A stretch of DNA of 64,000 nt from a bacterium (GTDB taxonomy: Bacteria > Pseudomonadota > Alphaproteobacteria > Rhizobiales > Aestuariivirgaceae). The position numbers were made by a program, and so were the translations under genes. Positions within the stretch are counted from its first letter, which is position 1, and the number at the start of each line of letters is the position of its first letter. The notes under the pieces were generated by a model. It had not been told where the DNA came from. It did no database searches and saw nothing but the letters and a program-made list of their open reading frames with translations. The DNA is taken from contig JALHQC010000013.1 in assembly GCA_022842165.1 (NCBI GenBank), positions 1 through 64,000 on the forward strand. Direction: 5' to 3'. Positions 1 through 64,000 of the stretch are shown here, in pieces.

Positions 1-1656
1 CTTTCGCTCATCGGCCCGGTGCCGCGCGACACCTTCGACAGCTTCAACGGCTACATCCTGAAAGGCGATCCGGTTCAGGGCTTCGACCTGATGTTCGACA
101 GCCTGATGGCGCGCGCCAATGACGAGCCCGATGCCGTCTACGGACTTGTCGCCAAGTCCGCCGATCTCGCGGACGATCGGCGCAGCATCACCTTCGCCCT
201 GCGCGAGGAAGCCCAATTTGCCGACGGCACGCCGCTGACGGGCGATGACGTCTGCGACAGTTTTCGCCTACTGTCGACCGAAGGCGACGAGCGGATAAAA
301 ATTACAATTCGCGATGTCGAGGCCTGCGACGTGCTGGGGCCGCATGAAGTGCGCTACCGCTTCAAGGGCGACCGCACGCGCGACCTGCCGCTCACCGTCA
401 GCCAGTTGCCGATCTTTTCCAAGGCCTATTACGAGAAGGTCGACTTTGCAAAAACGAGCCTCGAACCGCCCTTGGGCTCCGGTCCCTATGTGGTGAGTTC
501 CTTTCAGGCGGGCCAGTATGTGGCCTATGGCCGGCGCCCAGACTATTGGGCCAAGGACCTGCCTGTGAACAGGGGCCGGTTCAATTTCGATATCGTGCGC
601 TACGAATATTTCCGCGATCGGAACGCCGCCCTCGAAGCGCTGAAATCAGGCGTCATCGACCTCCGCGAGGAATATACCTCTCGCGACTGGGCCACTGCCT
701 ATGATTTTCCAGCACTGAAGGATGGCAGGGTAGTGCAGGTGGTACTGCCGGATGAAACGCCATCGGGCGCACAGGGCTTCTTCTTCAACCTGCGGCGCGA
801 AAAGTTTCAGGACATCCGCGTGCGCAAGGCGCTGAACCTGGCGTTCGACTTCGAATGGTCGAACAAGAACCTGTTCTTCGGACTCTACAAGCGCACCGCG
901 AGTTTCTTCGAGCTGTCGCCCCTGAAGGCCGAGGGCAAGCCTGTGCCCGACGAACTGGCCCTGCTGGAGCCGATACGCCCAGGCCTCAGGCCGGAAGTGT
1001 TCGGAGAGCCGCCCGTACCGGCCGTGTCCGATGGTTCGGGACAGGATCGCAAGCTGCTCCGCCAGGCCTCGCAATTGCTCGACGAAGCTGGATGGACGGC
1101 CGACGGCACGACGCGCCGCAATGCCAGAGGCGAGCCATTTGAAATCGAGTTTTTGATCGACAGCCCGGTATTCGAACGCATTCTCGCGCCTTATGTGAAG
1201 AACCTGAAGCTTCTCGGCATCGATGCAAGGATCCGCACGGTTGACGAGGCGCAATATCAGCTGCGCCAGGAAACCTATGACTACGACGTGATCTCAAGCC
1301 GCTTCATGGCGGGCCTGACGCCGGGCGATGGCTTGCGCATCTTCTTCGGCTCGGCTTCGGCCAGCAAGCCCGGCACCTACAACATGTCGGGCGTCGCCTC
1401 GCCCGAGATCGATGCCCTGATCGACAAGGTCGTCGAAGCGAAATCGCGGGAAGACCTCGACATCGCCGGCCGCGCGCTGGACCGGGTGCTCAGGGCCGAG
1501 CATTTCTGGGTGCCCAACTGGCACAAGGGCAGCCATTGGGTCGCCCACTGGGACCGCTACGGCCGGCCTGCTCTCAAACCCAAATACGACCGTGGCATCG
1601 TCGATACCTGGTGGTATGACGAGGCCAAGGCCGCGCGAATCGCAAACGGAAACTGA
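1..1656 (+). CDS. yejA: Peptide ABC transporter substrate-binding protein, YejA-like (5' partial)
   Basis: Periplasmic binding protein of family SBP_bac_5, delivering oligopeptides to the YejBEF permease. The reading frame is open to the first base of the window, so the N-terminus and signal peptide lie outside; a GTG at 19 is only an internal codon. The visible 551 residues start in the early mature region (PRDTFDSFNGY) and run to the usual tryptophan-rich C-terminus (IVDTWWYDEAKA). The stop lies 9 bases before yejB, and all four yej genes are on one strand with tiny gaps or overlaps, so this is the head of a yejABEF operon. Family membership is confident; the peptide preference cannot be read from sequence. 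Confidence 0.9.
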   Translation, partial: LSLIGPVPRDTFDSFNGYILKGDPVQGFDLMFDSLMARANDEPDAVYGLVAKSADLADDRRSITFALREEAQFADGTPLTGDDVCDSFRLLSTEGDERIKITIRDVEACDVLGPHEVRYRFKGDRTRDLPLTVSQLPIFSKAYYEKVDFAKTSLEPPLGSGPYVVSSFQAGQYVAYGRRPDYWAKDLPVNRGRFNFDIVRYEYFRDRNAALEALKSGVIDLREEYTSRDWATAYDFPALKDGRVVQVVLPDETPSGAQGFFFNLRREKFQDIRVRKALNLAFDFEWSNKNLFFGLYKRTASFFELSPLKAEGKPVPDELALLEPIRPGLRPEVFGEPPVPAVSDGSGQDRKLLRQASQLLDEAGWTADGTTRRNARGEPFEIEFLIDSPVFERILAPYVKNLKLLGIDARIRTVDEAQYQLRQETYDYDVISSRFMAGLTPGDGLRIFFGSASASKPGTYNMSGVASPEIDALIDKVVEAKSREDLDIAGRALDRVLRAEHFWVPNWHKGSHWVAHWDRYGRPALKPKYDRGIVDTWWYDEAKAARIANGN

Positions 1657-1665
1657 TCCCGCTCC

Positions 1666-2778
1666 ATGGGCGCCTATATCCTCAAACGCATCCTGCTGAT
1701 GATCCCGACGCTGCTCGGCATCATGCTGATGACTTTCGCGGTGATCCAGTTCGTGCCCGGCGGTCCCGTCGAACAGGTGATCGCCAAGATGCAGGGAACC
1801 GACACCGACTCGACCGGGCGCATCAGCGGCAATACCGGGAATGAAGCCGGCGGCAACGCCCAGGCGCAAGGTGCGGGCGGCGACTCCACGGCCTTCAAGT
1901 ACCGCGGCGCGCAAGGCCTCGACCCCGAATTCATCAAGGACCTGGAGCGGCAATTCGGTTTCGACAAGCCCGCCCACGAGCGCTTCCTGCTGATGCTCGG
2001 CAACTATCTGACATTCGATTTCGGTGAGAGCTATTTCCGCGACCGCAGCGTGATGAGCCTCATCATCGAGAAGATGCCGGTGTCTATCTCGCTCGGCCTG
2101 TGGCTCACGCTGGTGCAGTATCTGGTGTCGATCCCGCTCGGCATCCGCAAGGCGGTGCATGACGGATCGACCTTCGACATCTGGACGTCGACCGTCATCA
2201 TCATCGGCTATGCGATCCCGAGCTTCATCTTCGCCATCATGCTGATCGTGCTGTTTGCCGGCGGAAGCTACTTCACCCTGTTTCCCCTGCGCGGCCTCAC
2301 CTCCGACAATTTCGATCAGCTGAGCGTCTTCGGCAAGGTGGCCGACTATGCCTGGCATCTGGCGCTGCCGCTTCTGGCGCTCGGCATCGGCAGCTTTGCC
2401 ACCATGACGATGCTGACCAAGAATTCCTTTCTCGATGAAATCCGCAAGCAATATGTGACGACGGCCCGCGCCAAGGGGTTGACCGAATCGCAGGTGCTCT
2501 ACGGCCATGTGTTCCGGAATGCCATGCTGCTCGTCATCTCGGGTTTTCCGGGCGCGTTTCTTGGCGCGTTCTTCGCCGGATCGCTGCTGATCGAGACCGT
2601 TTTCTCGCTCGATGGGCTGGGCTACCTCACCTACAAGGCCGCACTTGATCGCGACTATCCGATCGTCTTCGCCAATCTCTACATCTTCACACTCGTGGGC
2701 CTCGTCGTCGCGCTCGTCTCGGACCTCATGTACACCTGGATCGATCCCCGCATCGATTTCGACCGGCGGGACGTATAG
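1666..2778 (+). CDS. yejB: Peptide ABC transporter permease YejB
   Basis: Inner-membrane permease (BPD_transp_1 family) of the Yej importer. It starts with ATG and the membrane segment MGAYILKRILLMIPTLLGIM, has a long periplasmic stretch at about residues 35-110 with a Gly/Asn/Ala-rich patch (40-75), and then a five-helix core. The EAA loop that contacts the ATPase is visible near TTARAKGLTES. At 370 residues it is close to E. coli YejB. It sits 9 bases after yejA and 3 bases before yejE. The low-complexity patch is slightly longer than I would expect for the family but stays in frame. Confidence 0.93.
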   Translation: MGAYILKRILLMIPTLLGIMLMTFAVIQFVPGGPVEQVIAKMQGTDTDSTGRISGNTGNEAGGNAQAQGAGGDSTAFKYRGAQGLDPEFIKDLERQFGFDKPAHERFLLMLGNYLTFDFGESYFRDRSVMSLIIEKMPVSISLGLWLTLVQYLVSIPLGIRKAVHDGSTFDIWTSTVIIIGYAIPSFIFAIMLIVLFAGGSYFTLFPLRGLTSDNFDQLSVFGKVADYAWHLALPLLALGIGSFATMTMLTKNSFLDEIRKQYVTTARAKGLTESQVLYGHVFRNAMLLVISGFPGAFLGAFFAGSLLIETVFSLDGLGYLTYKAALDRDYPIVFANLYIFTLVGLVVALVSDLMYTWIDPRIDFDRRDV

Positions 2779-2781
2779 GCG

Positions 2782-3881
2782 ATGCGGCTGTTCAGATTCT
2801 CGGGCTTGAACGAAAGGCGCTGGGAGCTTTTCCGCCAGAACAAGCGCGGCTACTGGTCGTTCTGGATTTTCACCGTGCTGTTCCTGATCTCGGTCTTCGC
2901 ACCCTTCATCGCCAACGACCGGCCGATCCTCGTCTCCTACAAGAGCGAACTGCTTTTCCCGACATTCCGCGACTATCCCGAAACCAAGTTTGGCGGCTTC
3001 CTGGCGCGAACCGATTTTCGCGACCCCGTGAACCAGGAGGAAATCGCGGCCAATGGCTGGATCCTCTGGCCGCCGATCCGCTATTCCTACAACACCGTCA
3101 ACAACGAGCTGCCGCAGCCGGCACCTTCGCCGCCCGCCTCGTCGCTCACCCGCGAGGAGGCCTGCGTCAAGTTTCCGCTGGGTGTGGAAGACCCAAACTG
3201 CGTGTTCGGCAACCTCAACTGGCTTGGAACCGACGACGGCGGCCGCGATGTGGTCGCGCGCCTGATCTACGGCTTCCGGATTTCGGTGGCATTCGGGCTT
3301 ATCCTCACGATCCTGTCCTCCATCATCGGCATGGCCGCTGGTGCCGTGCAGGGCTATTTCGGCGGCTGGACCGATCTTCTCTTCCAGCGCTTTATCGAGA
3401 TCTGGACCTCGATGCCGACGCTCTACCTGCTCATCATCCTGGCGGCCTTCATTACGCCCACCTTCTGGCTGCTGCTGTTCATTCTCCTGCTGTTCTCGTG
3501 GACGGGCCTCGTCGGCCTGGTGCGCGCCGAATTCCTCCGCGCACGGAATTTCGAGTATGTGCGCGCTGCCCGCGCGCTGGGGTTGTCTGATGCAAAGATC
3601 ATGTTCAAGCACCTGATGCCCAATGCGGTTGTATCCACCATCACCTTCATGCCCTTTATTCTGGCGGGCTCGGTGACGACGTTGACGGCGCTCGATTTCC
3701 TTGGCTTCGGCCTGCCGCCGGGCTCGGCGTCACTCGGCGAACTCGTCGCCCAAGGCAAGAACAATCTTCAGGCACCGTGGCTTGGCATCACCGCCTTCTT
3801 CGTTGTGTCGATCATGCTGACGCTACTGGTTTTCATCGGCGAGGCGGTGCGCGACGCGCTCGACCCGCGAAAGACATTCGC

Positions 3882-3885
<4 letters not shown>
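2782..3885 (+). CDS. yejE: Peptide ABC transporter permease YejE
   Basis: Second inner-membrane permease of the Yej importer, partner of YejB. An N-terminal membrane segment (about residues 22-42) is followed by the long periplasmic insert typical of YejE (about 45-150, ending in the LGTDDGGRDVVARLIYG motif), then the transporter core with an EAA loop around VRAARALGLSDAKI. Length is 367 residues. The stop codon overlaps the yejF start in an ATGA junction at 3882-3885, so the two are probably translationally coupled. Confidence 0.93.
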
Positions 3886-5510
<1,625 letters not shown>

Positions 5511-6458
5511 ATGGCTTTTCTTTTCATTCTGCCGACCTGGCCTGTCGACGTGTGGACGGCTGCCATGCGCAAGGTGGCCCCCGAACTCGACGTGCGCGTC
5601 TGGCCCGACAGGATGGGCGACATTTCCGAAATCGAGTATTGCGCCGCCTGGCTGCCGCCGCCCGGCGTGGTGAAAAGCCTGCCGAAGCTGAAGGTCATCA
5701 TGTCGCTCGGCGCCGGCGTCGATGCGATCCTGAAAGACCCGACGCTTCCTGAAAATGTTCCGATCGTGCGCGTCAACGATCCCGACCTCACCGGCCGCAT
5801 GACGGAGTATATCGTGTTGCACGTGCTGATGCATCACCGTCAGCAGCGCCGCCTCGACGAGAACCAGAAAAACAGGGTCTGGGATTCGTTTCCGACTCAC
5901 GCCGCGCGGGCCTTGAGCGTCGGCATCATGGGCATGGGCGTCATGGGCCGCGACTCGGCGGAGAAGCTGCGTGACCTGGGCTTCCGCGTTGCCGGATGGA
6001 GCCGGACACGGAAGGATGTGCCCGGCGTCCAGAGTTTCGCAGGCGAATCGGAATTCGATGCGTTTCTGGGGCGTACCGATGTGCTCGTGTCGCTGCTGCC
6101 CGCCACGCCCGATACCGATGGCATCATCAATCGCGGCAACATTTCGAAACTGTCGCGGAACGGTCCCTTCGGTGCGCCCATCGTCATCAATGCCGGGCGC
6201 GGCCGCCAGCAGGTGGCGGAGGATATCCTCGCTGCTCTCGATTCAGGTGAGCTTCACGCCGCAACCCTCGACGTCTTTGTTCAGGAGCCCCTGCCGCCCG
6301 ATAGCCGCCTCTGGACGCACCCTAAAGTGACACTGACGCCTCATTGCGCGGCCGACAGCGACCCCGAAACCATCTGCGCCTATGTGGCCTCGAACATCGA
6401 GAAGCACCGCCGTGGCGAGCCGCTCCAGAACCTTGTGGATCGCGCGCGCGGCTATTGA
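5511..6458 (+). CDS. ghrA: Glyoxylate/hydroxypyruvate reductase A-like 2-hydroxyacid dehydrogenase
   Basis: Predicted cytoplasmic NAD(P)H-dependent reductase of 2-oxo acids such as glyoxylate or hydroxypyruvate. The Rossmann motif GIMGMGVMG lies at about 138-146, and the catalytic triad is visible as Arg230 (INAGRG), Glu259 (VQEPLP) and His278 (TPHCA). Length 315 fits GhrA, which lacks the extended N-terminal lobe motifs of SerA. The ATG follows the yejF stop with no gap, so it is probably co-transcribed with the peptide importer. It converges on, and overlaps by 7 bases, the minus-strand NlpC/P60 gene. The exact substrate is inferred. Confidence 0.85.
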   Translation: MAFLFILPTWPVDVWTAAMRKVAPELDVRVWPDRMGDISEIEYCAAWLPPPGVVKSLPKLKVIMSLGAGVDAILKDPTLPENVPIVRVNDPDLTGRMTEYIVLHVLMHHRQQRRLDENQKNRVWDSFPTHAARALSVGIMGMGVMGRDSAEKLRDLGFRVAGWSRTRKDVPGVQSFAGESEFDAFLGRTDVLVSLLPATPDTDGIINRGNISKLSRNGPFGAPIVINAGRGRQQVAEDILAALDSGELHAATLDVFVQEPLPPDSRLWTHPKVTLTPHCAADSDPETICAYVASNIEKHRRGEPLQNLVDRARGY

Positions 6459-7300
6459 AGGCGCTTGATGCTGGTGACCTGCCCATAGCCGGACGCTATC
6501 CGCTCGATTGCGTCCTTCAGGGGTTCGGACGCCACCATCATGTGATGGCCATTGGCATGCAGCAGAGTGCGGGAATCCGTCATGATGCCGACATGGCCAT
6601 CCCAGAACACCAGATCGCCGCGCTGCAACCCGTCGAGATCGTTGAGCATCAGCGCCGTGCCCAGTGTCTTTTCCTGCATGTCGCTGTCGCGCAGCGCCGC
6701 TGTGCCCGTTGCTTCGAGCGCAAGCTGCACCAGTCCGGAGCAATCCAGTCCCACAACCGACTTTCCGCCCCAGAGATAGGGCACGTGAAGAAACTTCTCG
6801 GCGACCTCCACAAAATCCGGCTCGTGCGAGTCAAGAGGCTTCAGGTGCTTGCCGAACGCGAAGCGCCCGTTCGAAAGACTGGCAAATTTTTCATCTCCGC
6901 CAACCACACAGACCGCCGCATTCAGGGTGACGGTGATGACCGGCTGCGTCTTCAAATTGGGCGCGGGGTAGAGAAATGTCGATGGCACGGCGATCCGGTG
7001 CGTCGGCACCACGATGTCGGCGACAAGGGCATTCAGGCTGAGGTAGCCGACATATCCGTCACGCTCGAGTTGCACCCAGGCCCAGCCTTCCTGCTGGTCG
7101 AATACCTTCACGGTTTCGCCCATCAGCGCCTGCGTCAGCTGCACTGCATCGGAACGCGGCGCCTTGTGCAGCGGAACGACCGGTTCGATCACCTGCATCC
7201 TTGTGGGTTCAGCAAAGGTGGCAGCTTCCACTTCGCCAGTGAGGCGGACGTCAGCGAGGTCGGGCCGGATGGCATTGAGACGCGGATCGAGCTTGGTCAT
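6452..7300 (-). CDS. NlpC/P60 (C40) cell-wall hydrolase with SH3-like domains
   Basis: Predicted peptidoglycan gamma-D-glutamyl-diamino acid endopeptidase. Residues about 35-155 look like two bacterial SH3 modules (HKAPRSDA..., WAWVQLERDGYVGYL); residues about 160-282 are the NlpC/P60 domain with Cys187 in LDCSGL, His236 in DGHVGIM and His248 following. No signal peptide is visible, which is common for the alphaproteobacterial version of this 282-residue protein. It follows the marR gene by 11 bases on the same strand, with an M17 aminopeptidase further upstream, so the three may form a peptide or muropeptide turnover operon. Confidence 0.85.
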   Translation of the reverse strand: MTKLDPRLNAIRPDLADVRLTGEVEAATFAEPTRMQVIEPVVPLHKAPRSDAVQLTQALMGETVKVFDQQEGWAWVQLERDGYVGYLSLNALVADIVVPTHRIAVPSTFLYPAPNLKTQPVITVTLNAAVCVVGGDEKFASLSNGRFAFGKHLKPLDSHEPDFVEVAEKFLHVPYLWGGKSVVGLDCSGLVQLALEATGTAALRDSDMQEKTLGTALMLNDLDGLQRGDLVFWDGHVGIMTDSRTLLHANGHHMMVASEPLKDAIERIASGYGQVTSIKRLQ

Positions 7301-7311
7301 GCTAAGTTCTG

Positions 7312-7656
7312 TTAGAGGCTTCCTGACATGTTGCCAATCATGTCGGCAAGGCGCTCGAGGTAGAGCGCGCCCTTGACGGTGCGCTGCACCAGCACGTTGC
7401 GGCGGTCCTTCTCGTCGCGCCGCCTCGTCACCAGTTCAAGCTTTCCCATGCTGTCCAGCGCGCGGGTGATGACGGGCTTCGATACATCGAGCTTCCGCGC
7501 CAGGTCGCGCACCGTGTGGGGCGGCGCCTCGAGGTAAATGGTCAGCAGGATGCACATCTGGCGCACCGAAAGATCGGGCTCGTCGTCCTTGACCATCGAC
7601 AGGGCGACATCGTGCCAGAGCTTGAGCGATTGGCCGGTATTCAACGCAACAGACAT
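7312..7656 (-). CDS. MarR-family transcriptional regulator
   Basis: Small winged-helix DNA-binding protein of 114 residues. The helix-turn-helix is visible as TVRDLARKLDVSKPVITRALDSM, followed by the wing LVTRRRDEKDRRNVLVQRT, which is the MarR signature. I chose the ATG at 7656 because GGAGA lies 5 bases upstream; an in-frame start at 7707 would add 17 residues unlike the family. It sits between the M17 aminopeptidase gene (68-base gap) and the NlpC/P60 gene (11-base gap), all on the minus strand, so it probably regulates this operon. The ligand is unknown. Confidence 0.85.
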   Translation of the reverse strand: MSVALNTGQSLKLWHDVALSMVKDDEPDLSVRQMCILLTIYLEAPPHTVRDLARKLDVSKPVITRALDSMGKLELVTRRRDEKDRRNVLVQRTVKGALYLERLADMIGNMSGSL

Positions 7657-7724
7657 GCGATCTCCAATCGAAGCAGTCGTTTCGGAGCCGTACCATTCTG
7701 TCTGCAAATCCCTGCCGTGGCAAG

Positions 7725-9116
7725 CTACTTGACGTAGCGCCCGGCAATCATGGTGAAAAGCGCGCGCATCGCTTGCGCCTCCCCGCCTTTGGGGCGCCCG
7801 GCGCGGGCCACGGGGGTCCAGGCGAAGATGTCGAGATGGATATAGGTCTTGGCTTTCTCCACAAAGCGCTTGAGGAACAGTGCGGCCGTAATCGAGCCGG
7901 CAAAACCGGAATCGCCGGCATTGTTCAGATCCGCAATCCCGGATTCAAAGAGCCTTGTGTAGGGCTGCCAGAACGGTAAACGCCAGACCGGATCGTTCTC
8001 GCGCCGCCCGGCTTCCATGAGGGCCTCCGCTGCGCCATCGTCATCAGTGTAGAACGGCGGCAGATCCGGCCCCAGCGCCACGCGTGCCGCCCCGGTGAGT
8101 GTTGCCATGTCGATCATCAGGTCCGGCTTTTCCTCATCGGCCAGCGCCAGTGCATCGCCCAGCACGAGGCGGCCCTCGGCATCGGTATTGCCGATCTCGA
8201 CGGTGAGGCCCTTGCGGCTCCGCAACACGTCCCCAGGCCGGAAGGCGTTGCCCGAGATTGCGTTTTCAACCGCCGGAATCAGCACCCGCAGGCGAACAGG
8301 GAGCTTCGCCGCCATGATCATCTGCGCAAGGCCCAGCACGTTCGCAGCGCCGCCCATATCCTTCTTCATGGCCAGCATGCCGGATGCCGGTTTAATGTCG
8401 AGCCCGCCGGTATCGAAGCACACGCCCTTGCCGACCAGCGTGACCTTTGGCGCCCGCGCCGCACCCCAGCTGAAATCGATAAGGCGCGGCGCGCGCGGGC
8501 TGGCCTTGCCCACCGCGTGGATCATGGGAAAGCCGCGCTCCAGCGCCTTGCCCTTCGTTACCGTCAGCTTCGCCTTGTATGCAGAAGCAACTGCACGTGC
8601 CGCGGCTTCGAGTTCATCCGGCCCCATGTCGGACGCTGGAGTATTGACGAGGTCACGCACCAGATAGGTGGCTCGCGCCGCGCGCAGAACGGCCTCGCGA
8701 TCGACATCCCTGGGGCACACAAGCCGGGCAGCCTTTGGCGCAGTCTTGCCATAGTTTTCGAAGCCATAGGCTTCGAGGCACCAGCCAAGGGCCAGCAGCT
8801 GCTGCCCCTCGAAATCCCCGTCAATCTGATAGGTCCCGGAGGGGAGCGCGCGGCACAGCCTTGCAGGAGCGAAGGGATCGGCGTCCGCCGTGCTACTGAC
8901 ACCCGCCATCACGCTGGTGATGCGGCCTTTGGCATCGGGGATGGTGAGAAGCTTGCCGGCCTCGCCGCAAAAGCCATTGGCATCCGCCCATGCCCGCGCC
9001 TCGGCGGGAAGTGCGGTGCGCGCCGCCTTCCAGCTTGCTTGTGTCACGATGAAGAGCGGCAAGCCCCGCGAAGACGAAGGCAGCAGCAGGCTGGCAGGAT
9101 CAATCAATCGAGTCAC
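7725..9116 (-). CDS. M17 leucyl aminopeptidase family protein
   Basis: Cytoplasmic two-metal aminopeptidase removing N-terminal residues from peptides. The N-terminal macro-like domain spans about 1-150 and the C-terminal peptidase domain carries VGKGVCFDTGGLDIKP and NTDAEGRL, which hold the Lys, Asp and Glu metal ligands and the catalytic Arg. Start choice is uncertain: GTG at 9116 gives a protein beginning VTRLIDPASLLL, while in-frame TTG codons at 9131 (GAAGG eight bases upstream) and 9146 are possible. It is the first gene of a three-gene minus-strand run with marR and nlpC/P60, and is divergent from tadD. Confidence 0.87.
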   Translation of the reverse strand: MTRLIDPASLLLPSSSRGLPLFIVTQASWKAARTALPAEARAWADANGFCGEAGKLLTIPDAKGRITSVMAGVSSTADADPFAPARLCRALPSGTYQIDGDFEGQQLLALGWCLEAYGFENYGKTAPKAARLVCPRDVDREAVLRAARATYLVRDLVNTPASDMGPDELEAAARAVASAYKAKLTVTKGKALERGFPMIHAVGKASPRAPRLIDFSWGAARAPKVTLVGKGVCFDTGGLDIKPASGMLAMKKDMGGAANVLGLAQMIMAAKLPVRLRVLIPAVENAISGNAFRPGDVLRSRKGLTVEIGNTDAEGRLVLGDALALADEEKPDLMIDMATLTGAARVALGPDLPPFYTDDDGAAEALMEAGRRENDPVWRLPFWQPYTRLFESGIADLNNAGDSGFAGSITAALFLKRFVEKAKTYIHLDIFAWTPVARAGRPKGGEAQAMRALFTMIAGRYVK

Positions 9117-9155
9117 TCCGGAACTTTTCAATAGCTTAACCTTCAACGGTCATAT

Positions 9156-9174
9156 GGTTAATCAATTATTGACC
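9156..9174. promoter_or_regulatory. Inverted repeat between aminopeptidase and tadD genes
   Basis: GGTTAAT and ATTGACC form a dyad with one mismatch around a CAATT centre, in the AT-rich divergent intergenic region. It could be an operator for the MarR protein encoded in the adjacent operon or a promoter element. No consensus was matched. Confidence 0.25.
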
Positions 9175-9220
9175 ACTCGGCTTCAAAGATCGTTCGATGA
9201 CTGGGCTTTGGGGTTTCGAC

Positions 9221-9997
9221 ATGGCGGGCGGCGGCAGATATCTCGCAATGATGCTGGTATTGGCATCGGCAACTTCACTCGCGGGCTGCCAGAAATCGCC
9301 GGAAAGTCTCGATTCCGCCGCTCTCAGCACGGCTTCGACGGGCTCCGTCTCCCATGAGGCGGCCGCAGCGCTGGGCGCCAAGTGGGAGAAGAACCCGGCG
9401 GATATCAACGCCGGCCTCGCCTATGCCAATGCTCTGGAATCGACCGGCCAGAGCGAGAAGCAGCTCGAAGTCTATCGCAGGCTCGCCTCCGTCAATCCCG
9501 GCAATTCGAAGATTTCAGGCCTCTACGGCAAGAAGCTCGTCACCGCCGGCAAGGGCCGCGAGGCAGCACCCGTCCTCGAACTTGCAGCCTCCGATCCCGG
9601 CGCCGATTGGCGCATACGTTCCGCCCTGGGCACAGCCTACGACCAGCAGGGCCTCTATCCGAGGGCGCGCGAACAGTATCAGACGATCCTGACGGCCGAC
9701 CCCGGCAACCTGACCGTCCTCAACAATCTCGGCATGTCTTACGCGCTCGAAGGCAATCTGAAACAGGCCGAGGCAACGCTCCGCAAGGCAGACGCTCTGC
9801 CGCGCTCGAAGAGCGAGCCGCGCATCCGCCAGAACCTGGCACTCGTCGTCGGTCTTCAGGGCCGCTTCGATGAAGCCAGCACGCTTGCCAGCCAGGATCT
9901 TCCGCAGGACCAGGTGAAGGCCAACATGGCCTATCTCCAAAAGATGCTGTCGCAGCCCAACACCTGGCAGCAGATCAGCGACAGTTCGGAGAGCTGA
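9221..9997 (+). CDS. tadD: TPR lipoprotein, TadD-like pilus assembly protein
   Basis: Outer-membrane-anchored tetratricopeptide protein of the Tad secretion system, likely a pilotin or scaffold for the secretin. A lipoprotein signal ends in the lipobox LAGC about 22 residues after the ATG at 9221; another in-frame ATG at 9197 gives a longer leader. From about residue 50 on there are TPR-like helical pairs (ADINAGLAYANALESTGQSEKQLEVYRRLASVNP, later LTVLNNLGMSYALEGNLKQAEATLRKA). It lies beside the tad locus but on the opposite strand, with its own terminator. Confidence 0.8.
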   Translation: MAGGGRYLAMMLVLASATSLAGCQKSPESLDSAALSTASTGSVSHEAAAALGAKWEKNPADINAGLAYANALESTGQSEKQLEVYRRLASVNPGNSKISGLYGKKLVTAGKGREAAPVLELAASDPGADWRIRSALGTAYDQQGLYPRAREQYQTILTADPGNLTVLNNLGMSYALEGNLKQAEATLRKADALPRSKSEPRIRQNLALVVGLQGRFDEASTLASQDLPQDQVKANMAYLQKMLSQPNTWQQISDSSES

Positions 9998-10030
9998 CTT
10001 CTCCCGATCCCCGGAAGTTGCACTTCACAT

Positions 10031-10065
10031 GCCCGCTGGGACACCGGCGGGCATTTTTGTTTTTG
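10031..10065 (+). terminator. Rho-independent terminator after tadD
   Basis: GCCCGC and GCGGGC pair around a 10-base loop, followed by ATTTTTGTTTTT. It ends the tadD transcript 34 bases after the stop codon. Confidence 0.85.
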
Positions 10066-10093
10066 GCGCGCCCGGCCCCGTCCTGGGAAAAGG

Positions 10094-10123
10094 CAAAACG
10101 CGGGCCGATACGCAGCCCGCGTT
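10094..10123 (-). terminator. Rho-independent terminator of the minus-strand tad operon
   Basis: A perfect 9-base stem (AACGCGGGC with GCCCGCGTT) is read on the minus strand after the tadC stop codon and followed by TTTTGCCTTTT. It lies back to back with the tadD terminator. Confidence 0.8.
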
Positions 10124-10150
10124 CCAGACACAACAAACCTGTGCTGCGGG

Positions 10151-11122
10151 CTACTCGAGCTTCATGACCATGATGATGGACGGCCCGAGAATGATGACGA
10201 AGATGACCGGCAGGAAGAACAGGATCATCGGGACTGTCAGCTTGGGCGGAAGTGCAGCTGCCTTCTTCTCGGCCTCCGACATGCGCGAGTCGCGATTTTC
10301 CTGGGCCAGCACGCGAAGTGCCGTGCCAAGCGGCGTGCCGTAGCGTTCCGACTGGATAAGGCTGGTGACCACCGACCTCACCGTCGGCAGGCCAGTCCGC
10401 TTGCCGAGGTTTTCATAGGCCTTGCGGCGATCCTGCAGGTAGGAGAGTTCCGCGACAGTAAGGGTCAACTCCTCGGCAAGTGGCACCGAAGCGCTGCCGA
10501 TTTCACGCGCCACGCGCTGCATGGCAGGCTCGATCGCCATTCCGGATTCAACGCAGATCAGCAAGAGGTCGAGTGCGTCCGACCACGCCTTCTTGATCGA
10601 CTCCTGGCGGCGCGACACCATGTTCTTGACGAAAATCGAGGGAAGGTAATAGCCGAACAAAGCGCCGACGCCGGTGGCCGCCAGACGCATGGGAGGCGCC
10701 ACCTTGTCGGCATAGAGCGTGGAGGAATAGACGAAGACCAGTACGGCCAGCACCAGCGGAACGGCAAAGCGGGCCGCAAGAAAAGTGACGAGGTGACGTT
10801 CGCTGCGCAGACCCGCCTGCCGGAGCAGATCGCGCGAGGCTTCCGCTTCGAAGACCCGCTTGAGGTTCAGCGCTTCCACCAGCTGCGAGGCGAGATCGGT
10901 CTGCTTCTTGTCGCGAAGGCGGGCCTCGTTGCCGACGAGATGCGCCCGCTGCGCGGCACGGAGCTTGTCGCGCTCCTGGCCCACCGACTTCATGCGCGCC
11001 TTGAGCTGGTCGCTCCCGAACATCGGAGAGGCGACCGTCAACACCGTCGCGAAGGCCGCCATCCCGATGAGGATGGTGATCATCGATTCGATCTGCAACA
11101 GGCTGGCGAGAAAATTCAACAT
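10151..11122 (-). CDS. tadC: Tad pilus inner-membrane platform protein TadC (T2SSF family)
   Basis: Inner-membrane platform protein of the Flp/Tad pilus machine; with TadB it couples the CpaF ATPase to pilin extrusion. The 323-residue chain has an N-terminal membrane segment (LLQIESMITILIGMAAF), a charged linker, a pair of hydrophobic segments around 115-160, the T2SSF domain (SDALDLLLICVESGMAIEPAMQRVAREI) and a final membrane segment FFLPVIFVIILGPSIIMVM. It is the last gene of the operon, 18 bases after tadB. Confidence 0.92.
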   Translation of the reverse strand: MLNFLASLLQIESMITILIGMAAFATVLTVASPMFGSDQLKARMKSVGQERDKLRAAQRAHLVGNEARLRDKKQTDLASQLVEALNLKRVFEAEASRDLLRQAGLRSERHLVTFLAARFAVPLVLAVLVFVYSSTLYADKVAPPMRLAATGVGALFGYYLPSIFVKNMVSRRQESIKKAWSDALDLLLICVESGMAIEPAMQRVAREIGSASVPLAEELTLTVAELSYLQDRRKAYENLGKRTGLPTVRSVVTSLIQSERYGTPLGTALRVLAQENRDSRMSEAEKKAAALPPKLTVPMILFFLPVIFVIILGPSIIMVMKLE

Positions 11123-11140
11123 GGCTGTTCAGAGACCTGA

Positions 11141-12157
11141 CTAGATTTCGAAATTGATCATCTTGCGCATGACGAGCACGCCCGTGCCCATCCAGGCGCC
11201 GCAGCCGGCCAGCATGATATTGCCGGTGGACGTGTAGAACAGCGGATTGAGATATTCGGGATTGAGCACCGTGAGGCCGCCCATGATGACGAAGGGCAAA
11301 GCGCCGATAATGGCCGCCGACGATTTCGCTTCCTGGCTGACGGCGCGGATCTTCGCCTTCATCTTCTTGCGGTCGCGCAGCACTTTCGACAGGTTGCTCA
11401 GCGCTTCCGAGAGGTTGCCGCCCGTCTTCGACTGGATCGCCATCACAATGCCGAGGAAGTTCACTTCCGAGAGCGGCATGCGTTCATACATGCGCTCGAT
11501 TCCCTGGTCGATCGTGATGCCGACGCGCTGTCCCTCGACGACTTCCGAAAATTCGGGGCCGACGGGAGGGCCGGATTCAGCCGCGATGACCTTCATGGCG
11601 TCGGATACCGGCAGGCCCGCCTTGAGGCCGCGCACCATGACGTCGATCGCGTCAGCAAAGTCATGCAGAAAGACATTCTGCCTGCGGCGGCGCAGAAAGT
11701 TGAGGAACCATCGCGGAAAGCCCAGAAAACCCACGACTCCGCCTGCGACAGAAACATACCAGGGAATGCCGAAGAACAAGGGCGGCAAGGCAAAGAGCAA
11801 GCCCGTGATGGCTGAAAACACCCAGAAGGCATTGGTCGAAATTTCGAGGCCCGATTGCATGATCATCATGCGCAAGGTCAGGCGCTTTTTGCGCTGCTTC
11901 TCGCGTTCCTCGATCTGCTTGAGGCTCTCCTGGATCTGCTTGCGCCGGCCATCCTTCTGGCCATCGACGAGACGCGAGAAGGTACTCTGCTTCTGGACCT
12001 GCGGGCCGTTCTTCCTGTTCTCGGCAATGGCCTTCACGCGCTGTTCAGCGCTGCCGTTCGTCATCAGGGGAAAGAGCAGCGCGACGGCCATACCGCCAAC
12101 CGCCACAACGACCATGCCGATAAAGGCAATCTGAGTTAGGTTTTCGCCGAAAAACAT
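11141..12157 (-). CDS. tadB: Tad pilus inner-membrane platform protein TadB (T2SSF family)
   Basis: Partner of TadC in the inner-membrane platform. Residues about 5-30 form a membrane anchor; a Lys/Glu/Arg-rich linker (about 65-95, KQIEEREKQRKKRL) follows; then two membrane segments near 105-145, the T2SSF domain (FADAIDVMVRGLKAGLPVSDAMKVIAAE) and C-terminal membrane segments. Length 338 fits TadB. It lies between cpaF and tadC on the same strand with gaps of 28 and 18 bases. Confidence 0.92.
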   Translation of the reverse strand: MFFGENLTQIAFIGMVVVAVGGMAVALLFPLMTNGSAEQRVKAIAENRKNGPQVQKQSTFSRLVDGQKDGRRKQIQESLKQIEEREKQRKKRLTLRMMIMQSGLEISTNAFWVFSAITGLLFALPPLFFGIPWYVSVAGGVVGFLGFPRWFLNFLRRRRQNVFLHDFADAIDVMVRGLKAGLPVSDAMKVIAAESGPPVGPEFSEVVEGQRVGITIDQGIERMYERMPLSEVNFLGIVMAIQSKTGGNLSEALSNLSKVLRDRKKMKAKIRAVSQEAKSSAAIIGALPFVIMGGLTVLNPEYLNPLFYTSTGNIMLAGCGAWMGTGVLVMRKMINFEI

Positions 12158-12185
12158 TTAAACTACCCGCCCTTCAAGCCGGTCA

Positions 12186-13718
12186 TCAGTCCATTTCGTT
12201 GCGCGATTCGGCCTTCTCGAGAGCATCGGCCAGGCGGCGCTCCTCGTTGTAATAGCGCGCACGGTCCCAGAAGTGCGGACGGGCAATGCCCGTCGACCGG
12301 TGGCGGCCGATGATCTTGCCATTCGCATCTTCGCCGACGATCTCATAGACGAACAGATCCTGGGTGATGATCACGTCACCTTCCATGCCCACCACTTCCG
12401 TGATGTGGGTGATGCGGCGCGAACCGTCACGCAGGCGCGAGGCCTGCACGATCACATCGATCGAGCCGCAAATCATTTCCTTGATGGTCTTGGACGGCAG
12501 CGAGAAGCCGCCCATGGTGATCATCGATTCCAGTCGCGAAATGCCTTCACGCGGAGAGTTGGCGTGGAGCGTTCCCATCGACCCGTCATGGCCCGTGTTC
12601 ATCGCCTGCAAAAGATCGAACGCCTCGGGTCCGCGGACTTCGCCGACGATGATGCGTTCAGGCCGCATACGCAGGCAGTTCTTGACGAGGTCGCGCATGT
12701 TGATCTCGCCCTCGCCCTCGAGGTTGGGCGGGCGGGTTTCGAGACGCACCACATGCGGCTGCTGCAATTGAAGTTCGGCGGCGTCTTCGCAGGTGATGAC
12801 GCGCTCGTCGTGGTCGATATAACCAGTCAGGCAGTTCAGCAGCGTGGTCTTGCCAGAGCCGGTACCGCCCGAGATCAGCACGTTGCAGCGCACCCGGCCG
12901 ATGATCTCAAGAATGGTGGCGCCCTCGGGCGTGATCGAGCCGAACTTCACGAGGTCCGGCAGCTTGAGCCGGTCCTTCTTGAATTTGCGGATGGTGAGCG
13001 TGGGGCCATCGATGGCCAGAGGCGGCACAATGACGTTGACGCGCGAGCCGTCCATGAGGCGGGCGTCGCAGATTGGGCTTGCTTCGTCGACGCGGCGGCC
13101 GATCTGGCTCACGATGCGCTGGCAGATGTTGAGGAGCTGGGCATTGTCGCGGAAGCGGACACCCGTCTTCTGCATCTTGCCGCCAACTTCGATGAAGGTC
13201 GTGTTGGCGCCATTGACCATGATGTCGGCGATGTCATCGCGGGCCAGCAGCGGTTCCAGCGGGCCATAGCCCAGAACGTCGTTGCAGATGTCTTCGAGCA
13301 GGTCTTCCTGCTCGGCAATCGACATCACCACATCTTTCAGCGTGATGATCTCGTTGACGATGTCACGGATTTCGTCGCGCGCCGCGTCGCGGTCGAGCTG
13401 GCCGAGCTGCGTCAGATCGATCGCATCGATCAGCGCGTTGAAGATCGTGCCCTTGATGTCGTAGTAGTTCTCGGACTTTCGCGGTCCCATGCCTGCTTCG
13501 GGCTTCTTCGGCGCCTGTTGCGAGACAGCGCCCGAACCCTGGGGCGGCGGAGCCGCCCCGGCTGCACGTGCCTGCTGGCCTCCAAAACTGCTGCCGGGCA
13601 TCGGCAAATCCGGAATTGCGGCGCCGGGCGCAGACAGGGCAGCGGGTGCAGCCGGCGGCTGCCCGGTTACCGGCAAGCCTGGTGCCGGGCGTGTTTCGTC
13701 TGTGCGCTTACCAAACAT
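12186..13718 (-). CDS. cpaF: Tad pilus secretion ATPase CpaF/TadA
   Basis: Hexameric cytoplasmic ATPase that drives pilus assembly. The N-terminal 80 residues are a Pro/Ala/Gly-rich, probably disordered tail longer than usual. The core shows Walker A GGTGSGKT (284-291), the Walker B region RIIVGEVRG (355-363) and the His box GTLHANSPRE (from 382). Length is 510 residues. The ATG at 13718 shares a base with the cpaE stop (TAATG) and has GGAAGAAG upstream, indicating coupled translation. Confidence 0.95.
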   Translation of the reverse strand: MFGKRTDETRPAPGLPVTGQPPAAPAALSAPGAAIPDLPMPGSSFGGQQARAAGAAPPPQGSGAVSQQAPKKPEAGMGPRKSENYYDIKGTIFNALIDAIDLTQLGQLDRDAARDEIRDIVNEIITLKDVVMSIAEQEDLLEDICNDVLGYGPLEPLLARDDIADIMVNGANTTFIEVGGKMQKTGVRFRDNAQLLNICQRIVSQIGRRVDEASPICDARLMDGSRVNVIVPPLAIDGPTLTIRKFKKDRLKLPDLVKFGSITPEGATILEIIGRVRCNVLISGGTGSGKTTLLNCLTGYIDHDERVITCEDAAELQLQQPHVVRLETRPPNLEGEGEINMRDLVKNCLRMRPERIIVGEVRGPEAFDLLQAMNTGHDGSMGTLHANSPREGISRLESMITMGGFSLPSKTIKEMICGSIDVIVQASRLRDGSRRITHITEVVGMEGDVIITQDLFVYEIVGEDANGKIIGRHRSTGIARPHFWDRARYYNEERRLADALEKAESRNEMD

Positions 13719-14986
13719 TACTTCTTCCTCAGCATCGACAGCTTATCGAGAAGGGGGAGTGACATCCTGCCGGCCTTCTTTGCCGGCTTGTCGGTGCCGG
13801 CGAGAATCTGCACGAAGCCCGTCAGCGCTTCCGCCGCCTTCGACTTCGGGGAAACCTCGAGCAGCATCTGGCCATTGCTCTGCGCGGTGCCGAAGGTCTG
13901 CGCGTCGTAGGGAATGATGCAGCTGACATCGACGCCCACGGCCTTTCCGAAGTCCGCGGCAGGAATTTCGGGGCGTTTGGGCACGCCAACCTGATTGAGG
14001 ATGAGCTTCGGAGGCGGATCGTTCGGGCGCGCCGCCTTCAGCATGTCGATCAGGTTCTTGGTATTGCGGAGGCTGGCAAGCTCGGGCGTGGCGGTAATCA
14101 CCACCTGGTCGGCATGCATCAGCGTATACTTGATCCACGGCGCCCACATATTGGGAACATCGACCACGATGCAGGGAACGCTGCCGCGCATCGCGTGCAG
14201 AATGGTTTCAATCGCATGGGCTTCAATCGAGATCTCGCGGTCGACGCCGCCCGGCCCGCTTAACAGGCTGAGCTTGTCGCCGAGTTTCGTGAGCAGACGC
14301 TCGATCAGCGTCGCATCGAGGCGGTCGGGCTGGCCAAGCGCATCGATGATGCCGTTCGAGACATCCTGGTTGAAGTTAAGGCCCGCCGTGCCGAAGGCGA
14401 GATCGAGATCGGTAATCACTGTCTCGGTCGCATAGCGCTTCGACATGAGCCAAGCCGCATTGTGCGCGATGGTGCTCGAGCCGACGCCGCCCTTGGCGCC
14501 GACGAAGGCCAGAACCTTGCCGAGTGGCGCCGCCTTCGGATTCTGGAACAGTCCGGCGATAGTCTCGATGATCTGGATCTGGTGAAGCGGCGCAACAAGA
14601 TACTCGCTGACGCCCTGGCGGATCAGTTCGCGGTAAAGCACGACATCGTTCAGGTGGCCGATGACGATCACCTTGGAGTCGGGCTGGCAGACCTGGGCCA
14701 ATTCGGCAAGCTCGGACAGGATGACATCGCGCGATCCATGCGATTCCACGAGCAGCACATTGGGCGTCGCCTGCGACTGGTAAACCTGCACCGCCGCCAT
14801 GATGCCGCCGAGCTGGATCGTCGTATGCGCCTTTGCCATCCGGCGGTCGCCGGCAGCCATCTGCATCGTTTCCGCCGACTGCTGATTGTCGCAGAAGGCA
14901 TGGATGTTGATGCGCGGAACCATGGCGACGAGATTCTGATCGCTGCCATAGACCTGCGGGGCGGCTGCCGATGCGTTGTTCATCAT
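13718..14986 (-). CDS. cpaE: Pilus assembly protein CpaE/TadZ, ParA/MinD-like
   Basis: Localisation factor that places the Tad machine, with a receiver-like N-terminal half (about 75-150) and a ParA/MinD-type ATPase half. The P-loop reads GAKGGVGSSTIAHN (about 163-176): the signature lysine of the deviant Walker A is kept, but the second lysine position is Ser, as is usual in CpaE proteins. Length is 422 residues. The frame begins ATGATG at 14986; the second ATG is equally possible. It overlaps cpaF by one base. Confidence 0.92.
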   Translation of the reverse strand: MMNNASAAAPQVYGSDQNLVAMVPRINIHAFCDNQQSAETMQMAAGDRRMAKAHTTIQLGGIMAAVQVYQSQATPNVLLVESHGSRDVILSELAELAQVCQPDSKVIVIGHLNDVVLYRELIRQGVSEYLVAPLHQIQIIETIAGLFQNPKAAPLGKVLAFVGAKGGVGSSTIAHNAAWLMSKRYATETVITDLDLAFGTAGLNFNQDVSNGIIDALGQPDRLDATLIERLLTKLGDKLSLLSGPGGVDREISIEAHAIETILHAMRGSVPCIVVDVPNMWAPWIKYTLMHADQVVITATPELASLRNTKNLIDMLKAARPNDPPPKLILNQVGVPKRPEIPAADFGKAVGVDVSCIIPYDAQTFGTAQSNGQMLLEVSPKSKAAEALTGFVQILAGTDKPAKKAGRMSLPLLDKLSMLRKK

Positions 14987-15041
14987 GATTCGAACCTGCC
15001 TGTCGTGTATGCTTCAAACATTGTCGGATGCTGCGGTGCCA

Positions 15042-15716
15042 TCACGGACTTTTCGATTCTCCGTCGATCGTCCAGTAGTCGCCGGTCGTCGAGTTCTCGA
15101 CGAAGATCTTCATGGTCTCGGTACGGTTTGCGGCAAGCACGGGGCCCATGGCGCGCGGACGCTCCAGGTCTTCCGGGTTGGCAACCATGGCCGCGATGTT
15201 GTGCTGCTGCGTGCAGCCGAAATTCGGATAGGGTTCGTTGTAGTAGTTCGACGACAGATCTTGCGACCAGTCGCCACATTCCTTGGTGACGGCGACCTTG
15301 CGCGTCAGCACGAGCTGGATTGGCTCGTTGGCGCCGCCGCGGATCGGTTTCACCGAGATGCGGTTCTTCGGAACGCCGTAGTTGGTGATGGTCGCCGCGA
15401 TGTTGTTCGCGAGGTTGCGCGATGCGGCGCTGCCGCCCGGATAGAGAATCTGCACCTTGGGCGAACCCGTGCGTTTGGCTTCGATGGCGAAGTCGGCGAC
15501 GGCATTCGTCTGATTGGCATTCAGATGCCCGGTCGGCGCCTTCAGGCCGGTCTTGAACGATGCCGTTTTCACCTCGATCGGATAGCGCTCGGCCACCGAC
15601 GTGGGTTCGTAAGCATCGTCGACCAGTGCATTCATCTGGCAGCCCGAGAGCGCGATGCCGGCAATGACAGCGGGGACCAAGCGGTTCAACTTTTTGCCCT
15701 TCATGTGATGGAACAC
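15042..15716 (-). CDS. cpaD: Pilus assembly lipoprotein CpaD
   Basis: Outer-membrane lipoprotein of the Tad secretin complex. The signal sequence ends in the lipobox LSGC about 26 residues from the start. The GTG at 15716 has GGAG six bases upstream; an ATG four codons later is the alternative. The body holds the CpaD-type pattern KIQILYPGG-like (VQILYPGGSAASRNLANNI) and a C-terminal part naming the NFGCTQQHNIAAMVANPEDLERPR motif. It lies between cpaC and cpaE. Confidence 0.9.
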   Translation of the reverse strand: MFHHMKGKKLNRLVPAVIAGIALSGCQMNALVDDAYEPTSVAERYPIEVKTASFKTGLKAPTGHLNANQTNAVADFAIEAKRTGSPKVQILYPGGSAASRNLANNIAATITNYGVPKNRISVKPIRGGANEPIQLVLTRKVAVTKECGDWSQDLSSNYYNEPYPNFGCTQQHNIAAMVANPEDLERPRAMGPVLAANRTETMKIFVENSTTGDYWTIDGESKSP

Positions 15717-15731
15717 GATCTTCTCCGCCTG

Positions 15732-17219
15732 CTATTCGATGATGTAGCCAACGGTGCCGTGATAGACGCCGTTCGGATGTTTTCCGGGTGTGCCGTAGAC
15801 CTTGTTCAGGCGGCCAAAAAGGGTCCCCTGAATATCGGTCGGGTCGCTGAAGCCATCGGCCGGGGTCACCAGGTTCTTCTCGGCAACCGGGTTGACGATA
15901 TAGGGCGTCACGATCACGACCATTTCGGTCTGCTGGGTGAGGAAATCGCGGCTGCGGAACAATGCGCCGAGCACCGGGATGTCCTTCATGCCCGGAGTGC
16001 CCTTGACCGCATTGGCGGACACGTCCTTGATGAGGCCGGCAAGCATCATCGATCCGCCGCTCGGAAGTTCGACCGTCGTTTCGGCGGTGCGCGTGCTCAG
16101 GGCCCGCGAATTGGCGGTGGAGTTTGCGGCGTCGAGTTCGGAAACCGATGTGGCGATCTTCAACTCGATGCGGCCCTCGCTCAAAACCTTGGGCGTGAAG
16201 CCGAGGGTTACGCCATAGGGCTTGAACGTTGGTCCGCAGCTTCCGCCGTCGTAGCTGCCGGTGCCGTTGTTGGTCGAACCCGATGCGCCGGTGCAGGCAC
16301 TGCCTGCATCGAATTCGCCGCCGGCATGGAACGCCGCAGGCTGCCCCGAAATCGAGGTAAGGGTCGGCTCTGCGAGCGTGCGTAGTACACCCTGGCTTTC
16401 CATGGCTTCGATCGCGGCGTCGATGGAGGTGTTGCCGTTGTTGTAGCTCGCCGTCGTGCCGCTGAATCCGGCCGAACCGCCGAAGATGCCGGCGAGGCTG
16501 GTCACTGGATTGAACACTGTCGAACCCGCAACAAGGTCGCCAACCGAGAACGCACTCTGGAGGGCAATTCCGAGCTTCTTGGCGACGTCGCGCTTGACCT
16601 CGACGATGCGCACTTTCAGCATCACCTGGTCGCCTTCGCCGATCGACATGGCGTTGACGACATTGGCAGCGTCTCCACCGCCCATGCGGACGGCAAGGTC
16701 CTGCGCGATTTTCGCTTCCGCCGCGTTCTGCGCCACGCCCTTGAGCACGATGTTCTGGCCGGTTGTGTCGACCTGGATCTTGTTGTTCGGAATGGTGCGG
16801 TCGAGAAGCTTCTTCAGCGCTTTCGAGTCGAGCGTCACTTCGAGGTCGAGATGCAGGACTTCCCGCCCATCGGCATCGAAGAAGAACACATTGGTCTGCG
16901 CGGCGCTGCGGCCGAACAGATACGCCGTGTTCTTGTTGCGGATGACGACATCGACGACCGCGGGATCGCCGACGATCACGTCCTTCACTGCCGCCGGCAG
17001 CCTGATGACCGCGGACTTGGCAAGCCCGATGCGCAGGTAGTTGCCGTCATCCGACTGCGTTCCCGGCTGGGAATAGTCGAGATCGCTGGCTAATGCGCTG
17101 CTTGTCATGAAACCGGCAGAAGGCATTGCAACCATGGAAAGACCCATGACCAGCGCAGCAGCGGAGAGCCCGAAGCGGGGCTTGTCGTTGGCGGACGGAG
17201 AAATAGGGGAAAGCAGCAT
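15732..17219 (-). CDS. cpaC: Tad outer-membrane secretin CpaC/RcpA
   Basis: Outer-membrane channel through which the Flp pilus leaves the cell. A long signal peptide (to about residue 45, ending in SALA) is followed by the pilus-assembly N-terminal domain (YLRIGLAKSAVIRLPAAVKDVIVGDPAVVDV), a BON-like domain (about 140-190) and the secretin domain, whose end shows GTPGMKDIPVLGALFRS and TEMVVIVTPYIV. Length is 495 residues. A glycine/cysteine-rich insert (SACTGASGSTNNGTGSYDG and a following Cys) inside the secretin domain is a local oddity. Confidence 0.93.
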   Translation of the reverse strand: MLLSPISPSANDKPRFGLSAAALVMGLSMVAMPSAGFMTSSALASDLDYSQPGTQSDDGNYLRIGLAKSAVIRLPAAVKDVIVGDPAVVDVVIRNKNTAYLFGRSAAQTNVFFFDADGREVLHLDLEVTLDSKALKKLLDRTIPNNKIQVDTTGQNIVLKGVAQNAAEAKIAQDLAVRMGGGDAANVVNAMSIGEGDQVMLKVRIVEVKRDVAKKLGIALQSAFSVGDLVAGSTVFNPVTSLAGIFGGSAGFSGTTASYNNGNTSIDAAIEAMESQGVLRTLAEPTLTSISGQPAAFHAGGEFDAGSACTGASGSTNNGTGSYDGGSCGPTFKPYGVTLGFTPKVLSEGRIELKIATSVSELDAANSTANSRALSTRTAETTVELPSGGSMMLAGLIKDVSANAVKGTPGMKDIPVLGALFRSRDFLTQQTEMVVIVTPYIVNPVAEKNLVTPADGFSDPTDIQGTLFGRLNKVYGTPGKHPNGVYHGTVGYIIE

Positions 17220-17230
17220 GGTCTATGGCC

Positions 17231-18061
17231 TCAGCGGCTGGTGATGACGGATTCGATGCCGTAGCGGACGAACATGCGTTCACCGCCGGTGGCTTTCTTC
17301 TTGTTGGTAAACTTGTCGGACAGTACGGGCTTGGTGTCCTGGAGACCGCTGTCGCCGCCTTCGGCGATCGAACGGAGGGAGAGCGACAGCTCACCAGCCG
17401 ATTCGACCATCGTGATCACTTCCGACTGGAAGGGATCGAGTTCGAGCACTGCGGTCTTGCCTTCGGTCACCGTGACCTTGTCTTCGCCCGCCTCCTGGCG
17501 GAATGTCTGGTTGATCGCGAGCACGCGCACATTGGTGAGAACCGTCTCGCTGCGCACGACCTTGCCGCCGCCATCCGGGCCATCCATCTTGCGCGTCAGG
17601 ATCACGTCGACGCGGTCGTTGGGAAGAATGAAGCCGCTGACGGCGGAGCGCTCGGAGATCGCCACCGAGATCGCGCGCATGCCCTGCGGCAGGATTGCGC
17701 TCATGAAGCCGGCCTGATTCGGAAGCACGAGTTTGCGCTCCACGATCGGCTCGCCGGAGAAGATCGGCAGGCGTGCCCGCGCTGTCTTCATCGTCTCCAA
17801 GGCCTCGGGACTTGCTTCCTTGGTGATCATCGTGTCGCTGACGTTGCTTTTGGGCCATTCACGCCAGTTGATCGTGCTGTCACCAAGGCGTTCGCCGAGC
17901 GCCAGGTCCTTGGAGGCAACCAGCACCTGGGCCATGGGAACCTTGTTGACCTCGACGACTTCCTTTTCCGCCTTCTTGCCGATGACGCCCTTGGCAAGCA
18001 GGCCCGCGAGCGCGGCGGAACCGAGAGCCAGTCCGAGAATGAGAATACGTGCCTTGTTCAT
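17231..18061 (-). CDS. cpaB: Pilus assembly protein CpaB/RcpC
   Basis: Periplasmic protein anchored by one N-terminal membrane segment (ARILILGLALGSAALAGLLAKGV), followed by an SAF/RcpC domain (about 45-110, VLVASKDLALGERLGDSTINWREWP; later MRAISVAISERSAVSGFILPNDRVDVILT). In Tad systems it helps link the secretin to the periplasmic apparatus. Length is 276 residues. AAGGA lies upstream of the ATG at 18061. It precedes cpaC by 11 bases. Confidence 0.92.
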   Translation of the reverse strand: MNKARILILGLALGSAALAGLLAKGVIGKKAEKEVVEVNKVPMAQVLVASKDLALGERLGDSTINWREWPKSNVSDTMITKEASPEALETMKTARARLPIFSGEPIVERKLVLPNQAGFMSAILPQGMRAISVAISERSAVSGFILPNDRVDVILTRKMDGPDGGGKVVRSETVLTNVRVLAINQTFRQEAGEDKVTVTEGKTAVLELDPFQSEVITMVESAGELSLSLRSIAEGGDSGLQDTKPVLSDKFTNKKKATGGERMFVRYGIESVITSR

Positions 18062-18151
18062 CAGTCAAATCCTTGTCTGGTACGCAAACGCTGTTCCGCA
18101 TCCGCCACTTTCGGCCGCAATGGTCAAATTTGCGTTAACTCTGTTCATAAA

Positions 18152-18655
18152 TTACACAGCGCCTGCCGGCATCCACCAGCTTTGCGGAAACGACAGTATG
18201 GCTCCGACGGCGAAGGCATAGCCGTATGGCACGTTGGGTTTGATCGTTCCGAGTTTGCGGAAGATCGAACCGTCCTTGATTTCGGATGCGACGTTGACAG
18301 CCGACCAGGCGCCCACACACAGCGCGAGAAGGCCGCCCGCAAAAGCCGTCATCACCAGAAATGGCACGAGGTCCGGCCAGCCAAGCCACAGGCCGGCGGC
18401 CGCCAGAAGCTTGGCGTCACCGCCGCCAAACAGCCCCAGAGCGAAAAGAACGAACCCTGCAGCGAACATGCATATGCCGACGAGGGCGTGGATGCCGATC
18501 ATGCTCCACGGCATGCCGGTGAGCAGCGCCATGGGCAGAAAAAGGCCGGCAATGAGAAGTGTCAGCCAGTTTGGAATGCGCATCGATAGCGCATCCCCTG
18601 CCCCGGCAATGATCATGAGCAGCGGAAACATGGTAAGCGAAAGAAGCGACGTCAT
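18152..18655 (-). CDS. cpaA: Prepilin peptidase CpaA (A24 family)
   Basis: Inner-membrane aspartic peptidase that cleaves the leader of the Flp pilins and TadE-type pseudopilins. Six hydrophobic segments are visible. The two catalytic Asp residues lie in GAGDALSMRIPNWLT near the N-terminus and in GGGDAKLL. The start at 18655 (MTSLLSLTMFPLLMI) gives 167 residues, the normal size; an in-frame ATG at 18709 would add 18 polar residues before the first helix. It is separated from the pilin genes by a terminator. Confidence 0.9.
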   Translation of the reverse strand: MTSLLSLTMFPLLMIIAGAGDALSMRIPNWLTLLIAGLFLPMALLTGMPWSMIGIHALVGICMFAAGFVLFALGLFGGGDAKLLAAAGLWLGWPDLVPFLVMTAFAGGLLALCVGAWSAVNVASEIKDGSIFRKLGTIKPNVPYGYAFAVGAILSFPQSWWMPAGAV

Positions 18656-18744
18656 CTGCGGGGAGCCTGTTCTGCGGTTTGAACAGGTCCGACAGTCACA
18701 TGCGGCCATTTAAGGCGGGGTTAACCGTCGCGGACGCATAGCCG

Positions 18745-18776
18745 CAAAAAAGTCCACCGGCTTGAGAGCCGGTGGA
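18745..18776 (-). terminator. Rho-independent terminator between Flp pilins and cpaA
   Basis: A perfect 10-base stem TCCACCGGCT/AGCCGGTGGA with a 4-base loop is followed on the minus strand by C and six T. It ends the pilin transcript, so the abundant pilin mRNA can be uncoupled from the assembly operon. Confidence 0.88.
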
Positions 18777-18824
18777 ATTCGGTCGGTAATTCCTGCGTCC
18801 GCCGCAATGCGGCGGATCGGAATG

Positions 18825-18995
18825 TTACGTGCCGGACGAGATGTGGCCGGCGAGGCTCGAGAACTTGCCGGTGACGGCCGAGGCCAGGATCGGCATGGCA
18901 GTCACGAGAGCAAGACCCATCGCAGCGGCGATGAGGCCGTATTCGATGGCGGTCGCGCCCGACTCGTCTTTCACGAAGCGAAGGAAATTCTTCAT
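18825..18995 (-). CDS. Flp-family type IVb pilin, second copy
   Basis: Major pilin subunit of the Tad pilus, 56 residues, starting MKNFLRFVKDESG. The class IVb prepilin motif is G/ATAIEY, with cleavage after Gly and Glu at +5, followed by a hydrophobic helix (GLIAAAMGLALVTAMPILA). It is identical to the upstream copy at 19059-19229 except that residues 2 and 3 are swapped (KN against NK). GGAAAG lies upstream of the ATG. A strong terminator follows 49 bases after the stop. Confidence 0.95.
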   Translation of the reverse strand: MKNFLRFVKDESGATAIEYGLIAAAMGLALVTAMPILASAVTGKFSSLAGHISSGT

Positions 18996-19031
18996 CGTTT
19001 CAGCTTTCCAATTTGGGTTGGTTAGGAAGCA

Positions 19032-19052
19032 CCGCTGCCCGCCGGGCAGCGG
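19032..19052 (-). terminator. Stem-loop between the two pilin genes
   Basis: CCGCTGCCC and GGGCAGCGG pair around a 3-base loop directly after the first pilin stop codon. There is no clear T-run, so it probably acts as an mRNA-stabilising or partly terminating hairpin that makes the first pilin the more abundant product. Confidence 0.55.
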
Positions 19053-19058
19053 CAGCTA

Positions 19059-19229
19059 TTACGTGCCGGACGAGATGTGGCCGGCGAGGCTCGAGAACTT
19101 GCCGGTGACGGCCGAAGCCAGGATCGGCATGGCAGTCACGAGAGCGAGACCCATCGCAGCGGCGATGAGGCCGTATTCGATCGCGGTAGCGCCCGATTCA
19201 TCCTTCACGAAACGCAGGAACTTGTTCAT
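19059..19229 (-). CDS. flp: Flp-family type IVb pilin, first copy
   Basis: Major pilin subunit, 56 residues, starting MNKFLRFVKDESG, with the prepilin cleavage motif G/ATAIEY processed by CpaA and one hydrophobic helix forming the fibre core. The ATG at 19229 is preceded by GGAG six bases upstream; an in-frame GTG at 19241 overlaps that ribosome site and is not likely. The C-terminus ITS-like tail is SSLAGHISSGT. The gene is followed by a stem-loop and the second copy. Its promoter should lie in the AT-rich stretch upstream. Confidence 0.95.
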   Translation of the reverse strand: MNKFLRFVKDESGATAIEYGLIAAAMGLALVTAMPILASAVTGKFSSLAGHISSGT

Positions 19230-19774
19230 TTTATACTCCACTAGATTACAGCACCTGGCTCATACTCAACCGCGCTCTGTGCGCTGTCTTCCGTGAACCA
19301 TGGCCCGAGATTAGGCGGGACCCTTTAATGGCAAGTAAATCCGGCCACTAAAGGTCTTACTTGATAATCGACATGGAGATCTTGGTTTACAATTCGTTGA
19401 TTCACTTCAAAGGTTTCGAACTAAACTGGTATAATCTGGTAAATAAAGAGTTTCACGATGAAGTTATACTTGAAAATACTACGAACTGTTCAAAGTCACA
19501 CATGGTAGGCAGGCCACAAGCTCTAGCTGCGTGTGAAGACTTTCGGCAGTAACGTCACGGCATGACTGTCTGCATCTGGGTGTTCTATTGCCGCCACCGC
19601 CTTGACTACATCAGGACTTCTTACCTGCACCAGCTTCAACATCCGACGTCAGGTCGCTGGAATGATTTCTGTTGGACCGGCTTAAGGGAACATTCACCAT
19701 TGCTGCGTCAAATTGCATGGAAGTAAAGCCTGATGCCAGCGTCTCGGCAGTCCTCTTTCGGAGTTGATGACCCC
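19230..19774. other. Long intergenic region upstream of the pilins, with AT-rich island
   Basis: This 545-base stretch separates the divergent pilin and secretin-N-like genes. The part from about 19320 to 19500 is far richer in A and T than the surrounding genome (runs such as ggtaaataaagagtttcac). It holds only a 63-codon open frame with no recognisable motif or ribosome site, so I read it as regulatory DNA containing the pilin promoter. I could not match CtrA, sigma-54 or EcfG consensus sites in it. Confidence 0.6.
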
Positions 19775-20281
19775 ATGATCCTCGTTTCCATGCTGCGTGC
19801 GGCTGCCGCGCTTTCATCCTTGGCGCTCATCGGCGCTGTGTCCACCGCTCAGGCCGGAGAAGCGATCACCGTTTTCACCGATCACTCGCGCATTCTCAGC
19901 GTGGACCGTTCGCCCGGTACTGTAGTTGTCGGCAATCCTAGCATCGCCGACGTGACGATTCAGGGGAATCAGGTCTTTCTTCACGCGCGCTCTTATGGAT
20001 CGACCAACGTCATCATCATGGACGAAGCCGGCAATGAACTCGCCAGTTATGATGTGACGGTTCAGACCGGCGGCGGTGACAACGTGTTCGTATTCAAGGC
20101 CGGGGCAATCAAGCAGACTTATCTCTGCGCACCTGATTGCGAGTCGATCCTTCACGTTGGCGACGAAAAGGACTACTTCAAGGAGCTGGCCTCGCAGCAG
20201 AAGTCCAAGGTCAGCATAGCGCTTGGCCAGAAGTCGGGTGAAAGCCAAGGCAGCAACAGCGAGTCCTCACCCGCGCAATAG
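19775..20281 (+). CDS. Secretin N-terminal-domain protein, CpaC-like, without secretin domain
   Basis: Predicted periplasmic protein of 168 residues. A signal peptide (LRAAAALSSLALIGAVSTAQA) is followed by the pilus-assembly N-terminal domain also found at the start of CpaC (AITVFTDHSRILSVDRSPGTVVVGNPSIADVTIQGNQVFLHARSYGSTNVIIMD). Instead of BON and secretin domains it ends in an unusual tail with a Cys pair (LCAPDCESILHVGDEKDYF) and a Ser/Gln-rich end. The start at 19775 gives a proper signal peptide; ATG at 19733 is in frame but adds a polar leader. It probably works with the Tad secretin. Confidence 0.8.
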   Translation: MILVSMLRAAAALSSLALIGAVSTAQAGEAITVFTDHSRILSVDRSPGTVVVGNPSIADVTIQGNQVFLHARSYGSTNVIIMDEAGNELASYDVTVQTGGGDNVFVFKAGAIKQTYLCAPDCESILHVGDEKDYFKELASQQKSKVSIALGQKSGESQGSNSESSPAQ

Positions 20282-20309
20282 GTCCTTGCACAGGAATACA
20301 GGTTTTATG

Positions 20310-20334
20310 AGCCCCGGCGTACCCGGGGCTTTTT
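20310..20334 (+). terminator. Rho-independent terminator after the secretin-N-like gene
   Basis: AGCCCCGG and CCGGGGCT form an 8-base stem around a short loop, followed by TTTTCCGTTT, 28 bases past the stop codon. Confidence 0.85.
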
Positions 20335-20478
20335 CCGTTTCTGATTGCGTGCCAGGTGCGAAACGAAAAATTGAGTCATTTCCTTCACTAAAGCGAAATC
20401 CAGATTGACTACGATTGAACTCAAATCGGGATAACCCCGCTTGATGCAGGATATGGCTCTCAGGGACGGGAAGCACTC

Positions 20479-21051
20479 ATGAAGACTGAAAGCAAGTCTT
20501 GGCTGAAGAGAAGGTTTTTCAGTTATCGCCACTCCGAAAAGGGTGCGACGGCCGTCGAATTCGCGCTTGTGGCCGGACCCTTCTTCTATGTGCTCGGCTG
20601 TATCTGTGAAACCGGCCTCATGCTGTTTACCGAATATGTCATTCAGAATTCGGTCCAGGAAGCCGCCCGGATGGTGCGCACCGGTCAGGTTACGGCGGGC
20701 GATGGAAGCATTCTGATGTCCGCATCAGATTTCAAGGACAAGATTTGCGAAGAAGTCGGGATCATCATTGATTGCGATGGCGCGGTGAGCGTCTATGTCA
20801 ACAACGCCACCACTTTCAACACGCTGACGGCGGCCATCGCCGATCCCCTGACAGTCGGCAAGAAGCCCGACGGCACGGCCTACACCACCGTTTTCCTACC
20901 GGGCGCCGAACTGCGCGCCGCCACCGTGATTGCCACATACGACTGGGACTTCGCGTTCCCCTTCATGGATTTCCTCGGCAACATCGGTGATGGCAGCGAA
21001 CGCCGGCTCTATGGCCTTGCCATTTTCCGCAACGAACCTTTTGGGACGTGA
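20479..21051 (+). CDS. tadE: TadE-family minor pilin
   Basis: Pseudopilin of the Tad system, 190 residues. After a short basic leader the TadE motif reads EKGATAVEFALVAGPFFYVLGCICETGLMLF, with a CpaA-type cleavage site after Gly and one hydrophobic helix. The rest is an extracytoplasmic domain. The next gene starts in the stop codon (TGATG), so the two minor pilins are translationally coupled and are probably made in equal amount. Confidence 0.88.
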   Translation: MKTESKSWLKRRFFSYRHSEKGATAVEFALVAGPFFYVLGCICETGLMLFTEYVIQNSVQEAARMVRTGQVTAGDGSILMSASDFKDKICEEVGIIIDCDGAVSVYVNNATTFNTLTAAIADPLTVGKKPDGTAYTTVFLPGAELRAATVIATYDWDFAFPFMDFLGNIGDGSERRLYGLAIFRNEPFGT

Positions 21052-21611
21052 TGACCATGATCAGAAGTCTTGCACGCCTGCGCAAGGACCAGTCCGGCGT
21101 TGCCGCATTGGAAATTGCCTTCATCATGCCGTTCCTGCTCTTTCTCTATTTCGGGCTCGTTGATCTCACGGCGATGATCTCCCTGAACCGCAAGGTGACC
21201 TATGCATCGAGCGTCGTGGCCGATCTCGTGACGCAAAACGACGCCACCGTGACGAGTGCCAACATCGACGATTACTTCCTCGCAGCAGGCCTCGTCATGA
21301 AGCCTACTCCGATGACAAACATCCGGGTTGAGGTTTATCAGTATCGGAACGTCGCCGGCACCATCACCAACCAGTGGCGGCGGAAGTCGGCAACCGGCGG
21401 GAACTGCACCGCCCCGAACACCGCCGGCATGGCCAATCTGATGACCGACGGAAACGACCTCATCGTTGCCGTGCTGTGCACGCAATATACCCCCTACATC
21501 GCGACATTCCTCGGTCAGCACGTCCTTGGCGCCACGTCCTTCACCATGAACGAGCAGATCGCACTCCGCCCGCGCCAGTCCGCCACGCTGACCTGCACGG
21601 GCTGCACCTGA
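21051..21611 (+). CDS. TadE/TadF-family minor pilin
   Basis: Second pseudopilin, 186 residues, with the motif KDQSGVAALEIAFIMPFLLFLYFGLVDLTAMI: a basic start, Gly cleavage site, Glu at +5 and a hydrophobic helix. The C-terminus ends in a Cys pair (TCTGCT), plausibly a disulfide. ATG at 21051 shares its A with the stop codon of the previous gene; a GTG one codon earlier is in frame. A stem-loop terminator follows. Confidence 0.87.
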   Translation: MTMIRSLARLRKDQSGVAALEIAFIMPFLLFLYFGLVDLTAMISLNRKVTYASSVVADLVTQNDATVTSANIDDYFLAAGLVMKPTPMTNIRVEVYQYRNVAGTITNQWRRKSATGGNCTAPNTAGMANLMTDGNDLIVAVLCTQYTPYIATFLGQHVLGATSFTMNEQIALRPRQSATLTCTGCT

Positions 21612-21639
21612 CCCTCTGATCACTGCAGCAATTCTCCGG

Positions 21640-21675
21640 GCCGGTACGCGAAAGCGCCGCCGGCCTTTCGCTTTA
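21640..21675 (+). terminator. Probable terminator after the tadE-type gene pair
   Basis: GGCCGG and CCGGCC form a stem with an inner GCG/CGC pair, followed by TTTCGCTTT. The T-run is interrupted, so strength is uncertain. Confidence 0.6.
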
Positions 21676-21731
21676 TGCAGTGGTGTTTGGGCATACTGTG
21701 GGTTATCTCCCGAAAGCTGGGAGCGCCCGTT

Positions 21732-22574
21732 TTGGATACTGTCGTTTTTCTTGCCGTGCTTCTTGCCGCGGTCATGCATGCCGGCTGGAATGTTCTGGTC
21801 AAGCTCCGGCTCGACCGGTTTCTGTCGCTGTTCCTCATCAACACCTTCATGGGCGTCATGGGTCTGGCAATGTTGGCGGTGTTTCCATGGCCCGCCATGG
21901 CCAGCCTTCCGCATGTCTTTACCTCCGGCCTCCTTCACCTCGGCTATAATCTGTTCCTGGTCAGAAGTTATCGAACCGGCGATCTAAGCCAGGTCTATCC
22001 CATCGCGCGCGGTGCTGCGCCGCTGCTGACGCTGCTGGTCACCTGGTTTGCCGTTCACGAGGAAATCAGCCTCAACGGGGCGGTAGGAATTGCCATTCTC
22101 GTGGGCGGAATCTGGCTGGTGAGCCTCTCTGGCAAGGGCAAGCTCCGGCTCGACAGCATGACGCTGTTTTTCGCGTTGGGAACCTCGGTCTTCATAGCGG
22201 CCTATACGGTGGTCGATGGTCTGGGCGGCCGCGCTTCCGGCTCGCCGTCTGGCTATGCTGCCCTGCTGTTCGTGCTCGATGCCCTGTTTCTCGGGATCAT
22301 CGCTTTTGCGACACGGGGCGGCGCCATCATTCCCGCGGTGGCCCCCTACTGGAAGTCGGGCCTGGCCGGCGCAGCGCTGTCCTGCGGGGCCTACTGGATT
22401 GCCATCTGGGCCATGACCAAGGCGCCCATCGCCGCAGTGGCGGCCCTGCGCGAGACCAGCATTTTCATTGTTGTGCTGCTGTCGATGCGCGTGCTGAAAG
22501 AAAGCGTGACGACCGTCCGCATCGGCGGTGCTTTGCTCATCGTGGCGGGCGCCGTGCTGCTGCGAATGGCTTGA
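21732..22574 (+). CDS. EamA/DMT-family transporter
   Basis: Inner-membrane transporter of the drug/metabolite superfamily with about ten membrane segments in two EamA repeats. The second repeat starts near LFFALGTSVFIAAYTVVDG and ends RIGGALLIVAGAVLLRM. The start is uncertain: TTG at 21732 has GGGAG eight bases upstream and gives a natural N-terminus (LDTVVFLAVLLAAVMHAGWNVLVK); ATG at 21675 lies inside the terminator region and has no ribosome site. The substrate cannot be read from sequence. It is not obviously linked to the pilus genes. Confidence 0.82.
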   Translation: MDTVVFLAVLLAAVMHAGWNVLVKLRLDRFLSLFLINTFMGVMGLAMLAVFPWPAMASLPHVFTSGLLHLGYNLFLVRSYRTGDLSQVYPIARGAAPLLTLLVTWFAVHEEISLNGAVGIAILVGGIWLVSLSGKGKLRLDSMTLFFALGTSVFIAAYTVVDGLGGRASGSPSGYAALLFVLDALFLGIIAFATRGGAIIPAVAPYWKSGLAGAALSCGAYWIAIWAMTKAPIAAVAALRETSIFIVVLLSMRVLKESVTTVRIGGALLIVAGAVLLRMA

Positions 22575-22587
22575 AACGCATCTGGAA

Positions 22588-22618
22588 ACAGCCGGCGATT
22601 GTGTTAGCATCCGGCTGT
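22588..22618. other. Inverted repeat between transporter and cyclase genes
   Basis: ACAGCCGG and CCGGCTGT form a perfect 8-base stem with a 15-base loop. There is no T-run, so it may be a weak terminator or an mRNA-stabilising hairpin ahead of the cyclase gene. Confidence 0.45.
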
Positions 22619-22640
22619 CCACCCCCGACAGGAGAGGCTC

Positions 22641-23450
22641 ATGTGCCACCATTGCGTCGTTGAAAGCGTCAAACAGAGAATGCTCGACCGCCGGAGCCTG
22701 TTTCGTGGAGCGGCCGGCGCCGCTGCTGCCCTTACCACGGTGGCGGCAACTCCCGCCCGCGCCGCCGAAGCGGGCTACCACGACATGACGCATGAATTGC
22801 ACCCCGATTTTCCGACCTACTTCGGCGCCCAGCAGCTGTTCATGGACCAGAAGTTCAACTACGCCGAACACAAGTTCAACCTGTTCGAAATCCGGATCAA
22901 CGAGCACACTGGCACCCATATGGATGCACCGCTGCATTTCTCCGCTGACGGCATGAGCGTCGCGGAAATCCCCATCGACAAGCTGATTGTGCCGCTTGCG
23001 GTGATCGACATCCGCGAAAAGGCCACTGCAAGTGCCGATGCGCAGGTGACGCCGGACGACATCAAGGCCTATGTCACCGCAAATGGCCCCCTTCCCAAGG
23101 GCTGCTGCGTCGCCATGAACTCGGGCTGGGATGCCCATGTCGCCTCCGCCAAGTACCGCAATGCCGATGATGCGAAGGTGATGCACTTCCCCGGATTTCA
23201 CGTCGAAGCCGCCAAGATGTTGATCGAGGACGGCAACGCCGTGGGAATAGCGGTCGATACACTGTCGCTGGACTTTGGCTCATCCCCCGATTTTGCCACG
23301 CACTACGAATGGCTGCCGTCTGGCCGCTGGGGCCTCGAATGCATTGCCAATCTCTCCGCTCTGCCAACCAAGGGCGCCACGCTGATTGTGGGAGCGCCCA
23401 AGATTCGCGGCGGCACCGGCGGACCGGCCCGCGTCTTCGCAATGGGCTAA
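22641..23450 (+). CDS. Cyclase-family (kynurenine formamidase-like) hydrolase, Tat-exported
   Basis: Predicted periplasmic metal-dependent hydrolase of the cyclase superfamily, 269 residues. The N-terminus has a twin-arginine signal (DRRSLFRGAAGAAAALTTVAATPARA), and the metal-binding signature HTGTHMDAPLHF is intact near residue 90. The C-terminal core TLSLDFGSSPDFATHYEWLPSGRWGLECI is also typical. AGGAGAGG lies upstream of the ATG. The substrate is unknown; relatives hydrolyse N-formylkynurenine or similar amides and esters. Confidence 0.85.
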   Translation: MCHHCVVESVKQRMLDRRSLFRGAAGAAAALTTVAATPARAAEAGYHDMTHELHPDFPTYFGAQQLFMDQKFNYAEHKFNLFEIRINEHTGTHMDAPLHFSADGMSVAEIPIDKLIVPLAVIDIREKATASADAQVTPDDIKAYVTANGPLPKGCCVAMNSGWDAHVASAKYRNADDAKVMHFPGFHVEAAKMLIEDGNAVGIAVDTLSLDFGSSPDFATHYEWLPSGRWGLECIANLSALPTKGATLIVGAPKIRGGTGGPARVFAMG

Positions 23451-23471
23451 CTCCTGGAAGCGCCTGTGAAG

Positions 23472-24428
23472 TCAGGCACTTCCGATCAGGATGCCGGTGA
23501 CGAAGACGATAAACCCGCCCACGGCGATCTGGAACGCCGCCTTCAGGAACGGCGTGTCCATGTATTTGTAGCGGATCCACGAGATCGCCCAGAGCTCGAC
23601 GAACACGACGGCAATGGCGATCCACGTGGCGATCTGGAAGTCGGGGATGAGATAGGGCAGCGTATGCCCGAGCCCGCCTACCGCCGTCATGATGCCAGCC
23701 GCAGTGCCGCGGATCAGCGGGTGCCCCCGGCCGGTGAGCTGCCCATCGTCGGAGAGCCCCTCCGCAAGCCCCATGGAAATGCCCGCGCCGATCGAGGCCG
23801 CGGTACCGACCAGGAATGTCTCCCAGGTGTTTCCCGTCGCGAAGGCTGCGGCGAACAACGGTGCGAGCGTCGAGACCGAGCCATCCATCAGGCCAACGAG
23901 GCCGGGCTGGATCACCTGCAGCAGGAACAGCCGGCGCTTGGCTTCACCCTCCTCGATCTTGGCATCGGCCGTGACGTGCTGGAAGCCGAGTTTCACGGCA
24001 AGCGATTCATGGCCTTTCTCCGCCTCGGCGAGGTCGAGCAGCAGCTTCTTCAACTGCGGATCCTGCGTGCGCTCGGCTGATTGCTTGTAGAAGCGGTAAT
24101 TCTCAAGCTCGATCACCTCGGCGCGCTGCCGCATCTCCTCGATGTTCATCTTGCCAATGGTCCAGGCGGGCTTGTGCTTCACGAAGCCGTTGATGTCGCT
24201 GCGCCGGATCAGCGGAATGAAGTCGCCGAATTTCTTCTGGTAAAGATCGGTCAGCCAGCGGCGGTGTTCATGTTCCTCTTCCGCCATTTCCATGAATACT
24301 TTTGCGGAAGCCGGATATGTCTCCATCAGGGCATTGGCAAAACCGGCATAGGCGCGCGCGTCATCATCCTCGCTGGAGATCGCCAGCGCCAGGATTTCCT
24401 GTTCGGTCAGCTCGGAAAAGGTCTTCAA
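23472..24428 (-). CDS. mbfA: Membrane-bound ferritin MbfA (rubrerythrin domain plus VIT1-like domain)
   Basis: Iron-handling inner-membrane protein of 318 residues. The N-terminal ferritin-like domain (about 1-150) carries the di-iron ligand motifs EDDDARAYAGF, EEEHEHRRW and EAEKGHESL; the C-terminal part (about 165-318) is a Ccc1/VIT1-type transporter with PGLVGLMDGSVSTLAPLFAAAF and four to five membrane segments. The family exports iron in rhizobia and protects from iron and peroxide stress. A perfect Irr-type palindrome lies 36 bases upstream of the start codon, which fits known Irr repression of mbfA in low iron. Confidence 0.92.
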   Translation of the reverse strand: MKTFSELTEQEILALAISSEDDDARAYAGFANALMETYPASAKVFMEMAEEEHEHRRWLTDLYQKKFGDFIPLIRRSDINGFVKHKPAWTIGKMNIEEMRQRAEVIELENYRFYKQSAERTQDPQLKKLLLDLAEAEKGHESLAVKLGFQHVTADAKIEEGEAKRRLFLLQVIQPGLVGLMDGSVSTLAPLFAAAFATGNTWETFLVGTAASIGAGISMGLAEGLSDDGQLTGRGHPLIRGTAAGIMTAVGGLGHTLPYLIPDFQIATWIAIAVVFVELWAISWIRYKYMDTPFLKAAFQIAVGGFIVFVTGILIGSA

Positions 24429-24463
24429 GATCGATTGCGCTCACATCTGACTGGCTTGAAATC

Positions 24464-24478
24464 TTAGAATTATTCTAA
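24464..24478 (-). promoter_or_regulatory. ICE/Irr-box palindrome upstream of mbfA
   Basis: TTAGAA and TTCTAA form a perfect 6-base inverted repeat with a 3-base centre (TTA), matching the iron control element TTTAGAA-N3-TTCTAAA recognised by the haem-responsive regulator Irr. It is the only such site noticed and lies just upstream of mbfA, a known Irr target. Confidence 0.82.
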
Positions 24479-24568
24479 TCTATGGTCCAGTTCTCCCTTC
24501 GGATCACCTACAACCTGGCCTTAACCCAATTGTCGCAGGATGCCGCCCGAACCGGGATGCCCTGAGCC

Positions 24569-25687
24569 ATGAGTTTTGCCACCTACGACAGCCTTCCGCA
24601 GCGATTTGCCGCCGAGGCCGGATGGCGTTTGCGCTGCATCCTGCAGGCGGTCATTCAGGGCTTTCGCAGCCACAGCGCGCTCTATACGCTCGCGCTTGGC
24701 ACCTATGCCGCGGGCTTCGTGCAGAGCCTGTGGCTGGGCGTGCCCTTGTCCCTCAGCCTCGTCGGGATGGTCAGCGGCACCACCTTCGTTTGCCTTCTGC
24801 TGATCCTCTATCTCTGGCTGTTCTTGGAGTTCATCCGCGCCTGCTGGACCGGATATGCCACCGGCATGCCCGCGGCCTTCGCGGCGATGAAGCTGCGCGT
24901 ACTCGACAACATCCTGGCGCCGTCGCGCGTCTCCAATACGTTTCATGCCTTCGTGGCCAATGGCGTGTTCTTCGTCGGGTTCATGACCATCAAGAAGAAC
25001 ATTCCCGATGCCGTGCCGTTCCAGTGGGACGAGGCCTTCATGGAACTGGACCGGATTTTGCATTTCGGCGTGCTGCCGCACGAGATCCTCGCACCATTGT
25101 TCAATGTTCCGGCCATTACATTCGGTGTGAACGTCGTCTATAACCTGTGGTTCCTGGTGCTGACCGGCTTCTTCTTCTGGCAGGGGTTCCGGAAAGACGA
25201 CACGCCGCTCCGCCAGCGCTATCTCCTCTCCTATCTGCTGACCTGGGCGGTCGGCACCTGCATTCTTGGAACAATCTTCTCCTCTGCCGGACCCTGTTTC
25301 TATGGCTTCGTCGCCCAGGGAACGAACCCCTATGATGGCCTGATGCGCTACCTGGCGGACGCCAATGCCGTTTACCCGGTCTGGGCGGTGCCGACGCAGG
25401 CAACGCTGTGGCAGAGCCACCTTGCAGGCTTTGGCGACATTGAGGGCGTATCCGCCATGCCATCGATGCACGTGGCGACGACGATCCTCTTCATCCTCTG
25501 CGCCAGGGCTTCGGGCAAACGCTGGCTCCTGCGGCTCTCGGTGCTCTTTGCGGTCCTGATTTTCCTCGGTTCCATCCTGCTGGGCTGGCACTACGCAATC
25601 GATGGTTATGCTGGCGCACTGATCGCGCTGGGTTGCTGGAAGATCATCGGCTGGTGGCAGTCCTCCCGCGGGACGGCGGCAGCATGA
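24569..25687 (+). CDS. PAP2-superfamily membrane phosphatase/phosphotransferase, first copy
   Basis: Polytopic inner-membrane protein of 372 residues of the PAP2 (inositolphosphotransferase/Aur1-like) group. The conserved motifs [11 protein letters not shown] and [12 protein letters not shown] hold the catalytic His residues. N-terminal hydrophobic segments occupy about 40-110, and a block at 170-270 (PFQWDEAFMELDR, then GTCILGTIFSSAGPCFYG) is shared almost word for word with the next gene. It overlaps that gene by an ATGA junction. The lipid or polyprenyl phosphate substrate is unknown. Confidence 0.87.
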   Translation: MSFATYDSLPQRFAAEAGWRLRCILQAVIQGFRSHSALYTLALGTYAAGFVQSLWLGVPLSLSLVGMVSGTTFVCLLLILYLWLFLEFIRACWTGYATGMPAAFAAMKLRVLDNILAPSRVSNTFHAFVANGVFFVGFMTIKKNIPDAVPFQWDEAFMELDRILHFGVLPHEILAPLFNVPAITFGVNVVYNLWFLVLTGFFFWQGFRKDDTPLRQRYLLSYLLTWAVGTCILGTIFSSAGPCFYGFVAQGTNPYDGLMRYLADANAVYPVWAVPTQATLWQSHLAGFGDIEGVSAMPSMHVATTILFILCARASGKRWLLRLSVLFAVLIFLGSILLGWHYAIDGYAGALIALGCWKIIGWWQSSRGTAAA

Positions 25688-26772
25688 GCCTTGCCCATGC
25701 CACTGCTGCGCCGGGGCGGATCGGCGAAACCCTCGCGGCGATCCGCAGCGGCATCCGCACCCATGCCCTGCTCTATGCTTTCGCGCTCTTCGTGGTGACG
25801 GCCGCCGTGCTCGAGTCGCAACTGCTCGGCATCCCGCTCGACCTTCAGATGGTGATGCTGTTTTCAGGCCCGGTCCTGCTGGTGCTGGCCGTCATGATCA
25901 TGATCGGCCTGGCGCAGGAAACCGTGAGGCTGGCACGCATCGGACACACGGGAAGCCTCGCTGCCGCATTGGGCGTGAAGCTTCGCGACGACTATCTGAC
26001 ACCCATCCGCATCTCCAACGGCATTCATGCCGTCATCTTCATGACGGCCTATATGGTGGGTTACACCTTCATCAAGCGCGCCATTCCCTCCGCAGTTCCC
26101 TTTTCGTGGGACGAGACCTTCATGGCGATGGACCAGGCCCTGCACTTCGGCACGCATCCCTTCGAATGGCTGGCGCCGCTCCTGAACCACTCCTGGATCA
26201 CCTTCGCGCTCAACGTGAATTACAATGCGTGGTTCTTCGTCATGTTCATCTGCTGGTTCTGGCAGGGCTTCGCAAAGGACGACACTGAACTGCGCCAGCG
26301 TTTCCTGCTGGGCTTCACGCTCACATGGTTCCTTGGCACCTGCGTGCTGGGCACGATCTTCTCCTCCGTCGGCCCCTGCTTCTATGGACGCCTGCTGCCG
26401 GGGCCCGACCCCTACGTGCCGCTGATGGGCTGGCTCGCCGCCGCATCCGCCGACTATCCGATCTGGTCGCTCGGCATCATGGATGCATTGTGGAAGACCT
26501 ACGAGACGGGCGATGGCGTGGTGAACGGCATTTCCGCCATGCCCTCGATGCATGTGGGAACGTCCGTGCTGTTCGCGCTTCTGGGCTTTGCCTCCGGCAA
26601 GCGCTGGGTGGGCTGGCTGCTGGCAGGCTTCGCCACGCTCATCATGATCGGCTCGGTGCATCTCGCCTGGCACTATGCGATCGACGGCTATGCCGGAGCC
26701 CTCGTCGCCGTCTTCGGCTGGTGGGCGGCAGGCAGGATGGTGAAGTGGGACCGGAAGCTCCGCAGTGCCTAG
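25684..26772 (+). CDS. PAP2-superfamily membrane phosphatase/phosphotransferase, second copy
   Basis: Paralogue of the preceding gene, 362 residues. It has the same architecture and motifs ([23 protein letters not shown]), and the middle block [18 protein letters not shown] through [18 protein letters not shown] aligns without gaps. The ATG at 25684 overlaps the upstream stop codon; an in-frame ATG at 25633 lies within the first gene. It converges on lepA, which it overlaps by 4 bases. It arose by tandem duplication; the amino-terminal parts have diverged much more than the catalytic halves. Confidence 0.87.
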
Positions 26773-28571
26773 TTCTCGTCCATCTTCAGCGCTGAAATGA
26801 AGGCTTCCTGCGGGATTTCGACCTTGCCGAACTGCCGCATCTTCTTCTTGCCTTCCTTCTGCTTGTCCAGAAGCTTGCGCTTGCGGCTGATGTCGCCGCC
26901 GTAGCACTTGGCAGTCACGTCCTTCCGCATCGCAGAGAGCGTTTCGCGCGCTACGATCTTGCCGCCGATCGCCGCCTGGATCGGGATCTGGAACATGTGG
27001 CGCGGGATCAGCTCTTTCAGCTTCTCGCACATCACGCGGCCGCGCTGCTCGGCGCGGCCCTTGTGGACGACCATGGCCAGCGCATCGACCGGCTCGGCAT
27101 TGACGAGGATGGCGAGGCGCACGAGATCGCCCTCCTCGTAACCGATCATCTTGTAGTCGAACGAGGCATAACCGCGCGACACCGACTTGAGACGGTCGTA
27201 GAAATCGAACACCACTTCATTGAGCGGAATGTCATAGACAACCATGGCGCGCGAGCCCGCATAGGTGAGCTGCTTCTGGCGTCCGCGGCGATCCTCGCAG
27301 AGCTTGAGGATCGAGCCGAGGTAATCGTCGGGGACAAGGATCGTCGCCTCGATCCAGGGCTCCTCGATCGACAGGATCAGCGTCTGGTCGGGGAGATCGA
27401 CAGGGTTGTGAAGCTCGATCTGGTTGCCGTCGCGCAGGTTCACCTTGTAGATGACGGAGGGCGCGGTCGTGATGATGTCGACGTTAAATTCGCGTTCGAT
27501 CCGCTCACGGATGATTTCGAGATGCAGCAGCCCGAGGAAGCCGCAGCGGAAGCCGAAGCCCAGCGCGGCAGAGGTTTCCATCTCATAGGAGAAGCTTGCA
27601 TCGTTGAGGCGGAGCTTGCCCATCGCATCGCGCAAGTCCTCGAAGCGGGCGGCATCGACGGGGAAGAAACCCGCGAAGACGACGGACTGGGCGGGCCGGA
27701 AGCCGGGCAGCGGAGTGACGGCCACCGCGCGGTCGTCAACCACCGTATCGCCGACGCGCGTATCCGCCACCTGCTTGATGGACGCCGTGAAGAAGCCGAT
27801 CTCGCCGGGGCCGAGTTCGTCGATCATTTCCTTCTTGGGCCGCGAGACGCCGATGCGCTCCAGCGTGTAGATGGCGTTCGTCGAAACGAGCTTCACCCGC
27901 ATGCCCTTCTTCATCACGCCGTCGATGATGCGTACGAGGACGACGACGCCGAGGTAAGTGTCGTACCAGCTATCGACCAGCAGCGCCTTGAGCGGCGCGT
28001 TGCGGTCGCCCTTCGGCGCGGGTAGGCGGTGGACGATCGCTTCGAGAACGTCCGGCACGCCCACTCCTGTCTTGGCCGAAATCGGGATCGCGTCGGACGC
28101 ATCGATGCCGATCACGTCTTCGATCTGCTGGCGGATGCGCTCCGGCTCGGCAGCGGGCAGGTCGACCTTGTTGAGGACGGGCACGATCTCGTGGTTGTTG
28201 TTGATCGCCTGATAGACGTTGGCGAGCGTCTGGGCCTCGACCCCCTGTGAGGCATCGACGACCAGCAGCGAGCCTTCGCAGGCGGCCAGCGAGCGCGAGA
28301 CTTCATAGGCGAAATCGACGTGGCCTGGCGTATCGATGAGGTTCAGGACGTATTTCTCGCCGTTCTGCGCCGTATAGTCGAGGCGGACGGTATTGGCCTT
28401 GATGGTGATGCCGCGTTCGCGCTCGAGGTCCATCGAGTCGAGGATCTGGCTCACCATCTCGCGGTCCGAAACGGCGCCGCAGAGCTGGATCAGCCGGTCG
28501 GCCAGCGTCGACTTGCCGTGGTCGATGTGGGCGATGATGGAGAAATTGCGGATGTGAGCGGTGTCAATCAT
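26769..28571 (-). CDS. lepA: Elongation factor 4 (LepA) GTPase
   Basis: Ribosome-associated GTPase that back-translocates or remodels stalled elongating ribosomes. G motifs are intact: AHIDHGKST (G1), the region around [11 protein letters not shown] (G2), DTPGHVDF (G3), NKVDLP (G4). The LepA-specific C-terminal domain is present, ending with [22 protein letters not shown] at 28571 gives 600 residues, the family length; ATG at 28592 is in frame and adds seven residues, and neither has a strong ribosome site. Confidence 0.95.
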
Positions 28572-28634
28572 GATTGCGGCGGTGTTTGGCATTCGTTCCG
28601 GGTGAGGTCAAGCCTTGTGGGGGCGCAGCCCGTT

Positions 28635-28800
28635 TTGTCCTCGCCCCCTGATAAGGGGGAGAGGAAAGGGGCCCGCCGCGCGAGCGGTGGGATAGGAGAG
28701 GGGCACCCGGACTTTGCCTCAGAAAGGGCCCGGTTGCCCCTCTCTTCCCCCAACTGCGTTGGGTCCCCTTTCTCTCCCCGCTCACGCGGGGCGAGAACAA
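28635..28800. repeat. Dispersed palindromic repeat, type A inverted pair
   Basis: Two copies of the type A unit face each other around a 16-base spacer: one reads TGTCCTCGCCCC...GGGGCACCCGG and the other CCGGTTGCCCCTCTC...GGGGCGAGAACA. Each unit contains its own short hairpins (for example CCCCGCTCACGCGGGG). Similar units occur at 30486-30560, 39625-39699 and 46301-46463, with a partial one at 29180-29210. Confidence 0.8.
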
Positions 28801-28861
28801 TAGGCATGCGTCCGCCTTTGCGAGGGCGACATTGAGTCCCTCAGAAGTGGTGGGAGGCGCG

Positions 28862-29055
28862 GGCGCTGCCCGGCGCTTGGATAGCTGATCCCTTGTGGGG
28901 AACCAGCGGTAATGTAGCGCCTGGCAGCGCCCGTGATGCCGGCAGGGCTTTCCGCCGGGTGTGTGTTCTTCGCGGCGGAGAAGACCCGCCCCTAGCCATT
29001 GAAGGCGCTTGGACCTTAGTATCCAAGGGTCACACACGAAGCCCCCGGGAACTGA
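28862..29055 (+). ncRNA. ssrS: 6S RNA, regulator of RNA polymerase
   Basis: No protein is encoded here, but the sequence matches the 6S RNA plan. GATCCCTTGTGGGGAACC corresponds to the 5' bubble side, AATGTAGCGCC to the E. coli AAUGUGGCGCU block, and GAGAAGACC to GAGAAGCC at the apical stem. The small 3' bubble hairpin cgcTTGGAccttagtaTCCAAggg corresponds to CCUUGAACCAAGGGUUCAAGGGU. The apical hairpin TCCGCCG/CGGCGGA and a closing stem CCCGG.GCTT/AAGC..CCGGG fold as expected. Length is about 190 bases; ends are estimated from the closing stem. Confidence 0.78.
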
Positions 29056-29336
29056 TGGTACGTTGCCGCCAGTCCGCAGGCCTGCCGCTCCACCCGCCCT
29101 AGGCTCACCGTCATGAGCAGGACCCCGAGGGGTGGAGCGAGAGGACTATAGTCATACTAGGAATAAAATGTCAAGCCTCGTCCTCTCCCCGCTATCGCGG
29201 GGCGAGGACACCGCCGCAACCGCTTAGGCTTCACGCTGATATCGCCCATCACCCTTCAATCGAAATCATCAGTCACGCAGGAGAGAATACAGAACATCAC
29301 CATACATGCTTTACCTGCGCGAGGTTCGACAGTAGC
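29056..29336. other. Intergenic region after 6S RNA
   Basis: It holds an inverted repeat CGCTCCACCC (about 29086) and GGGTGGAGCG (about 29134), which could end the 6S transcript, and a partial type A repeat at 29180-29210. Otherwise no gene or motif was seen. Confidence 0.4.
29180..29210. repeat. Dispersed repeat type A, terminal fragment
   Basis: Only the outer hairpin end of the unit is present (GTCCTCTCCCCGCTATCGCGGGGCGAGGACA), itself a near-perfect palindrome. It is identical over most of its length to the end of the copy at 30486-30560. Confidence 0.7.
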
Positions 29337-30209
29337 GTGCTGTTGCTTTGCGAAGGCAAGCAGGCACAGGGAGGACTTATCATTAAGGCGAGAAGGTTAT
29401 CTGCCGGCAGTACGCTTGGGCTTTCGAGCGCAGTTCTCGTATCGCTACTTGTCTCACTTCCAGCACTTCTGACCGCCTACGCCATACCCGGTCTGGCAAC
29501 TGCTGCGCTCTTTTTTACCGATGCATGGCTCGCCGCACAGATCAGCGCGCCCGACTTCCTCCCGAACTGGTTATTTCAAGTCGCTCTGTCCGTTTTCGCT
29601 GCCGCTGCTCTCGTGCCTTTGATCCGGCATCATGCCTTGGGCGAAGATGTGAACGCCCTGCCGAAAACTTCCTTGTGGAAAGCCATCCTGTGGGTGGCGC
29701 TGCTGCATTACGCGGCATGGATGCTGCTTGGAAATGTTGTGGGCGCTAACGCCATTTATGACGTCTTCCTGCAATCACGGTACTATGATGAGATGGAAAT
29801 GGATGCCCTTCCTTGGATTCGGGCAGCCGCAAACGTCATTTCGTTTGGTTTGAGCGTGCTTCTGGTCGCGCTCATCTATCCACTGATCGGACTTTCCGCG
29901 ATCCGGAAGCGCCTTGAGCCATGGACAGTGCTTTCCTGGCAAAGACAGAGTTTTGCAGGGATTCTTTCGGCCACCGCCATCTTGAGTGCTGCATTTGCGA
30001 TGATTGAAGTTCTTTACTGGCAGGCACTCCACCCGCTTACTCCGGATGATCTGTGGCACACTCCGACGCTTGCCGCAAACTTCAACGGTCGCCATGTGTT
30101 TTTGCAGGAATTACTGGCGTTTCCACTCGATTTCCTGAGGACAGCGGTTTCTGCAATTGCGATCGCCAAACTTGTGAATGGCCTCGGAATTGACCGGCAA
30201 GTTTCTTGA
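29337..30209 (+). CDS. Hypothetical multi-pass membrane protein
   Basis: I do not recognise this 290-residue protein. Hydrophobic segments are visible at about 27-48, 50-70, 80-98, 115-135, 160-185, 205-228 and 258-276, so it is probably an inner-membrane protein with six or seven helices. A soluble stretch around 140-155 (DVFLQSRYYDEMEMD) and one around 228-255 (QALHPLTPDDLWHTP) lie between helices. The GTG at 29337 has no ribosome site. GGGAGG at 29369 would suit a start just before IKARRLSAGS, but only an ATT codon is available there. Confidence 0.6.
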   Translation: MLLLCEGKQAQGGLIIKARRLSAGSTLGLSSAVLVSLLVSLPALLTAYAIPGLATAALFFTDAWLAAQISAPDFLPNWLFQVALSVFAAAALVPLIRHHALGEDVNALPKTSLWKAILWVALLHYAAWMLLGNVVGANAIYDVFLQSRYYDEMEMDALPWIRAAANVISFGLSVLLVALIYPLIGLSAIRKRLEPWTVLSWQRQSFAGILSATAILSAAFAMIEVLYWQALHPLTPDDLWHTPTLAANFNGRHVFLQELLAFPLDFLRTAVSAIAIAKLVNGLGIDRQVS

Positions 30210-30216
30210 CGGGTTT

Positions 30217-30417
30217 CTACCTCAACCTTCTCGGCTTCACCGGCGCCGCATTGAGCGGGTCTTCCGGCCAGGCGTGCTTGGGGTATCGCCCTCGCATGTC
30301 GGAGCGCACCGAGGGATAACCGTTGGTCCAGAAGGTTTCGAGCGACTGGGTGACGGCGAGCGGGCGGAAGACGGGAGACAAGAGCTCGATGCGCAAGGGG
30401 CGATCCGCCTTCTCCAC
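30217..30417 (-). pseudogene. Duplicated 3' fragment of hrpB
   Basis: The frame translates to about 62 residues closely matching the C-terminus of HrpB (LRIELLSP..RPLAVTQSLETFWTNGYPSVRSD... to PRRLR and a stop codon). The DNA matches the start of the minus-strand hrpB 3' end (31126-31310) at better than nine in ten bases over the first 165 positions, then fades. The rest of the helicase is missing, so this is a truncated relic, one arm of a direct repeat flanking the nucleotidyltransferase gene. Confidence 0.85.
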
Positions 30418-30485
30418 TCCGCAAGTTGGAAGAAGGTGCCGATAGGCGGATAAGGGTTATATCCCGGCTCAAATCTAGGCAAAGC

Positions 30486-30560
30486 TCGGTTGCCCCTCTC
30501 CTATCCCACCGCTGAAGCGGCGGGCCCCTTTCCTCTCCCCGCTATCGCGGGGCGAGGACA
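30486..30560. repeat. Dispersed palindromic repeat, type A single unit
   Basis: The unit reads CGGTTGCCCCTCTCCTATCC... to GGGGCGAGGACA and contains two internal hairpins (CCCACCGCTGAAGCGGCGGG and CCCCGCTATCGCGGGG). It lies just downstream of the nucleotidyltransferase stop codon and may serve as its terminator. Confidence 0.8.
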
Positions 30561-30567
30561 TTAATAG

Positions 30568-31119
30568 TCACTCTATGATCCTGAGCCACGGCCAGCGCGC
30601 CTTGTATTGCTCGGCTTTGGCACGATACTGAGCGGGTCGCGGAAGCAGCTTACTGATGCGGAGGATTCCCGCAGTGAGATCGCCATAGCCATCAGGCGCA
30701 AAAACATCTCGCGTGGAGACATCGATCCCGATGCAGGTGCAGCGGACCAGATAGCGCGCAATGCCATCGCATGACGAAAACAGCTGGGGATAATCCGCAC
30801 CAAAGCGCCGCTTGTACCAGAGATGCACACGCGCCTGATTCTTCACCTCAACCGGAATTCCAAGCTGCTCGGCAATTGGCGCCACACGGCGGATAACCGC
30901 GTCTTCCGCTTCCCACGACACATCCTCATCGAAATAGAAGACGTCGTAGTCCTTGATGTTTTCAGCGGGCGGACGATCCGAGAGCACGTTCCACACGGTT
31001 TGAAAGAGACATCCGGCCGTAAGGTAGCATTGGTTGAGCCGAAGTTCCGCCAGACGGCCCATGAGGGCGGCATTGGCCGGATTGCGGCTGACGACATCGC
31101 GAAACTGGACATCATCCAT
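30568..31119 (-). CDS. Nucleotidyltransferase family protein (NTP_transf_6 type)
   Basis: Cytoplasmic protein of 183 residues. The pattern LTAGCLFQTVWNVLSDRPPAENIKDYDVFYFDED is the core of the family, where the acidic cluster KDYDVFYFD would bind metal. The later part (NQARVHLWYKRRFGADYPQLFSSCDGIARYLVRCTCIGI) is also typical. The reaction is not established for the family. The ATG at 31119 lies 5 bases after the hrpB stop, but the gene sits inside a hrpB-tail direct repeat, which suggests insertion at the 3' end of hrpB. Confidence 0.82.
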   Translation of the reverse strand: MDDVQFRDVVSRNPANAALMGRLAELRLNQCYLTAGCLFQTVWNVLSDRPPAENIKDYDVFYFDEDVSWEAEDAVIRRVAPIAEQLGIPVEVKNQARVHLWYKRRFGADYPQLFSSCDGIARYLVRCTCIGIDVSTRDVFAPDGYGDLTAGILRISKLLPRPAQYRAKAEQYKARWPWLRIIE

Positions 31120-31124
31120 GCTGC

Positions 31125-33557
31125 TTACCTCAACCTTCTCGGCTTCGCCGGCGCCGCATTGAGCGGGTCTTCCGGCCAGGCGTGCTTGGGGTATCGCCCT
31201 CGCATGTCGGAGCGGACGGAGGGGTAGCCGTTGGTCCAGAAGGTTTCGAGCGACTGGGTGACGGCGAGCGGGCGGCCGGCAGGAGACAGAAGCTCGATGC
31301 GTAACGGACTGCGGCCTTCGGCGATGGCCGGCGTTCTGGCGAGGCCGAACATTTCCTGCAGGCGCACGCGCAGTACGGGATCGCCTTCGGTTTCATAATC
31401 GATGCGGATGTCGGCACCCGAGGGCACCTCGATACGGACGGGCGCGAGCCGGTCCATCCGGCGGGAAAGCTCATGCGGGATCATGGCCTGCAGGATCTGG
31501 TGCATGTCCAGCCGGTCGAGATGGGCCTTGCGGCTTACTCCGGCGAGATAGGGGGTGAGCCAGTCCTCCAGCGATGCCAGCAGCGCCTCGTCCGACAGGT
31601 CAGGCCAGCCATCATCCGGAAACAGGCGGCGGATGAACATGGCGCGCGAGCGGAGCGCCTTGGCGCCCTCGCTCCACGGCAGCGAGCTGAGACCCATCTC
31701 ACGCACGCCTTCCGTCATCGCCTGCGCGATCATCTCGGGGTTGGCATTGGTGGAGGGCCGCTCCTCCAGCACCAGCGCACCGAGGCGGCGGGATTTCGTG
31801 GCGCTCACGGCTTTTGCACGGCTGTCCCAGAACACGCCGTCTTTCGTTTCGATCTGCTCACCGAAATGATCTACGATCTCTCTGAATGACAGGGGAGCGG
31901 CGAGGAAGATCTTCTGGTCGCCCGATGCGCCGTCGGTGGTCGCCACGGCGAGATAATCCTCGCGCATCAGGGCATCGTGTTCGGGCAGGATGGCGCCGCC
32001 GCCGCCCGACAGGCGGTAGCGCCGGTCGCCCCCGCGCCGCTGGGCGATACGATCCGGGAATGCGAAGGCGACGAGCACGCCCGCTGAAAACTCCGATGCG
32101 CCTTCCTTTATGTTGGAAATCTGCCGGATCTGCTTCGCCGACTGGCGGATGCGATCGCGCGCGCCGCCCCTGATCTGGGCGAGCCGCGCCGTGATGTCTG
32201 CCCCCACATCGCGCGGCAACCCATCGCGCTCCGACAGCATGGCGGCGAGATCGGCGGCAAGCGCACTGTTGCCCTTTGCCACCATATGGGCAAGGCGCGG
32301 ATGGAGCGGCAGCCGCACCATCTGCTTTCCCATCGCCGTGATGCGGCCTTGCCTGTCGATGGCCTCGAGCCGCCGCAGCAGGTCCTGCGCCTGCGCATAG
32401 GGCGCAGCGGGCGGCGGATCGAGCCAGGGCAGCGACTTCGGATCATCGACGCCCCATGCCGCAAGTTCCAGCACCAATGGAGCGAGATCGGCGACGAAGA
32501 TTTCCGGTTCGTCATGGGGTTTCAGCGCGCGGGTTTCCGCTTCAGGCCAGAGGCGGTAGCACACGCCCGGACCCAAGCGGCCCGCGCGGCCCCGGCGCTG
32601 GTCCGCCGAGGCGAGCGACACGCGGATGGTTTCGAGCGCCGTCATGCCCGATGCCGGATCAAAGCGGGGGCTGCGCTTGAAGCCCGTATCGATGACGGCG
32701 CCGATGCCATCGATCGTCAGACTGGTTTCGGCGATCGTTGTGGCGAGAACGATCTTGCGCTCACCCGGCGGCGACTGGCGGATGGCGCTGTCCTGCTCAG
32801 CGAAACTCATCGCGCCATAGAGTGGGCGGACAGCCGTTCCCTTCGGCAGGCCCGCTGACACGAGCATGTCCTCCGTGCGGCGGATTTCCGCTTCGCCCGG
32901 AAGGAAGACGAGGATGCTCTTGTCAGTCTCGTGCAGCGCTTGGGTAACAGCGCGTGTGGCGTCTGCCGAGATCGTCTGGCGCTGGGCCTTGTCGAGATAG
33001 CGCGTTTCGACGGGAAAGACGCGGCCCGGCGCATCGATGACGGGGGCTTGCCCCAGATGTGCGGAAACCCGCGCCGCATCGAGCGTGGCCGACATCACGA
33101 GGATTCTGAGATCGTCGCGAAGCCCGCGCTGGATATCGAGCGTCATGGCAAGGCCCAAGTCGCCATCGAGCGAGCGCTCATGGAATTCATCGAAGATGAC
33201 GAGGCCGGTGCCTGTGAGTTCCGGATCGGTTTGCAGGCGGCGCGTGAGGATGCCTTCGGTGACGACCTCGATCCGCGTGCGCGCCGATACCTTGCGGTCG
33301 AGCCGCACGGCATAGCCGACCGTGCCGCCGATCTCGTCGCCAATGGTTTCCGCCATCCGGTGCGCGGCATTGCGCGCGGCGAGGCGGCGCGGCTCCAGCA
33401 TCACGATCTTGCTGCCCTTGAGCCAAGGCGCATCCAAGAGCTTCAGCGGCACGCGCGTCGTCTTGCCGGCACCAGGCTCCGCCACCAGCAAGGCGCAGGG
33501 ACCGTTTTCCAGCGCCTGCGAGAGGCGGGGAATGATGGTATCGACGGGGAATTCCAT
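31125..33557 (-). CDS. hrpB: ATP-dependent RNA helicase HrpB
   Basis: DExH-box helicase of 810 residues. Walker A AEPGAGKT is at 26-33, the DEFH box at 123-126 (variant of DEAH), SAT in VMSATLDA, and the motif VI region QRRGRAGRLGPG is intact. C-terminal HrpB domain features include LPWSEGAKALRSR and the tail duplicated at 30217-30417. The role in RNA metabolism is not well defined in this group. It is monocistronic or leads into the nucleotidyltransferase gene 5 bases downstream. Confidence 0.93.
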   Translation of the reverse strand: MEFPVDTIIPRLSQALENGPCALLVAEPGAGKTTRVPLKLLDAPWLKGSKIVMLEPRRLAARNAAHRMAETIGDEIGGTVGYAVRLDRKVSARTRIEVVTEGILTRRLQTDPELTGTGLVIFDEFHERSLDGDLGLAMTLDIQRGLRDDLRILVMSATLDAARVSAHLGQAPVIDAPGRVFPVETRYLDKAQRQTISADATRAVTQALHETDKSILVFLPGEAEIRRTEDMLVSAGLPKGTAVRPLYGAMSFAEQDSAIRQSPPGERKIVLATTIAETSLTIDGIGAVIDTGFKRSPRFDPASGMTALETIRVSLASADQRRGRAGRLGPGVCYRLWPEAETRALKPHDEPEIFVADLAPLVLELAAWGVDDPKSLPWLDPPPAAPYAQAQDLLRRLEAIDRQGRITAMGKQMVRLPLHPRLAHMVAKGNSALAADLAAMLSERDGLPRDVGADITARLAQIRGGARDRIRQSAKQIRQISNIKEGASEFSAGVLVAFAFPDRIAQRRGGDRRYRLSGGGGAILPEHDALMREDYLAVATTDGASGDQKIFLAAPLSFREIVDHFGEQIETKDGVFWDSRAKAVSATKSRRLGALVLEERPSTNANPEMIAQAMTEGVREMGLSSLPWSEGAKALRSRAMFIRRLFPDDGWPDLSDEALLASLEDWLTPYLAGVSRKAHLDRLDMHQILQAMIPHELSRRMDRLAPVRIEVPSGADIRIDYETEGDPVLRVRLQEMFGLARTPAIAEGRSPLRIELLSPAGRPLAVTQSLETFWTNGYPSVRSDMRGRYPKHAWPEDPLNAAPAKPRRLR

Positions 33558-33603
33558 ACGCCGCTCGATAGCGGAAGTGAGACCGGAGAGGAAGCGCGAC
33601 AGG

Positions 33604-33705
33604 CCCCACCCGTCAGTTGCTGTGCAACTGACACCCTCCCCGCTTCGCGCGGAGGGATGCGCTCATCCTTCCCCGGGGGGCACGCGTGACGGATGGGGAG
33701 CTACG
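33604..33705. repeat. GC-rich palindromic repeat between hrpB and the fructokinase gene
   Basis: CCCCACCCGTCAGTTGC / GCAACTGAC and further arms ending GTGACGGATGGGG form nested inverted repeats that run to the 3' end of the fructokinase gene. The outline CCCC-ACCCGTCA...TGACGGATGGGG suggests another repeat family of this genome; only this copy was seen in the window. Confidence 0.55.
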
Positions 33706-34624
33706 CCAGTTCCTTCGCCCATGGCGGATCGGCACCGGGGCGCGACACGGTGACGGCAGCGGCCTTGGCTGCGAAGGCGAGTGCGGCCGCGAGATTGTCC
33801 TGCGAGATCGTGGCCAGCTTCTTCTTGTCGAGAAGCCTTGCCCTGGTCAGCGCGGCGAGGAGGCCGGCGGTGAAAGTGTCACCGGCGCCGACCGTATCGG
33901 CGACCTTCACCTTCACGGCCTTCTGGGCAATCGAGAAATCCTTCGTGAAGGCCTCGACGCCAGCGCCGCCCTTGGTGACGACGACAATCTTCGCGCCCGA
34001 CTTCAGCCATTTCTTCGCGAGGCCGGCGTATTCGTTCTTGCCCGTCATCCACATGACATCTTCGTCCGAAATCTTGACGATGTCGGCCATCGCGATCATG
34101 CGCGACAGGCGGGAAAGATGGGCGCGGCGGTTCTTGATCTGGCCGGGGCGGATATTGGGATCGAGCGAAATGACGCGTGACTTCGCTTCGCGCTTCATCA
34201 GCGCTTCGAGCGTCGAGCCGCCGGGTTCGGGGATCAGGCTGATGGAGCCGAAGTGCAGCGCCTTCACCTTCGCGTCCAGCTTGGGCCAATCTTTCTTCGT
34301 CAGCATGCGGCCGGCGGAATTGTCGTCGAAGAAGGAATAGCGCGCATGGCCGCCGTTAAGTTTCACGAAGGCGAGCGTCGACGGCTTGTCCCAGACCTTC
34401 ACGTATCTGAGGTCAACCTTGCTGGCAGCGAGCCCATCGCGCAGCATGTCGCCGAAGAAGTCGGTGGAAAGCCCGTTGAAAAAACCGGTGCTGACGCCGA
34501 GCCGTCCGAGAGCGATCGCCGTATTGTAGACCGACCCGCCGCAAAAGGGCTGATAGGCGGCAGCCCCCTCCACCGTTTTGCGGGGCAGAAAATCGATCAG
34601 CGCCTCGCCGCAGCACACAATCAT
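33701..34624 (-). CDS. frk: PfkB-family carbohydrate kinase, probable fructokinase
   Basis: Cytoplasmic sugar kinase of 307 residues. The first PfkB motif is GGSVYNTAIALGRLG and the second is DTVGAGDTFTAGLL, which contains the catalytic Asp. The closest pattern I recognise is the fructokinase of rhizobia, making fructose 6-phosphate. It diverges from the zwf-pgl-edd-eda operon (157 bases apart), so fructose phosphorylation and the Entner-Doudoroff route may share control. Sugar specificity is inferred. Confidence 0.85.
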   Translation of the reverse strand: MIVCCGEALIDFLPRKTVEGAAAYQPFCGGSVYNTAIALGRLGVSTGFFNGLSTDFFGDMLRDGLAASKVDLRYVKVWDKPSTLAFVKLNGGHARYSFFDDNSAGRMLTKKDWPKLDAKVKALHFGSISLIPEPGGSTLEALMKREAKSRVISLDPNIRPGQIKNRRAHLSRLSRMIAMADIVKISDEDVMWMTGKNEYAGLAKKWLKSGAKIVVVTKGGAGVEAFTKDFSIAQKAVKVKVADTVGAGDTFTAGLLAALTRARLLDKKKLATISQDNLAAALAFAAKAAAVTVSRPGADPPWAKELA

Positions 34625-34697
34625 GTGATCCTCCCAACCGTCTGATTTTTAAGCATTCATGCCGTAGAAACCGGAGAAAATCAATAAATCACTTGCC

Positions 34698-34745
34698 TTG
34701 ACATATCTCCGTATTAATTGACTCCATACTCAAACACGCTATCTG
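34698..34745 (+). promoter_or_regulatory. Possible promoter/operator region for zwf
   Basis: In the AT-rich frk-zwf intergenic region, TTGACT (34718-34723) and TATCTG (34740-34745) are 16 bases apart, and TTGACA occurs at 34698. The short direct repeat CTCCGTA/CTCCATA 17 bases apart could bind a regulator. No known consensus fits well. Confidence 0.25.
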
Positions 34746-34781
34746 AGCGGCGTACATCAAAAACCATCGAAAAGACACTCA

Positions 34782-36263
34782 ATGACACCCCGCATCATTC
34801 CCGTGGAGCTCTTCGACATCGTCGTGTTCGGCGCCACGGGAGATCTGTCGCAGCGCAAGCTGCTGCCTGCCCTCTTCCACCGCGACCTGCAGGGCCAGAT
34901 CCCGCCGGGGGCGCGGATCATCGGCTCGTCGCGCCGGGCGATGACCGATGCCGAGTTCCGGGCCTTCGCCAAGGCCTCCGTCGAGGCGCATGTGCCGGTG
35001 ACCGAGCGGCCGGACGACGTGATGGCCCGCTTCCTGGAACGGTTGAGCTATGTCGCCGCCGAAGCCTCGAAGGAGGACGGCTGGAAGGACCTCGAGAAAG
35101 TACTGGCGGAAGGCGCGGACCGCATCCGCGTGCATTATCTGGCGGTGGGCCCCGATCTCTTCGGCCCGATCTGCGAGAAGCTCGGCAGCCACAATCTGGT
35201 GACGCCGCTTACGCGTGTGGTGGTCGAGAAGCCGCTGGGAAAATCCGGCGCCTCGGCGCGCGCGCTGAATGCGTCGATCGGCAAGGTCTTCGCGGAACCG
35301 CAGATCTACCGGATCGATCACTATCTCGGCAAGGAAACCGTGCAGAACCTCATGGCGCTGCGTTTCGCCAATGCGCTGTTCGAGCCGGTCTGGAATTCAG
35401 GCCATGTCGACCATGTGCAGATCACCGTGGCCGAAACGCTGGGTGTGGAAGGCCGAGCGGGCTACTATGACACCGCGGGCGCGTTGCGTGACATGGTGCA
35501 GAACCACATGCTGCAGCTTCTGTGCCTCGTCGCCATGGAGCCGCCGACCTCGACCGCCGCGGACGCGCTGCGCGATGAGAAGCTGAAAGTTCTGAAGGCC
35601 CTGAAGCCCGTCACCGGCGATGCGGTGAACAATCTCTCCGTACGCGGACAATATCGCGCCGGTGCGGCGAACGGCGGCGCGGTGAAGGGCTATCTCGACG
35701 AGCTGGGCTCCGGCACCTCGACGACCGAAACCTTCGTGGCGCTCAAGGCCGAGATCGCCAACTGGCGCTGGGCCAATGTTCCCTTCTACCTCCGCACCGG
35801 CAAGCGGCTTCCCTCGCGCGTTTCCGAGATTGTCGTCACCTTCAAGCCCATTCCGCATTCGGTGTTCGATGGCTCCGCTGGCCCCATCGCGCCCAACCGC
35901 CTCGTCATCAGGCTGCAGCCGGACGAAGGCGTGAAGCTGTGGCTGATGATCAAGGACCCCGGCCCCGGCGGCATGCGGCTTTCCCATGTGCCGCTCGACA
36001 TGAGCTTCGCCGATGCCTTCGGCGTCAGGAACCCCGATGCCTATGAACGCCTGATCATGGATGTGGTGCGCGGCAGCCAGACGCTGTTCATGCGCCGCGA
36101 CGAGGTCGAGGCCGCATGGGACTGGATCGACCCCATTCTCGAATCCTGGGGCGCATCGAGCGAAACGCCGAAAGGCTACACATCGGGCACCTGGGGCCCA
36201 TCGGCTGCCGTGGCGCTGATCGAGCGCGATGGCCGCACCTGGTATGAGGATCAGGACATATGA
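34782..36263 (+). CDS. zwf: Glucose-6-phosphate 1-dehydrogenase
   Basis: Oxidises glucose 6-phosphate to 6-phosphogluconolactone with NADP(+) (some family members also use NAD(+)). The nucleotide-binding motif FGATGDLSQRKLLPAL is near residue 16, and the active-site signature RIDHYLGKE is at 177-185. Length 493 is standard. It opens the zwf-pgl-edd-eda run and overlaps pgl by ATGA at 36260-36263. An earlier short in-frame extension has no support; the ATG at 34782 fits the family N-terminus. Confidence 0.97.
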   Translation: MTPRIIPVELFDIVVFGATGDLSQRKLLPALFHRDLQGQIPPGARIIGSSRRAMTDAEFRAFAKASVEAHVPVTERPDDVMARFLERLSYVAAEASKEDGWKDLEKVLAEGADRIRVHYLAVGPDLFGPICEKLGSHNLVTPLTRVVVEKPLGKSGASARALNASIGKVFAEPQIYRIDHYLGKETVQNLMALRFANALFEPVWNSGHVDHVQITVAETLGVEGRAGYYDTAGALRDMVQNHMLQLLCLVAMEPPTSTAADALRDEKLKVLKALKPVTGDAVNNLSVRGQYRAGAANGGAVKGYLDELGSGTSTTETFVALKAEIANWRWANVPFYLRTGKRLPSRVSEIVVTFKPIPHSVFDGSAGPIAPNRLVIRLQPDEGVKLWLMIKDPGPGGMRLSHVPLDMSFADAFGVRNPDAYERLIMDVVRGSQTLFMRRDEVEAAWDWIDPILESWGASSETPKGYTSGTWGPSAAVALIERDGRTWYEDQDI

Positions 36264-36916
36264 TCGAAGCCGAGCGCGTTTTTGCCGCCCGCGAGGAACT
36301 GGCCGAGAACCTGGCCCGCGACGTGGCCGAGGAATTGATCCGCGTGATCGCCGCCAAGGGCAAGGCGACGCTTGCCGTCTCGGGCGGCACGACGCCGAAA
36401 CTGTTTTTCGAGAAGCTTTCCCGCATGGAGCTGCCATGGCACCGGGTGACGGTGACGCTGGTGGACGAGCGCCAGGTGCCGGAATCGAGCGAACGCTCCA
36501 ATGCCCGGCTGGTGCGCGAGACGCTTCTCAGGAACAAGGCCTCCGCAGCACTGTTCGTGCCGCTCTTCGACAATCCGCAGGCCGAGAAGGCAACGCCCTT
36601 CGATGTGGCGATCCTGGGGATGGGCAGCGACGGCCACACGGCATCGTTTTTCCCGGGCGGCGACCGGCTGGCCGAAGCGCTCGACAGTGACACGCCGAAA
36701 CGTCTGATCGAGATGAATGCGCCGGGGGCAGGCGAACCGCGCCTCACCTTCACGCTTCCCGTTCTCGAAGCCGCGGGCCGCCTCAAATTGCACATCGAAG
36801 GGGCCGACAAGAAATCCGTGCTCGACAAGGCGCTGGCCGCGGGCCCGGAGGAAGACATGCCGGTGCGCGCCGTGCTGCGGAGCGCAACGCCGGTGACGCT
36901 CTATTGGTGTCCCTGA
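36260..36916 (+). CDS. pgl: 6-phosphogluconolactonase
   Basis: Hydrolyses 6-phosphogluconolactone to 6-phosphogluconate. The 218-residue protein has the DevB/SOL-type motifs [13 protein letters not shown] (near 36-48), VDERQVP and [14 protein letters not shown]. It overlaps zwf by four bases and is followed by edd after 13 bases, so the three are co-transcribed. Confidence 0.95.
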
Positions 36917-36929
36917 TCTGGAGGCTGCG

Positions 36930-38744
<1,815 letters not shown>

Positions 38745-38751
38745 CCTTTTG

Positions 38752-38858
38752 GTTCCTCATTCCCCCTCCCCCTTGTGGGGGGGGCGGGGGGGGGGGTCCG
38801 CGAGGTCCACTGCCAGCCATCCCCCACCCCAACCCCTCCCCACGAGGGGGAGGGGCTT
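38752..38858. repeat. GC-rich palindromic repeat with G8-C-G11 run, between edd and eda
   Basis: The arms CCCCCTCCCCCTTGTGGGGGG and CCCCTCCCCACGAGGGGGAGGGG flank a spacer (CGCGAGGTCCACTGCCAGCC). The left arm contains eight G, one C and eleven G at 38777-38796. The run could form a G-quadruplex or slip in replication. The repeat lies inside an operon, 13 bases before the eda ribosome site. Confidence 0.75.
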
Positions 38859-38871
38859 TCAGGAGTTGCAC

Positions 38872-39513
38872 ATGACGCGCGAATATCAGAAAGGGCTCGA
38901 GGCCTCGTTGAAGCTGGCACCCGTGGTGCCGGTGATGGTGATCGAGAATGTGGAAGATGCCGTGCCGCTGGCAAAGGCACTGGTGAAGGGCGGCCTGCCG
39001 GTTCTCGAAATCACACTGCGAACGCCAAAGGCCATGGACTGCATCCGCGCCATCATTGCGGAAGTCGAAGGCGCCATCGTCGGCTCCGGCACGGTGTTGA
39101 CGCCTGAGCAATTGCGCGACAGCTTCAAGCTCGGCTGCAAGTTCGCGGTGTCTCCCGGTTCAACGGGACGGATTCTCGGTGCGGCGGAGGACTACGACAT
39201 TGCATTGCTGCCCGGAGGCGTTACCGCATCTGAGTGCATGGCGCTGCTGGAGTGGGGCTATACGATCCAGAAGTTCTTCCCCGCCGAGCCAGCGGGCGGA
39301 ACGAGCTATCTCTCGTCTCTTGCCGCGCCTCTCCCGCAAGTGCGCTTCTGCCCGACGGGCGGCATCAATGTTGCCAATGCCCAGAGCTATCTGAAGCTCT
39401 CGAACGTCATCACCATCGGCGGCTCATGGATGGCGCCGAAGAAGCTGGTGGAAGCCAGGGACTGGACGGGGATTGAAAAGCTGGCTGCCGAGGCGGCGGG
39501 GTTGAAGGGGTAG
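38872..39513 (+). CDS. eda: KDPG aldolase (2-dehydro-3-deoxyphosphogluconate aldolase)
   Basis: Splits KDPG into pyruvate and glyceraldehyde 3-phosphate, completing the pathway. In the 213-residue protein Glu46 (LEITLR) and the Schiff-base Lys134 ([12 protein letters not shown]) match E. coli Eda Glu45 and Lys133. The ATG at 38872 was chosen because AGGAG lies six bases upstream and the product begins like the family; a longer in-frame ORF from 38749 would translate the repeat. It is the last gene of the zwf operon. Confidence 0.96.
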
Positions 39514-39524
39514 CTCCCAGATTC

Positions 39525-39610
39525 TGTCATCCCCGGGCTTGTCCCGGGGACCCATTGATTCACTTGCGTGCTCTGTAGGATAGGTCCCCGCAACAAGCGC
39601 GGGGATGACA
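39525..39610. repeat. Dispersed palindromic repeat, type B
   Basis: TGTCATCCCCGGGCTTGTCCCGGGGACCCA at the left faces GGGTCCCC-like arm and GCGCGGGGATGACA at the right. The same outer arms (TGTCAT...ATGACA) occur at 44722-44819. It lies right after eda and may act as a terminator. Confidence 0.75.
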
Positions 39611-39624
39611 ATTAATGGCGAAGA

Positions 39625-39699
39625 GCCCGGTTGCCCCTCTCCTCCCCCAAGCTGAAGCTTGGGTCCCCTTCCTCTCCCCTCTCACGGGGGGCGAGGACA
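39625..39699. repeat. Dispersed palindromic repeat, type A single unit
   Basis: CCCGGTTGCCCCTCTCCTCCCCC... to GGGGGGCGAGGACA, with internal hairpins CCCAAGCTGAAGCTTGGG and CCCCTCTCACGGGGGG. It lies between the eda-side type B repeat and the DUF599 gene. Confidence 0.8.
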
Positions 39700-39706
39700 G
39701 GAGAGA

Positions 39707-40437
39707 CTACCCCTTCACGCCCTTCAGCACGTCGACGTATCTCGCGATGGCGCGGGCGGTTGGCGAGAACAGCTGGCGGTAATAGAGCAGTGCGGTGATG
39801 ACGAGCGTTGCCGCGATGCAGGCATAGGGCCCGGCATAGAGGAACAATGCCGCGATCGCATAGTAGAAGCCGCGGATGCCGCTGTTGATCGAGCGCACCG
39901 CCTCGGTGAGGACGACTGCCGTCTGCTCGCCCATGATGCGCGACTGCTGCGAATTGGCGGCCGTGGCCTCGAGGCCTCCCAGCATGGCGAAGACATAGGC
40001 CATTTTCCTCAGCGCATAGGTGAAGGAAAACAGGCACAGCGCCAGCATCAGCGTGAGGATCGAGAAGTACAGCGTGAAGAGCCCCGCCGACATCGCCGCA
40101 TCGACGAATTTGAGGTCGCGCGTGACGATGTAGACGCGGCTGATGTTGGCGAGCGTGCCGAGAAGGCCCGCCAGCACGAGCAAGGTTGCCGAACCGAAAT
40201 AGGCAACCGAGCTTGAGATGTGGCCCAGCATGATGGCGTCGATCACGCGATGATCGCGCGATACCGCCTGATGCGTCTGCAGCCAGCGCAGCCGCACCGC
40301 ATGAAGCTGGGTGTTGAGCGAGCCCCGCCCCACGAGCTTCAGGATCGGCGTGTAGAGCCCCCAGAGCGCGAAGATCAGCAGGATGGCCGCGCCATTGGGC
40401 CAGCCGAAATCCGCCGGGAGATAGAGGCTGATGCTGC

Positions 40438-40441
<4 letters not shown>
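39707..40441 (-). CDS. DUF599-family membrane protein
   Basis: Inner-membrane protein of 244 residues with four to five hydrophobic segments (near 18-38, 70-95, 115-140, 190-225). It matches the DUF599 pattern: WxxTHQAVSRDHRVIDAIMLGHISSSVAYFGSATLLVLAG and SxxNSGIRGFYYAIAALFLYAGPYA. Function is unknown. Its ATG overlaps the prfC stop by ATGA at 40438-40441, so it is translationally coupled to release factor 3, an odd pairing. Confidence 0.82.
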
Positions 40442-42021
<1,580 letters not shown>

Positions 42022-42136
42022 GTCATATCCGGTGTGAAAGGGTTTGGCCGTTCCTAGACGGGTTTTGGGTGGGGGTAAAGCTTTCGCTGTTGCCCAAAGC
42101 CCTGTGCCGTGGCACTTGGAGTTCAAGAGGCGGAAC

Positions 42137-43078
42137 ATGACTGAACTGGCACTTGTCGGCGACATCGGGGGCACCAATTCCCGCTTTGGGCTGGTGGAAC
42201 CGGGTTCCACCCGGATCCGCGACATCGACGTTCTGAAGAACAACAATTACGGCTCGCTGGAGGAGTCGATCGGCGCCTATCTGAAGTCCCGGGGGCTCGG
42301 GGCGCTGGTGGCGGCGGCCATCGCCGTGGCCGGCCCGATCGAGGGCGAGGTCGTGGCGCTGACCAACCGCGACTGGAAATTTACCCGCGAGTCGCTGAAG
42401 AAGGCCGCGCGCGCAGGCCGCTTCCGCCTCTTGAATGACTTCGAGGCGCTGGCGATGTCGCTGCCGCATCTGGAGGGTGACGACATCATCCAGATCGGCG
42501 GCGAAACCCCGCCGAAGCCGGCGGTGAAGATCGTGCTTGGCCCCGGCACCGGCCTTGGCATGGCGACATTGGCCCCCCTGCCGCAAGGCGGCTGGATGGC
42601 GCTGCCGGGCGAGGTTGGCCACATCAACCTGCCGGTTGCCGACCGCGAAGAGTTCGACTGGCGCGAGAGGATGACCAGGCCGGGCGTGATCTTCGAGTCG
42701 GAAGATGCGATCACCGGCGGCGGGTTGTTGCGCATGTATCAGGCGGTGGCCGAGAAGCCCGTGCAGCAGACGCCGGAAGACGTGCTGCAGGCGGCCCTTG
42801 CCGGAACCGACGCAGCGGCCGTGAAGACGCTGGACCAGTTCATCACTTGGCTGGCGCGGATCGCAGGTGACGCGGCCATGACCATGCAGGCCCGCGGCGG
42901 CGTCTATCTCGCGGGCGGCATAGCGCCCTCGATCGTCGAGAAATTGAAGGCCGGTTCCTTCCGCACTATCTTCCAGGAAAAGGGCCGTCTCGCCCACGTC
43001 ATGCGGCCGATCCCGGTCTACGTGATCGTCGACAGGTTCCCGGCCTTCAAGGGCTGCGCGGCGGCCATCGCAGAGTGA
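42137..43078 (+). CDS. glk: Glucokinase
   Basis: Phosphorylates glucose to glucose 6-phosphate, feeding zwf. The 313-residue protein has the Glk (PF02685) ATP-binding motif GDIGGTNSRFGLV near the N-terminus, LNDFEALA, and GPGTGLGMA. The ATG at 42137 (MTELALVGDIGG) has AAGAGG upstream; the longer in-frame ORF from 42044 is unlike the family. It lies 23 bases before the nicotinamidase gene, so co-transcription is likely. Confidence 0.95.
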   Translation: MTELALVGDIGGTNSRFGLVEPGSTRIRDIDVLKNNNYGSLEESIGAYLKSRGLGALVAAAIAVAGPIEGEVVALTNRDWKFTRESLKKAARAGRFRLLNDFEALAMSLPHLEGDDIIQIGGETPPKPAVKIVLGPGTGLGMATLAPLPQGGWMALPGEVGHINLPVADREEFDWRERMTRPGVIFESEDAITGGGLLRMYQAVAEKPVQQTPEDVLQAALAGTDAAAVKTLDQFITWLARIAGDAAMTMQARGGVYLAGGIAPSIVEKLKAGSFRTIFQEKGRLAHVMRPIPVYVIVDRFPAFKGCAAAIAE

Positions 43079-43101
43079 AACTCAATTTGTGAGGTAAAAC
43101 C

Positions 43102-43707
43102 ATGCGCAAGGAGACCGACGTTCTTCTCGTCATCGATGTGCAGAATGACTTCTGCCCCGGGGGCCGCCTGGCGGTGCCGGGGGGCGACGAGATCGTCCAT
43201 ATCGCCAACCGCCTGGCACACGGCTTCCAGCATGTGGTGCTGACGCAGGACTGGCACCCGGCGGGGCATTCGTCCTTCGCCACGTCGCATGCCGGAAAGA
43301 GCCCATTCGAAATGGTGACGATGGACTACGGACCGCAGACGCTGTGGCCCGACCACTGCATCCAGAACACGCCCGGTGCGGCCTTCCACAAGGACCTCGA
43401 CATTCCGCATGCGGAGCTGATCATCCGCAAGGGATTCAGGAAGGGCATCGACAGCTATTCCGCCTTCTTCGAGAATGACCACAAGACGCCGACGGGATTG
43501 GGCGGCTACCTCAAGGAACGCGGCTTCACGCATGTGACCTGCATCGGCCTTGCCTTCGACTATTGCGTTCGCTATTCCGCCGAAGACGCGAGGGAACTGG
43601 GCTTCGACACCGACGTGATCGAGGCCGCCTGCCGGGCGATCGACCTTGACGGTTCGGCGGATGCGACGCGGACGTCCTTCGCTGAGCGGGGTATCGTGCT
43701 TGCTTGA
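43102..43707 (+). CDS. pncA: Nicotinamidase/pyrazinamidase
   Basis: Deamidates nicotinamide to nicotinate for NAD salvage. The 201-residue protein shows the cysteine hydrolase triad Asp12 (VIDVQNDF), Lys110 (IRKGF) and Cys155 (AFDYCVRYSA), and the metal site Asp50, His52 (TQDWHP) and His85 (WPDHC). GAGGT lies upstream of the ATG, and glk ends 23 bases earlier. A type C repeat follows the gene. Confidence 0.95.
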   Translation: MRKETDVLLVIDVQNDFCPGGRLAVPGGDEIVHIANRLAHGFQHVVLTQDWHPAGHSSFATSHAGKSPFEMVTMDYGPQTLWPDHCIQNTPGAAFHKDLDIPHAELIIRKGFRKGIDSYSAFFENDHKTPTGLGGYLKERGFTHVTCIGLAFDYCVRYSAEDARELGFDTDVIEAACRAIDLDGSADATRTSFAERGIVLA

Positions 43708-43723
43708 TTGTCCGGCATGAAAA

Positions 43724-43803
43724 TGCCCGTCACCCCCGCGCAGGCGGGGGCTCCGCTTCGCTGCAGAAAGAAAGCTGGGTGCCCGCCTGCGCGGGCATGA
43801 CGG
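43724..43803. repeat. Palindromic repeat, type C
   Basis: ATGCCCGTCACCCCCGCGCAGGCGGGGGC at the left is answered by GCCCGCCTGCGCGGGCATGAC at the right, around a short spacer (TCCGCTTCGCTGCAGAAAG). It resembles the type B plan with different core bases and lies between pncA and the EamA transporter gene. Confidence 0.75.
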
Positions 43804-43822
43804 ATTTACACAAGGCATTCAG

Positions 43823-44707
43823 ATGAACCCGCGCATCAAAGGCATCCTGCTGATGGCCGCCGCCGTGATGATCTTCGCGATCCTCGACGGGCTGGCAAAA
43901 TATGTGATGCAGACGCTGCCTGCGCCCGTCGCAGTGTTTTTCCGCTATCTGATTGCGCTGGTGCTGGCGATGATCCTGATCGAGCGGACGGGACGGCCGG
44001 CGACGATCATCTCGCGCCATATCGGGTTGCAGTTCATCCGTGGGCTGACGTTGCTGGCCTCGACCTTCCTAAACTTCATCGCCATCACCTATCTGCAATT
44101 GGCGCAGACGGCGGCGATATCCTTCACCATTCCGCTTTGGGTTTGCGCGCTCTCGGTGCCGCTGCTGGGCGAGAAAGTGGGGATCAGGCGCTGGATTGCG
44201 GTGCTCATCGGTTTCCTAGGCGTGCTCGTCATCATGCGGCCGGGCAGCATGGATTTTCACTGGGCCATGTTCCTCTCGATTGGTGCTGCCTTCTGCGGCT
44301 CGATCTACAATATTGCCACGCGGAAAGTGGGTGGGCGCGACCGGGCCGAAACCTCGCTGTTCTATGTGGGCCTGTTTGGCGCAGGCTTTGCGGCGCTGCC
44401 ACTGCCATGGGCCTGGCAGATGCCGCAGGGGATCGAATGGCTGTTGCTGCTGGGCATGGGGCTGGCGGGGGGTATCGGGCACTTCCTGCTGATCCAGGCG
44501 CACCGGCTGGCTCCCGCCTCGACGCTGGCGCCCTTCATCTATACGCAGATCGTCTGGATGATCCTGATCGGCCTTGCGGTGTTCGGCGACGTGCCTGACA
44601 TGTGGACGATCATTGGCGCCGCAGTCGTCATCGCCAGCGGCATCTTCGTGCTGGCCCGCGAGCGAAAGCTGGGGAAGGACACGGAAGTGGCAGTACCGGT
44701 GGATTGA
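43823..44707 (+). CDS. EamA/DMT-family transporter
   Basis: Inner-membrane transporter of 294 residues with ten predicted helices in two EamA repeats (ILLMAAAVMIFAILDGLAK at the start of the first; HWAMFLSIGAAFCGSIYNI at the start of the second). Members of this branch are often annotated as exporters of amino acids or related metabolites; specificity here is not known. ATG at 43823 follows a short gap after a repeat. It is followed by a type B repeat. Confidence 0.87.
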   Translation: MNPRIKGILLMAAAVMIFAILDGLAKYVMQTLPAPVAVFFRYLIALVLAMILIERTGRPATIISRHIGLQFIRGLTLLASTFLNFIAITYLQLAQTAAISFTIPLWVCALSVPLLGEKVGIRRWIAVLIGFLGVLVIMRPGSMDFHWAMFLSIGAAFCGSIYNIATRKVGGRDRAETSLFYVGLFGAGFAALPLPWAWQMPQGIEWLLLLGMGLAGGIGHFLLIQAHRLAPASTLAPFIYTQIVWMILIGLAVFGDVPDMWTIIGAAVVIASGIFVLARERKLGKDTEVAVPVD

Positions 44708-44721
44708 AACTCCTCATGATC

Positions 44722-44819
44722 TGTCATCGCCGGACTTGTTCCGGCGAACCATGGTTCAACCGGCTCATAAGCTTGAGCGTGTGGATGAATGGGTCCCCGG
44801 GACAAGCCCGGGGATGACA
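44722..44819. repeat. Dispersed palindromic repeat, type B
   Basis: TGTCATCGCCGGACTTGTTCCGGCGAACCA on the left and TGGGTCCCCGGGACAAGCCCGGGGATGACA on the right, the latter nearly the inverse of the copy at 39525. It sits between convergent genes and may terminate both. Confidence 0.75.
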
Positions 44820-44833
44820 GAAGTGGTGGACGG

Positions 44834-46270
44834 TCAAGCCAGCGTATAGGCCGTCTTCACCGAAGTATAGAATTCCGCTGCAAAGCGGCCCTGCTCGCGG
44901 GCGCCATAGCTGGAGCCTTTCCTTCCGCCGAAGGGGACGTGATAGTCGACGCCCGCGGTGGCAAGGTTCACCATCACCATGCCAGCGGCGGACTTCTTGC
45001 GGAAGTCGGTCGCATATTTCAGTGACGTGGTGATGATGCCGGAAGAGAGGCCGAACGGCGTGTCATTGGCAACGGCCAGCGCCTCGTCATAGCCATCGAC
45101 CTTAATCACCGATGCGACGGGACCGAACACTTCCTCGCGGTTGATGCGCTGGTCGTTGGTGGTGCCGATGAACAGCGCGGGGGAAAGGTAGTGGCCCTTC
45201 GTATCGCGGTTCAGGCGCTCGCCGCCCCAGGCGAGTTCGGCCCCCTCGTCGCGCGCGATCTGGATATATTTCTCGTCCTGCGCCATCTGGGATTCGTCCA
45301 CCACCGGACCGATGACGGTGCCGTCCTTCAGCGCGTGATCGACTTTAAGCTTCTTCATGCCATCGACCATGCGTTCCACGAAGGCATCATGCACCTTCGC
45401 GCCGACGATCAATCGTGACGACGCCGTGCAGCGCTGACCCGTCTGGTAGAAGGCGCCATCAAGCGCTGCTGCGACGGCTGTATCGAGATTGGCATCGTCG
45501 AGCACGACGAGCGGGTTCTTGCCGCCCATTTCGAGCTGGAACTTGGCGCCGCGCGAGGCGCAGGCCATGGCGACCTTGGCGCCGGTATCGACCGAGCCCG
45601 TGAACGACACCGCATTCACATCGTGCGAGTCCAGGATCGTCTGCCCGACGACCGAGCCACGGCCCATGACGAGGCTCAAGACACCCTTCGGAAGGCCGGA
45701 GCGCGAGATGATTTCAGTCAAGGCCCAGGCGGAACCCGGAACGAGATCAGCCGGCTTGAACACGACCGTGTTGCCGAAGGCGAGTGCCGGCGCCATCTTC
45801 CACGCCGGAATGGCGATGGGGAAGTTCCACGGGCAGATGAGGCCCACGACACCGACGGGCTCGCGCGTGACCAGCACATCGACGCCAGGACGGACGGAAG
45901 CCAGCGCCACGCCCTCGGTGCGGAGCGCTTCCTGCGCGAAGAACTTGAAGATTTGCGCGGCGCGCATCGTCTCGGCAATGCCGTTGGCGAGAGGCTTTCC
46001 TTCCTCGCGCGCCAGAAGCCGGCCGATCTCGTCCTTGCGGGCGAGAAGCTCGACGCCGATGAATTCGAGAATGTCGGCGCGCTGCTGCGGGGTGGTGGCG
46101 CTCCATGCCGGAAGGGCGGCTTTCGCGGCGGCGATGGCGGCTTCGGCTTGAGCCTTGTCGGCCTGGGCATATTCGCCGACGATGTCGGTGATGTCAGACG
46201 GGTTGATGTTCTCGCGGGCACCCTTGCCTTCGAGCCATTCGCCATTGATGAAATTCCGGTGCAGCGCCAT
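44834..46270 (-). CDS. NAD(P)-dependent aldehyde dehydrogenase
   Basis: Oxidises an aldehyde to the acid. The 478-residue chain has Asn149 (PWNF), Glu247 (LEMGGKN) and the catalytic Cys281 (GQRCTASS), plus the C-terminal PFGGRKGSSYGAREQG. That last motif resembles alpha-ketoglutaric semialdehyde dehydrogenases, so that substrate is possible but not proven. The ATG at 46270 has AGGAG nine bases upstream and starts MALHRNFINGEW; a longer ORF from 46423 would translate a repeat. Confidence 0.88.
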   Translation of the reverse strand: MALHRNFINGEWLEGKGARENINPSDITDIVGEYAQADKAQAEAAIAAAKAALPAWSATTPQQRADILEFIGVELLARKDEIGRLLAREEGKPLANGIAETMRAAQIFKFFAQEALRTEGVALASVRPGVDVLVTREPVGVVGLICPWNFPIAIPAWKMAPALAFGNTVVFKPADLVPGSAWALTEIISRSGLPKGVLSLVMGRGSVVGQTILDSHDVNAVSFTGSVDTGAKVAMACASRGAKFQLEMGGKNPLVVLDDANLDTAVAAALDGAFYQTGQRCTASSRLIVGAKVHDAFVERMVDGMKKLKVDHALKDGTVIGPVVDESQMAQDEKYIQIARDEGAELAWGGERLNRDTKGHYLSPALFIGTTNDQRINREEVFGPVASVIKVDGYDEALAVANDTPFGLSSGIITTSLKYATDFRKKSAAGMVMVNLATAGVDYHVPFGGRKGSSYGAREQGRFAAEFYTSVKTAYTLA

Positions 46271-46300
46271 AGTGAAAGACTCCTGAATGATCTGGCTATA

Positions 46301-46463
46301 TGTCCTCACCCCGCGCGAGCGGGGAGAGGAAGGGGACCCAACGAAGTTGGGGGAGGAGAGGGGCAACCGGTCCATGCTCCGGCAAAGCCCGGTTGCCCCT
46401 CTTCTATCCCAATGCTTGCGCATTGGGCCCCTTTCTTCTCCCCGCTCACGCGGGGCGAAGACA
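46301..46463. repeat. Dispersed palindromic repeat, type A inverted pair
   Basis: Same arrangement as 28635-28800: TGTCCTCACCCCGCGCGAGCGGGGAGAGGAAGGGGACC... faces CCCGGTTGCCCCTCTTCTATCCC... to GGGGCGAAGACA around a 20-base spacer. It lies between the divergent aldehyde dehydrogenase and hydroxyisobutyrate-type dehydrogenase genes, so it may affect both promoters. Confidence 0.8.
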
Positions 46464-46507
46464 TGAATTCACCGCCTGCTTAATAGGGGCAAAGGAGAGA
46501 GGCAAGC

Positions 46508-47371
46508 ATGCACATCGGGTTGGTCGGCGCAGGCATGATGGGCCATGGCATGGCTGCCAATCTGCTGAAACATGGCCATGAGGTCTCGGTCATCGCGCAC
46601 CGCAACCGGGGGCCGGTGGAAGATCTTGTGGCGAAGGGCGCGCGCGAGGCAGCAAGCCTTGCGGCATTGGCGGGGGCAGATGTCATCCTCATCTGCGTGA
46701 CGACATCGAAAGTGGTGGCGGACAGCATTGCAGGCCTGAAACCGCACCTGCGGCAGGGCCAGATCATCATGGATGCCGGAACCTCCGCGCCCGATGCCAC
46801 GAAACGGCTGGCGCAGGAGCTGAAGGCGATGGGCGTCGGCTATGCCGATATTCCGCTGACCGGTGGCCCGGAACAGGCGGAACAGGGCGTGCTGGGCGTA
46901 TTGTGCGGGGCTGAGCCCGAGACGTTCGCGCGCATCCAGCCCCTGCTCGCCTGCTTTGCCACCACCATCAAGCACTTCGGGCCGCCGGGTTCGGGCCACA
47001 CCGCGAAGCTCATTTCCAACTATCTGGTGACGGGCATGGTGGCGCTGGTGGCGGAAGCCTTCGGTGCCGCGAGAACGGCGCAGATCGACTGGAAGGACCT
47101 TTACGAGGTGATGCAGAACGGCTCCGGCAATTCCGGCGTGCTGCGGAAGATGGTCGAGCCCGCCCTTCACGGCGATTTCGACGGCTATCGTTTTGCAATT
47201 GCGAACGCCGCCAAGGACATCAGCTATTATGCCGAACTGGCCGAAAAGCTGGGTTGCGCGACACGCCTGACGGAATCCGTTGCGGAAATCTTCCGCGAAG
47301 CCGTAGAAACAGGCCATGGCGGGCGCAATGTCAGCCACCTGCTTGACCCCGCAATTGATGAAGTGACCTGA
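46508..47371 (+). CDS. 3-hydroxyisobutyrate dehydrogenase-family oxidoreductase
   Basis: NAD(P)-dependent beta-hydroxyacid dehydrogenase of 287 residues. The Rossmann motif GLVGAGMMGHGMAANLL is at 4-20, substrate-binding GTSAPDATKRLA near 91, GGPEQAEQG at 119-127, and the catalytic Lys167 is in GHTAKLISNYL. The exact hydroxyacid is not readable. Its stop overlaps the next ATG (TGATG at 47369-47373), so it is coupled to the aminotransferase gene. Confidence 0.9.
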   Translation: MHIGLVGAGMMGHGMAANLLKHGHEVSVIAHRNRGPVEDLVAKGAREAASLAALAGADVILICVTTSKVVADSIAGLKPHLRQGQIIMDAGTSAPDATKRLAQELKAMGVGYADIPLTGGPEQAEQGVLGVLCGAEPETFARIQPLLACFATTIKHFGPPGSGHTAKLISNYLVTGMVALVAEAFGAARTAQIDWKDLYEVMQNGSGNSGVLRKMVEPALHGDFDGYRFAIANAAKDISYYAELAEKLGCATRLTESVAEIFREAVETGHGGRNVSHLLDPAIDEVT

Positions 47372-48540
47372 TGCTGAAGATCAATCCCGCCGTCGCGGCC
47401 ATCGAAGAAGAAACCGCTTTTACCGTTCTGGATCGTGCCAACGCGCTGAAAGCCAAGGGGCATCCGGTCATCAATCTGGGGATCGGCCAGCCGGACTTCA
47501 CGCCGCCGAAGCATATCCTTGCGGCGGCAGAGAAAGCCGTGCGCGACGGGCCGCATGGCTATACGAGCCCACAAGGCCTGCCGGTGCTTCGCGATGCGGT
47601 GGCGCAATATGTGGGCAAGCGCTTCAACGTGCCGGTGACGGGCGATGAAGTGGTGATCGTGCCGGGCGGCAAGGTGACCTTCTATTTCGCCTGCCAGATG
47701 TTCGGCGGGCCGGGTGCGGAAATCCTCTATCCCGATCCGGGCTTTCCGCCCTATCGCGATGCGGCGCGGTCTTCCGGTGCGAAGCCTGTGCCCTACCCCA
47801 TCCGCGAGGAAAAGGACTTCGGCTTCGATGCGGAGGAAGTCTTGTCCCTGATCACGCCGGCAACGCGGTTGATCATCATCAACTCGCCCGCGAACCCCAC
47901 GGGCGGCGTCGTCTCGCGCGAGGAAATCACCAAGCTGGCGCATGGGCTGGCGAAGCATCCCAATGTGGCGATCCTGTCGGACGAGATCTACAGCCATCAG
48001 GTCTATGACGGCGTCGACTTCGTTTCTTTCCTGAGCTTCCCGGAGTTGCGCGACCGGACGATCATCCTCGACGGCTGGTCCAAGACCTTCGCCATGACCG
48101 GCTGGCGCTTAGGGTTCGGCATCTGGCCCAGGCACCTGATCGACTATGTGAAGAAGCTGATCACGGTGGACCACTCCTGCACCTCCGTTGCCACCCAGAT
48201 GGCGGGGCTTGCCGCCATCACCGGACCGATGGACGAGATCGAGGGGTTCCGCAAGAGCTTCCAGAAGCGCCGCGACATCGTCGTGAAGGGCCTGAACGAC
48301 ATCAAGGGGGTGCGCTGCCGCGTGCCGGGCGGCGCCTTCTATGCCTTCCCCAATATCTCAGGCACCGGCTGGGAGTCCCGCGATCTTGCCCGCGAACTGC
48401 TGGACAAGGCCTATGTGGCCCTGATCTTCGGCGACAGTTTCGGCGCCAACGGCAAGGGCTACATGCGGCTATCCTACGCCGCGAGCGAGGCGGACATCGT
48501 GGAGGCGCTGAAGCGCACGAAAGCATTTATCGAAGGTTGA
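47371..48540 (+). CDS. Class I pyridoxal-phosphate aminotransferase
   Basis: Fold type I aminotransferase of 389 residues. It has NLGIGQPDFTPP near the start, the motif INSPANPTGGV, the cofactor aspartate region SDEIY, and the Schiff-base lysine in GWSKTFAMTGWRLG (about residue 237). It resembles aspartate/other amino acid transaminases of the AAT-I group. The ATG overlaps the previous stop codon. The substrate is unknown; the pairing with a beta-hydroxyacid dehydrogenase suggests a shared small catabolic route. Confidence 0.9.
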   Translation: MLKINPAVAAIEEETAFTVLDRANALKAKGHPVINLGIGQPDFTPPKHILAAAEKAVRDGPHGYTSPQGLPVLRDAVAQYVGKRFNVPVTGDEVVIVPGGKVTFYFACQMFGGPGAEILYPDPGFPPYRDAARSSGAKPVPYPIREEKDFGFDAEEVLSLITPATRLIIINSPANPTGGVVSREEITKLAHGLAKHPNVAILSDEIYSHQVYDGVDFVSFLSFPELRDRTIILDGWSKTFAMTGWRLGFGIWPRHLIDYVKKLITVDHSCTSVATQMAGLAAITGPMDEIEGFRKSFQKRRDIVVKGLNDIKGVRCRVPGGAFYAFPNISGTGWESRDLARELLDKAYVALIFGDSFGANGKGYMRLSYAASEADIVEALKRTKAFIEG

Positions 48541-48618
48541 AAAGAAGCGCCATGCCGGGTGATGGGGGCTCGAGGGGCAGAAGGCCGGATCGCCGCAGCA
48601 TGGCTGAAGTTTGGGTGT

Positions 48619-48654
48619 TGCAGGGTGAAGTACGTCCTGCATCCTCACCCTGCA
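48619..48654. other. Inverted repeat between aminotransferase and matB genes
   Basis: TGCAGGGTGA and TCACCCTGCA form a perfect 10-base stem around a 16-base loop, 79 bases after the aminotransferase stop. No T-run follows; it could be a weak terminator or a regulator site for matB. Confidence 0.45.
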
Positions 48655-48706
48655 CGGCGACAATGACAGGCCCATGACAGATCGCTGAAGCCCGGGGTTA
48701 TCCACA

Positions 48707-50203
48707 GTGCCGAACGAAAATCTCTATCTGCAATTCGAACAGTGCTTCCGCGCCGCGGGCGGGCGGGCGGCAATCCGCACTGCCGACGGCGCAATGCGAT
48801 TGAGCTTTGCCGAGCTGTTGTCCGGCGTTTCGCGCTATGCCAATGCGCTGGCGGCGCTGGGCGTGGAGCCGGGAGACCGGGTGACGGTGCAGGTCGAGAA
48901 ATCGATCGCCGGGGTGCTGCTCTACCTCGCGGTGATGAAGGCGGGCGGGGTGTACCAGCCGCTCAACACCGCCTATACAGATGCCGAGCTCGACTATTTT
49001 CTGGGCGATGCCGCGCCGAAGCTGATCGTCTGCGATCCCGCACGGCAGAAGGCGATGCGGGAGCTGGGCAACCGCCATGGCATTTTCGCCGTCGTCAACC
49101 TCGATGCCGCAGGCGAAGGCTCGCTTGCCGCGATGGCCGCGCAGATGGATGACCGCCACGACACGGTGGAGCGCAAGGCGGACGATCTCGCGGGGCTGCT
49201 ATATACGTCCGGCACCACCGGGCGCTCCAAGGGCGCGATGATCACCCACGGCAACCTCGCCTCCAATGCCGCAACGCTGGTGAAGCTCTGGCAGATCACC
49301 AGCCACGATGTGCTGCTGCATGCCCTGCCGGTGTTCCATGTGCATGGGCTTTATGTGGCGCTGAACACCGCGTTCCTTTCAGGCGCGGAGATGATCTGGT
49401 TCGACAGGTTCGATGCGGCATCGCTGATCGCGGCCATGCCGCAGGCGACGCTGATGATGGGTGTGCCGACCTTCTACACGCGGCTGCTGGCGGCGGAGGA
49501 TTTCACTGCCGAAACGGCGCGCGGCATGCGGCTGTTCATCTCCGGTTCGGCGCCGCTGCTGGCGGAGACGCATGAAACCTTCCGTACACGGACGGGTCAT
49601 GCGATTCTCGAGCGCTACGGCATGACGGAGACCGGCATGATCACGTCGAACCCTTATGAAGGTGAGCGCGTGCCAGGCAGCGTGGGCTTCGCGCTGCCCG
49701 GCGTATCGGTTCGCATCACGGGCGATCAGCCAGGCGTCATCGAGGTGAAAGGTCCCAATGTTTTCAAAGGCTACTGGCGAATGCCTGAGAAAACGCAGGA
49801 AGACTTCACGGCGGATGGTTACTTCATCACCGGTGACGTCGGCACCATTGACAGCCAAGGCCGCGTCTCGATCGTCGGCCGTGCCAAGGACCTCATCATC
49901 TCAGGCGGCTTCAATGTCTATCCGAAGGAGGTCGAGGACGTTCTCGACCGGATGGAAGGCATTGGTGAGTCGGCCGTTGTCGGCGTGCCGCATCCGGATT
50001 TCGGCGAGGGCGTCATCGCCGTCATCACCGTGCGCGGCAGAATTCCGCACGAACAGGACGTGATCTCCTCGCTGTCAGAACGGCTTGCGAAGTTCAAGGT
50101 GCCAAAGCGGATTTTCGTCGTGGACGAGTTGCCGCGCAATGCCATGGGCAAGGTGCAGAAGGCGGAACTCCGCCGCCTCTATGCTGCAGTTTTCTTAAAG
50201 TGA
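48707..50203 (+). CDS. matB: Malonyl-CoA synthetase (MatB-like acyl-CoA ligase)
   Basis: Activates malonate to malonyl-CoA with ATP. The 498-residue AMP-binding protein has the P-loop-like LLYTSGTTGRSKGAM (about 161-175), GYWRMPEKTQEDF and SGGFNVYPKEVEDVLD hinge motifs, and the adenylation lysine in NAMGKVQKAELR. The region MTETGMITSNPYEGERVPGSVGFALPGVSVRI is the pattern I associate with MatB. The start is GTG at 48707 after TTATCCACA. No malonyl-CoA decarboxylase gene is adjacent. Confidence 0.88.
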   Translation: MPNENLYLQFEQCFRAAGGRAAIRTADGAMRLSFAELLSGVSRYANALAALGVEPGDRVTVQVEKSIAGVLLYLAVMKAGGVYQPLNTAYTDAELDYFLGDAAPKLIVCDPARQKAMRELGNRHGIFAVVNLDAAGEGSLAAMAAQMDDRHDTVERKADDLAGLLYTSGTTGRSKGAMITHGNLASNAATLVKLWQITSHDVLLHALPVFHVHGLYVALNTAFLSGAEMIWFDRFDAASLIAAMPQATLMMGVPTFYTRLLAAEDFTAETARGMRLFISGSAPLLAETHETFRTRTGHAILERYGMTETGMITSNPYEGERVPGSVGFALPGVSVRITGDQPGVIEVKGPNVFKGYWRMPEKTQEDFTADGYFITGDVGTIDSQGRVSIVGRAKDLIISGGFNVYPKEVEDVLDRMEGIGESAVVGVPHPDFGEGVIAVITVRGRIPHEQDVISSLSERLAKFKVPKRIFVVDELPRNAMGKVQKAELRRLYAAVFLK

Positions 50204-50243
50204 TTCGCCTGCCGGTAACCTTCTCTTAGAGACTCTGATATTT

Positions 50244-50274
50244 GCCTGACAGCCGCTCTCATGAAGCTGTCAGG
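50244..50274 (+). other. Stem-loop after matB
   Basis: GCCTGACAGC and GCTGTCAGGC form a perfect 10-base stem around an 11-base loop, 40 bases after the matB stop. No T-run follows, so it may be a terminator that needs Rho or an mRNA-end stabiliser. Confidence 0.5.
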
Positions 50275-50342
50275 CCGTCTCGTGCATGTTGCGGATGCCT
50301 TCACAACGAAGCCTGCAAACAGCAGCAACGAGAGGATACATC

Positions 50343-50942
50343 ATGCGCTACTCGACCTCATTCATGGCCCTCCTTCTTGGCCTCGGCATCTATGGCGTTG
50401 CCCCCATCGCCACATCCTTCAACCCCTTCGCGGCCTCCACCGCCCATGCCCAGTCAGCCGATGACGACGGCACGCCGGATCAGGGCGGCGGCAATGACGA
50501 CGATACGCCGGGCTCGGGCGATGACGATGGCACGCCGGACCAGGGCGGCGGCAATGACGATGACACGCCGGGCTCGGGCGATGACGATGGCACACCGGAC
50601 CAGGGCGGCGGCAATGATGATGACACGCCGGGTTCGGGCGATGACGACGGCACCCCGGATCAGGGTGGCGGCAATGACGATGACACCGGAACGGACGACT
50701 CGGACGGCCGCCCCGACAAGGCCGTGAAGGCAGCCGAGAAGGCCGCGAAGAAGGCCGCGCAGGCTGCTGAAAAGGCAGCAAAGAAGGCAGCCCAGACGAC
50801 TGAAAAGGCCGCCAAGGGCCAGTCCAAGGTCAACAAGAAGGCTGCCAAGGATACCGAGAAGGCATCCAAAAAGGCCGCAAAGGACGCTGAGAAGGCGTCC
50901 AAGAAGGAATCGAAGTCTTCGGAAAAGAAGTCTCGCAACTGA
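50343..50942 (+). CDS. Secreted two-part repeat protein: acidic DDDGTPDQ repeats and Lys/Ala-rich tail
   Basis: I do not recognise the family. The protein has 199 residues. A signal peptide ends at about residue 36 (cleavage after AHA). Residues 40-119 are four copies of a 20-residue unit with the core DDDGTPDQGGGNDDDTPGSG (the last diverges to GTDD). Residues about 120-199 are rich in Lys and Ala, with the pattern AAEKAAKKAAQ, resembling histone H1 tails and coiled helices. The two halves carry strong opposite charge. DxDG in each repeat resembles calcium-binding loops. GAGAGG lies upstream of the ATG at 50343; a start at 50286 would spoil the signal peptide. Confidence 0.8.
   Translation: MRYSTSFMALLLGLGIYGVAPIATSFNPFAASTAHAQSADDDGTPDQGGGNDDDTPGSGDDDGTPDQGGGNDDDTPGSGDDDGTPDQGGGNDDDTPGSGDDDGTPDQGGGNDDDTGTDDSDGRPDKAVKAAEKAAKKAAQAAEKAAKKAAQTTEKAAKGQSKVNKKAAKDTEKASKKAAKDAEKASKKESKSSEKKSRN
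50460..50699 (+). repeat. 60-bp tandem DNA repeat, four units, coding
   Basis: Four consecutive 60-base units (from 50460, 50520, 50580 and 50640) encode the acidic repeats of the preceding gene. The first three are nearly identical and differ mainly at third codon positions; the last ends differently. Copy number can change by recombination. Confidence 0.9.
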
Positions 50943-50983
50943 TCTGGATGATGGCAGGCTGCTGCTTGCCGAAATTCGGGGAT

Positions 50984-51017
50984 AAAACCGCCGCTGCCGG
51001 AAAACCGGCAGCGGCGG
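50984..51017 (-). terminator. Rho-independent terminator of the small hydrophobic protein gene
   Basis: A perfect 13-base stem CCGCCGCTGCCGG / CCGGCAGCGGCGG with an AAAA loop is followed on the minus strand by TTTTATC. It lies between the convergent repeat-protein and small-protein genes; on the plus strand only AACGCATTT follows, so it may work weakly there too. Confidence 0.85.
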
Positions 51018-51024
51018 AACGCAT

Positions 51025-51330
51025 TTAGCGGTTCTTGATCATGCCGACGATGGCCGTGAGGATCGCACCGCCCGCACCGCCGCCGACGATCTGCGTGATC
51101 AGGCTGCCGATGTCGAGGTTCGAGGCCGCAGTGGCAGCCCCGGCCGCCGCATCGGGCGACATCTGAACGCCGGTGACGCGCTGCACGATCTGCGCCAGAA
51201 TGACGCCGCCGATGGCGCCGGCGATCGAGTTTCCAGTCGTGCCGAGACTCTTCGCTTTCATGGCGGCACCCGCGGCGTTACCGCCAACGGCACCTGCGAC
51301 GAGTTGAATGATCAGGCCAAGAATATCCAT
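51025..51330 (-). CDS. Small glycine-rich hydrophobic protein
   Basis: Protein of 101 residues that I do not recognise beyond its composition. It has three hydrophobic, Gly/Ala-rich stretches (MDILGLIIQLVAGAVGGNAAGAAM; SIAGAIGGVILAQIV; IGSLITQIVGGGAGGAILTAIVGMI) with repeated GxxxG-like spacing, suggesting glycine-zipper membrane helices and self-assembly. GGGGAA lies upstream of the ATG. A degenerate EcfG-type site lies about 105 bases upstream. Confidence 0.75.
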   Translation of the reverse strand: MDILGLIIQLVAGAVGGNAAGAAMKAKSLGTTGNSIAGAIGGVILAQIVQRVTGVQMSPDAAAGAATAASNLDIGSLITQIVGGGAGGAILTAIVGMIKNR

Positions 51331-51432
51331 GTGTCGTTCCCCAATTGACGTTTCCGTGTCTTCGGAAACAATGGGGACGTTATACTGCCCGCAACCTCAT
51401 AGCTACATCTGGTTGAGAAGACGGTCGGCCGG

Positions 51433-51458
51433 GACGCAGCGAACTGTGTCTGCGTTCC
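51433..51458 (-). promoter_or_regulatory. Weak EcfG-type promoter candidate upstream of the hydrophobic protein gene
   Basis: On the minus strand GGAAC and CGTC are separated by 17 bases. The -35 is perfect and the -10 has one change from CGTT. It is about 105 bases upstream of the start codon at 51330. Confidence 0.35.
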
Positions 51459-51492
51459 GGTCACTTCGACAAGGAGTACCGACACAACTGAC

Positions 51493-52011
51493 TTAGCGGC
51501 GGCGCTTGGGAATAGTTCGGCCTGAGCCTTGCAAGTCTGACGCTTCAAGCGCCTGTTCGACCTTGTCGCCCGTGCGCCCACTCCGGTCGAAATCGCCACG
51601 AATGGCCTTCAGCGCATAGCGTTCCTGATTGATTTCGTCCGCCGTCCGGAAACCCAACCGCCGCAGCACCGGAACTGGTGGACACCAGCCCTGGAGTGCA
51701 TGCTGCAACAGGAATGCCGTGACGACGCCGGAAAGAATCAGCCAGCGCTTGTCGAGCGCCGCCCCCATGACGACACCTGACAGCGCGAGCGTCGCGGCAT
51801 TGGCCTCGATCGCGCGTTCGACGTCCCATTCCCGGTCGAGCTGGTCGAGCCGCGTCGCGATCTGGTTCTTTCTGGCAGCGTAATGGCGGATGCTGTCTTC
51901 GGTCCTGGTCCGGATGCGCCGGTTCACCTTGTCGGCCGTGTGTTCGCGCACGCGCTTCCGTGTCGAAGGCAGGTGGGTAGCAGGCGATGTATTGAGCAAT
52001 GCTTTGGCCAT
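51493..52011 (-). CDS. YgaP-like (DUF2892) membrane protein
   Basis: Protein of 172 residues. The first 60 residues are basic and probably coiled (STRKRVREHTADKVNRRIRTRTEDSIRHYAARKNQIATRLDQLDREWDVERAIEANAATLALSG). Two hydrophobic segments (about 68-85 and 88-105) follow, then CPPVPVLRRLGFRTADEINQERYALKAIRGDF, which is the recognisable tail of the YgaP-type transmembrane family. The rhodanese domain of true YgaP is absent. A perfect EcfG promoter lies immediately upstream, so its transcript would start close to the start codon. Confidence 0.78.
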   Translation of the reverse strand: MAKALLNTSPATHLPSTRKRVREHTADKVNRRIRTRTEDSIRHYAARKNQIATRLDQLDREWDVERAIEANAATLALSGVVMGAALDKRWLILSGVVTAFLLQHALQGWCPPVPVLRRLGFRTADEINQERYALKAIRGDFDRSGRTGDKVEQALEASDLQGSGRTIPKRRR

Positions 52012-52019
52012 GCCCGTTC

Positions 52020-52044
52020 AACGAATAGCGGCAGAAACTGTTCC
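52020..52044 (-). promoter_or_regulatory. EcfG (general stress sigma factor) promoter for the YgaP-like gene
   Basis: On the minus strand GGAAC (52040-52044) and CGTT (52020-52023) are separated by exactly 16 bases, matching the alphaproteobacterial sigma-EcfG consensus GGAAC-N16/17-CGTT. The -10 ends 8 bases before the ATG at 52011, so the transcript would be leaderless or nearly so. Confidence 0.72.
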
Positions 52045-52052
52045 CGCGGGGT

Positions 52053-52358
52053 CTACAGAACCTCTATGTTCTGCAGGAAGACCATGACGCTTTTCTGCCG
52101 GAACAGGCGTTCCAGCCGTTCGCGATACTGCGTCCACCAGGCCCTGTCGGCGGATTTGAGGATGACCTCGAAAATGACGATCTCGTCGGCATGGGTCGTG
52201 TCTCCCTCCCGCCACAACCCATTGGCTGGCGCCTGGGTGTGGGCCGTCACGCCGCCGAAGCGCTCGGAAAGTTCCTTTTCCACATCCTTGAACATCCGCG
52301 CCTCGAAGGCATGGCCGGAATTGTCCCGCAACGGCAGGTAAAGCTTGATGACATGCAT
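52053..52358 (-). CDS. Conserved hypothetical small protein (MHxIxLYLPL... type)
   Basis: Soluble protein of 101 residues that I recognise only as a widespread uncharacterised family: MHVIKLYLPLRDNSG, then FGGVTAHTQAPANGLW and a Trp-rich C-terminal part (ADRAWWTQYRERLERLFRQ). The ATG at 52358 has GGAG seven bases upstream; a longer frame reaching 52700 is not supported. Relatives commonly sit near stress genes, but no function is known. A GGAAC-N15-CGTC sequence lies about 80-105 bases upstream and is a poor EcfG match. Confidence 0.72.
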   Translation of the reverse strand: MHVIKLYLPLRDNSGHAFEARMFKDVEKELSERFGGVTAHTQAPANGLWREGDTTHADEIVIFEVILKSADRAWWTQYRERLERLFRQKSVMVFLQNIEVL

Positions 52359-52555
52359 GGTGTCGCTCCGCGGTTGGTGGACGAACATCGGCCAATGCCA
52401 TGCCTTAGACAATGGCCCGCAGATGACCCCATCGGGAAGACGGCAGGGCCTAAGGTGGTTCCGGATTGGCAGCCAGGCGAAGCTTCCCAGTAAACGGTCA
52501 CGGCCGAACCCCACTGAACCATTTTGTACGGGCAGGACCCCGCGCATTTGCTTCA

Positions 52556-52580
52556 GGAACCAACCTCCCCTCCGGACGTT
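52556..52580 (+). promoter_or_regulatory. EcfG (general stress sigma factor) promoter for the kaiC-like/kinase operon
   Basis: GGAAC (52556-52560) and CGTT (52577-52580) are separated by exactly 16 bases, a perfect fit to the EcfG consensus. The -10 lies 33 bases before the kaiC-like ATG at 52614, leaving room for a short leader. Confidence 0.78.
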
Positions 52581-52613
52581 GTACATCGATCCAAAAAAAT
52601 TTGGGCACGGTGA

Positions 52614-54101
52614 ATGTCGCGACGCGTTTTGAGTGATAAGGCCAAGCTTGGGGTGCAAGGCCTGGACGATGTGCTTGTGGGTGGCCTCGCGCGGAGCCAC
52701 CTTTATTTGATCGAGGGCAGTCCCGGCACCGGCAAGACGACGATCGCCCTGCAGTTCCTGCTGGAAGGAGCCGAGCGCGGCGAAACCTGCCTATATGTGA
52801 CATTGTCGGAGACCGAACAGGAACTCCGGCTTTCGGCGAAGTCGCATGGTTGGGATATCAGCACGAAGTTCGAGGTGTTCGAACTGGTGCCACCGGAACT
52901 TCTTCTGGACAGCGAACAGCAACAGACGCTGCTCTACTCGTCCGACCTTGAGTTGGGAGAAACCACGCAGGCGCTCTTCAAGGCCGTCGAGCGGCTGAAG
53001 CCCGACCGGGTGGTCATCGACAGCCTGTCGGAAATCCGCCTTCTGGCCCAGAGTTCGTTGCGCTACCGCCGCCAGATATTGGCGCTGAAGCACTATTTCG
53101 CGCATGACGGCGCCACCGTGCTGATGCTCGATGATCTGACGACGGAGGCGCTGGACAAGACCGTACATTCCGTGGCGCATGGCGTGTTGCGGCTGGAAGA
53201 GTTGGCGCCCACCTATGGCAAGGAGCGGCGCCGCCTCCGCGTCATCAAATATCGCGGCCAGTCTTATCGCGGCGGATACCATGACTTCGCGATTGACCGC
53301 GGCGGCTTGCGGGTGTTCCCGCGCCTGGTTGCAAGCGAACACCGCACCAGCTTCCAGCGCATCACGGTGAGCAGCAACATCAGCCAGCTTGACGATCTGC
53401 TGGGCGGCGGCGTCGAGCGCGGATCGAGCGTTCTCATCCTGGGGCCGGCCGGCACCGGAAAGTCGCTGCTGACCTTGCATTTCGCCCGCGCCGCCGTCGA
53501 ACGCGGCGAGAAGGTGGCGCTGTTCATTTTCGATGAGGAGTTAGGCCTGCTTTTCAACCGCGCCAACAGCATGTCGATCGACCTTGAAAGCATGCGCGAG
53601 TCAGGAAACCTGATCATCGAGCAGGTTGACGCCGCCGAGCTTTCGCCCGGCGAATTTGCGCACCGTGTGAGAGACCGGGTCGACAGCGCCAATGTCAAGA
53701 CGGTGGTGATCGACAGCCTCAACGGCTACCAGTCCGCGATGCCGGAAGAGCATGAGCTGCTGCTTCACGTTCACGAACTGCTGCAGTACCTGAACCGTCA
53801 GGGCGCGACGACATTCCTGACGGTGGCGCAGCACGGGCTGGTGGGTGACATGCGTTCGCCCGTCGACATCACATACCTGGCCGACAGTGTGCTTCTGCTG
53901 CGGTATTTCGAGGCCTTTGGCCGGGTGCGCCGCGCCATTTCGGTGATCAAGAAGCGGGCCAGCCCGCATGAGGATACGATCCGCGAGTATCAGATTGGGG
54001 ACAAGGGCGTGGTGATCGGCGAACCGCTTCAGGAATTTCAGGGCGTATTGCGTGGCGTGCCGACCTATTCGGGCGGCGGCACGTCTCTGCTCGGTGGCTG
54101 A
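52614..54101 (+). CDS. KaiC-like double-domain ATPase
   Basis: RecA-fold protein of 495 residues with two KaiC domains. CI has Walker A GSPGTGKT at 35-42 and the motif VIDSLSEIR; CII has Walker A GPAGTGKS near 277-284 and VIDSLNGYQ. The CII end aligns with KaiC from S. elongatus (LLRYFEAFGRVRRAISVIKKR, IREYQIGDKG), but the phosphosite pair Ser431-Thr432 becomes Thr420-Tyr421 (DITYLAD). The CI catalytic pair EE reads SE (LSETEQE). No kaiA or kaiB gene is in the window. It is followed after 20 bases by a hybrid kinase gene. Confidence 0.9.
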   Translation: MSRRVLSDKAKLGVQGLDDVLVGGLARSHLYLIEGSPGTGKTTIALQFLLEGAERGETCLYVTLSETEQELRLSAKSHGWDISTKFEVFELVPPELLLDSEQQQTLLYSSDLELGETTQALFKAVERLKPDRVVIDSLSEIRLLAQSSLRYRRQILALKHYFAHDGATVLMLDDLTTEALDKTVHSVAHGVLRLEELAPTYGKERRRLRVIKYRGQSYRGGYHDFAIDRGGLRVFPRLVASEHRTSFQRITVSSNISQLDDLLGGGVERGSSVLILGPAGTGKSLLTLHFARAAVERGEKVALFIFDEELGLLFNRANSMSIDLESMRESGNLIIEQVDAAELSPGEFAHRVRDRVDSANVKTVVIDSLNGYQSAMPEEHELLLHVHELLQYLNRQGATTFLTVAQHGLVGDMRSPVDITYLADSVLLLRYFEAFGRVRRAISVIKKRASPHEDTIREYQIGDKGVVIGEPLQEFQGVLRGVPTYSGGGTSLLGG

Positions 54102-54121
54102 AACCGCATGGAAACCTGCTT

Positions 54122-56644
54122 GTGATAAATTCGGAACGGGCCTTGATCCTGGCACCCGATGGGCGCGATGGCGCACTTGCGGCATCGATACTGGAAGGGG
54201 CCGGCAAGACAGCCAGGGTATGCGCCACGCTGCCTGAACTTCTGAAGAGGATTCAGGAAGGCGCCGGGGTTGCCGTGCTGACGACGGAGGCCCTGCAATA
54301 TGCCGATCTGACGCCTGTGGCATCGTGGATCGAGCGCCAGCCGCCATGGTCCGACTTTCCGTTCGTGATTCTGGCGCGCCGCGACAACTCGCCGGACCAG
54401 AATCCGCAGCTGGCAGGCATTAAGTCGCTTCTCGGCAACGTCATGGTGCTCGACCGCCCGTTTCACCCTACTGCCTTTCTCAACGTGGTCGAGAATGCCT
54501 TGCGGGCAAGACGGCGGCAGTATGAAGCCCGCCGCTACCTGACCGAGATCAGCGAGGGCGAATCACGCCTGCGGTTCCTCGATGCGCTCGGACGCGAAAC
54601 GGCGGCCAATTCGGATGCCGACGGCATTCTCGCGATCACCACGCGCATGCTCGGGCGCTATCTGGATGTGGCGATCTGCGCCTATGCCGACATGGAGCCC
54701 AACGAAGATTATTTCACAATCCGCGGAGACTGGAGCCGCGAAGGCATGGCCAGCATCGTGGGCTACTACAGACTTGCCGATTTCGGGAGGCTCGCCGTGC
54801 GCAATCTGCGCGCCGGGCTGCCGCTCGTCCTGAACGACATCGCCTCCGAACTGCCGCAGGACGAAGCAGCAGCCTTTGAGAAAATCGGTGTTTCCGCCAC
54901 GGTATGCATGCCGCTGGTGAAGGAAGGCAGGCTCACCGCACTGATGGCCCTGCACGAAAGCGCGCCGCGCGTGTGGACGGCATCCGAACTCGCGCTGCTG
55001 ACGGAGGTGACCCAGCGCTCATGGGCGCATATCGAAAGGGTACGTTCGCTGGCGATGGCGCGCGAAGGCGAGAAGCTGTTTCGCGCCGATCTCGAAACCA
55101 AGGTTGCCGAGCGCACGCAAGCGCTCGAGCGCAGCGAAAAAAGCATCCGCGCCATCATCGAGAGCTCACACCTCTATGCCGGCCTCCTGACGGTGGATGG
55201 CGTCCTGCAATATGCCAATGCCACGTCACTCGCCGCCATCCTCGTCGGCCAGGAGGACATCGTGGGCATGCCCTTCTGGGAAACCCCGTGGTTTACCGGC
55301 ACGCCCCGGATGACGGACATCGTGAAGGACGCAGTTTCACGCGTGGCAAAAGGCGAGACCGTCGCGATGGACATGACGCTGAACCTGCCGACGGGAACCA
55401 GGCGCTACGATTTTTCGATGCGCCCGGTCAAGAACAGTGCGGGCGAAGTGGTGGCGATCGTGCCGGAGGCGATCGAGACGACGGCGCGCTACAAGGTCGA
55501 ACAGGCACTGCAGCAGGCCCAGAAGATGGAGGCGATCGGCAACCTGACGGGCGGCATCGCGCATGACTTCAACAACCTGCTGATGGCGGTTCTCGGCAGT
55601 CTCGAACTCTTGCGCAAGCGGTTGCCCGACGACCCGGTGCTGTACCGCCTGCTCGACAACGCGGTCGAGGGCGCGCGGCGCGGAAGCTCGCTCACCGACC
55701 GGATGCTGGCCTTCGCACGGCGGCAGGATCTGAAGCCCGAGCACATCGAGCTGCCGCAGCTGGTGAAGGGCATGATGGAGCTGTTGCAGCGTTCGCTGGG
55801 GCCGACCATCACCATTGATACCGAACTCCCCCCGCGCCTGCCGGCGGTCCAAACCGATGCCAACCAGCTTGAATCCGCCCTGCTCAATCTGGCCGTGAAT
55901 GCGCGCGACGCCATGCATGGCGAAGGACGGATCGTCATTTCCGGGCAGGAAGCGACAATCGGCGAAGGCCATCCCCGCCTGGCGCCGGGGCGCTATGTGG
56001 CACTGTGCCTGAGCGACAGCGGCGAAGGCATGGACGAGGAAACGCTGAGCAAGGCGACCGACCCCTTCTTCACCACCAAGGGCGTGGGCAAGGGAACGGG
56101 CCTCGGCCTGTCGATGGTGCACGGCCTGGCGGAGCAGTCCGGCGGTACGCTGATCCTGAGGAGCGTACTTGGAAAGGGCACCACGGCGGAAATCTGGCTT
56201 CCGGCTTCGAAGGAGGCAGAAGGTGGGGGCGCTGCGGCGGCCACGGACCGTCTATTGCCCGGTCCGCAGGATGAAGAGCACCGGAAGCTCGTGATCCTCG
56301 CAGTGGACGATGATGCGCTGGTGCTGATGAACACCGTCGCCATGCTGGAAGATCTGGGCCACGAGGTGAAAGCGGCGAATTCCGGCAAGCTCGCGCTGGA
56401 ACTGGCCGCGAAGCACACGCCCGACCTGGTGATCACCGACCAGGCCATGCCGCACATGACCGGCTCGCAATTGTCGATCGAGTTGCGGCGCTTGAAACCC
56501 GATCTCCCCATCGTCCTGGCGACTGGCTACGCAGAACTGCCACCCGGCATGGACCTTGGGCTGCCAAGGCTTTCGAAGCCGTTTTCGCAGTCCGACCTGG
56601 AAAGGATCGTCATCCGGGCGACGCAGTCGGGGCAGGCTGCGTGA
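54122..56644 (+). CDS. Hybrid histidine kinase with GAF and PAS sensor domains and a receiver
   Basis: Protein of 840 residues. An N-terminal receiver-like domain (about 1-130) has ILAP and the ending VMVLDRPF but lacks an evident acidic pocket. A GAF-like domain (about 145-310) and a PAS domain (about 340-450, SSHLYAGLLTVDGVLQYANATSLA) follow. The HisKA box GGIAHDFNNLL has His481; the HATPase has NAVNARDA-like NLAVNARDAM, DSGEGM and GTGLGLSMV. The C-terminal receiver (about 735-840) has DDD and the phospho-Asp773 (VITDQAMPHMTG). The start is GTG at 54122. It probably works with the KaiC-like ATPase. Confidence 0.88.
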   Translation: MINSERALILAPDGRDGALAASILEGAGKTARVCATLPELLKRIQEGAGVAVLTTEALQYADLTPVASWIERQPPWSDFPFVILARRDNSPDQNPQLAGIKSLLGNVMVLDRPFHPTAFLNVVENALRARRRQYEARRYLTEISEGESRLRFLDALGRETAANSDADGILAITTRMLGRYLDVAICAYADMEPNEDYFTIRGDWSREGMASIVGYYRLADFGRLAVRNLRAGLPLVLNDIASELPQDEAAAFEKIGVSATVCMPLVKEGRLTALMALHESAPRVWTASELALLTEVTQRSWAHIERVRSLAMAREGEKLFRADLETKVAERTQALERSEKSIRAIIESSHLYAGLLTVDGVLQYANATSLAAILVGQEDIVGMPFWETPWFTGTPRMTDIVKDAVSRVAKGETVAMDMTLNLPTGTRRYDFSMRPVKNSAGEVVAIVPEAIETTARYKVEQALQQAQKMEAIGNLTGGIAHDFNNLLMAVLGSLELLRKRLPDDPVLYRLLDNAVEGARRGSSLTDRMLAFARRQDLKPEHIELPQLVKGMMELLQRSLGPTITIDTELPPRLPAVQTDANQLESALLNLAVNARDAMHGEGRIVISGQEATIGEGHPRLAPGRYVALCLSDSGEGMDEETLSKATDPFFTTKGVGKGTGLGLSMVHGLAEQSGGTLILRSVLGKGTTAEIWLPASKEAEGGGAAAATDRLLPGPQDEEHRKLVILAVDDDALVLMNTVAMLEDLGHEVKAANSGKLALELAAKHTPDLVITDQAMPHMTGSQLSIELRRLKPDLPIVLATGYAELPPGMDLGLPRLSKPFSQSDLERIVIRATQSGQAA

Positions 56645-56665
56645 GCCTTTCCCGCGCCTATCGAC

Positions 56666-58045
56666 TCACCGCGTTGAATGATTGGCCAGCACCCGGTCGA
56701 GCGCGGCGCGCAGGCGGCGGCCGAGTTCGGTGATTTCCGCTTCCGTGATGATCAGGGGCGGCGCCATGACGAAGCAGCCGGCCAGCGGCCTGACGATGAT
56801 GCCTTCGAGAAGCCCTGCCTCGTAGACCTCTTTCGTGGCGCCGCCCACTTTCAGGCTGGCGGCCGGCCCGGCGCGGCCCTCGCCCGGATAGGCGACTTCG
56901 ATGGCGCCGGCGAGGCCCCACTTGCGGTTTCCGACGACGAGGGGATGATCGAGCATGCTGTCGAGCATCCGGTTCCACTGCGGCATCACGCGGCGGACAT
57001 GGCCGAGGATGTCGCGCTCGTCGAAGATGTTGAGCACCTCGTTGGCGACGGCGGCGGAGACGACATGGGCATGATGCGTGGCGCCATGGGCGAACCAGCC
57101 CTTCGCCTCGTTGCCGATATCGAGGCGGCGGTTGAACTCCTCGCCCATGATGATGCCGGCAATCGGCATGTAGGCGCCGGAAATGCCCTTGGCGCAGGTC
57201 ATGCAGTCGGGCTCGAGACCCATCGACTCCGTCGCCCACATGCGGCCCGAGCGGCCAAAGCCGGTAACGACCTCGTCGATGAACAGCTGGATGCCGTATT
57301 TCTTTAAGACCTTCGTGATCTTCGGGAAATAGCTGGCGGGCGGCGGGAACATGCCGGAGGAGACCGAGACAGGCTCGGCAATCATCGCGCCGATGGTTTC
57401 GGGGCCGGCTTCGAGAATGGTTTGTTCGAGTTCCTCGGCCAGCCGGTCGGTGAAGCCCTCTTCATCTTCGCCGGGGAGTGCGGCGTTGGGCCAGCTCGGA
57501 TGGCTGACCTGCAGCGAGAAGCCCATGGGGATTCCGAAACTGTCGTGCAGGTCCTGCGAGCCGCCGAGCGCGCAAGTCGCAATCGTCGAGCCGTGATAGC
57601 TGGCCTTGCGCGAGATCATCTTGCGGCGGTTGGGCTCGCCCGCAAAGCCGTTGCCGTACCACATGAACTTCATGAGATGGTCGTTCGCTTCCGAGCCCGT
57701 GGTCGAGAAATAGATGCGCGGGTTCTTGACCGGCGACAGCGCGGCGAGGCGTTCGGTCAACTCCATCACCGCGGGCACCGTGCGGTGGATGGCGGAGGAA
57801 TACATCGGCAGCATCTTCATCTGCCGGTAGGCGGCGTCTGCCAGCCGCTCCTCGCTGAAGCCCAGCGACACGCAATAAAAGCACGAGACGGATTCGATAT
57901 AATCCTTGCCGTTCTCGTCGTAGATGAAGATGCCCTTGCCCTTCTCGAACACCAGCGGCCGCTCGGTCTTCAGCCGCTTCAGGTCGCTGAAGCCCAGGAG
58001 AATCGAGTCGTTGCGGTAGTTGGTGTTCTTCACTTCGATGTTCAT
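56666..58045 (-). CDS. Class III aminotransferase (omega-amino acid type)
   Basis: PLP-dependent transaminase of 459 residues. It has the cofactor motif STTGSEANDHLMKFMWYG, SYHGSTIATCALGG, LFIDEVVTGFGRSGRMWATE, and the Schiff-base lysine in TCAKGISGAYMPI (about residue 286). Most such proteins move amino groups from omega-amino acids or diamines to pyruvate or glutamate; the natural substrate is unknown. The gene is monocistronic on the minus strand, convergent to the kinase gene. Confidence 0.88.
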   Translation of the reverse strand: MNIEVKNTNYRNDSILLGFSDLKRLKTERPLVFEKGKGIFIYDENGKDYIESVSCFYCVSLGFSEERLADAAYRQMKMLPMYSSAIHRTVPAVMELTERLAALSPVKNPRIYFSTTGSEANDHLMKFMWYGNGFAGEPNRRKMISRKASYHGSTIATCALGGSQDLHDSFGIPMGFSLQVSHPSWPNAALPGEDEEGFTDRLAEELEQTILEAGPETIGAMIAEPVSVSSGMFPPPASYFPKITKVLKKYGIQLFIDEVVTGFGRSGRMWATESMGLEPDCMTCAKGISGAYMPIAGIIMGEEFNRRLDIGNEAKGWFAHGATHHAHVVSAAVANEVLNIFDERDILGHVRRVMPQWNRMLDSMLDHPLVVGNRKWGLAGAIEVAYPGEGRAGPAASLKVGGATKEVYEAGLLEGIIVRPLAGCFVMAPPLIITEAEITELGRRLRAALDRVLANHSTR

Positions 58046-58148
58046 GGTGGAGGCGTCCTCTGGGAATGCCCCGAGACTATCGTTCCGCTATGGCAAGTCA
58101 ATGCGCCGCACCGCAGCCGTGGCCCATAATCTGCAGGCCTGCCCTGCG

Positions 58149-58469
58149 TCAGGCCGAACTGGAAAGCTTCATCAGCACGAGGCCGCCGACGATCAGCGAT
58201 GCGGCGGCGATGCGCAGGGCATTCGCCGGTTCGCCGAGCACCACGATGCCGACGATGAACGAGCCGACCGCGCCGATCCCGGTCCAGACCGTATAGGCCG
58301 TGCCGAGCGGCAGCGATCGCATCGACCATGACAGCAGGCCGAAGCTGACCGCCATCGCAGCGAGCGTGATGACCGAGGGCCACAGGCGGGTGAAGCCCTC
58401 CGACTGTTTCATGGTGAAGGCCCAGACGACTTCGAGGAGGCCGGCGATGATGAGGATGATCCAAGCCAT
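58149..58469 (-). CDS. gdx: SMR-family guanidinium exporter (SugE/Gdx)
   Basis: Small four-helix membrane exporter of 106 residues working as an antiparallel dimer, exchanging guanidinium for protons. The essential Glu13 is in the first helix ([18 protein letters not shown]), which is the SugE/Gdx signature rather than the broad-specificity EmrE/QacE one; [19 protein letters not shown] is also typical. ATG at 58469. A stem-loop with an ACGG loop lies 24 bases upstream of the start and may be a guanidine-responsive element. Confidence 0.9.
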
Positions 58470-58492
58470 GATAGACCCTTGCGGTTGCAGCG

Positions 58493-58541
58493 CCGGGCCG
58501 TCCCGGACTTTTTCCCCATGGTTGGAGGAGGACGTGGCCTC
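58493..58541 (-). promoter_or_regulatory. Candidate guanidine-II (mini-ykkC) like leader upstream of gdx
   Basis: On the minus strand CCGGG-ACGG-CCCGG (58493-58506) is a perfect hairpin with an ACGR tetraloop, as in mini-ykkC RNAs, which often precede SugE/Gdx genes. The second expected hairpin is only weakly matched at 58528-58541 (GAGG/CCTC around CCACGT, not ACGR). The call is therefore tentative. Confidence 0.35.
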
Positions 58542-58681
58542 GCTGCAGCCCGATTACCCGAGCTTGGCCTATCGTTCAAGTGAGTGCGGCCGATGCCGAA
58601 GCATAACGTGGACGCGCAATCCATTCTCTTGACTCGGGCCCGCCGTCCGAAAGAGGATCACATGACTCAAAGGAGCTTATC

Positions 58682-59461
58682 GTGCAGGGACAGATCGAAA
58701 ATCCGGCTCGCTACCCGAGCCTTCAGGGCCGCAGCGTGTTCATTTCGGGCGGCGGCAGCGGGATCGGCGAAAGCCTGGTCGAGCACTTTTGCCGGCAGGG
58801 TGCGAAAGTGTGTTTCGTCGATATCGCGCGGGAGGCTTCCGAAGCTCTGGTGAGGCGGCTGGCGAGTGAAGGGCTTGAAGCGCCGCATTTCGTCCACTGC
58901 GATCTTCGCGACATCGAGGCGTTGCGCGCCGCGATTGCCGAGGCCGGAAACCGCAACGGGCCGATCCGCGTGCTGGTCAACAATGCCGGGAACGACGACC
59001 GCCACGCGACGGAGAGCGTGACGGTCGAATATTGGGACAACCGCATGCAGGTGAACCTGCGTCACCAGTTCTTCGCGGCTCAAGCCGTGCGCCCGCAGAT
59101 GCGCGATGCGGGCGGAGGCTCCATCATCAATTTCGGCTCGATCACCTGGCTGGTGGGCGATCCTGATTGCCCGGCCTATGTGACGGCGAAATCGGCGATC
59201 GGCGGGCTGACGCGCGCCCTGGCACGCGAGCTGGGCCCGGAAAAAATCCGCGTCAATTGCCTGCTGCCCGGCTGGGTGATGACCGAGCGCCAGGTAAAGC
59301 TGTGGCTGAACGAGGCCGGCGAAAAGCAGATCGCCGAGCGCCAGTGCCTCACCGAGAAGCTTTACCCCGCAGACATCGCGCGGATGGCGCTGTTTCTCGC
59401 GTCCGACGACAGCCGCATGTGCACGTCGCAGAACTACATTGTGGATGGCGGCTGGGTTTAG
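58682..59461 (+). CDS. SDR-family dehydrogenase, probable sugar dehydrogenase
   Basis: Classical short-chain dehydrogenase of 259 residues. The NAD(P) motif is GGGSGIG (about 23-29), NNAG at 100-103, and the catalytic residues are Asn125, Ser153, Tyr166 and Lys170. Its stop codon overlaps the ABC permease gene on the other strand. It is close in pattern to L-rhamnose, L-fucose or D-xylose/galactose dehydrogenases of alphaproteobacteria; being next to a sugar transporter supports a sugar substrate. The GTG at 58682 has AAGGAG six bases upstream. Confidence 0.85.
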   Translation: MQGQIENPARYPSLQGRSVFISGGGSGIGESLVEHFCRQGAKVCFVDIAREASEALVRRLASEGLEAPHFVHCDLRDIEALRAAIAEAGNRNGPIRVLVNNAGNDDRHATESVTVEYWDNRMQVNLRHQFFAAQAVRPQMRDAGGGSIINFGSITWLVGDPDCPAYVTAKSAIGGLTRALARELGPEKIRVNCLLPGWVMTERQVKLWLNEAGEKQIAERQCLTEKLYPADIARMALFLASDDSRMCTSQNYIVDGGWV

Positions 59462-60492
59462 GCCGCCGCCTTGGCCGGGTTCGCGAGCTTCGCCTGCAGC
59501 ACCACGACGACGAAGAGGAACACGCCGCGCACCACTGATTGCCAGTAGGCGGACAGCGAGATCCAGCCCATGCCGTTCTCGAAGTTCAGGATGGTGAAGA
59601 TGATGCCGAGCAGCAGCGCGCCGGCCAGTGTGCCGCCGATCGAGCCATTGCCGCCCGTCAGCAGTGTGCCGCCCACGACGACCGAGGCGATGGCAAAAAG
59701 CTCCCAGCCCACCCCCTCGATGGGCTGGCCCGCGCCGAATTGCGAGGCGAGGATGACGCCCGCCATGCCCGCCATGCCGCCCGAGATGACGTAGACGAGG
59801 AAGATCGTGCGGTCGACGGGAAGACCCATGAGGCGCGAGGCTTCCGTGCCGCCGCCCACCGCCAGCACATGCCGCCCGAAGGCGGTGTGATTGATGACGA
59901 TGGCGCCTGCAATATAGGCGGCGAGCGCAATGAAGGCCGGTGTCGGAAAACTGAGGATGAAGCCGATGACGCCCGCGAAGAAGCCTGCGTCTTCCGCATC
60001 GACCCATTCGGGCCGCATGAAGCTCAGAAGATCGCCCTGCCCCAAATTGGTGAAGTAGGTGTCGTAGGACACCGACACCGACTGGTTGTTGGCGAGCAGG
60101 AGCGCCGTGCCGGATGCTGCCAGCATCGTTGCCAATGTGGCGATGAAGGGCGCGATCTTGAGCCTTGTGATGATGAGCGCGTTGAGCGTTCCCGCAAACA
60201 GGCCGGCGGCAAGGCCGCCGATCAGCCCCGGAAACAGGCCATAACCGCTCAAATGCGCGGCGACCACGCTGGAAAAGGCCGCGACCGAGCCCACCGAGAG
60301 ATCGATGCCGCCCGTCATGATAACGAAGCACATGCCGAGCGCCACGAGCGCAAACATCGAATTGTAGCGCAGCACCGTTTGCACATTATAGGTGCCGAGG
60401 AAGCCATCGTAGCGCCAGGCACCCAGCAGCGTGAGGATGATGAGCACGGCGACGACGGCCATGCTGGGCGAGATGCGGAAGCCCTTCATCAT
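59458..60492 (-). CDS. yjfF: Sugar ABC transporter permease YjfF-like
   Basis: Inner-membrane permease of the BPD_transp_2 family, 344 residues with about ten hydrophobic segments. It contains the family motifs GGIDLSVGSVAAFSSVVAAHL, LLANNQSVSVSYD and GLPVDRTIFLVYVISGGMAGMAGVI. With YtfT it forms the channel of the galactofuranose-type importer. The start overlaps the ytfT stop by ATGA at 60489-60492. It is the last gene of the minus-strand operon and converges on the SDR gene. Confidence 0.87.
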   Translation of the reverse strand: MMKGFRISPSMAVVAVLIILTLLGAWRYDGFLGTYNVQTVLRYNSMFALVALGMCFVIMTGGIDLSVGSVAAFSSVVAAHLSGYGLFPGLIGGLAAGLFAGTLNALIITRLKIAPFIATLATMLAASGTALLLANNQSVSVSYDTYFTNLGQGDLLSFMRPEWVDAEDAGFFAGVIGFILSFPTPAFIALAAYIAGAIVINHTAFGRHVLAVGGGTEASRLMGLPVDRTIFLVYVISGGMAGMAGVILASQFGAGQPIEGVGWELFAIASVVVGGTLLTGGNGSIGGTLAGALLLGIIFTILNFENGMGWISLSAYWQSVVRGVFLFVVVVLQAKLANPAKAAA

Positions 60493-61481
60493 GCCTGCTC
60501 CTGCCGCTGCAGCCAGACGGCAAGCACGATGAGGCCAGCCTTCACCACAAGTGCCGCGGGGTCTGGCACGCCATTGGCCAGCAGCGTGTAGCGCACCAGC
60601 TGGATGACCAGCGCGCCGAGCAGCGTTCCGATGATGGTGGCGCGGCCGCCCGACAGCAAGGTGCCGCCGACGACGACGGCGGCGATCGCATCAAGCTCCA
60701 TGCCGAGGCCAATCAGATTTGCATCCGCCGCCGAATTCATGGCGATGACGATGAGGCCCGCAACGCCGCTGCACAGGCCGGAGATGAAATAGACGAGGAA
60801 CTTGACGCGGCTGACTGGAATGCCGGAGAGACGCGCCGCTGCCTCGTTGCCGCCAACCGCCAGCACCTGCCGCCCGAACACCGTGCGATGCAGGATGAAG
60901 GCCGCGACGATGACGATCGCCAGCATGATCCACACCTGGAAGGGAACACCCAGCACGCGCCCGATGGCGATGGCCTGGAACTCCGGCACCTTGAAGACCT
61001 GCAGGTCGCCATTGGTCGACACCTGCGCGATGCCGCGGCCGGCGATGAACAGCACCAGCGTGGCGATGATCGGCTGGATCGAGAACTTGGTGACGAGCCA
61101 GCCGTTGAACAGGCCGAACATGCCGGCAATCAGGACGGGGAAGGCAATGCCCAGCGCGATGCCGAAATAGAGATTGTCAACTGGAATGAGCTGGCCGGTG
61201 AAGAACATCGGCGAAAATGCGCCGGCGATCGCCATCAGCGAGCCGACCGACAGGTCGATGCCGCCCGTGGCGATGACCAGCGTCATGCCGACGCCGACGA
61301 TGACGATGGTGCAGACCTGCGTGAGGTTCACCGCCAGCGTTTGCGCCGTGGCAAAATTGGGCGTGAAGATCAGGTTGAAGATGATGAGCAGGATGAGGGC
61401 GAGGCCCACGCCATAGCGCTGGAAGAAGGCGGCGCGGTTGAAGTTGCGCGGTTCCTTCTTTGTTACCGATACGGCGCTCAT
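60489..61481 (-). CDS. ytfT: Sugar ABC transporter permease YtfT-like
   Basis: Permease partner of YjfF, 330 residues, with LALILLIIFNLIFTPNFATAQ, GGIDLSVGSLMAIAGAF and GIPVSRVKFLVYFISGLCSGVAGLIV. The start overlaps the ytfR stop by four bases and the stop overlaps yjfF, so the three are tightly coupled. The exact sugar is not readable from sequence; assignment to the Ytf system rests on the four-gene order. Confidence 0.87.
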   Translation of the reverse strand: MSAVSVTKKEPRNFNRAAFFQRYGVGLALILLIIFNLIFTPNFATAQTLAVNLTQVCTIVIVGVGMTLVIATGGIDLSVGSLMAIAGAFSPMFFTGQLIPVDNLYFGIALGIAFPVLIAGMFGLFNGWLVTKFSIQPIIATLVLFIAGRGIAQVSTNGDLQVFKVPEFQAIAIGRVLGVPFQVWIMLAIVIVAAFILHRTVFGRQVLAVGGNEAAARLSGIPVSRVKFLVYFISGLCSGVAGLIVIAMNSAADANLIGLGMELDAIAAVVVGGTLLSGGRATIIGTLLGALVIQLVRYTLLANGVPDPAALVVKAGLIVLAVWLQRQEQA

Positions 61482-62998
61482 GTGTCGTGCCCGTGAGCCA
61501 TGGCGTGCATGACCTTGCTTTCCGTCATGTTCTGGTGATCGAACTCTGCCACGGTCTTTCCTTCGCGCAACACGAAAACGCGGTCGGCCCCTTCGACGAT
61601 CTCTTCGAGCTCGGAGGAAATCATGAGAACGCCGAGCCCGTTGCTGGCCAGCCTGCGAATGAGCATCTGGATTTCCGCCTTGGCGCCGACGTCGATGCCG
61701 CGCGTCGGCTCATCGAGAATGAGCAGCTTCGGGTTCATGCATAGCCAGCGCGCCAGCAGCACCTTCTGCTGGTTGCCGCCCGACAGCTCGCGGATCTTCT
61801 GGTCGGGGCCTGCGCACTTGATGCCGATTTCCTTGATGAAGCGATCGACCACCTCGCGCTGCTTCGCCTCGTCCAGCATGCCCGACCGCGTGAGCGCGGG
61901 CATCAGTGCCAGCGTCAGGTTTTCCGCAACCGACATGCCGGGAACGATGCCTTGCGCCTTGCGGTCTTCCGAGCAATAGCCCATGCCGGCCTTGATGGCG
62001 TCCGCCGGCCCCTTGAAGGCGGCGGGCTGGCCGTTGAAGGTGATGTCGCCCGAGGTTTTCGCATCGGCCGCGAAGATGGCGCGTGCGGTTTCGGTGCGCC
62101 CCGAACCGAGGAGGCCTGCGAGGCCGACGATTTCGCCCTTGCGGATATCGAGGCTGGCATCATGCACCCGGTGGCCGACGGCGATGTTCCGGGCCTGCAA
62201 CAGCTCTCCGCCGATATTGGCGCCGGAACTTTCCTCAAAGGCGGTGGCGCCGCGCTTCTTCACCTCTGCCAGATCGCGGCCGAGCATGGCGGCGACGAGG
62301 TGCAGCTTGCTGATGTCCTTCATGGCCGAAACCTGCACGGTCCGCCCATCGCGCATGATAGTGACGCGGTCGCAGACCTCGTAGAGCTCGTCGAGCTTGT
62401 GGCTGACGAAGATGACGGCGACGCCCTCGGCCTTCAACTGCCGGATGGTGCGCAGCAGGACGGCGACTTCCGCCTCGTCGAGCGAGGACGTCGGCTCGTC
62501 CATGATGACGAGGCGCGCATCGAACGACACGGCGCGGGCGATCGCCACCATCTGCTGGATCGCCGTCGAGAAGCGTTCGAGGGGCTCGCGCACATCGACC
62601 TTCACGTCGAAACGCTTGAGCAATGCGGCCGACTCGGCATTCATCTTCGCCCAGTCGAGCAGACCGAACCCGCGTTTCGGCTCGCGGCCGAGAAAGATGT
62701 TCTCGGCCACCGAGCGATAGCCGATCAGGTTGATTTCCTGGAAGATGGTGCTGATGCCGGCGCGCTGCGCCTGCTGCGGCGATGCCGCCGTCCACGGCGT
62801 GCCATTGAACGAGATCGAGCCTTCGTCGCGCACATAGGCGCCGTTCAGGATCTTGATCATGGTCGACTTGCCCGCACCATTCTGGCCGACCAGCGCCATG
62901 ATTTCCGCAGGCATCACCTCGAGCGAAGCCTCGATCAGCGCGGGCACGCCGCCGAAGCTCTTGGAGATCTTCTGCATCGAAAGGAGAGGAGAGATCAT
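61478..62998 (-). CDS. ytfR: Sugar ABC transporter ATPase YtfR-like
   Basis: Cytoplasmic ATPase with two nucleotide-binding domains in 506 residues (RbsA/YtfR family). Domain 1 has Walker A GQNGAGKST near residue 38 and MDEPTSSLDEAE; domain 2 has LLGSGRTETARAIFA and the signature LSGGNQQKVLLARWL with LDEPTRGIDVGAK. The carboxy-terminal half lacks a normal Walker A, as is usual for this group. It lies 74 bases after ytfQ, separated by a strong stem-loop. Confidence 0.92.
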   Translation of the reverse strand: MISPLLSMQKISKSFGGVPALIEASLEVMPAEIMALVGQNGAGKSTMIKILNGAYVRDEGSISFNGTPWTAASPQQAQRAGISTIFQEINLIGYRSVAENIFLGREPKRGFGLLDWAKMNAESAALLKRFDVKVDVREPLERFSTAIQQMVAIARAVSFDARLVIMDEPTSSLDEAEVAVLLRTIRQLKAEGVAVIFVSHKLDELYEVCDRVTIMRDGRTVQVSAMKDISKLHLVAAMLGRDLAEVKKRGATAFEESSGANIGGELLQARNIAVGHRVHDASLDIRKGEIVGLAGLLGSGRTETARAIFAADAKTSGDITFNGQPAAFKGPADAIKAGMGYCSEDRKAQGIVPGMSVAENLTLALMPALTRSGMLDEAKQREVVDRFIKEIGIKCAGPDQKIRELSGGNQQKVLLARWLCMNPKLLILDEPTRGIDVGAKAEIQMLIRRLASNGLGVLMISSELEEIVEGADRVFVLREGKTVAEFDHQNMTESKVMHAMAHGHDT

Positions 62999-63026
62999 TT
63001 CACCTGCAGTTCAGCAGCACAAGGGA

Positions 63027-63048
63027 GTGGGAGCCTTGTGGCTCCCAC
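63027..63048 (-). other. Intercistronic stem-loop between ytfQ and ytfR
   Basis: A perfect 9-base stem GTGGGAGCC/GGCTCCCAC with a 4-base loop lies between the stop of the binding-protein gene and ytfR. Such hairpins typically stabilise the abundant binding-protein mRNA and cut down read-through to the ATPase. No T-run follows. Confidence 0.75.
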
Positions 63049-63072
63049 CATTTCGTGTTGACGGATGAAAGC

Positions 63073-64000
63073 TCAGTAGGCTTCCGGCATGTATTCGGCA
63101 GCGTTCTCCTTGGTGAAGACGCGGTCGATGTTGACGAGGCGTGGCTCGAGCGTTTCGCCATTGCCATACTTCTCGATGGCATCGAAGGCGGCGGGGCCGA
63201 ACTTCGGATTGCATTCCACGACGACGAGGATCTTGCCGTCGAGAAGGGCTTGGGTCGCATCCTTGGTGCCGTCGATCGAGGCGATGATCAGGTCCTTGCC
63301 CGGCATCTTGCCGGCCGCTTCCATGGCGGCAATGGCACCCATCGTCATCTCGTCATTGTGCGAATAGAGGGCGGTGGCTTCCGGATGCGCCTGATACAGC
63401 GTCTCGAACACCTGGCGTCCCTTGTCGCGCGCAAAGTCGCCCGACTGCGATGCAATGATCTGCATGCCCGGATGATCCTTGATGTAATCGGCGAAGCCCT
63501 TCATGCGATCGTTCGCCGGCGACGAGCCGACCGTGCCCTGGAGCTCGATGATCTTGGCGTTGCCGCCCACGGCCTTTACCAGAACTTCCGCCGCCTGCAT
63601 GCCTTCCTTGACGAAGTCGGAGCCGATGAAGGCAACATAGTCTTCGCCGCCCTTGGCCAGCGACTGGTCGACGTTGCGGTCGATCAGCAGCAGCGGAATG
63701 CCGGCCTTCTTGGCTTCCATGACAGCGGGGATCAGCGGCTTTTCCTCGCGCGGGGCGAGCAGGATGACATCGACCTTCTGGGCGATCATCGAGCGCACGT
63801 CGGCCACCTGCTTGGCAGCGGAACCAGCGGCATCGGTATAGACCAGCTGCCAGCCGCGCTTCTCGGCCTCGGCCTTCATGCTGGCGGTCTGCGCCAGGCG
63901 CCAGGGATTGTTGCTCTCGGTCTGGGCGAAGCCGACCTTGTACTTGTCTTTCTTTTCAAGCTTGGGCAGTGCGGCATAGCCGGGGCGGATCGTAAATCCG
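63073..64000 (-). CDS. ytfQ: Sugar ABC transporter substrate-binding protein YtfQ-like (5' partial)
   Basis: Periplasmic binding protein of the Peripla_BP_4 family. The gene continues past the right edge of the window, so the signal peptide is not visible; about 308 residues are seen, beginning GFTIRPGYAALPKLEKKDKYKVGFAQTESNNPWRLAQ. The QTESNNPWRLAQTASM and ASQSGDFARDKGRQVFE motifs agree with the galactofuranose-binding YtfQ. It leads the ytfQ-ytfR-ytfT-yjfF operon. Ligand specificity is inferred from family and gene order. Confidence 0.88.
   Translation of the reverse strand, partial: GFTIRPGYAALPKLEKKDKYKVGFAQTESNNPWRLAQTASMKAEAEKRGWQLVYTDAAGSAAKQVADVRSMIAQKVDVILLAPREEKPLIPAVMEAKKAGIPLLLIDRNVDQSLAKGGEDYVAFIGSDFVKEGMQAAEVLVKAVGGNAKIIELQGTVGSSPANDRMKGFADYIKDHPGMQIIASQSGDFARDKGRQVFETLYQAHPEATALYSHNDEMTMGAIAAMEAAGKMPGKDLIIASIDGTKDATQALLDGKILVVVECNPKFGPAAFDAIEKYGNGETLEPRLVNIDRVFTKENAAEYMPEAY

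Follow-up and report, generated by a model that had tools for sequence, protein, structure and literature searches.

A kaiC–hybrid histidine kinase gene pair without kaiB behind a candidate general stress response promoter

Results

We read the locus described here, at a probability of roughly 60%, as a KaiB-independent two-gene KaiC signalling cassette that is transcribed by EcfG, in which the N-terminal domain of the kinase docks on KaiC, and whose role would be that of a timer or memory induced by stress. All coordinates refer to the forward strand of the window, i.e. the whole stretch of 64,000 nucleotides that was analysed. The kaiC gene (52614..54101, +, 495 aa, with PF06745 matched twice, E 8.7e-76) is followed on the same strand, after a gap of 20 bases, by a gene with a GTG start (54122..56644, +, 840 aa), which according to its Pfam domains encodes a hybrid histidine kinase of the group termed 'Nt_HK'; in the ORF layout of the window, the gene after the kinase is convergent. 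Coordinates and Pfam matches therefore confirm the original prediction of a double-domain KaiC and an 840-residue kinase 20 bases apart.

Both ATPase domains of KaiC contain a Walker A lysine (K41 and K283) and a catalytic-type glutamate (E66 and E308), as in double-domain KaiC proteins, and the phosphosite pair T420-Y421 (codons at 53871..53876, +) aligns with S431-T432 of Synechococcus KaiC from solved KaiC chains. The roles of the Walker A, catalytic glutamate and phosphosite residues are known from cyanobacterial KaiC. Walker A, the catalytic glutamates and Y421 are invariant among 83 aligned KaiCs, and T420 is a threonine in 82 of them and a serine in one. The scores stay below the NCBIfam cut-offs of the circadian KaiC equivalogs (280.1 vs 408 for NF006799 and 180.5 vs 546.25 for TIGR02655); judged by its sequence, the protein is a KaiC homologue outside the clock equivalog.

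The kinase was compared with the partner proteins encoded at 82 loci, namely L036, L037 and the 80 top-ranking ones among at least 517 found. Its HisKA and HATPase core (55538..56209, +, residues 473-535 and 579-696; PF00512, PF02518) carries the phospho-acceptor H481, which is nearly invariant, as are N593 and the G-box residues. The same holds for D730, D773 and K819 of the C-terminal receiver (56294..56605, +, residues 725-828; PF00072, E 1.8e-18), whose canonical residues are D730/D731, D773 and K819. The variable part consists of a GAF sensor (54614..55018, +, residues 165-299; PF01590, E 1.2e-10), matched in only one of the 82 partner proteins (L118), and a PAS sensor (55163..55492, +, residues 348-457; PF08448, E 1.7e-10), matched in none of them at E 1e-3; several partner proteins carry other PAS domains. 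The best NCBIfam matches of the kinase, all of them below cut-off, include CckA.

Residues 1-140 of the kinase (54122..54541, +) gave no Pfam match. This N-terminus had been called receiver-like in the original prediction, which is backed by an AlphaFold2 model (pLDDT 89.5, pTM 0.86) and by Foldseek matches to receivers (best E 8.5e-6); the titles of the 50 matches listed of 1246 refer to receivers, response regulators or the chains of one fusion entry. The SasA/KaiB-like fold proposed in 2011 was rejected, as these 50 of 1246 matches include neither SasA nor KaiB; no KaiA or CikA pseudo-receiver is found among them either. P12, G14, R15, D16, Q73, W76, S77, D78, N106, R112, P113 and A126 are invariant in 32 sequences of this domain. 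Strand 1 ends in A11-P12 at the site of the expected acid pair, T55 aligns with the FixJ aspartate, and R112 stands at the position of the expected lysine. With a predicted receiver fold that lacks one or more of the five catalytic residues, the domain is classed as a predicted pseudo-receiver, and it forms a conserved module linked to KaiC.

Indeed, the N-domain lies directly behind kaiC in all of the 82 loci. In a class-wide draw of 289 genomes, with at most 14 candidates scored per genome, all 19 strong matches to an N-domain profile (18 besides that of the window) have kaiC directly upstream, which is the case for none of the 11 weak matches checked; this profile was built from KaiC-adjacent copies and favours finding such copies. 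A KaiC search of these 289 genomes, with no more than five candidates scored in each, showed the N-domain behind all full-length KaiCs that exceed 570 bits; the only full-length KaiC with a lower score (G075, 363 bits, 33% identical) had none. The N-domain distances follow those of KaiC (rho 0.59) more than those of its own kinase core (rho 0.27), with a 95% interval of the difference of 0.17 to 0.47 (69 loci); the excess of the KaiC–N-domain correlation over the KaiC–core correlation is within error (interval −0.06 to 0.29, 69 loci). Flanking genes recognisably shared among loci were not found within up to 6 kb a side at 80 loci; together with the patchy distribution within the genus (see below), this gives the pair the look of a mobile cassette of two genes. 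A phage cassette was considered as well; viral contigs gave only two partial matches, both 22% identical, and there is thus no sign of one.

Given these data, it appears rather unlikely that KaiC and the kinase are merely co-transcribed stress genes, with the kinase sensing through its GAF and PAS domains and KaiC acting elsewhere, e.g. as a RecA/RadA-like ATPase that helps the cell to survive stress. GAF and PAS do represent inputs of the kinase's own, and KaiC also gives sub-threshold matches to RadA and RecA; however, the linkage of the N-domain to KaiC outlasts the replacement of both the kinase and the flanking genes, and the divergence of the N-domain tracks KaiC, not the kinase core.

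Eight of the 82 partners show no match to the window kinase core, and seven of these eight, which come from two genera only (six from Microvirga, one from Methylobacterium), carry an HWE kinase. The sequences thus indicate that the kinase behind the N-domain is exchangeable, being either HisKA or HWE. HWE kinases are described as the class that coordinates the alphaproteobacterial general stress response (PMC12148442), and the seven HWE partners would fit a role of the pair as an input to this response, in which the KaiC-controlled kinase feeds PhyR and, through the EcfG promoter, completes a feedback loop. Of 20 pair-bearing genomes, 16 have a NepR match (15 of them over the cut-off), which points in the same direction. 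Still, we give this possibility little weight, since the window kinase is a HisKA hybrid and not an HWE kinase, and four of the 20 genomes (two of them 82-85% complete) yielded no NepR match.

An exact match to the EcfG-type promoter motif GGAAC-N16-CGTT is located at 52556..52580 (+), leaving 33 bases between this candidate and the kaiC ATG. Motif counting was discarded as proof of a promoter, since the counts are at chance level both in the window (N15-18: 3 matches vs 1.81 expected) and genome-wide (N16-17: 83 matches vs 109 for the reversed control pattern); the site gains its weight from position and conservation, not from number. Up to 330 bases upstream of kaiC, the motif (N16-18) was found in 8 of 83 loci, and on the reverse strand in 2 of 83, whereas 100 simulated sets of these upstream regions (first-order Markov sequences rather than exact shuffles) had a mean of 0.36 motif loci and a maximum of 2. 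Six of these eight loci make up the nearest group in full (six of six): the window itself and its five closest relatives found, the Devosia-type loci L043-L047, whose motif spacers differ from that of the window. The remaining 75 loci have no motif within 330 bases, from which we conclude that control by EcfG does not extend to the kaiC-kinase family at large. GTT follows GGAAC after 17 or 18 bases in 13 of 38 sites; it also occurs five times at offset 27 and three times at each of the offsets 9 and 10. The relaxed pattern GGAAC-N18-19-TT occurs in 18 of 83 loci vs 2.34 in simulations of the same first-order Markov kind, Bradyrhizobium loci included; this excess is suggestive, but the loci are not independent, L062 and L080 having one site in common.

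The same motif precedes phyR of this genome. PhyR itself scores 351.6 bits (NCBIfam cut-off 240), NepR is above the Pfam cut-off and below that of NCBIfam (23.7 vs 100), and an ECF sigma factor of subfamily NF009199 (255.9 vs 219) is encoded beside nepR/phyR, which we take to be EcfG because it adjoins nepR. With the genome encoding EcfG, NepR and PhyR, and with the motif carried by the five nearest relatives and by its own phyR, it is very probable that the candidate site is a genuine EcfG promoter, and the general stress response seems to turn on the gene pair. The stress-sigma promoter postulated earlier is thus backed in its EcfG type by phylogenetic footprinting. A chance match, with the operon being read from another promoter, would agree with motif counts that do not exceed chance, but is improbable for a motif present in six of six loci of the nearest group with unrelated spacers. 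Among the open-licence PubMed Central papers searched, none contained both 'KaiC' and 'EcfG'.

The search for kaiB elsewhere in the genome, as suggested by the original prediction, gave no match across all 117 contigs (genome 99.27% complete; Synechococcus control positive), so that the KaiB of a Kai circadian oscillator is missing here. KaiB is also missing in 17 of 20 searched pair-bearing genomes, and three have it on other contigs; together with the pair being present in 82 of 82 loci, this backs the proposed KaiB-independent KaiC with a phosphorelay kinase. A true self-sustained oscillator without KaiA or KaiB, for which the two phosphorylatable residues T420-Y421 and the conserved catalytic residues might speak, is very hard to reconcile with the lack of KaiB in the genome and with the hourglass proposed for this group in passages of the 2011 paper (PMC3164672).

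Conservation of the pair in relatives turned out differently at different ranges, and its absence there, which the original prediction had named as a refutation, holds only by half. The kaiC gene is seen in none of 36 other genomes of the same genus (66-100% complete), in which the best full-length KaiC has 31% identity. Outside the genus, however, the pair is found widely among other Alphaproteobacteria, and also in some Beta- and Gammaproteobacteria. From this distribution, the pair was probably acquired by this genome. Third-position GC (GC3 0.782 for kaiC and 0.790 for the kinase vs 0.786-0.867 in five neighbour genes) gives no clear sign of a recent transfer. Taken as a whole, the earlier interpretation of the locus is partly supported.

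Discussion

The kaiC-Nt_HK pairing was described in a 2011 PLoS One paper, whose first author we take to be De Luca. Passages of this paper report kaiC with a specific 'Nt_HK' kinase and without kaiB in Ramlibacter, co-transcribed according to RT-PCR, and propose both a KaiC-binding role of the kinase N-terminal domain and an hourglass for the kaiC-Nt_HK group (PMC3164672). Pairing of the two genes, lack of kaiB and a proposed binding of the N-domain to KaiC are thus known from that work and are not new; our additions are the EcfG promoter, the pseudo-receiver prediction with its linkage to KaiC, the exchangeable kinase and the appearance of a mobile cassette. Compared by description, the pair of Ramlibacter tataouinensis (Rta_04330, KaiC, and Rta_04340, Nt_HK; 'second kaiC-context') resembles the one in the window in its kinase directly after kaiC, conserved N-domain, absence of kaiB and TY/SY/SF phosphosites. 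The window pair, with its downstream kinase carrying the N-domain, T420-Y421 as the SY/TY/SF site and no kaiB, corresponds by this description to group 2. In contrast, the Ramlibacter N-domain was described as resembling SasA/KaiB and, to a weaker degree, a receiver, whereas it is a predicted pseudo-receiver here, and these passages mention no stress promoter, for which the window has a candidate (PMC3164672).

The kaiC2-kaiR2 system of M. extorquens AM1 (Iguchi et al. 2018), which passages of PMC8069551 link to temperature-dependent UV resistance, likewise has kaiC2 adjoining one regulator gene in a cluster without kaiB; unlike the window, Methylobacterium (Methylorubrum) extorquens AM1 has S426 as its phosphosite and also kaiB genes in its genome. 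Compared by description only, AM1 KaiC2 is a possible member of the window KaiC subfamily, and its sequence is not among the matches listed (260 and 252 further rows in two listings). Equating the window KaiC with KaiC2 was rejected, as the two Methylobacterium relatives L096 and L108 have Thr, not Ser, at the phosphosite. The cyanobacterial KaiABC system with SasA/CikA shares the KaiC core and Kai-linked kinases. CikA and KaiA carry pseudo-receivers, as is predicted for the window kinase, but that of CikA binds KaiB according to passages of PMC12632262, whereas the window has no KaiB and an N-terminal, KaiC-linked pseudo-receiver. Rhodobacter sphaeroides kaiBC, again compared by description, also features a kinase in an alphaproteobacterial kai operon, but has kaiB (PMC5520375, in part).

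Gene order, domains, and conserved catalytic and phosphosite residues are given by the sequence, as are the promoter conservation in one clade and the N-domain linkage to KaiC; from these we infer promoter activity, docking, signal direction, output and timing. Stress would activate PhyR and lead to the release of EcfG, upon which kaiC and the kinase gene would be transcribed together from GGAAC-N16-CGTT. KaiC would form an ATP-driven ring phosphorylating itself at T420 (perhaps Y421). The pseudo-receiver most likely reads the state of KaiC and gates the kinase: by docking on KaiC it would subject the HisKA core to KaiC control, in addition to the inputs that the kinase receives through GAF and PAS, with phosphate passing to the C-terminal receiver and onward to a regulator. 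The set may thus serve as a timer or memory that stress sets going, more like an hourglass than like a clock.

More tentatively, and with somewhat less confidence than doubt, we consider the pseudo-receiver a mobile, KaiB-free 'KaiC reader', found only beside this KaiC subfamily, that would plug the KaiC state into any fused kinase, including HWE kinases of the type driving the general stress response; in the Devosia-type clade, the general stress sigma factor would in turn drive this module as a stress-charged hourglass.

The locus bears on the function of KaiC beyond the cyanobacteria and in the absence of KaiA or KaiB. As a minimal system of two proteins for which a docking candidate (residues 1-140), a phosphosite (T420-Y421), a promoter candidate and exchangeable kinase modules are defined, it makes this question testable in vitro with two purified proteins, and it suggests that KaiC is tied to the alphaproteobacterial general stress response.

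Gene organization and the KaiC protein

The pair consists of kaiC (52614-54101), which encodes a 495-aa protein with two PF06745 domains, and a hybrid histidine kinase gene (54122-56644), which starts 20 bases past kaiC and encodes 840 residues arranged as a 140-residue N-terminal stretch without Pfam match followed by GAF, PAS, HisKA, HATPase and REC domains. The ORFs and Pfam domains confirm the original prediction of a double-domain KaiC followed by this kinase, and since the gene downstream of the kinase is convergent, the operon comprises two genes. The KaiC protein scores under both NCBIfam clock-KaiC cut-offs and retains the Walker A lysines and the catalytic-type glutamates. Its T420-Y421 are aligned with S431-T432; among the 83 aligned relatives, the first site is T in 82 and S in one, and the second is Y in all. 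A genome-wide search for KaiB gave 0 matches in the window's genome, with the Synechococcus positive control detected. KaiB is likewise missing from 17 of 20 genomes carrying the pair.

The N-terminal domain adopts a predicted receiver fold

AlphaFold2 (32 aligned sequences) predicted the N-terminal domain (kinase residues 1-140) with a pLDDT of 89.5 and an alternating beta-alpha order, and Foldseek matched it to receivers (NtrX, FixJ, PhoB and others; best E 8.5e-6), which bears out its earlier description as receiver-like. The receiver catalytic set is lost, with A11-P12 at the expected acid pair, R112 at the expected lysine and T55 at the aligned position of the FixJ aspartate. Because the modelled fold is that of a receiver and the catalytic residues are lost, the domain is a predicted pseudo-receiver under the definition in the sections of PMC12632262 considered here.

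The domain is closely linked to KaiC

Scanning genomes with an alignment of three KaiC sequences yielded at least 517 relatives, of which the best 80 were kept and examined together with two loci from the relatives search. In all of these 82 loci, 80-140 residues matching the N-terminal domain are encoded directly downstream of kaiC; four of the partner ORFs, as delimited mechanically, start inside kaiC, and in these the domain match starts 14-18 bases past the last base of kaiC. A search of 289 class genomes with the domain alone, meant to avoid selection on KaiC (profile built from KaiC-adjacent copies, up to 14 candidates per genome scored), gave hits at 32 places, spread over 28 genomes: 19 were strong (E < 1e-20) and came from 18 genomes, and 13 were weak, with E between 3.6e-6 and 7.5e-4. 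kaiC lies immediately upstream at all 19 strong places, window included, and near none of the 11 weak ones with loci (stretch up to 1.5 kb per side). The reverse search from KaiC in the same genomes (E up to 1e-60, up to five candidates per genome scored) gave 21 places in 19 genomes, with the domain downstream of 18 full-length KaiCs; one genome carries two KaiC fragments on two contigs, one of which precedes the domain, and one class-wide genome (G075) carries a 33% identical KaiC without the domain downstream. Of 153 plasmid records with a domain match, five were examined (their domain E-values ranging between 1e-22 and 4e-6, together with Agrobacterium fabrum C58), and all have a KaiC (43-72% identity) directly upstream. 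Plasmid copies of the pair (L206, L211, L213, L214) are found near Hsp20, PRC-barrel, general stress protein, cold-shock, J-domain, manganese catalase and BON-domain genes.

The pair is kept in 82 of 82 loci, but a kaiC of this type was found in none of the 36 other same-genus genomes, some of them incomplete, so that the expected conservation in relatives holds for the linkage and not for the genus. One same-genus genome carries a full-length KaiC at 31% identity. By GC at third codon positions, the pair does not stand out as foreign. Of ten neighbouring window proteins, compared with the 80 loci at E 1e-6, eight have no match; the other two, as members of large families, match 6 and 7 loci (24-34% identity among the matches listed). 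The ORF at 50286-50942 (+) encodes tandem Asp/Gly-rich repeats and then a Lys/Ala-rich tail, without Pfam match.

Kinases and sensors are exchanged

The window's kinase core was matched in 74 of 82 partners. Seven of the eight unmatched partners (six Microvirga, one Methylobacterium) have an HWE kinase, a class other than HisKA, fused to the domain, and the eighth (L082) is short with PAS only. The latter, from Microvirga guangxiensis, ends after the PAS domain without a kinase and is possibly a broken copy. The GAF stretch was matched in one of 82 partners and the PAS stretch in none, which indicates that the sensor domains, too, are shuffled. Across 69 loci with all parts, L037 (from the relatives search) excluded, inter-locus distances of the domain followed those of KaiC (rho 0.59) more closely than those of its own kinase core (rho 0.27; interval of the difference 0.17 to 0.47); with L037 included, the values were 0.62 and 0.29. 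The KaiC-domain rho also exceeded the KaiC-core rho (0.48), a difference within error.

Candidate stress-sigma control of the pair

The predicted GGAAC-N16-CGTT motif is present upstream of kaiC at 52556-52580. Motif counting is insufficient as promoter evidence (3 in the window vs 1.81 expected; 83 genome-wide vs 109 for the reversed control), and conservation is the stronger evidence. Eight of 83 loci carry the motif (N16-18) within the 330 bases preceding kaiC, where 100 simulated sets averaged 0.36 and never exceeded 2; two of 83 carry it on the reverse strand. Of these eight loci, two are L112 and L117; the other six, whose spacers differ, are the window and the five relatives nearest to it (L043-L047, comprising three named Devosia species, one Devosia MAG and one unclassified alphaproteobacterial MAG). 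In 33 of 83 loci the last 150 bases before kaiC contain GGAAC (300 simulated sets averaged 13.5 and reached at most 22), and in 16 they contain its reverse complement. Of 38 GGAAC sites, 13 have GTT at an offset of 17 or 18; no offset from 11 to 16 or from 19 to 22 has GTT more than once, but offsets 9 and 10 have it three times each and offset 27 five times. Because the loci are related to each other, these counts are not independent.

The window's genome encodes PhyR (351.6 bits vs cut-off 240) and a NepR above the Pfam cut-off, whose gene adjoins an ECF sigma factor; GGAAC-N16-CGTT lies directly upstream of phyR, and the 10-kb stretch around phyR holds 4 sites vs 0.40 expected. NepR matches were found in 16 of 20 genomes carrying the pair. 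On contig C15 of this genome, ten GGAAC-N16/17-CGTT sites in about 26 kb (39178-65217, part in L154) around nepR, the sigma factor and phyR suggest a stress-gene cluster. Of the window's other motifs, that at 52020-52044 (-) lies directly before ORF 51493-52011 (-), whose small product gives a YgaP-like TM match below threshold and which is possibly a further stress gene adjoining the kaiC operon; that at 25130-25154 (-), within a 372-aa ORF of the opposite strand, is probably a chance match.

Since the motif is missing upstream of kaiC in 75 of 83 loci, candidate stress-sigma control appears confined to the Devosia-type group and a few others. The original interpretation, a KaiC protein serving as stress or time-of-day input to a phosphorelay, is supported in part.

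Relation to earlier work

The present pair belongs to a known kind, as the sections of PMC3164672 (2011) considered here describe kaiC paired with such a kinase (Nt_HK) without kaiB, TY/SY/SF sites and co-transcription of the pair in Ramlibacter, and propose the N-terminal domain as KaiC-binding. M. extorquens kaiC2-kaiR2, which according to the part of PMC8069551 consulted functions in temperature-dependent UV resistance, is a related precedent, its membership of the same subfamily as the window KaiC not being proven. No paper mentioning both KaiC and EcfG was found among open-licence PubMed Central papers; six mention KaiC together with the terms "general stress response" and "sigma factor", PMC8069551 among them. 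Relative to the papers considered here, four elements are new: candidate stress-sigma control of the pair in one group, the assignment of the domain as a pseudo-receiver, its close linkage to KaiC, and the kinase exchange including HWE. From the comparison of these sequences, we read the domain as a putative KaiC-reader module with exchangeable kinases, and infer that it would bind KaiC.
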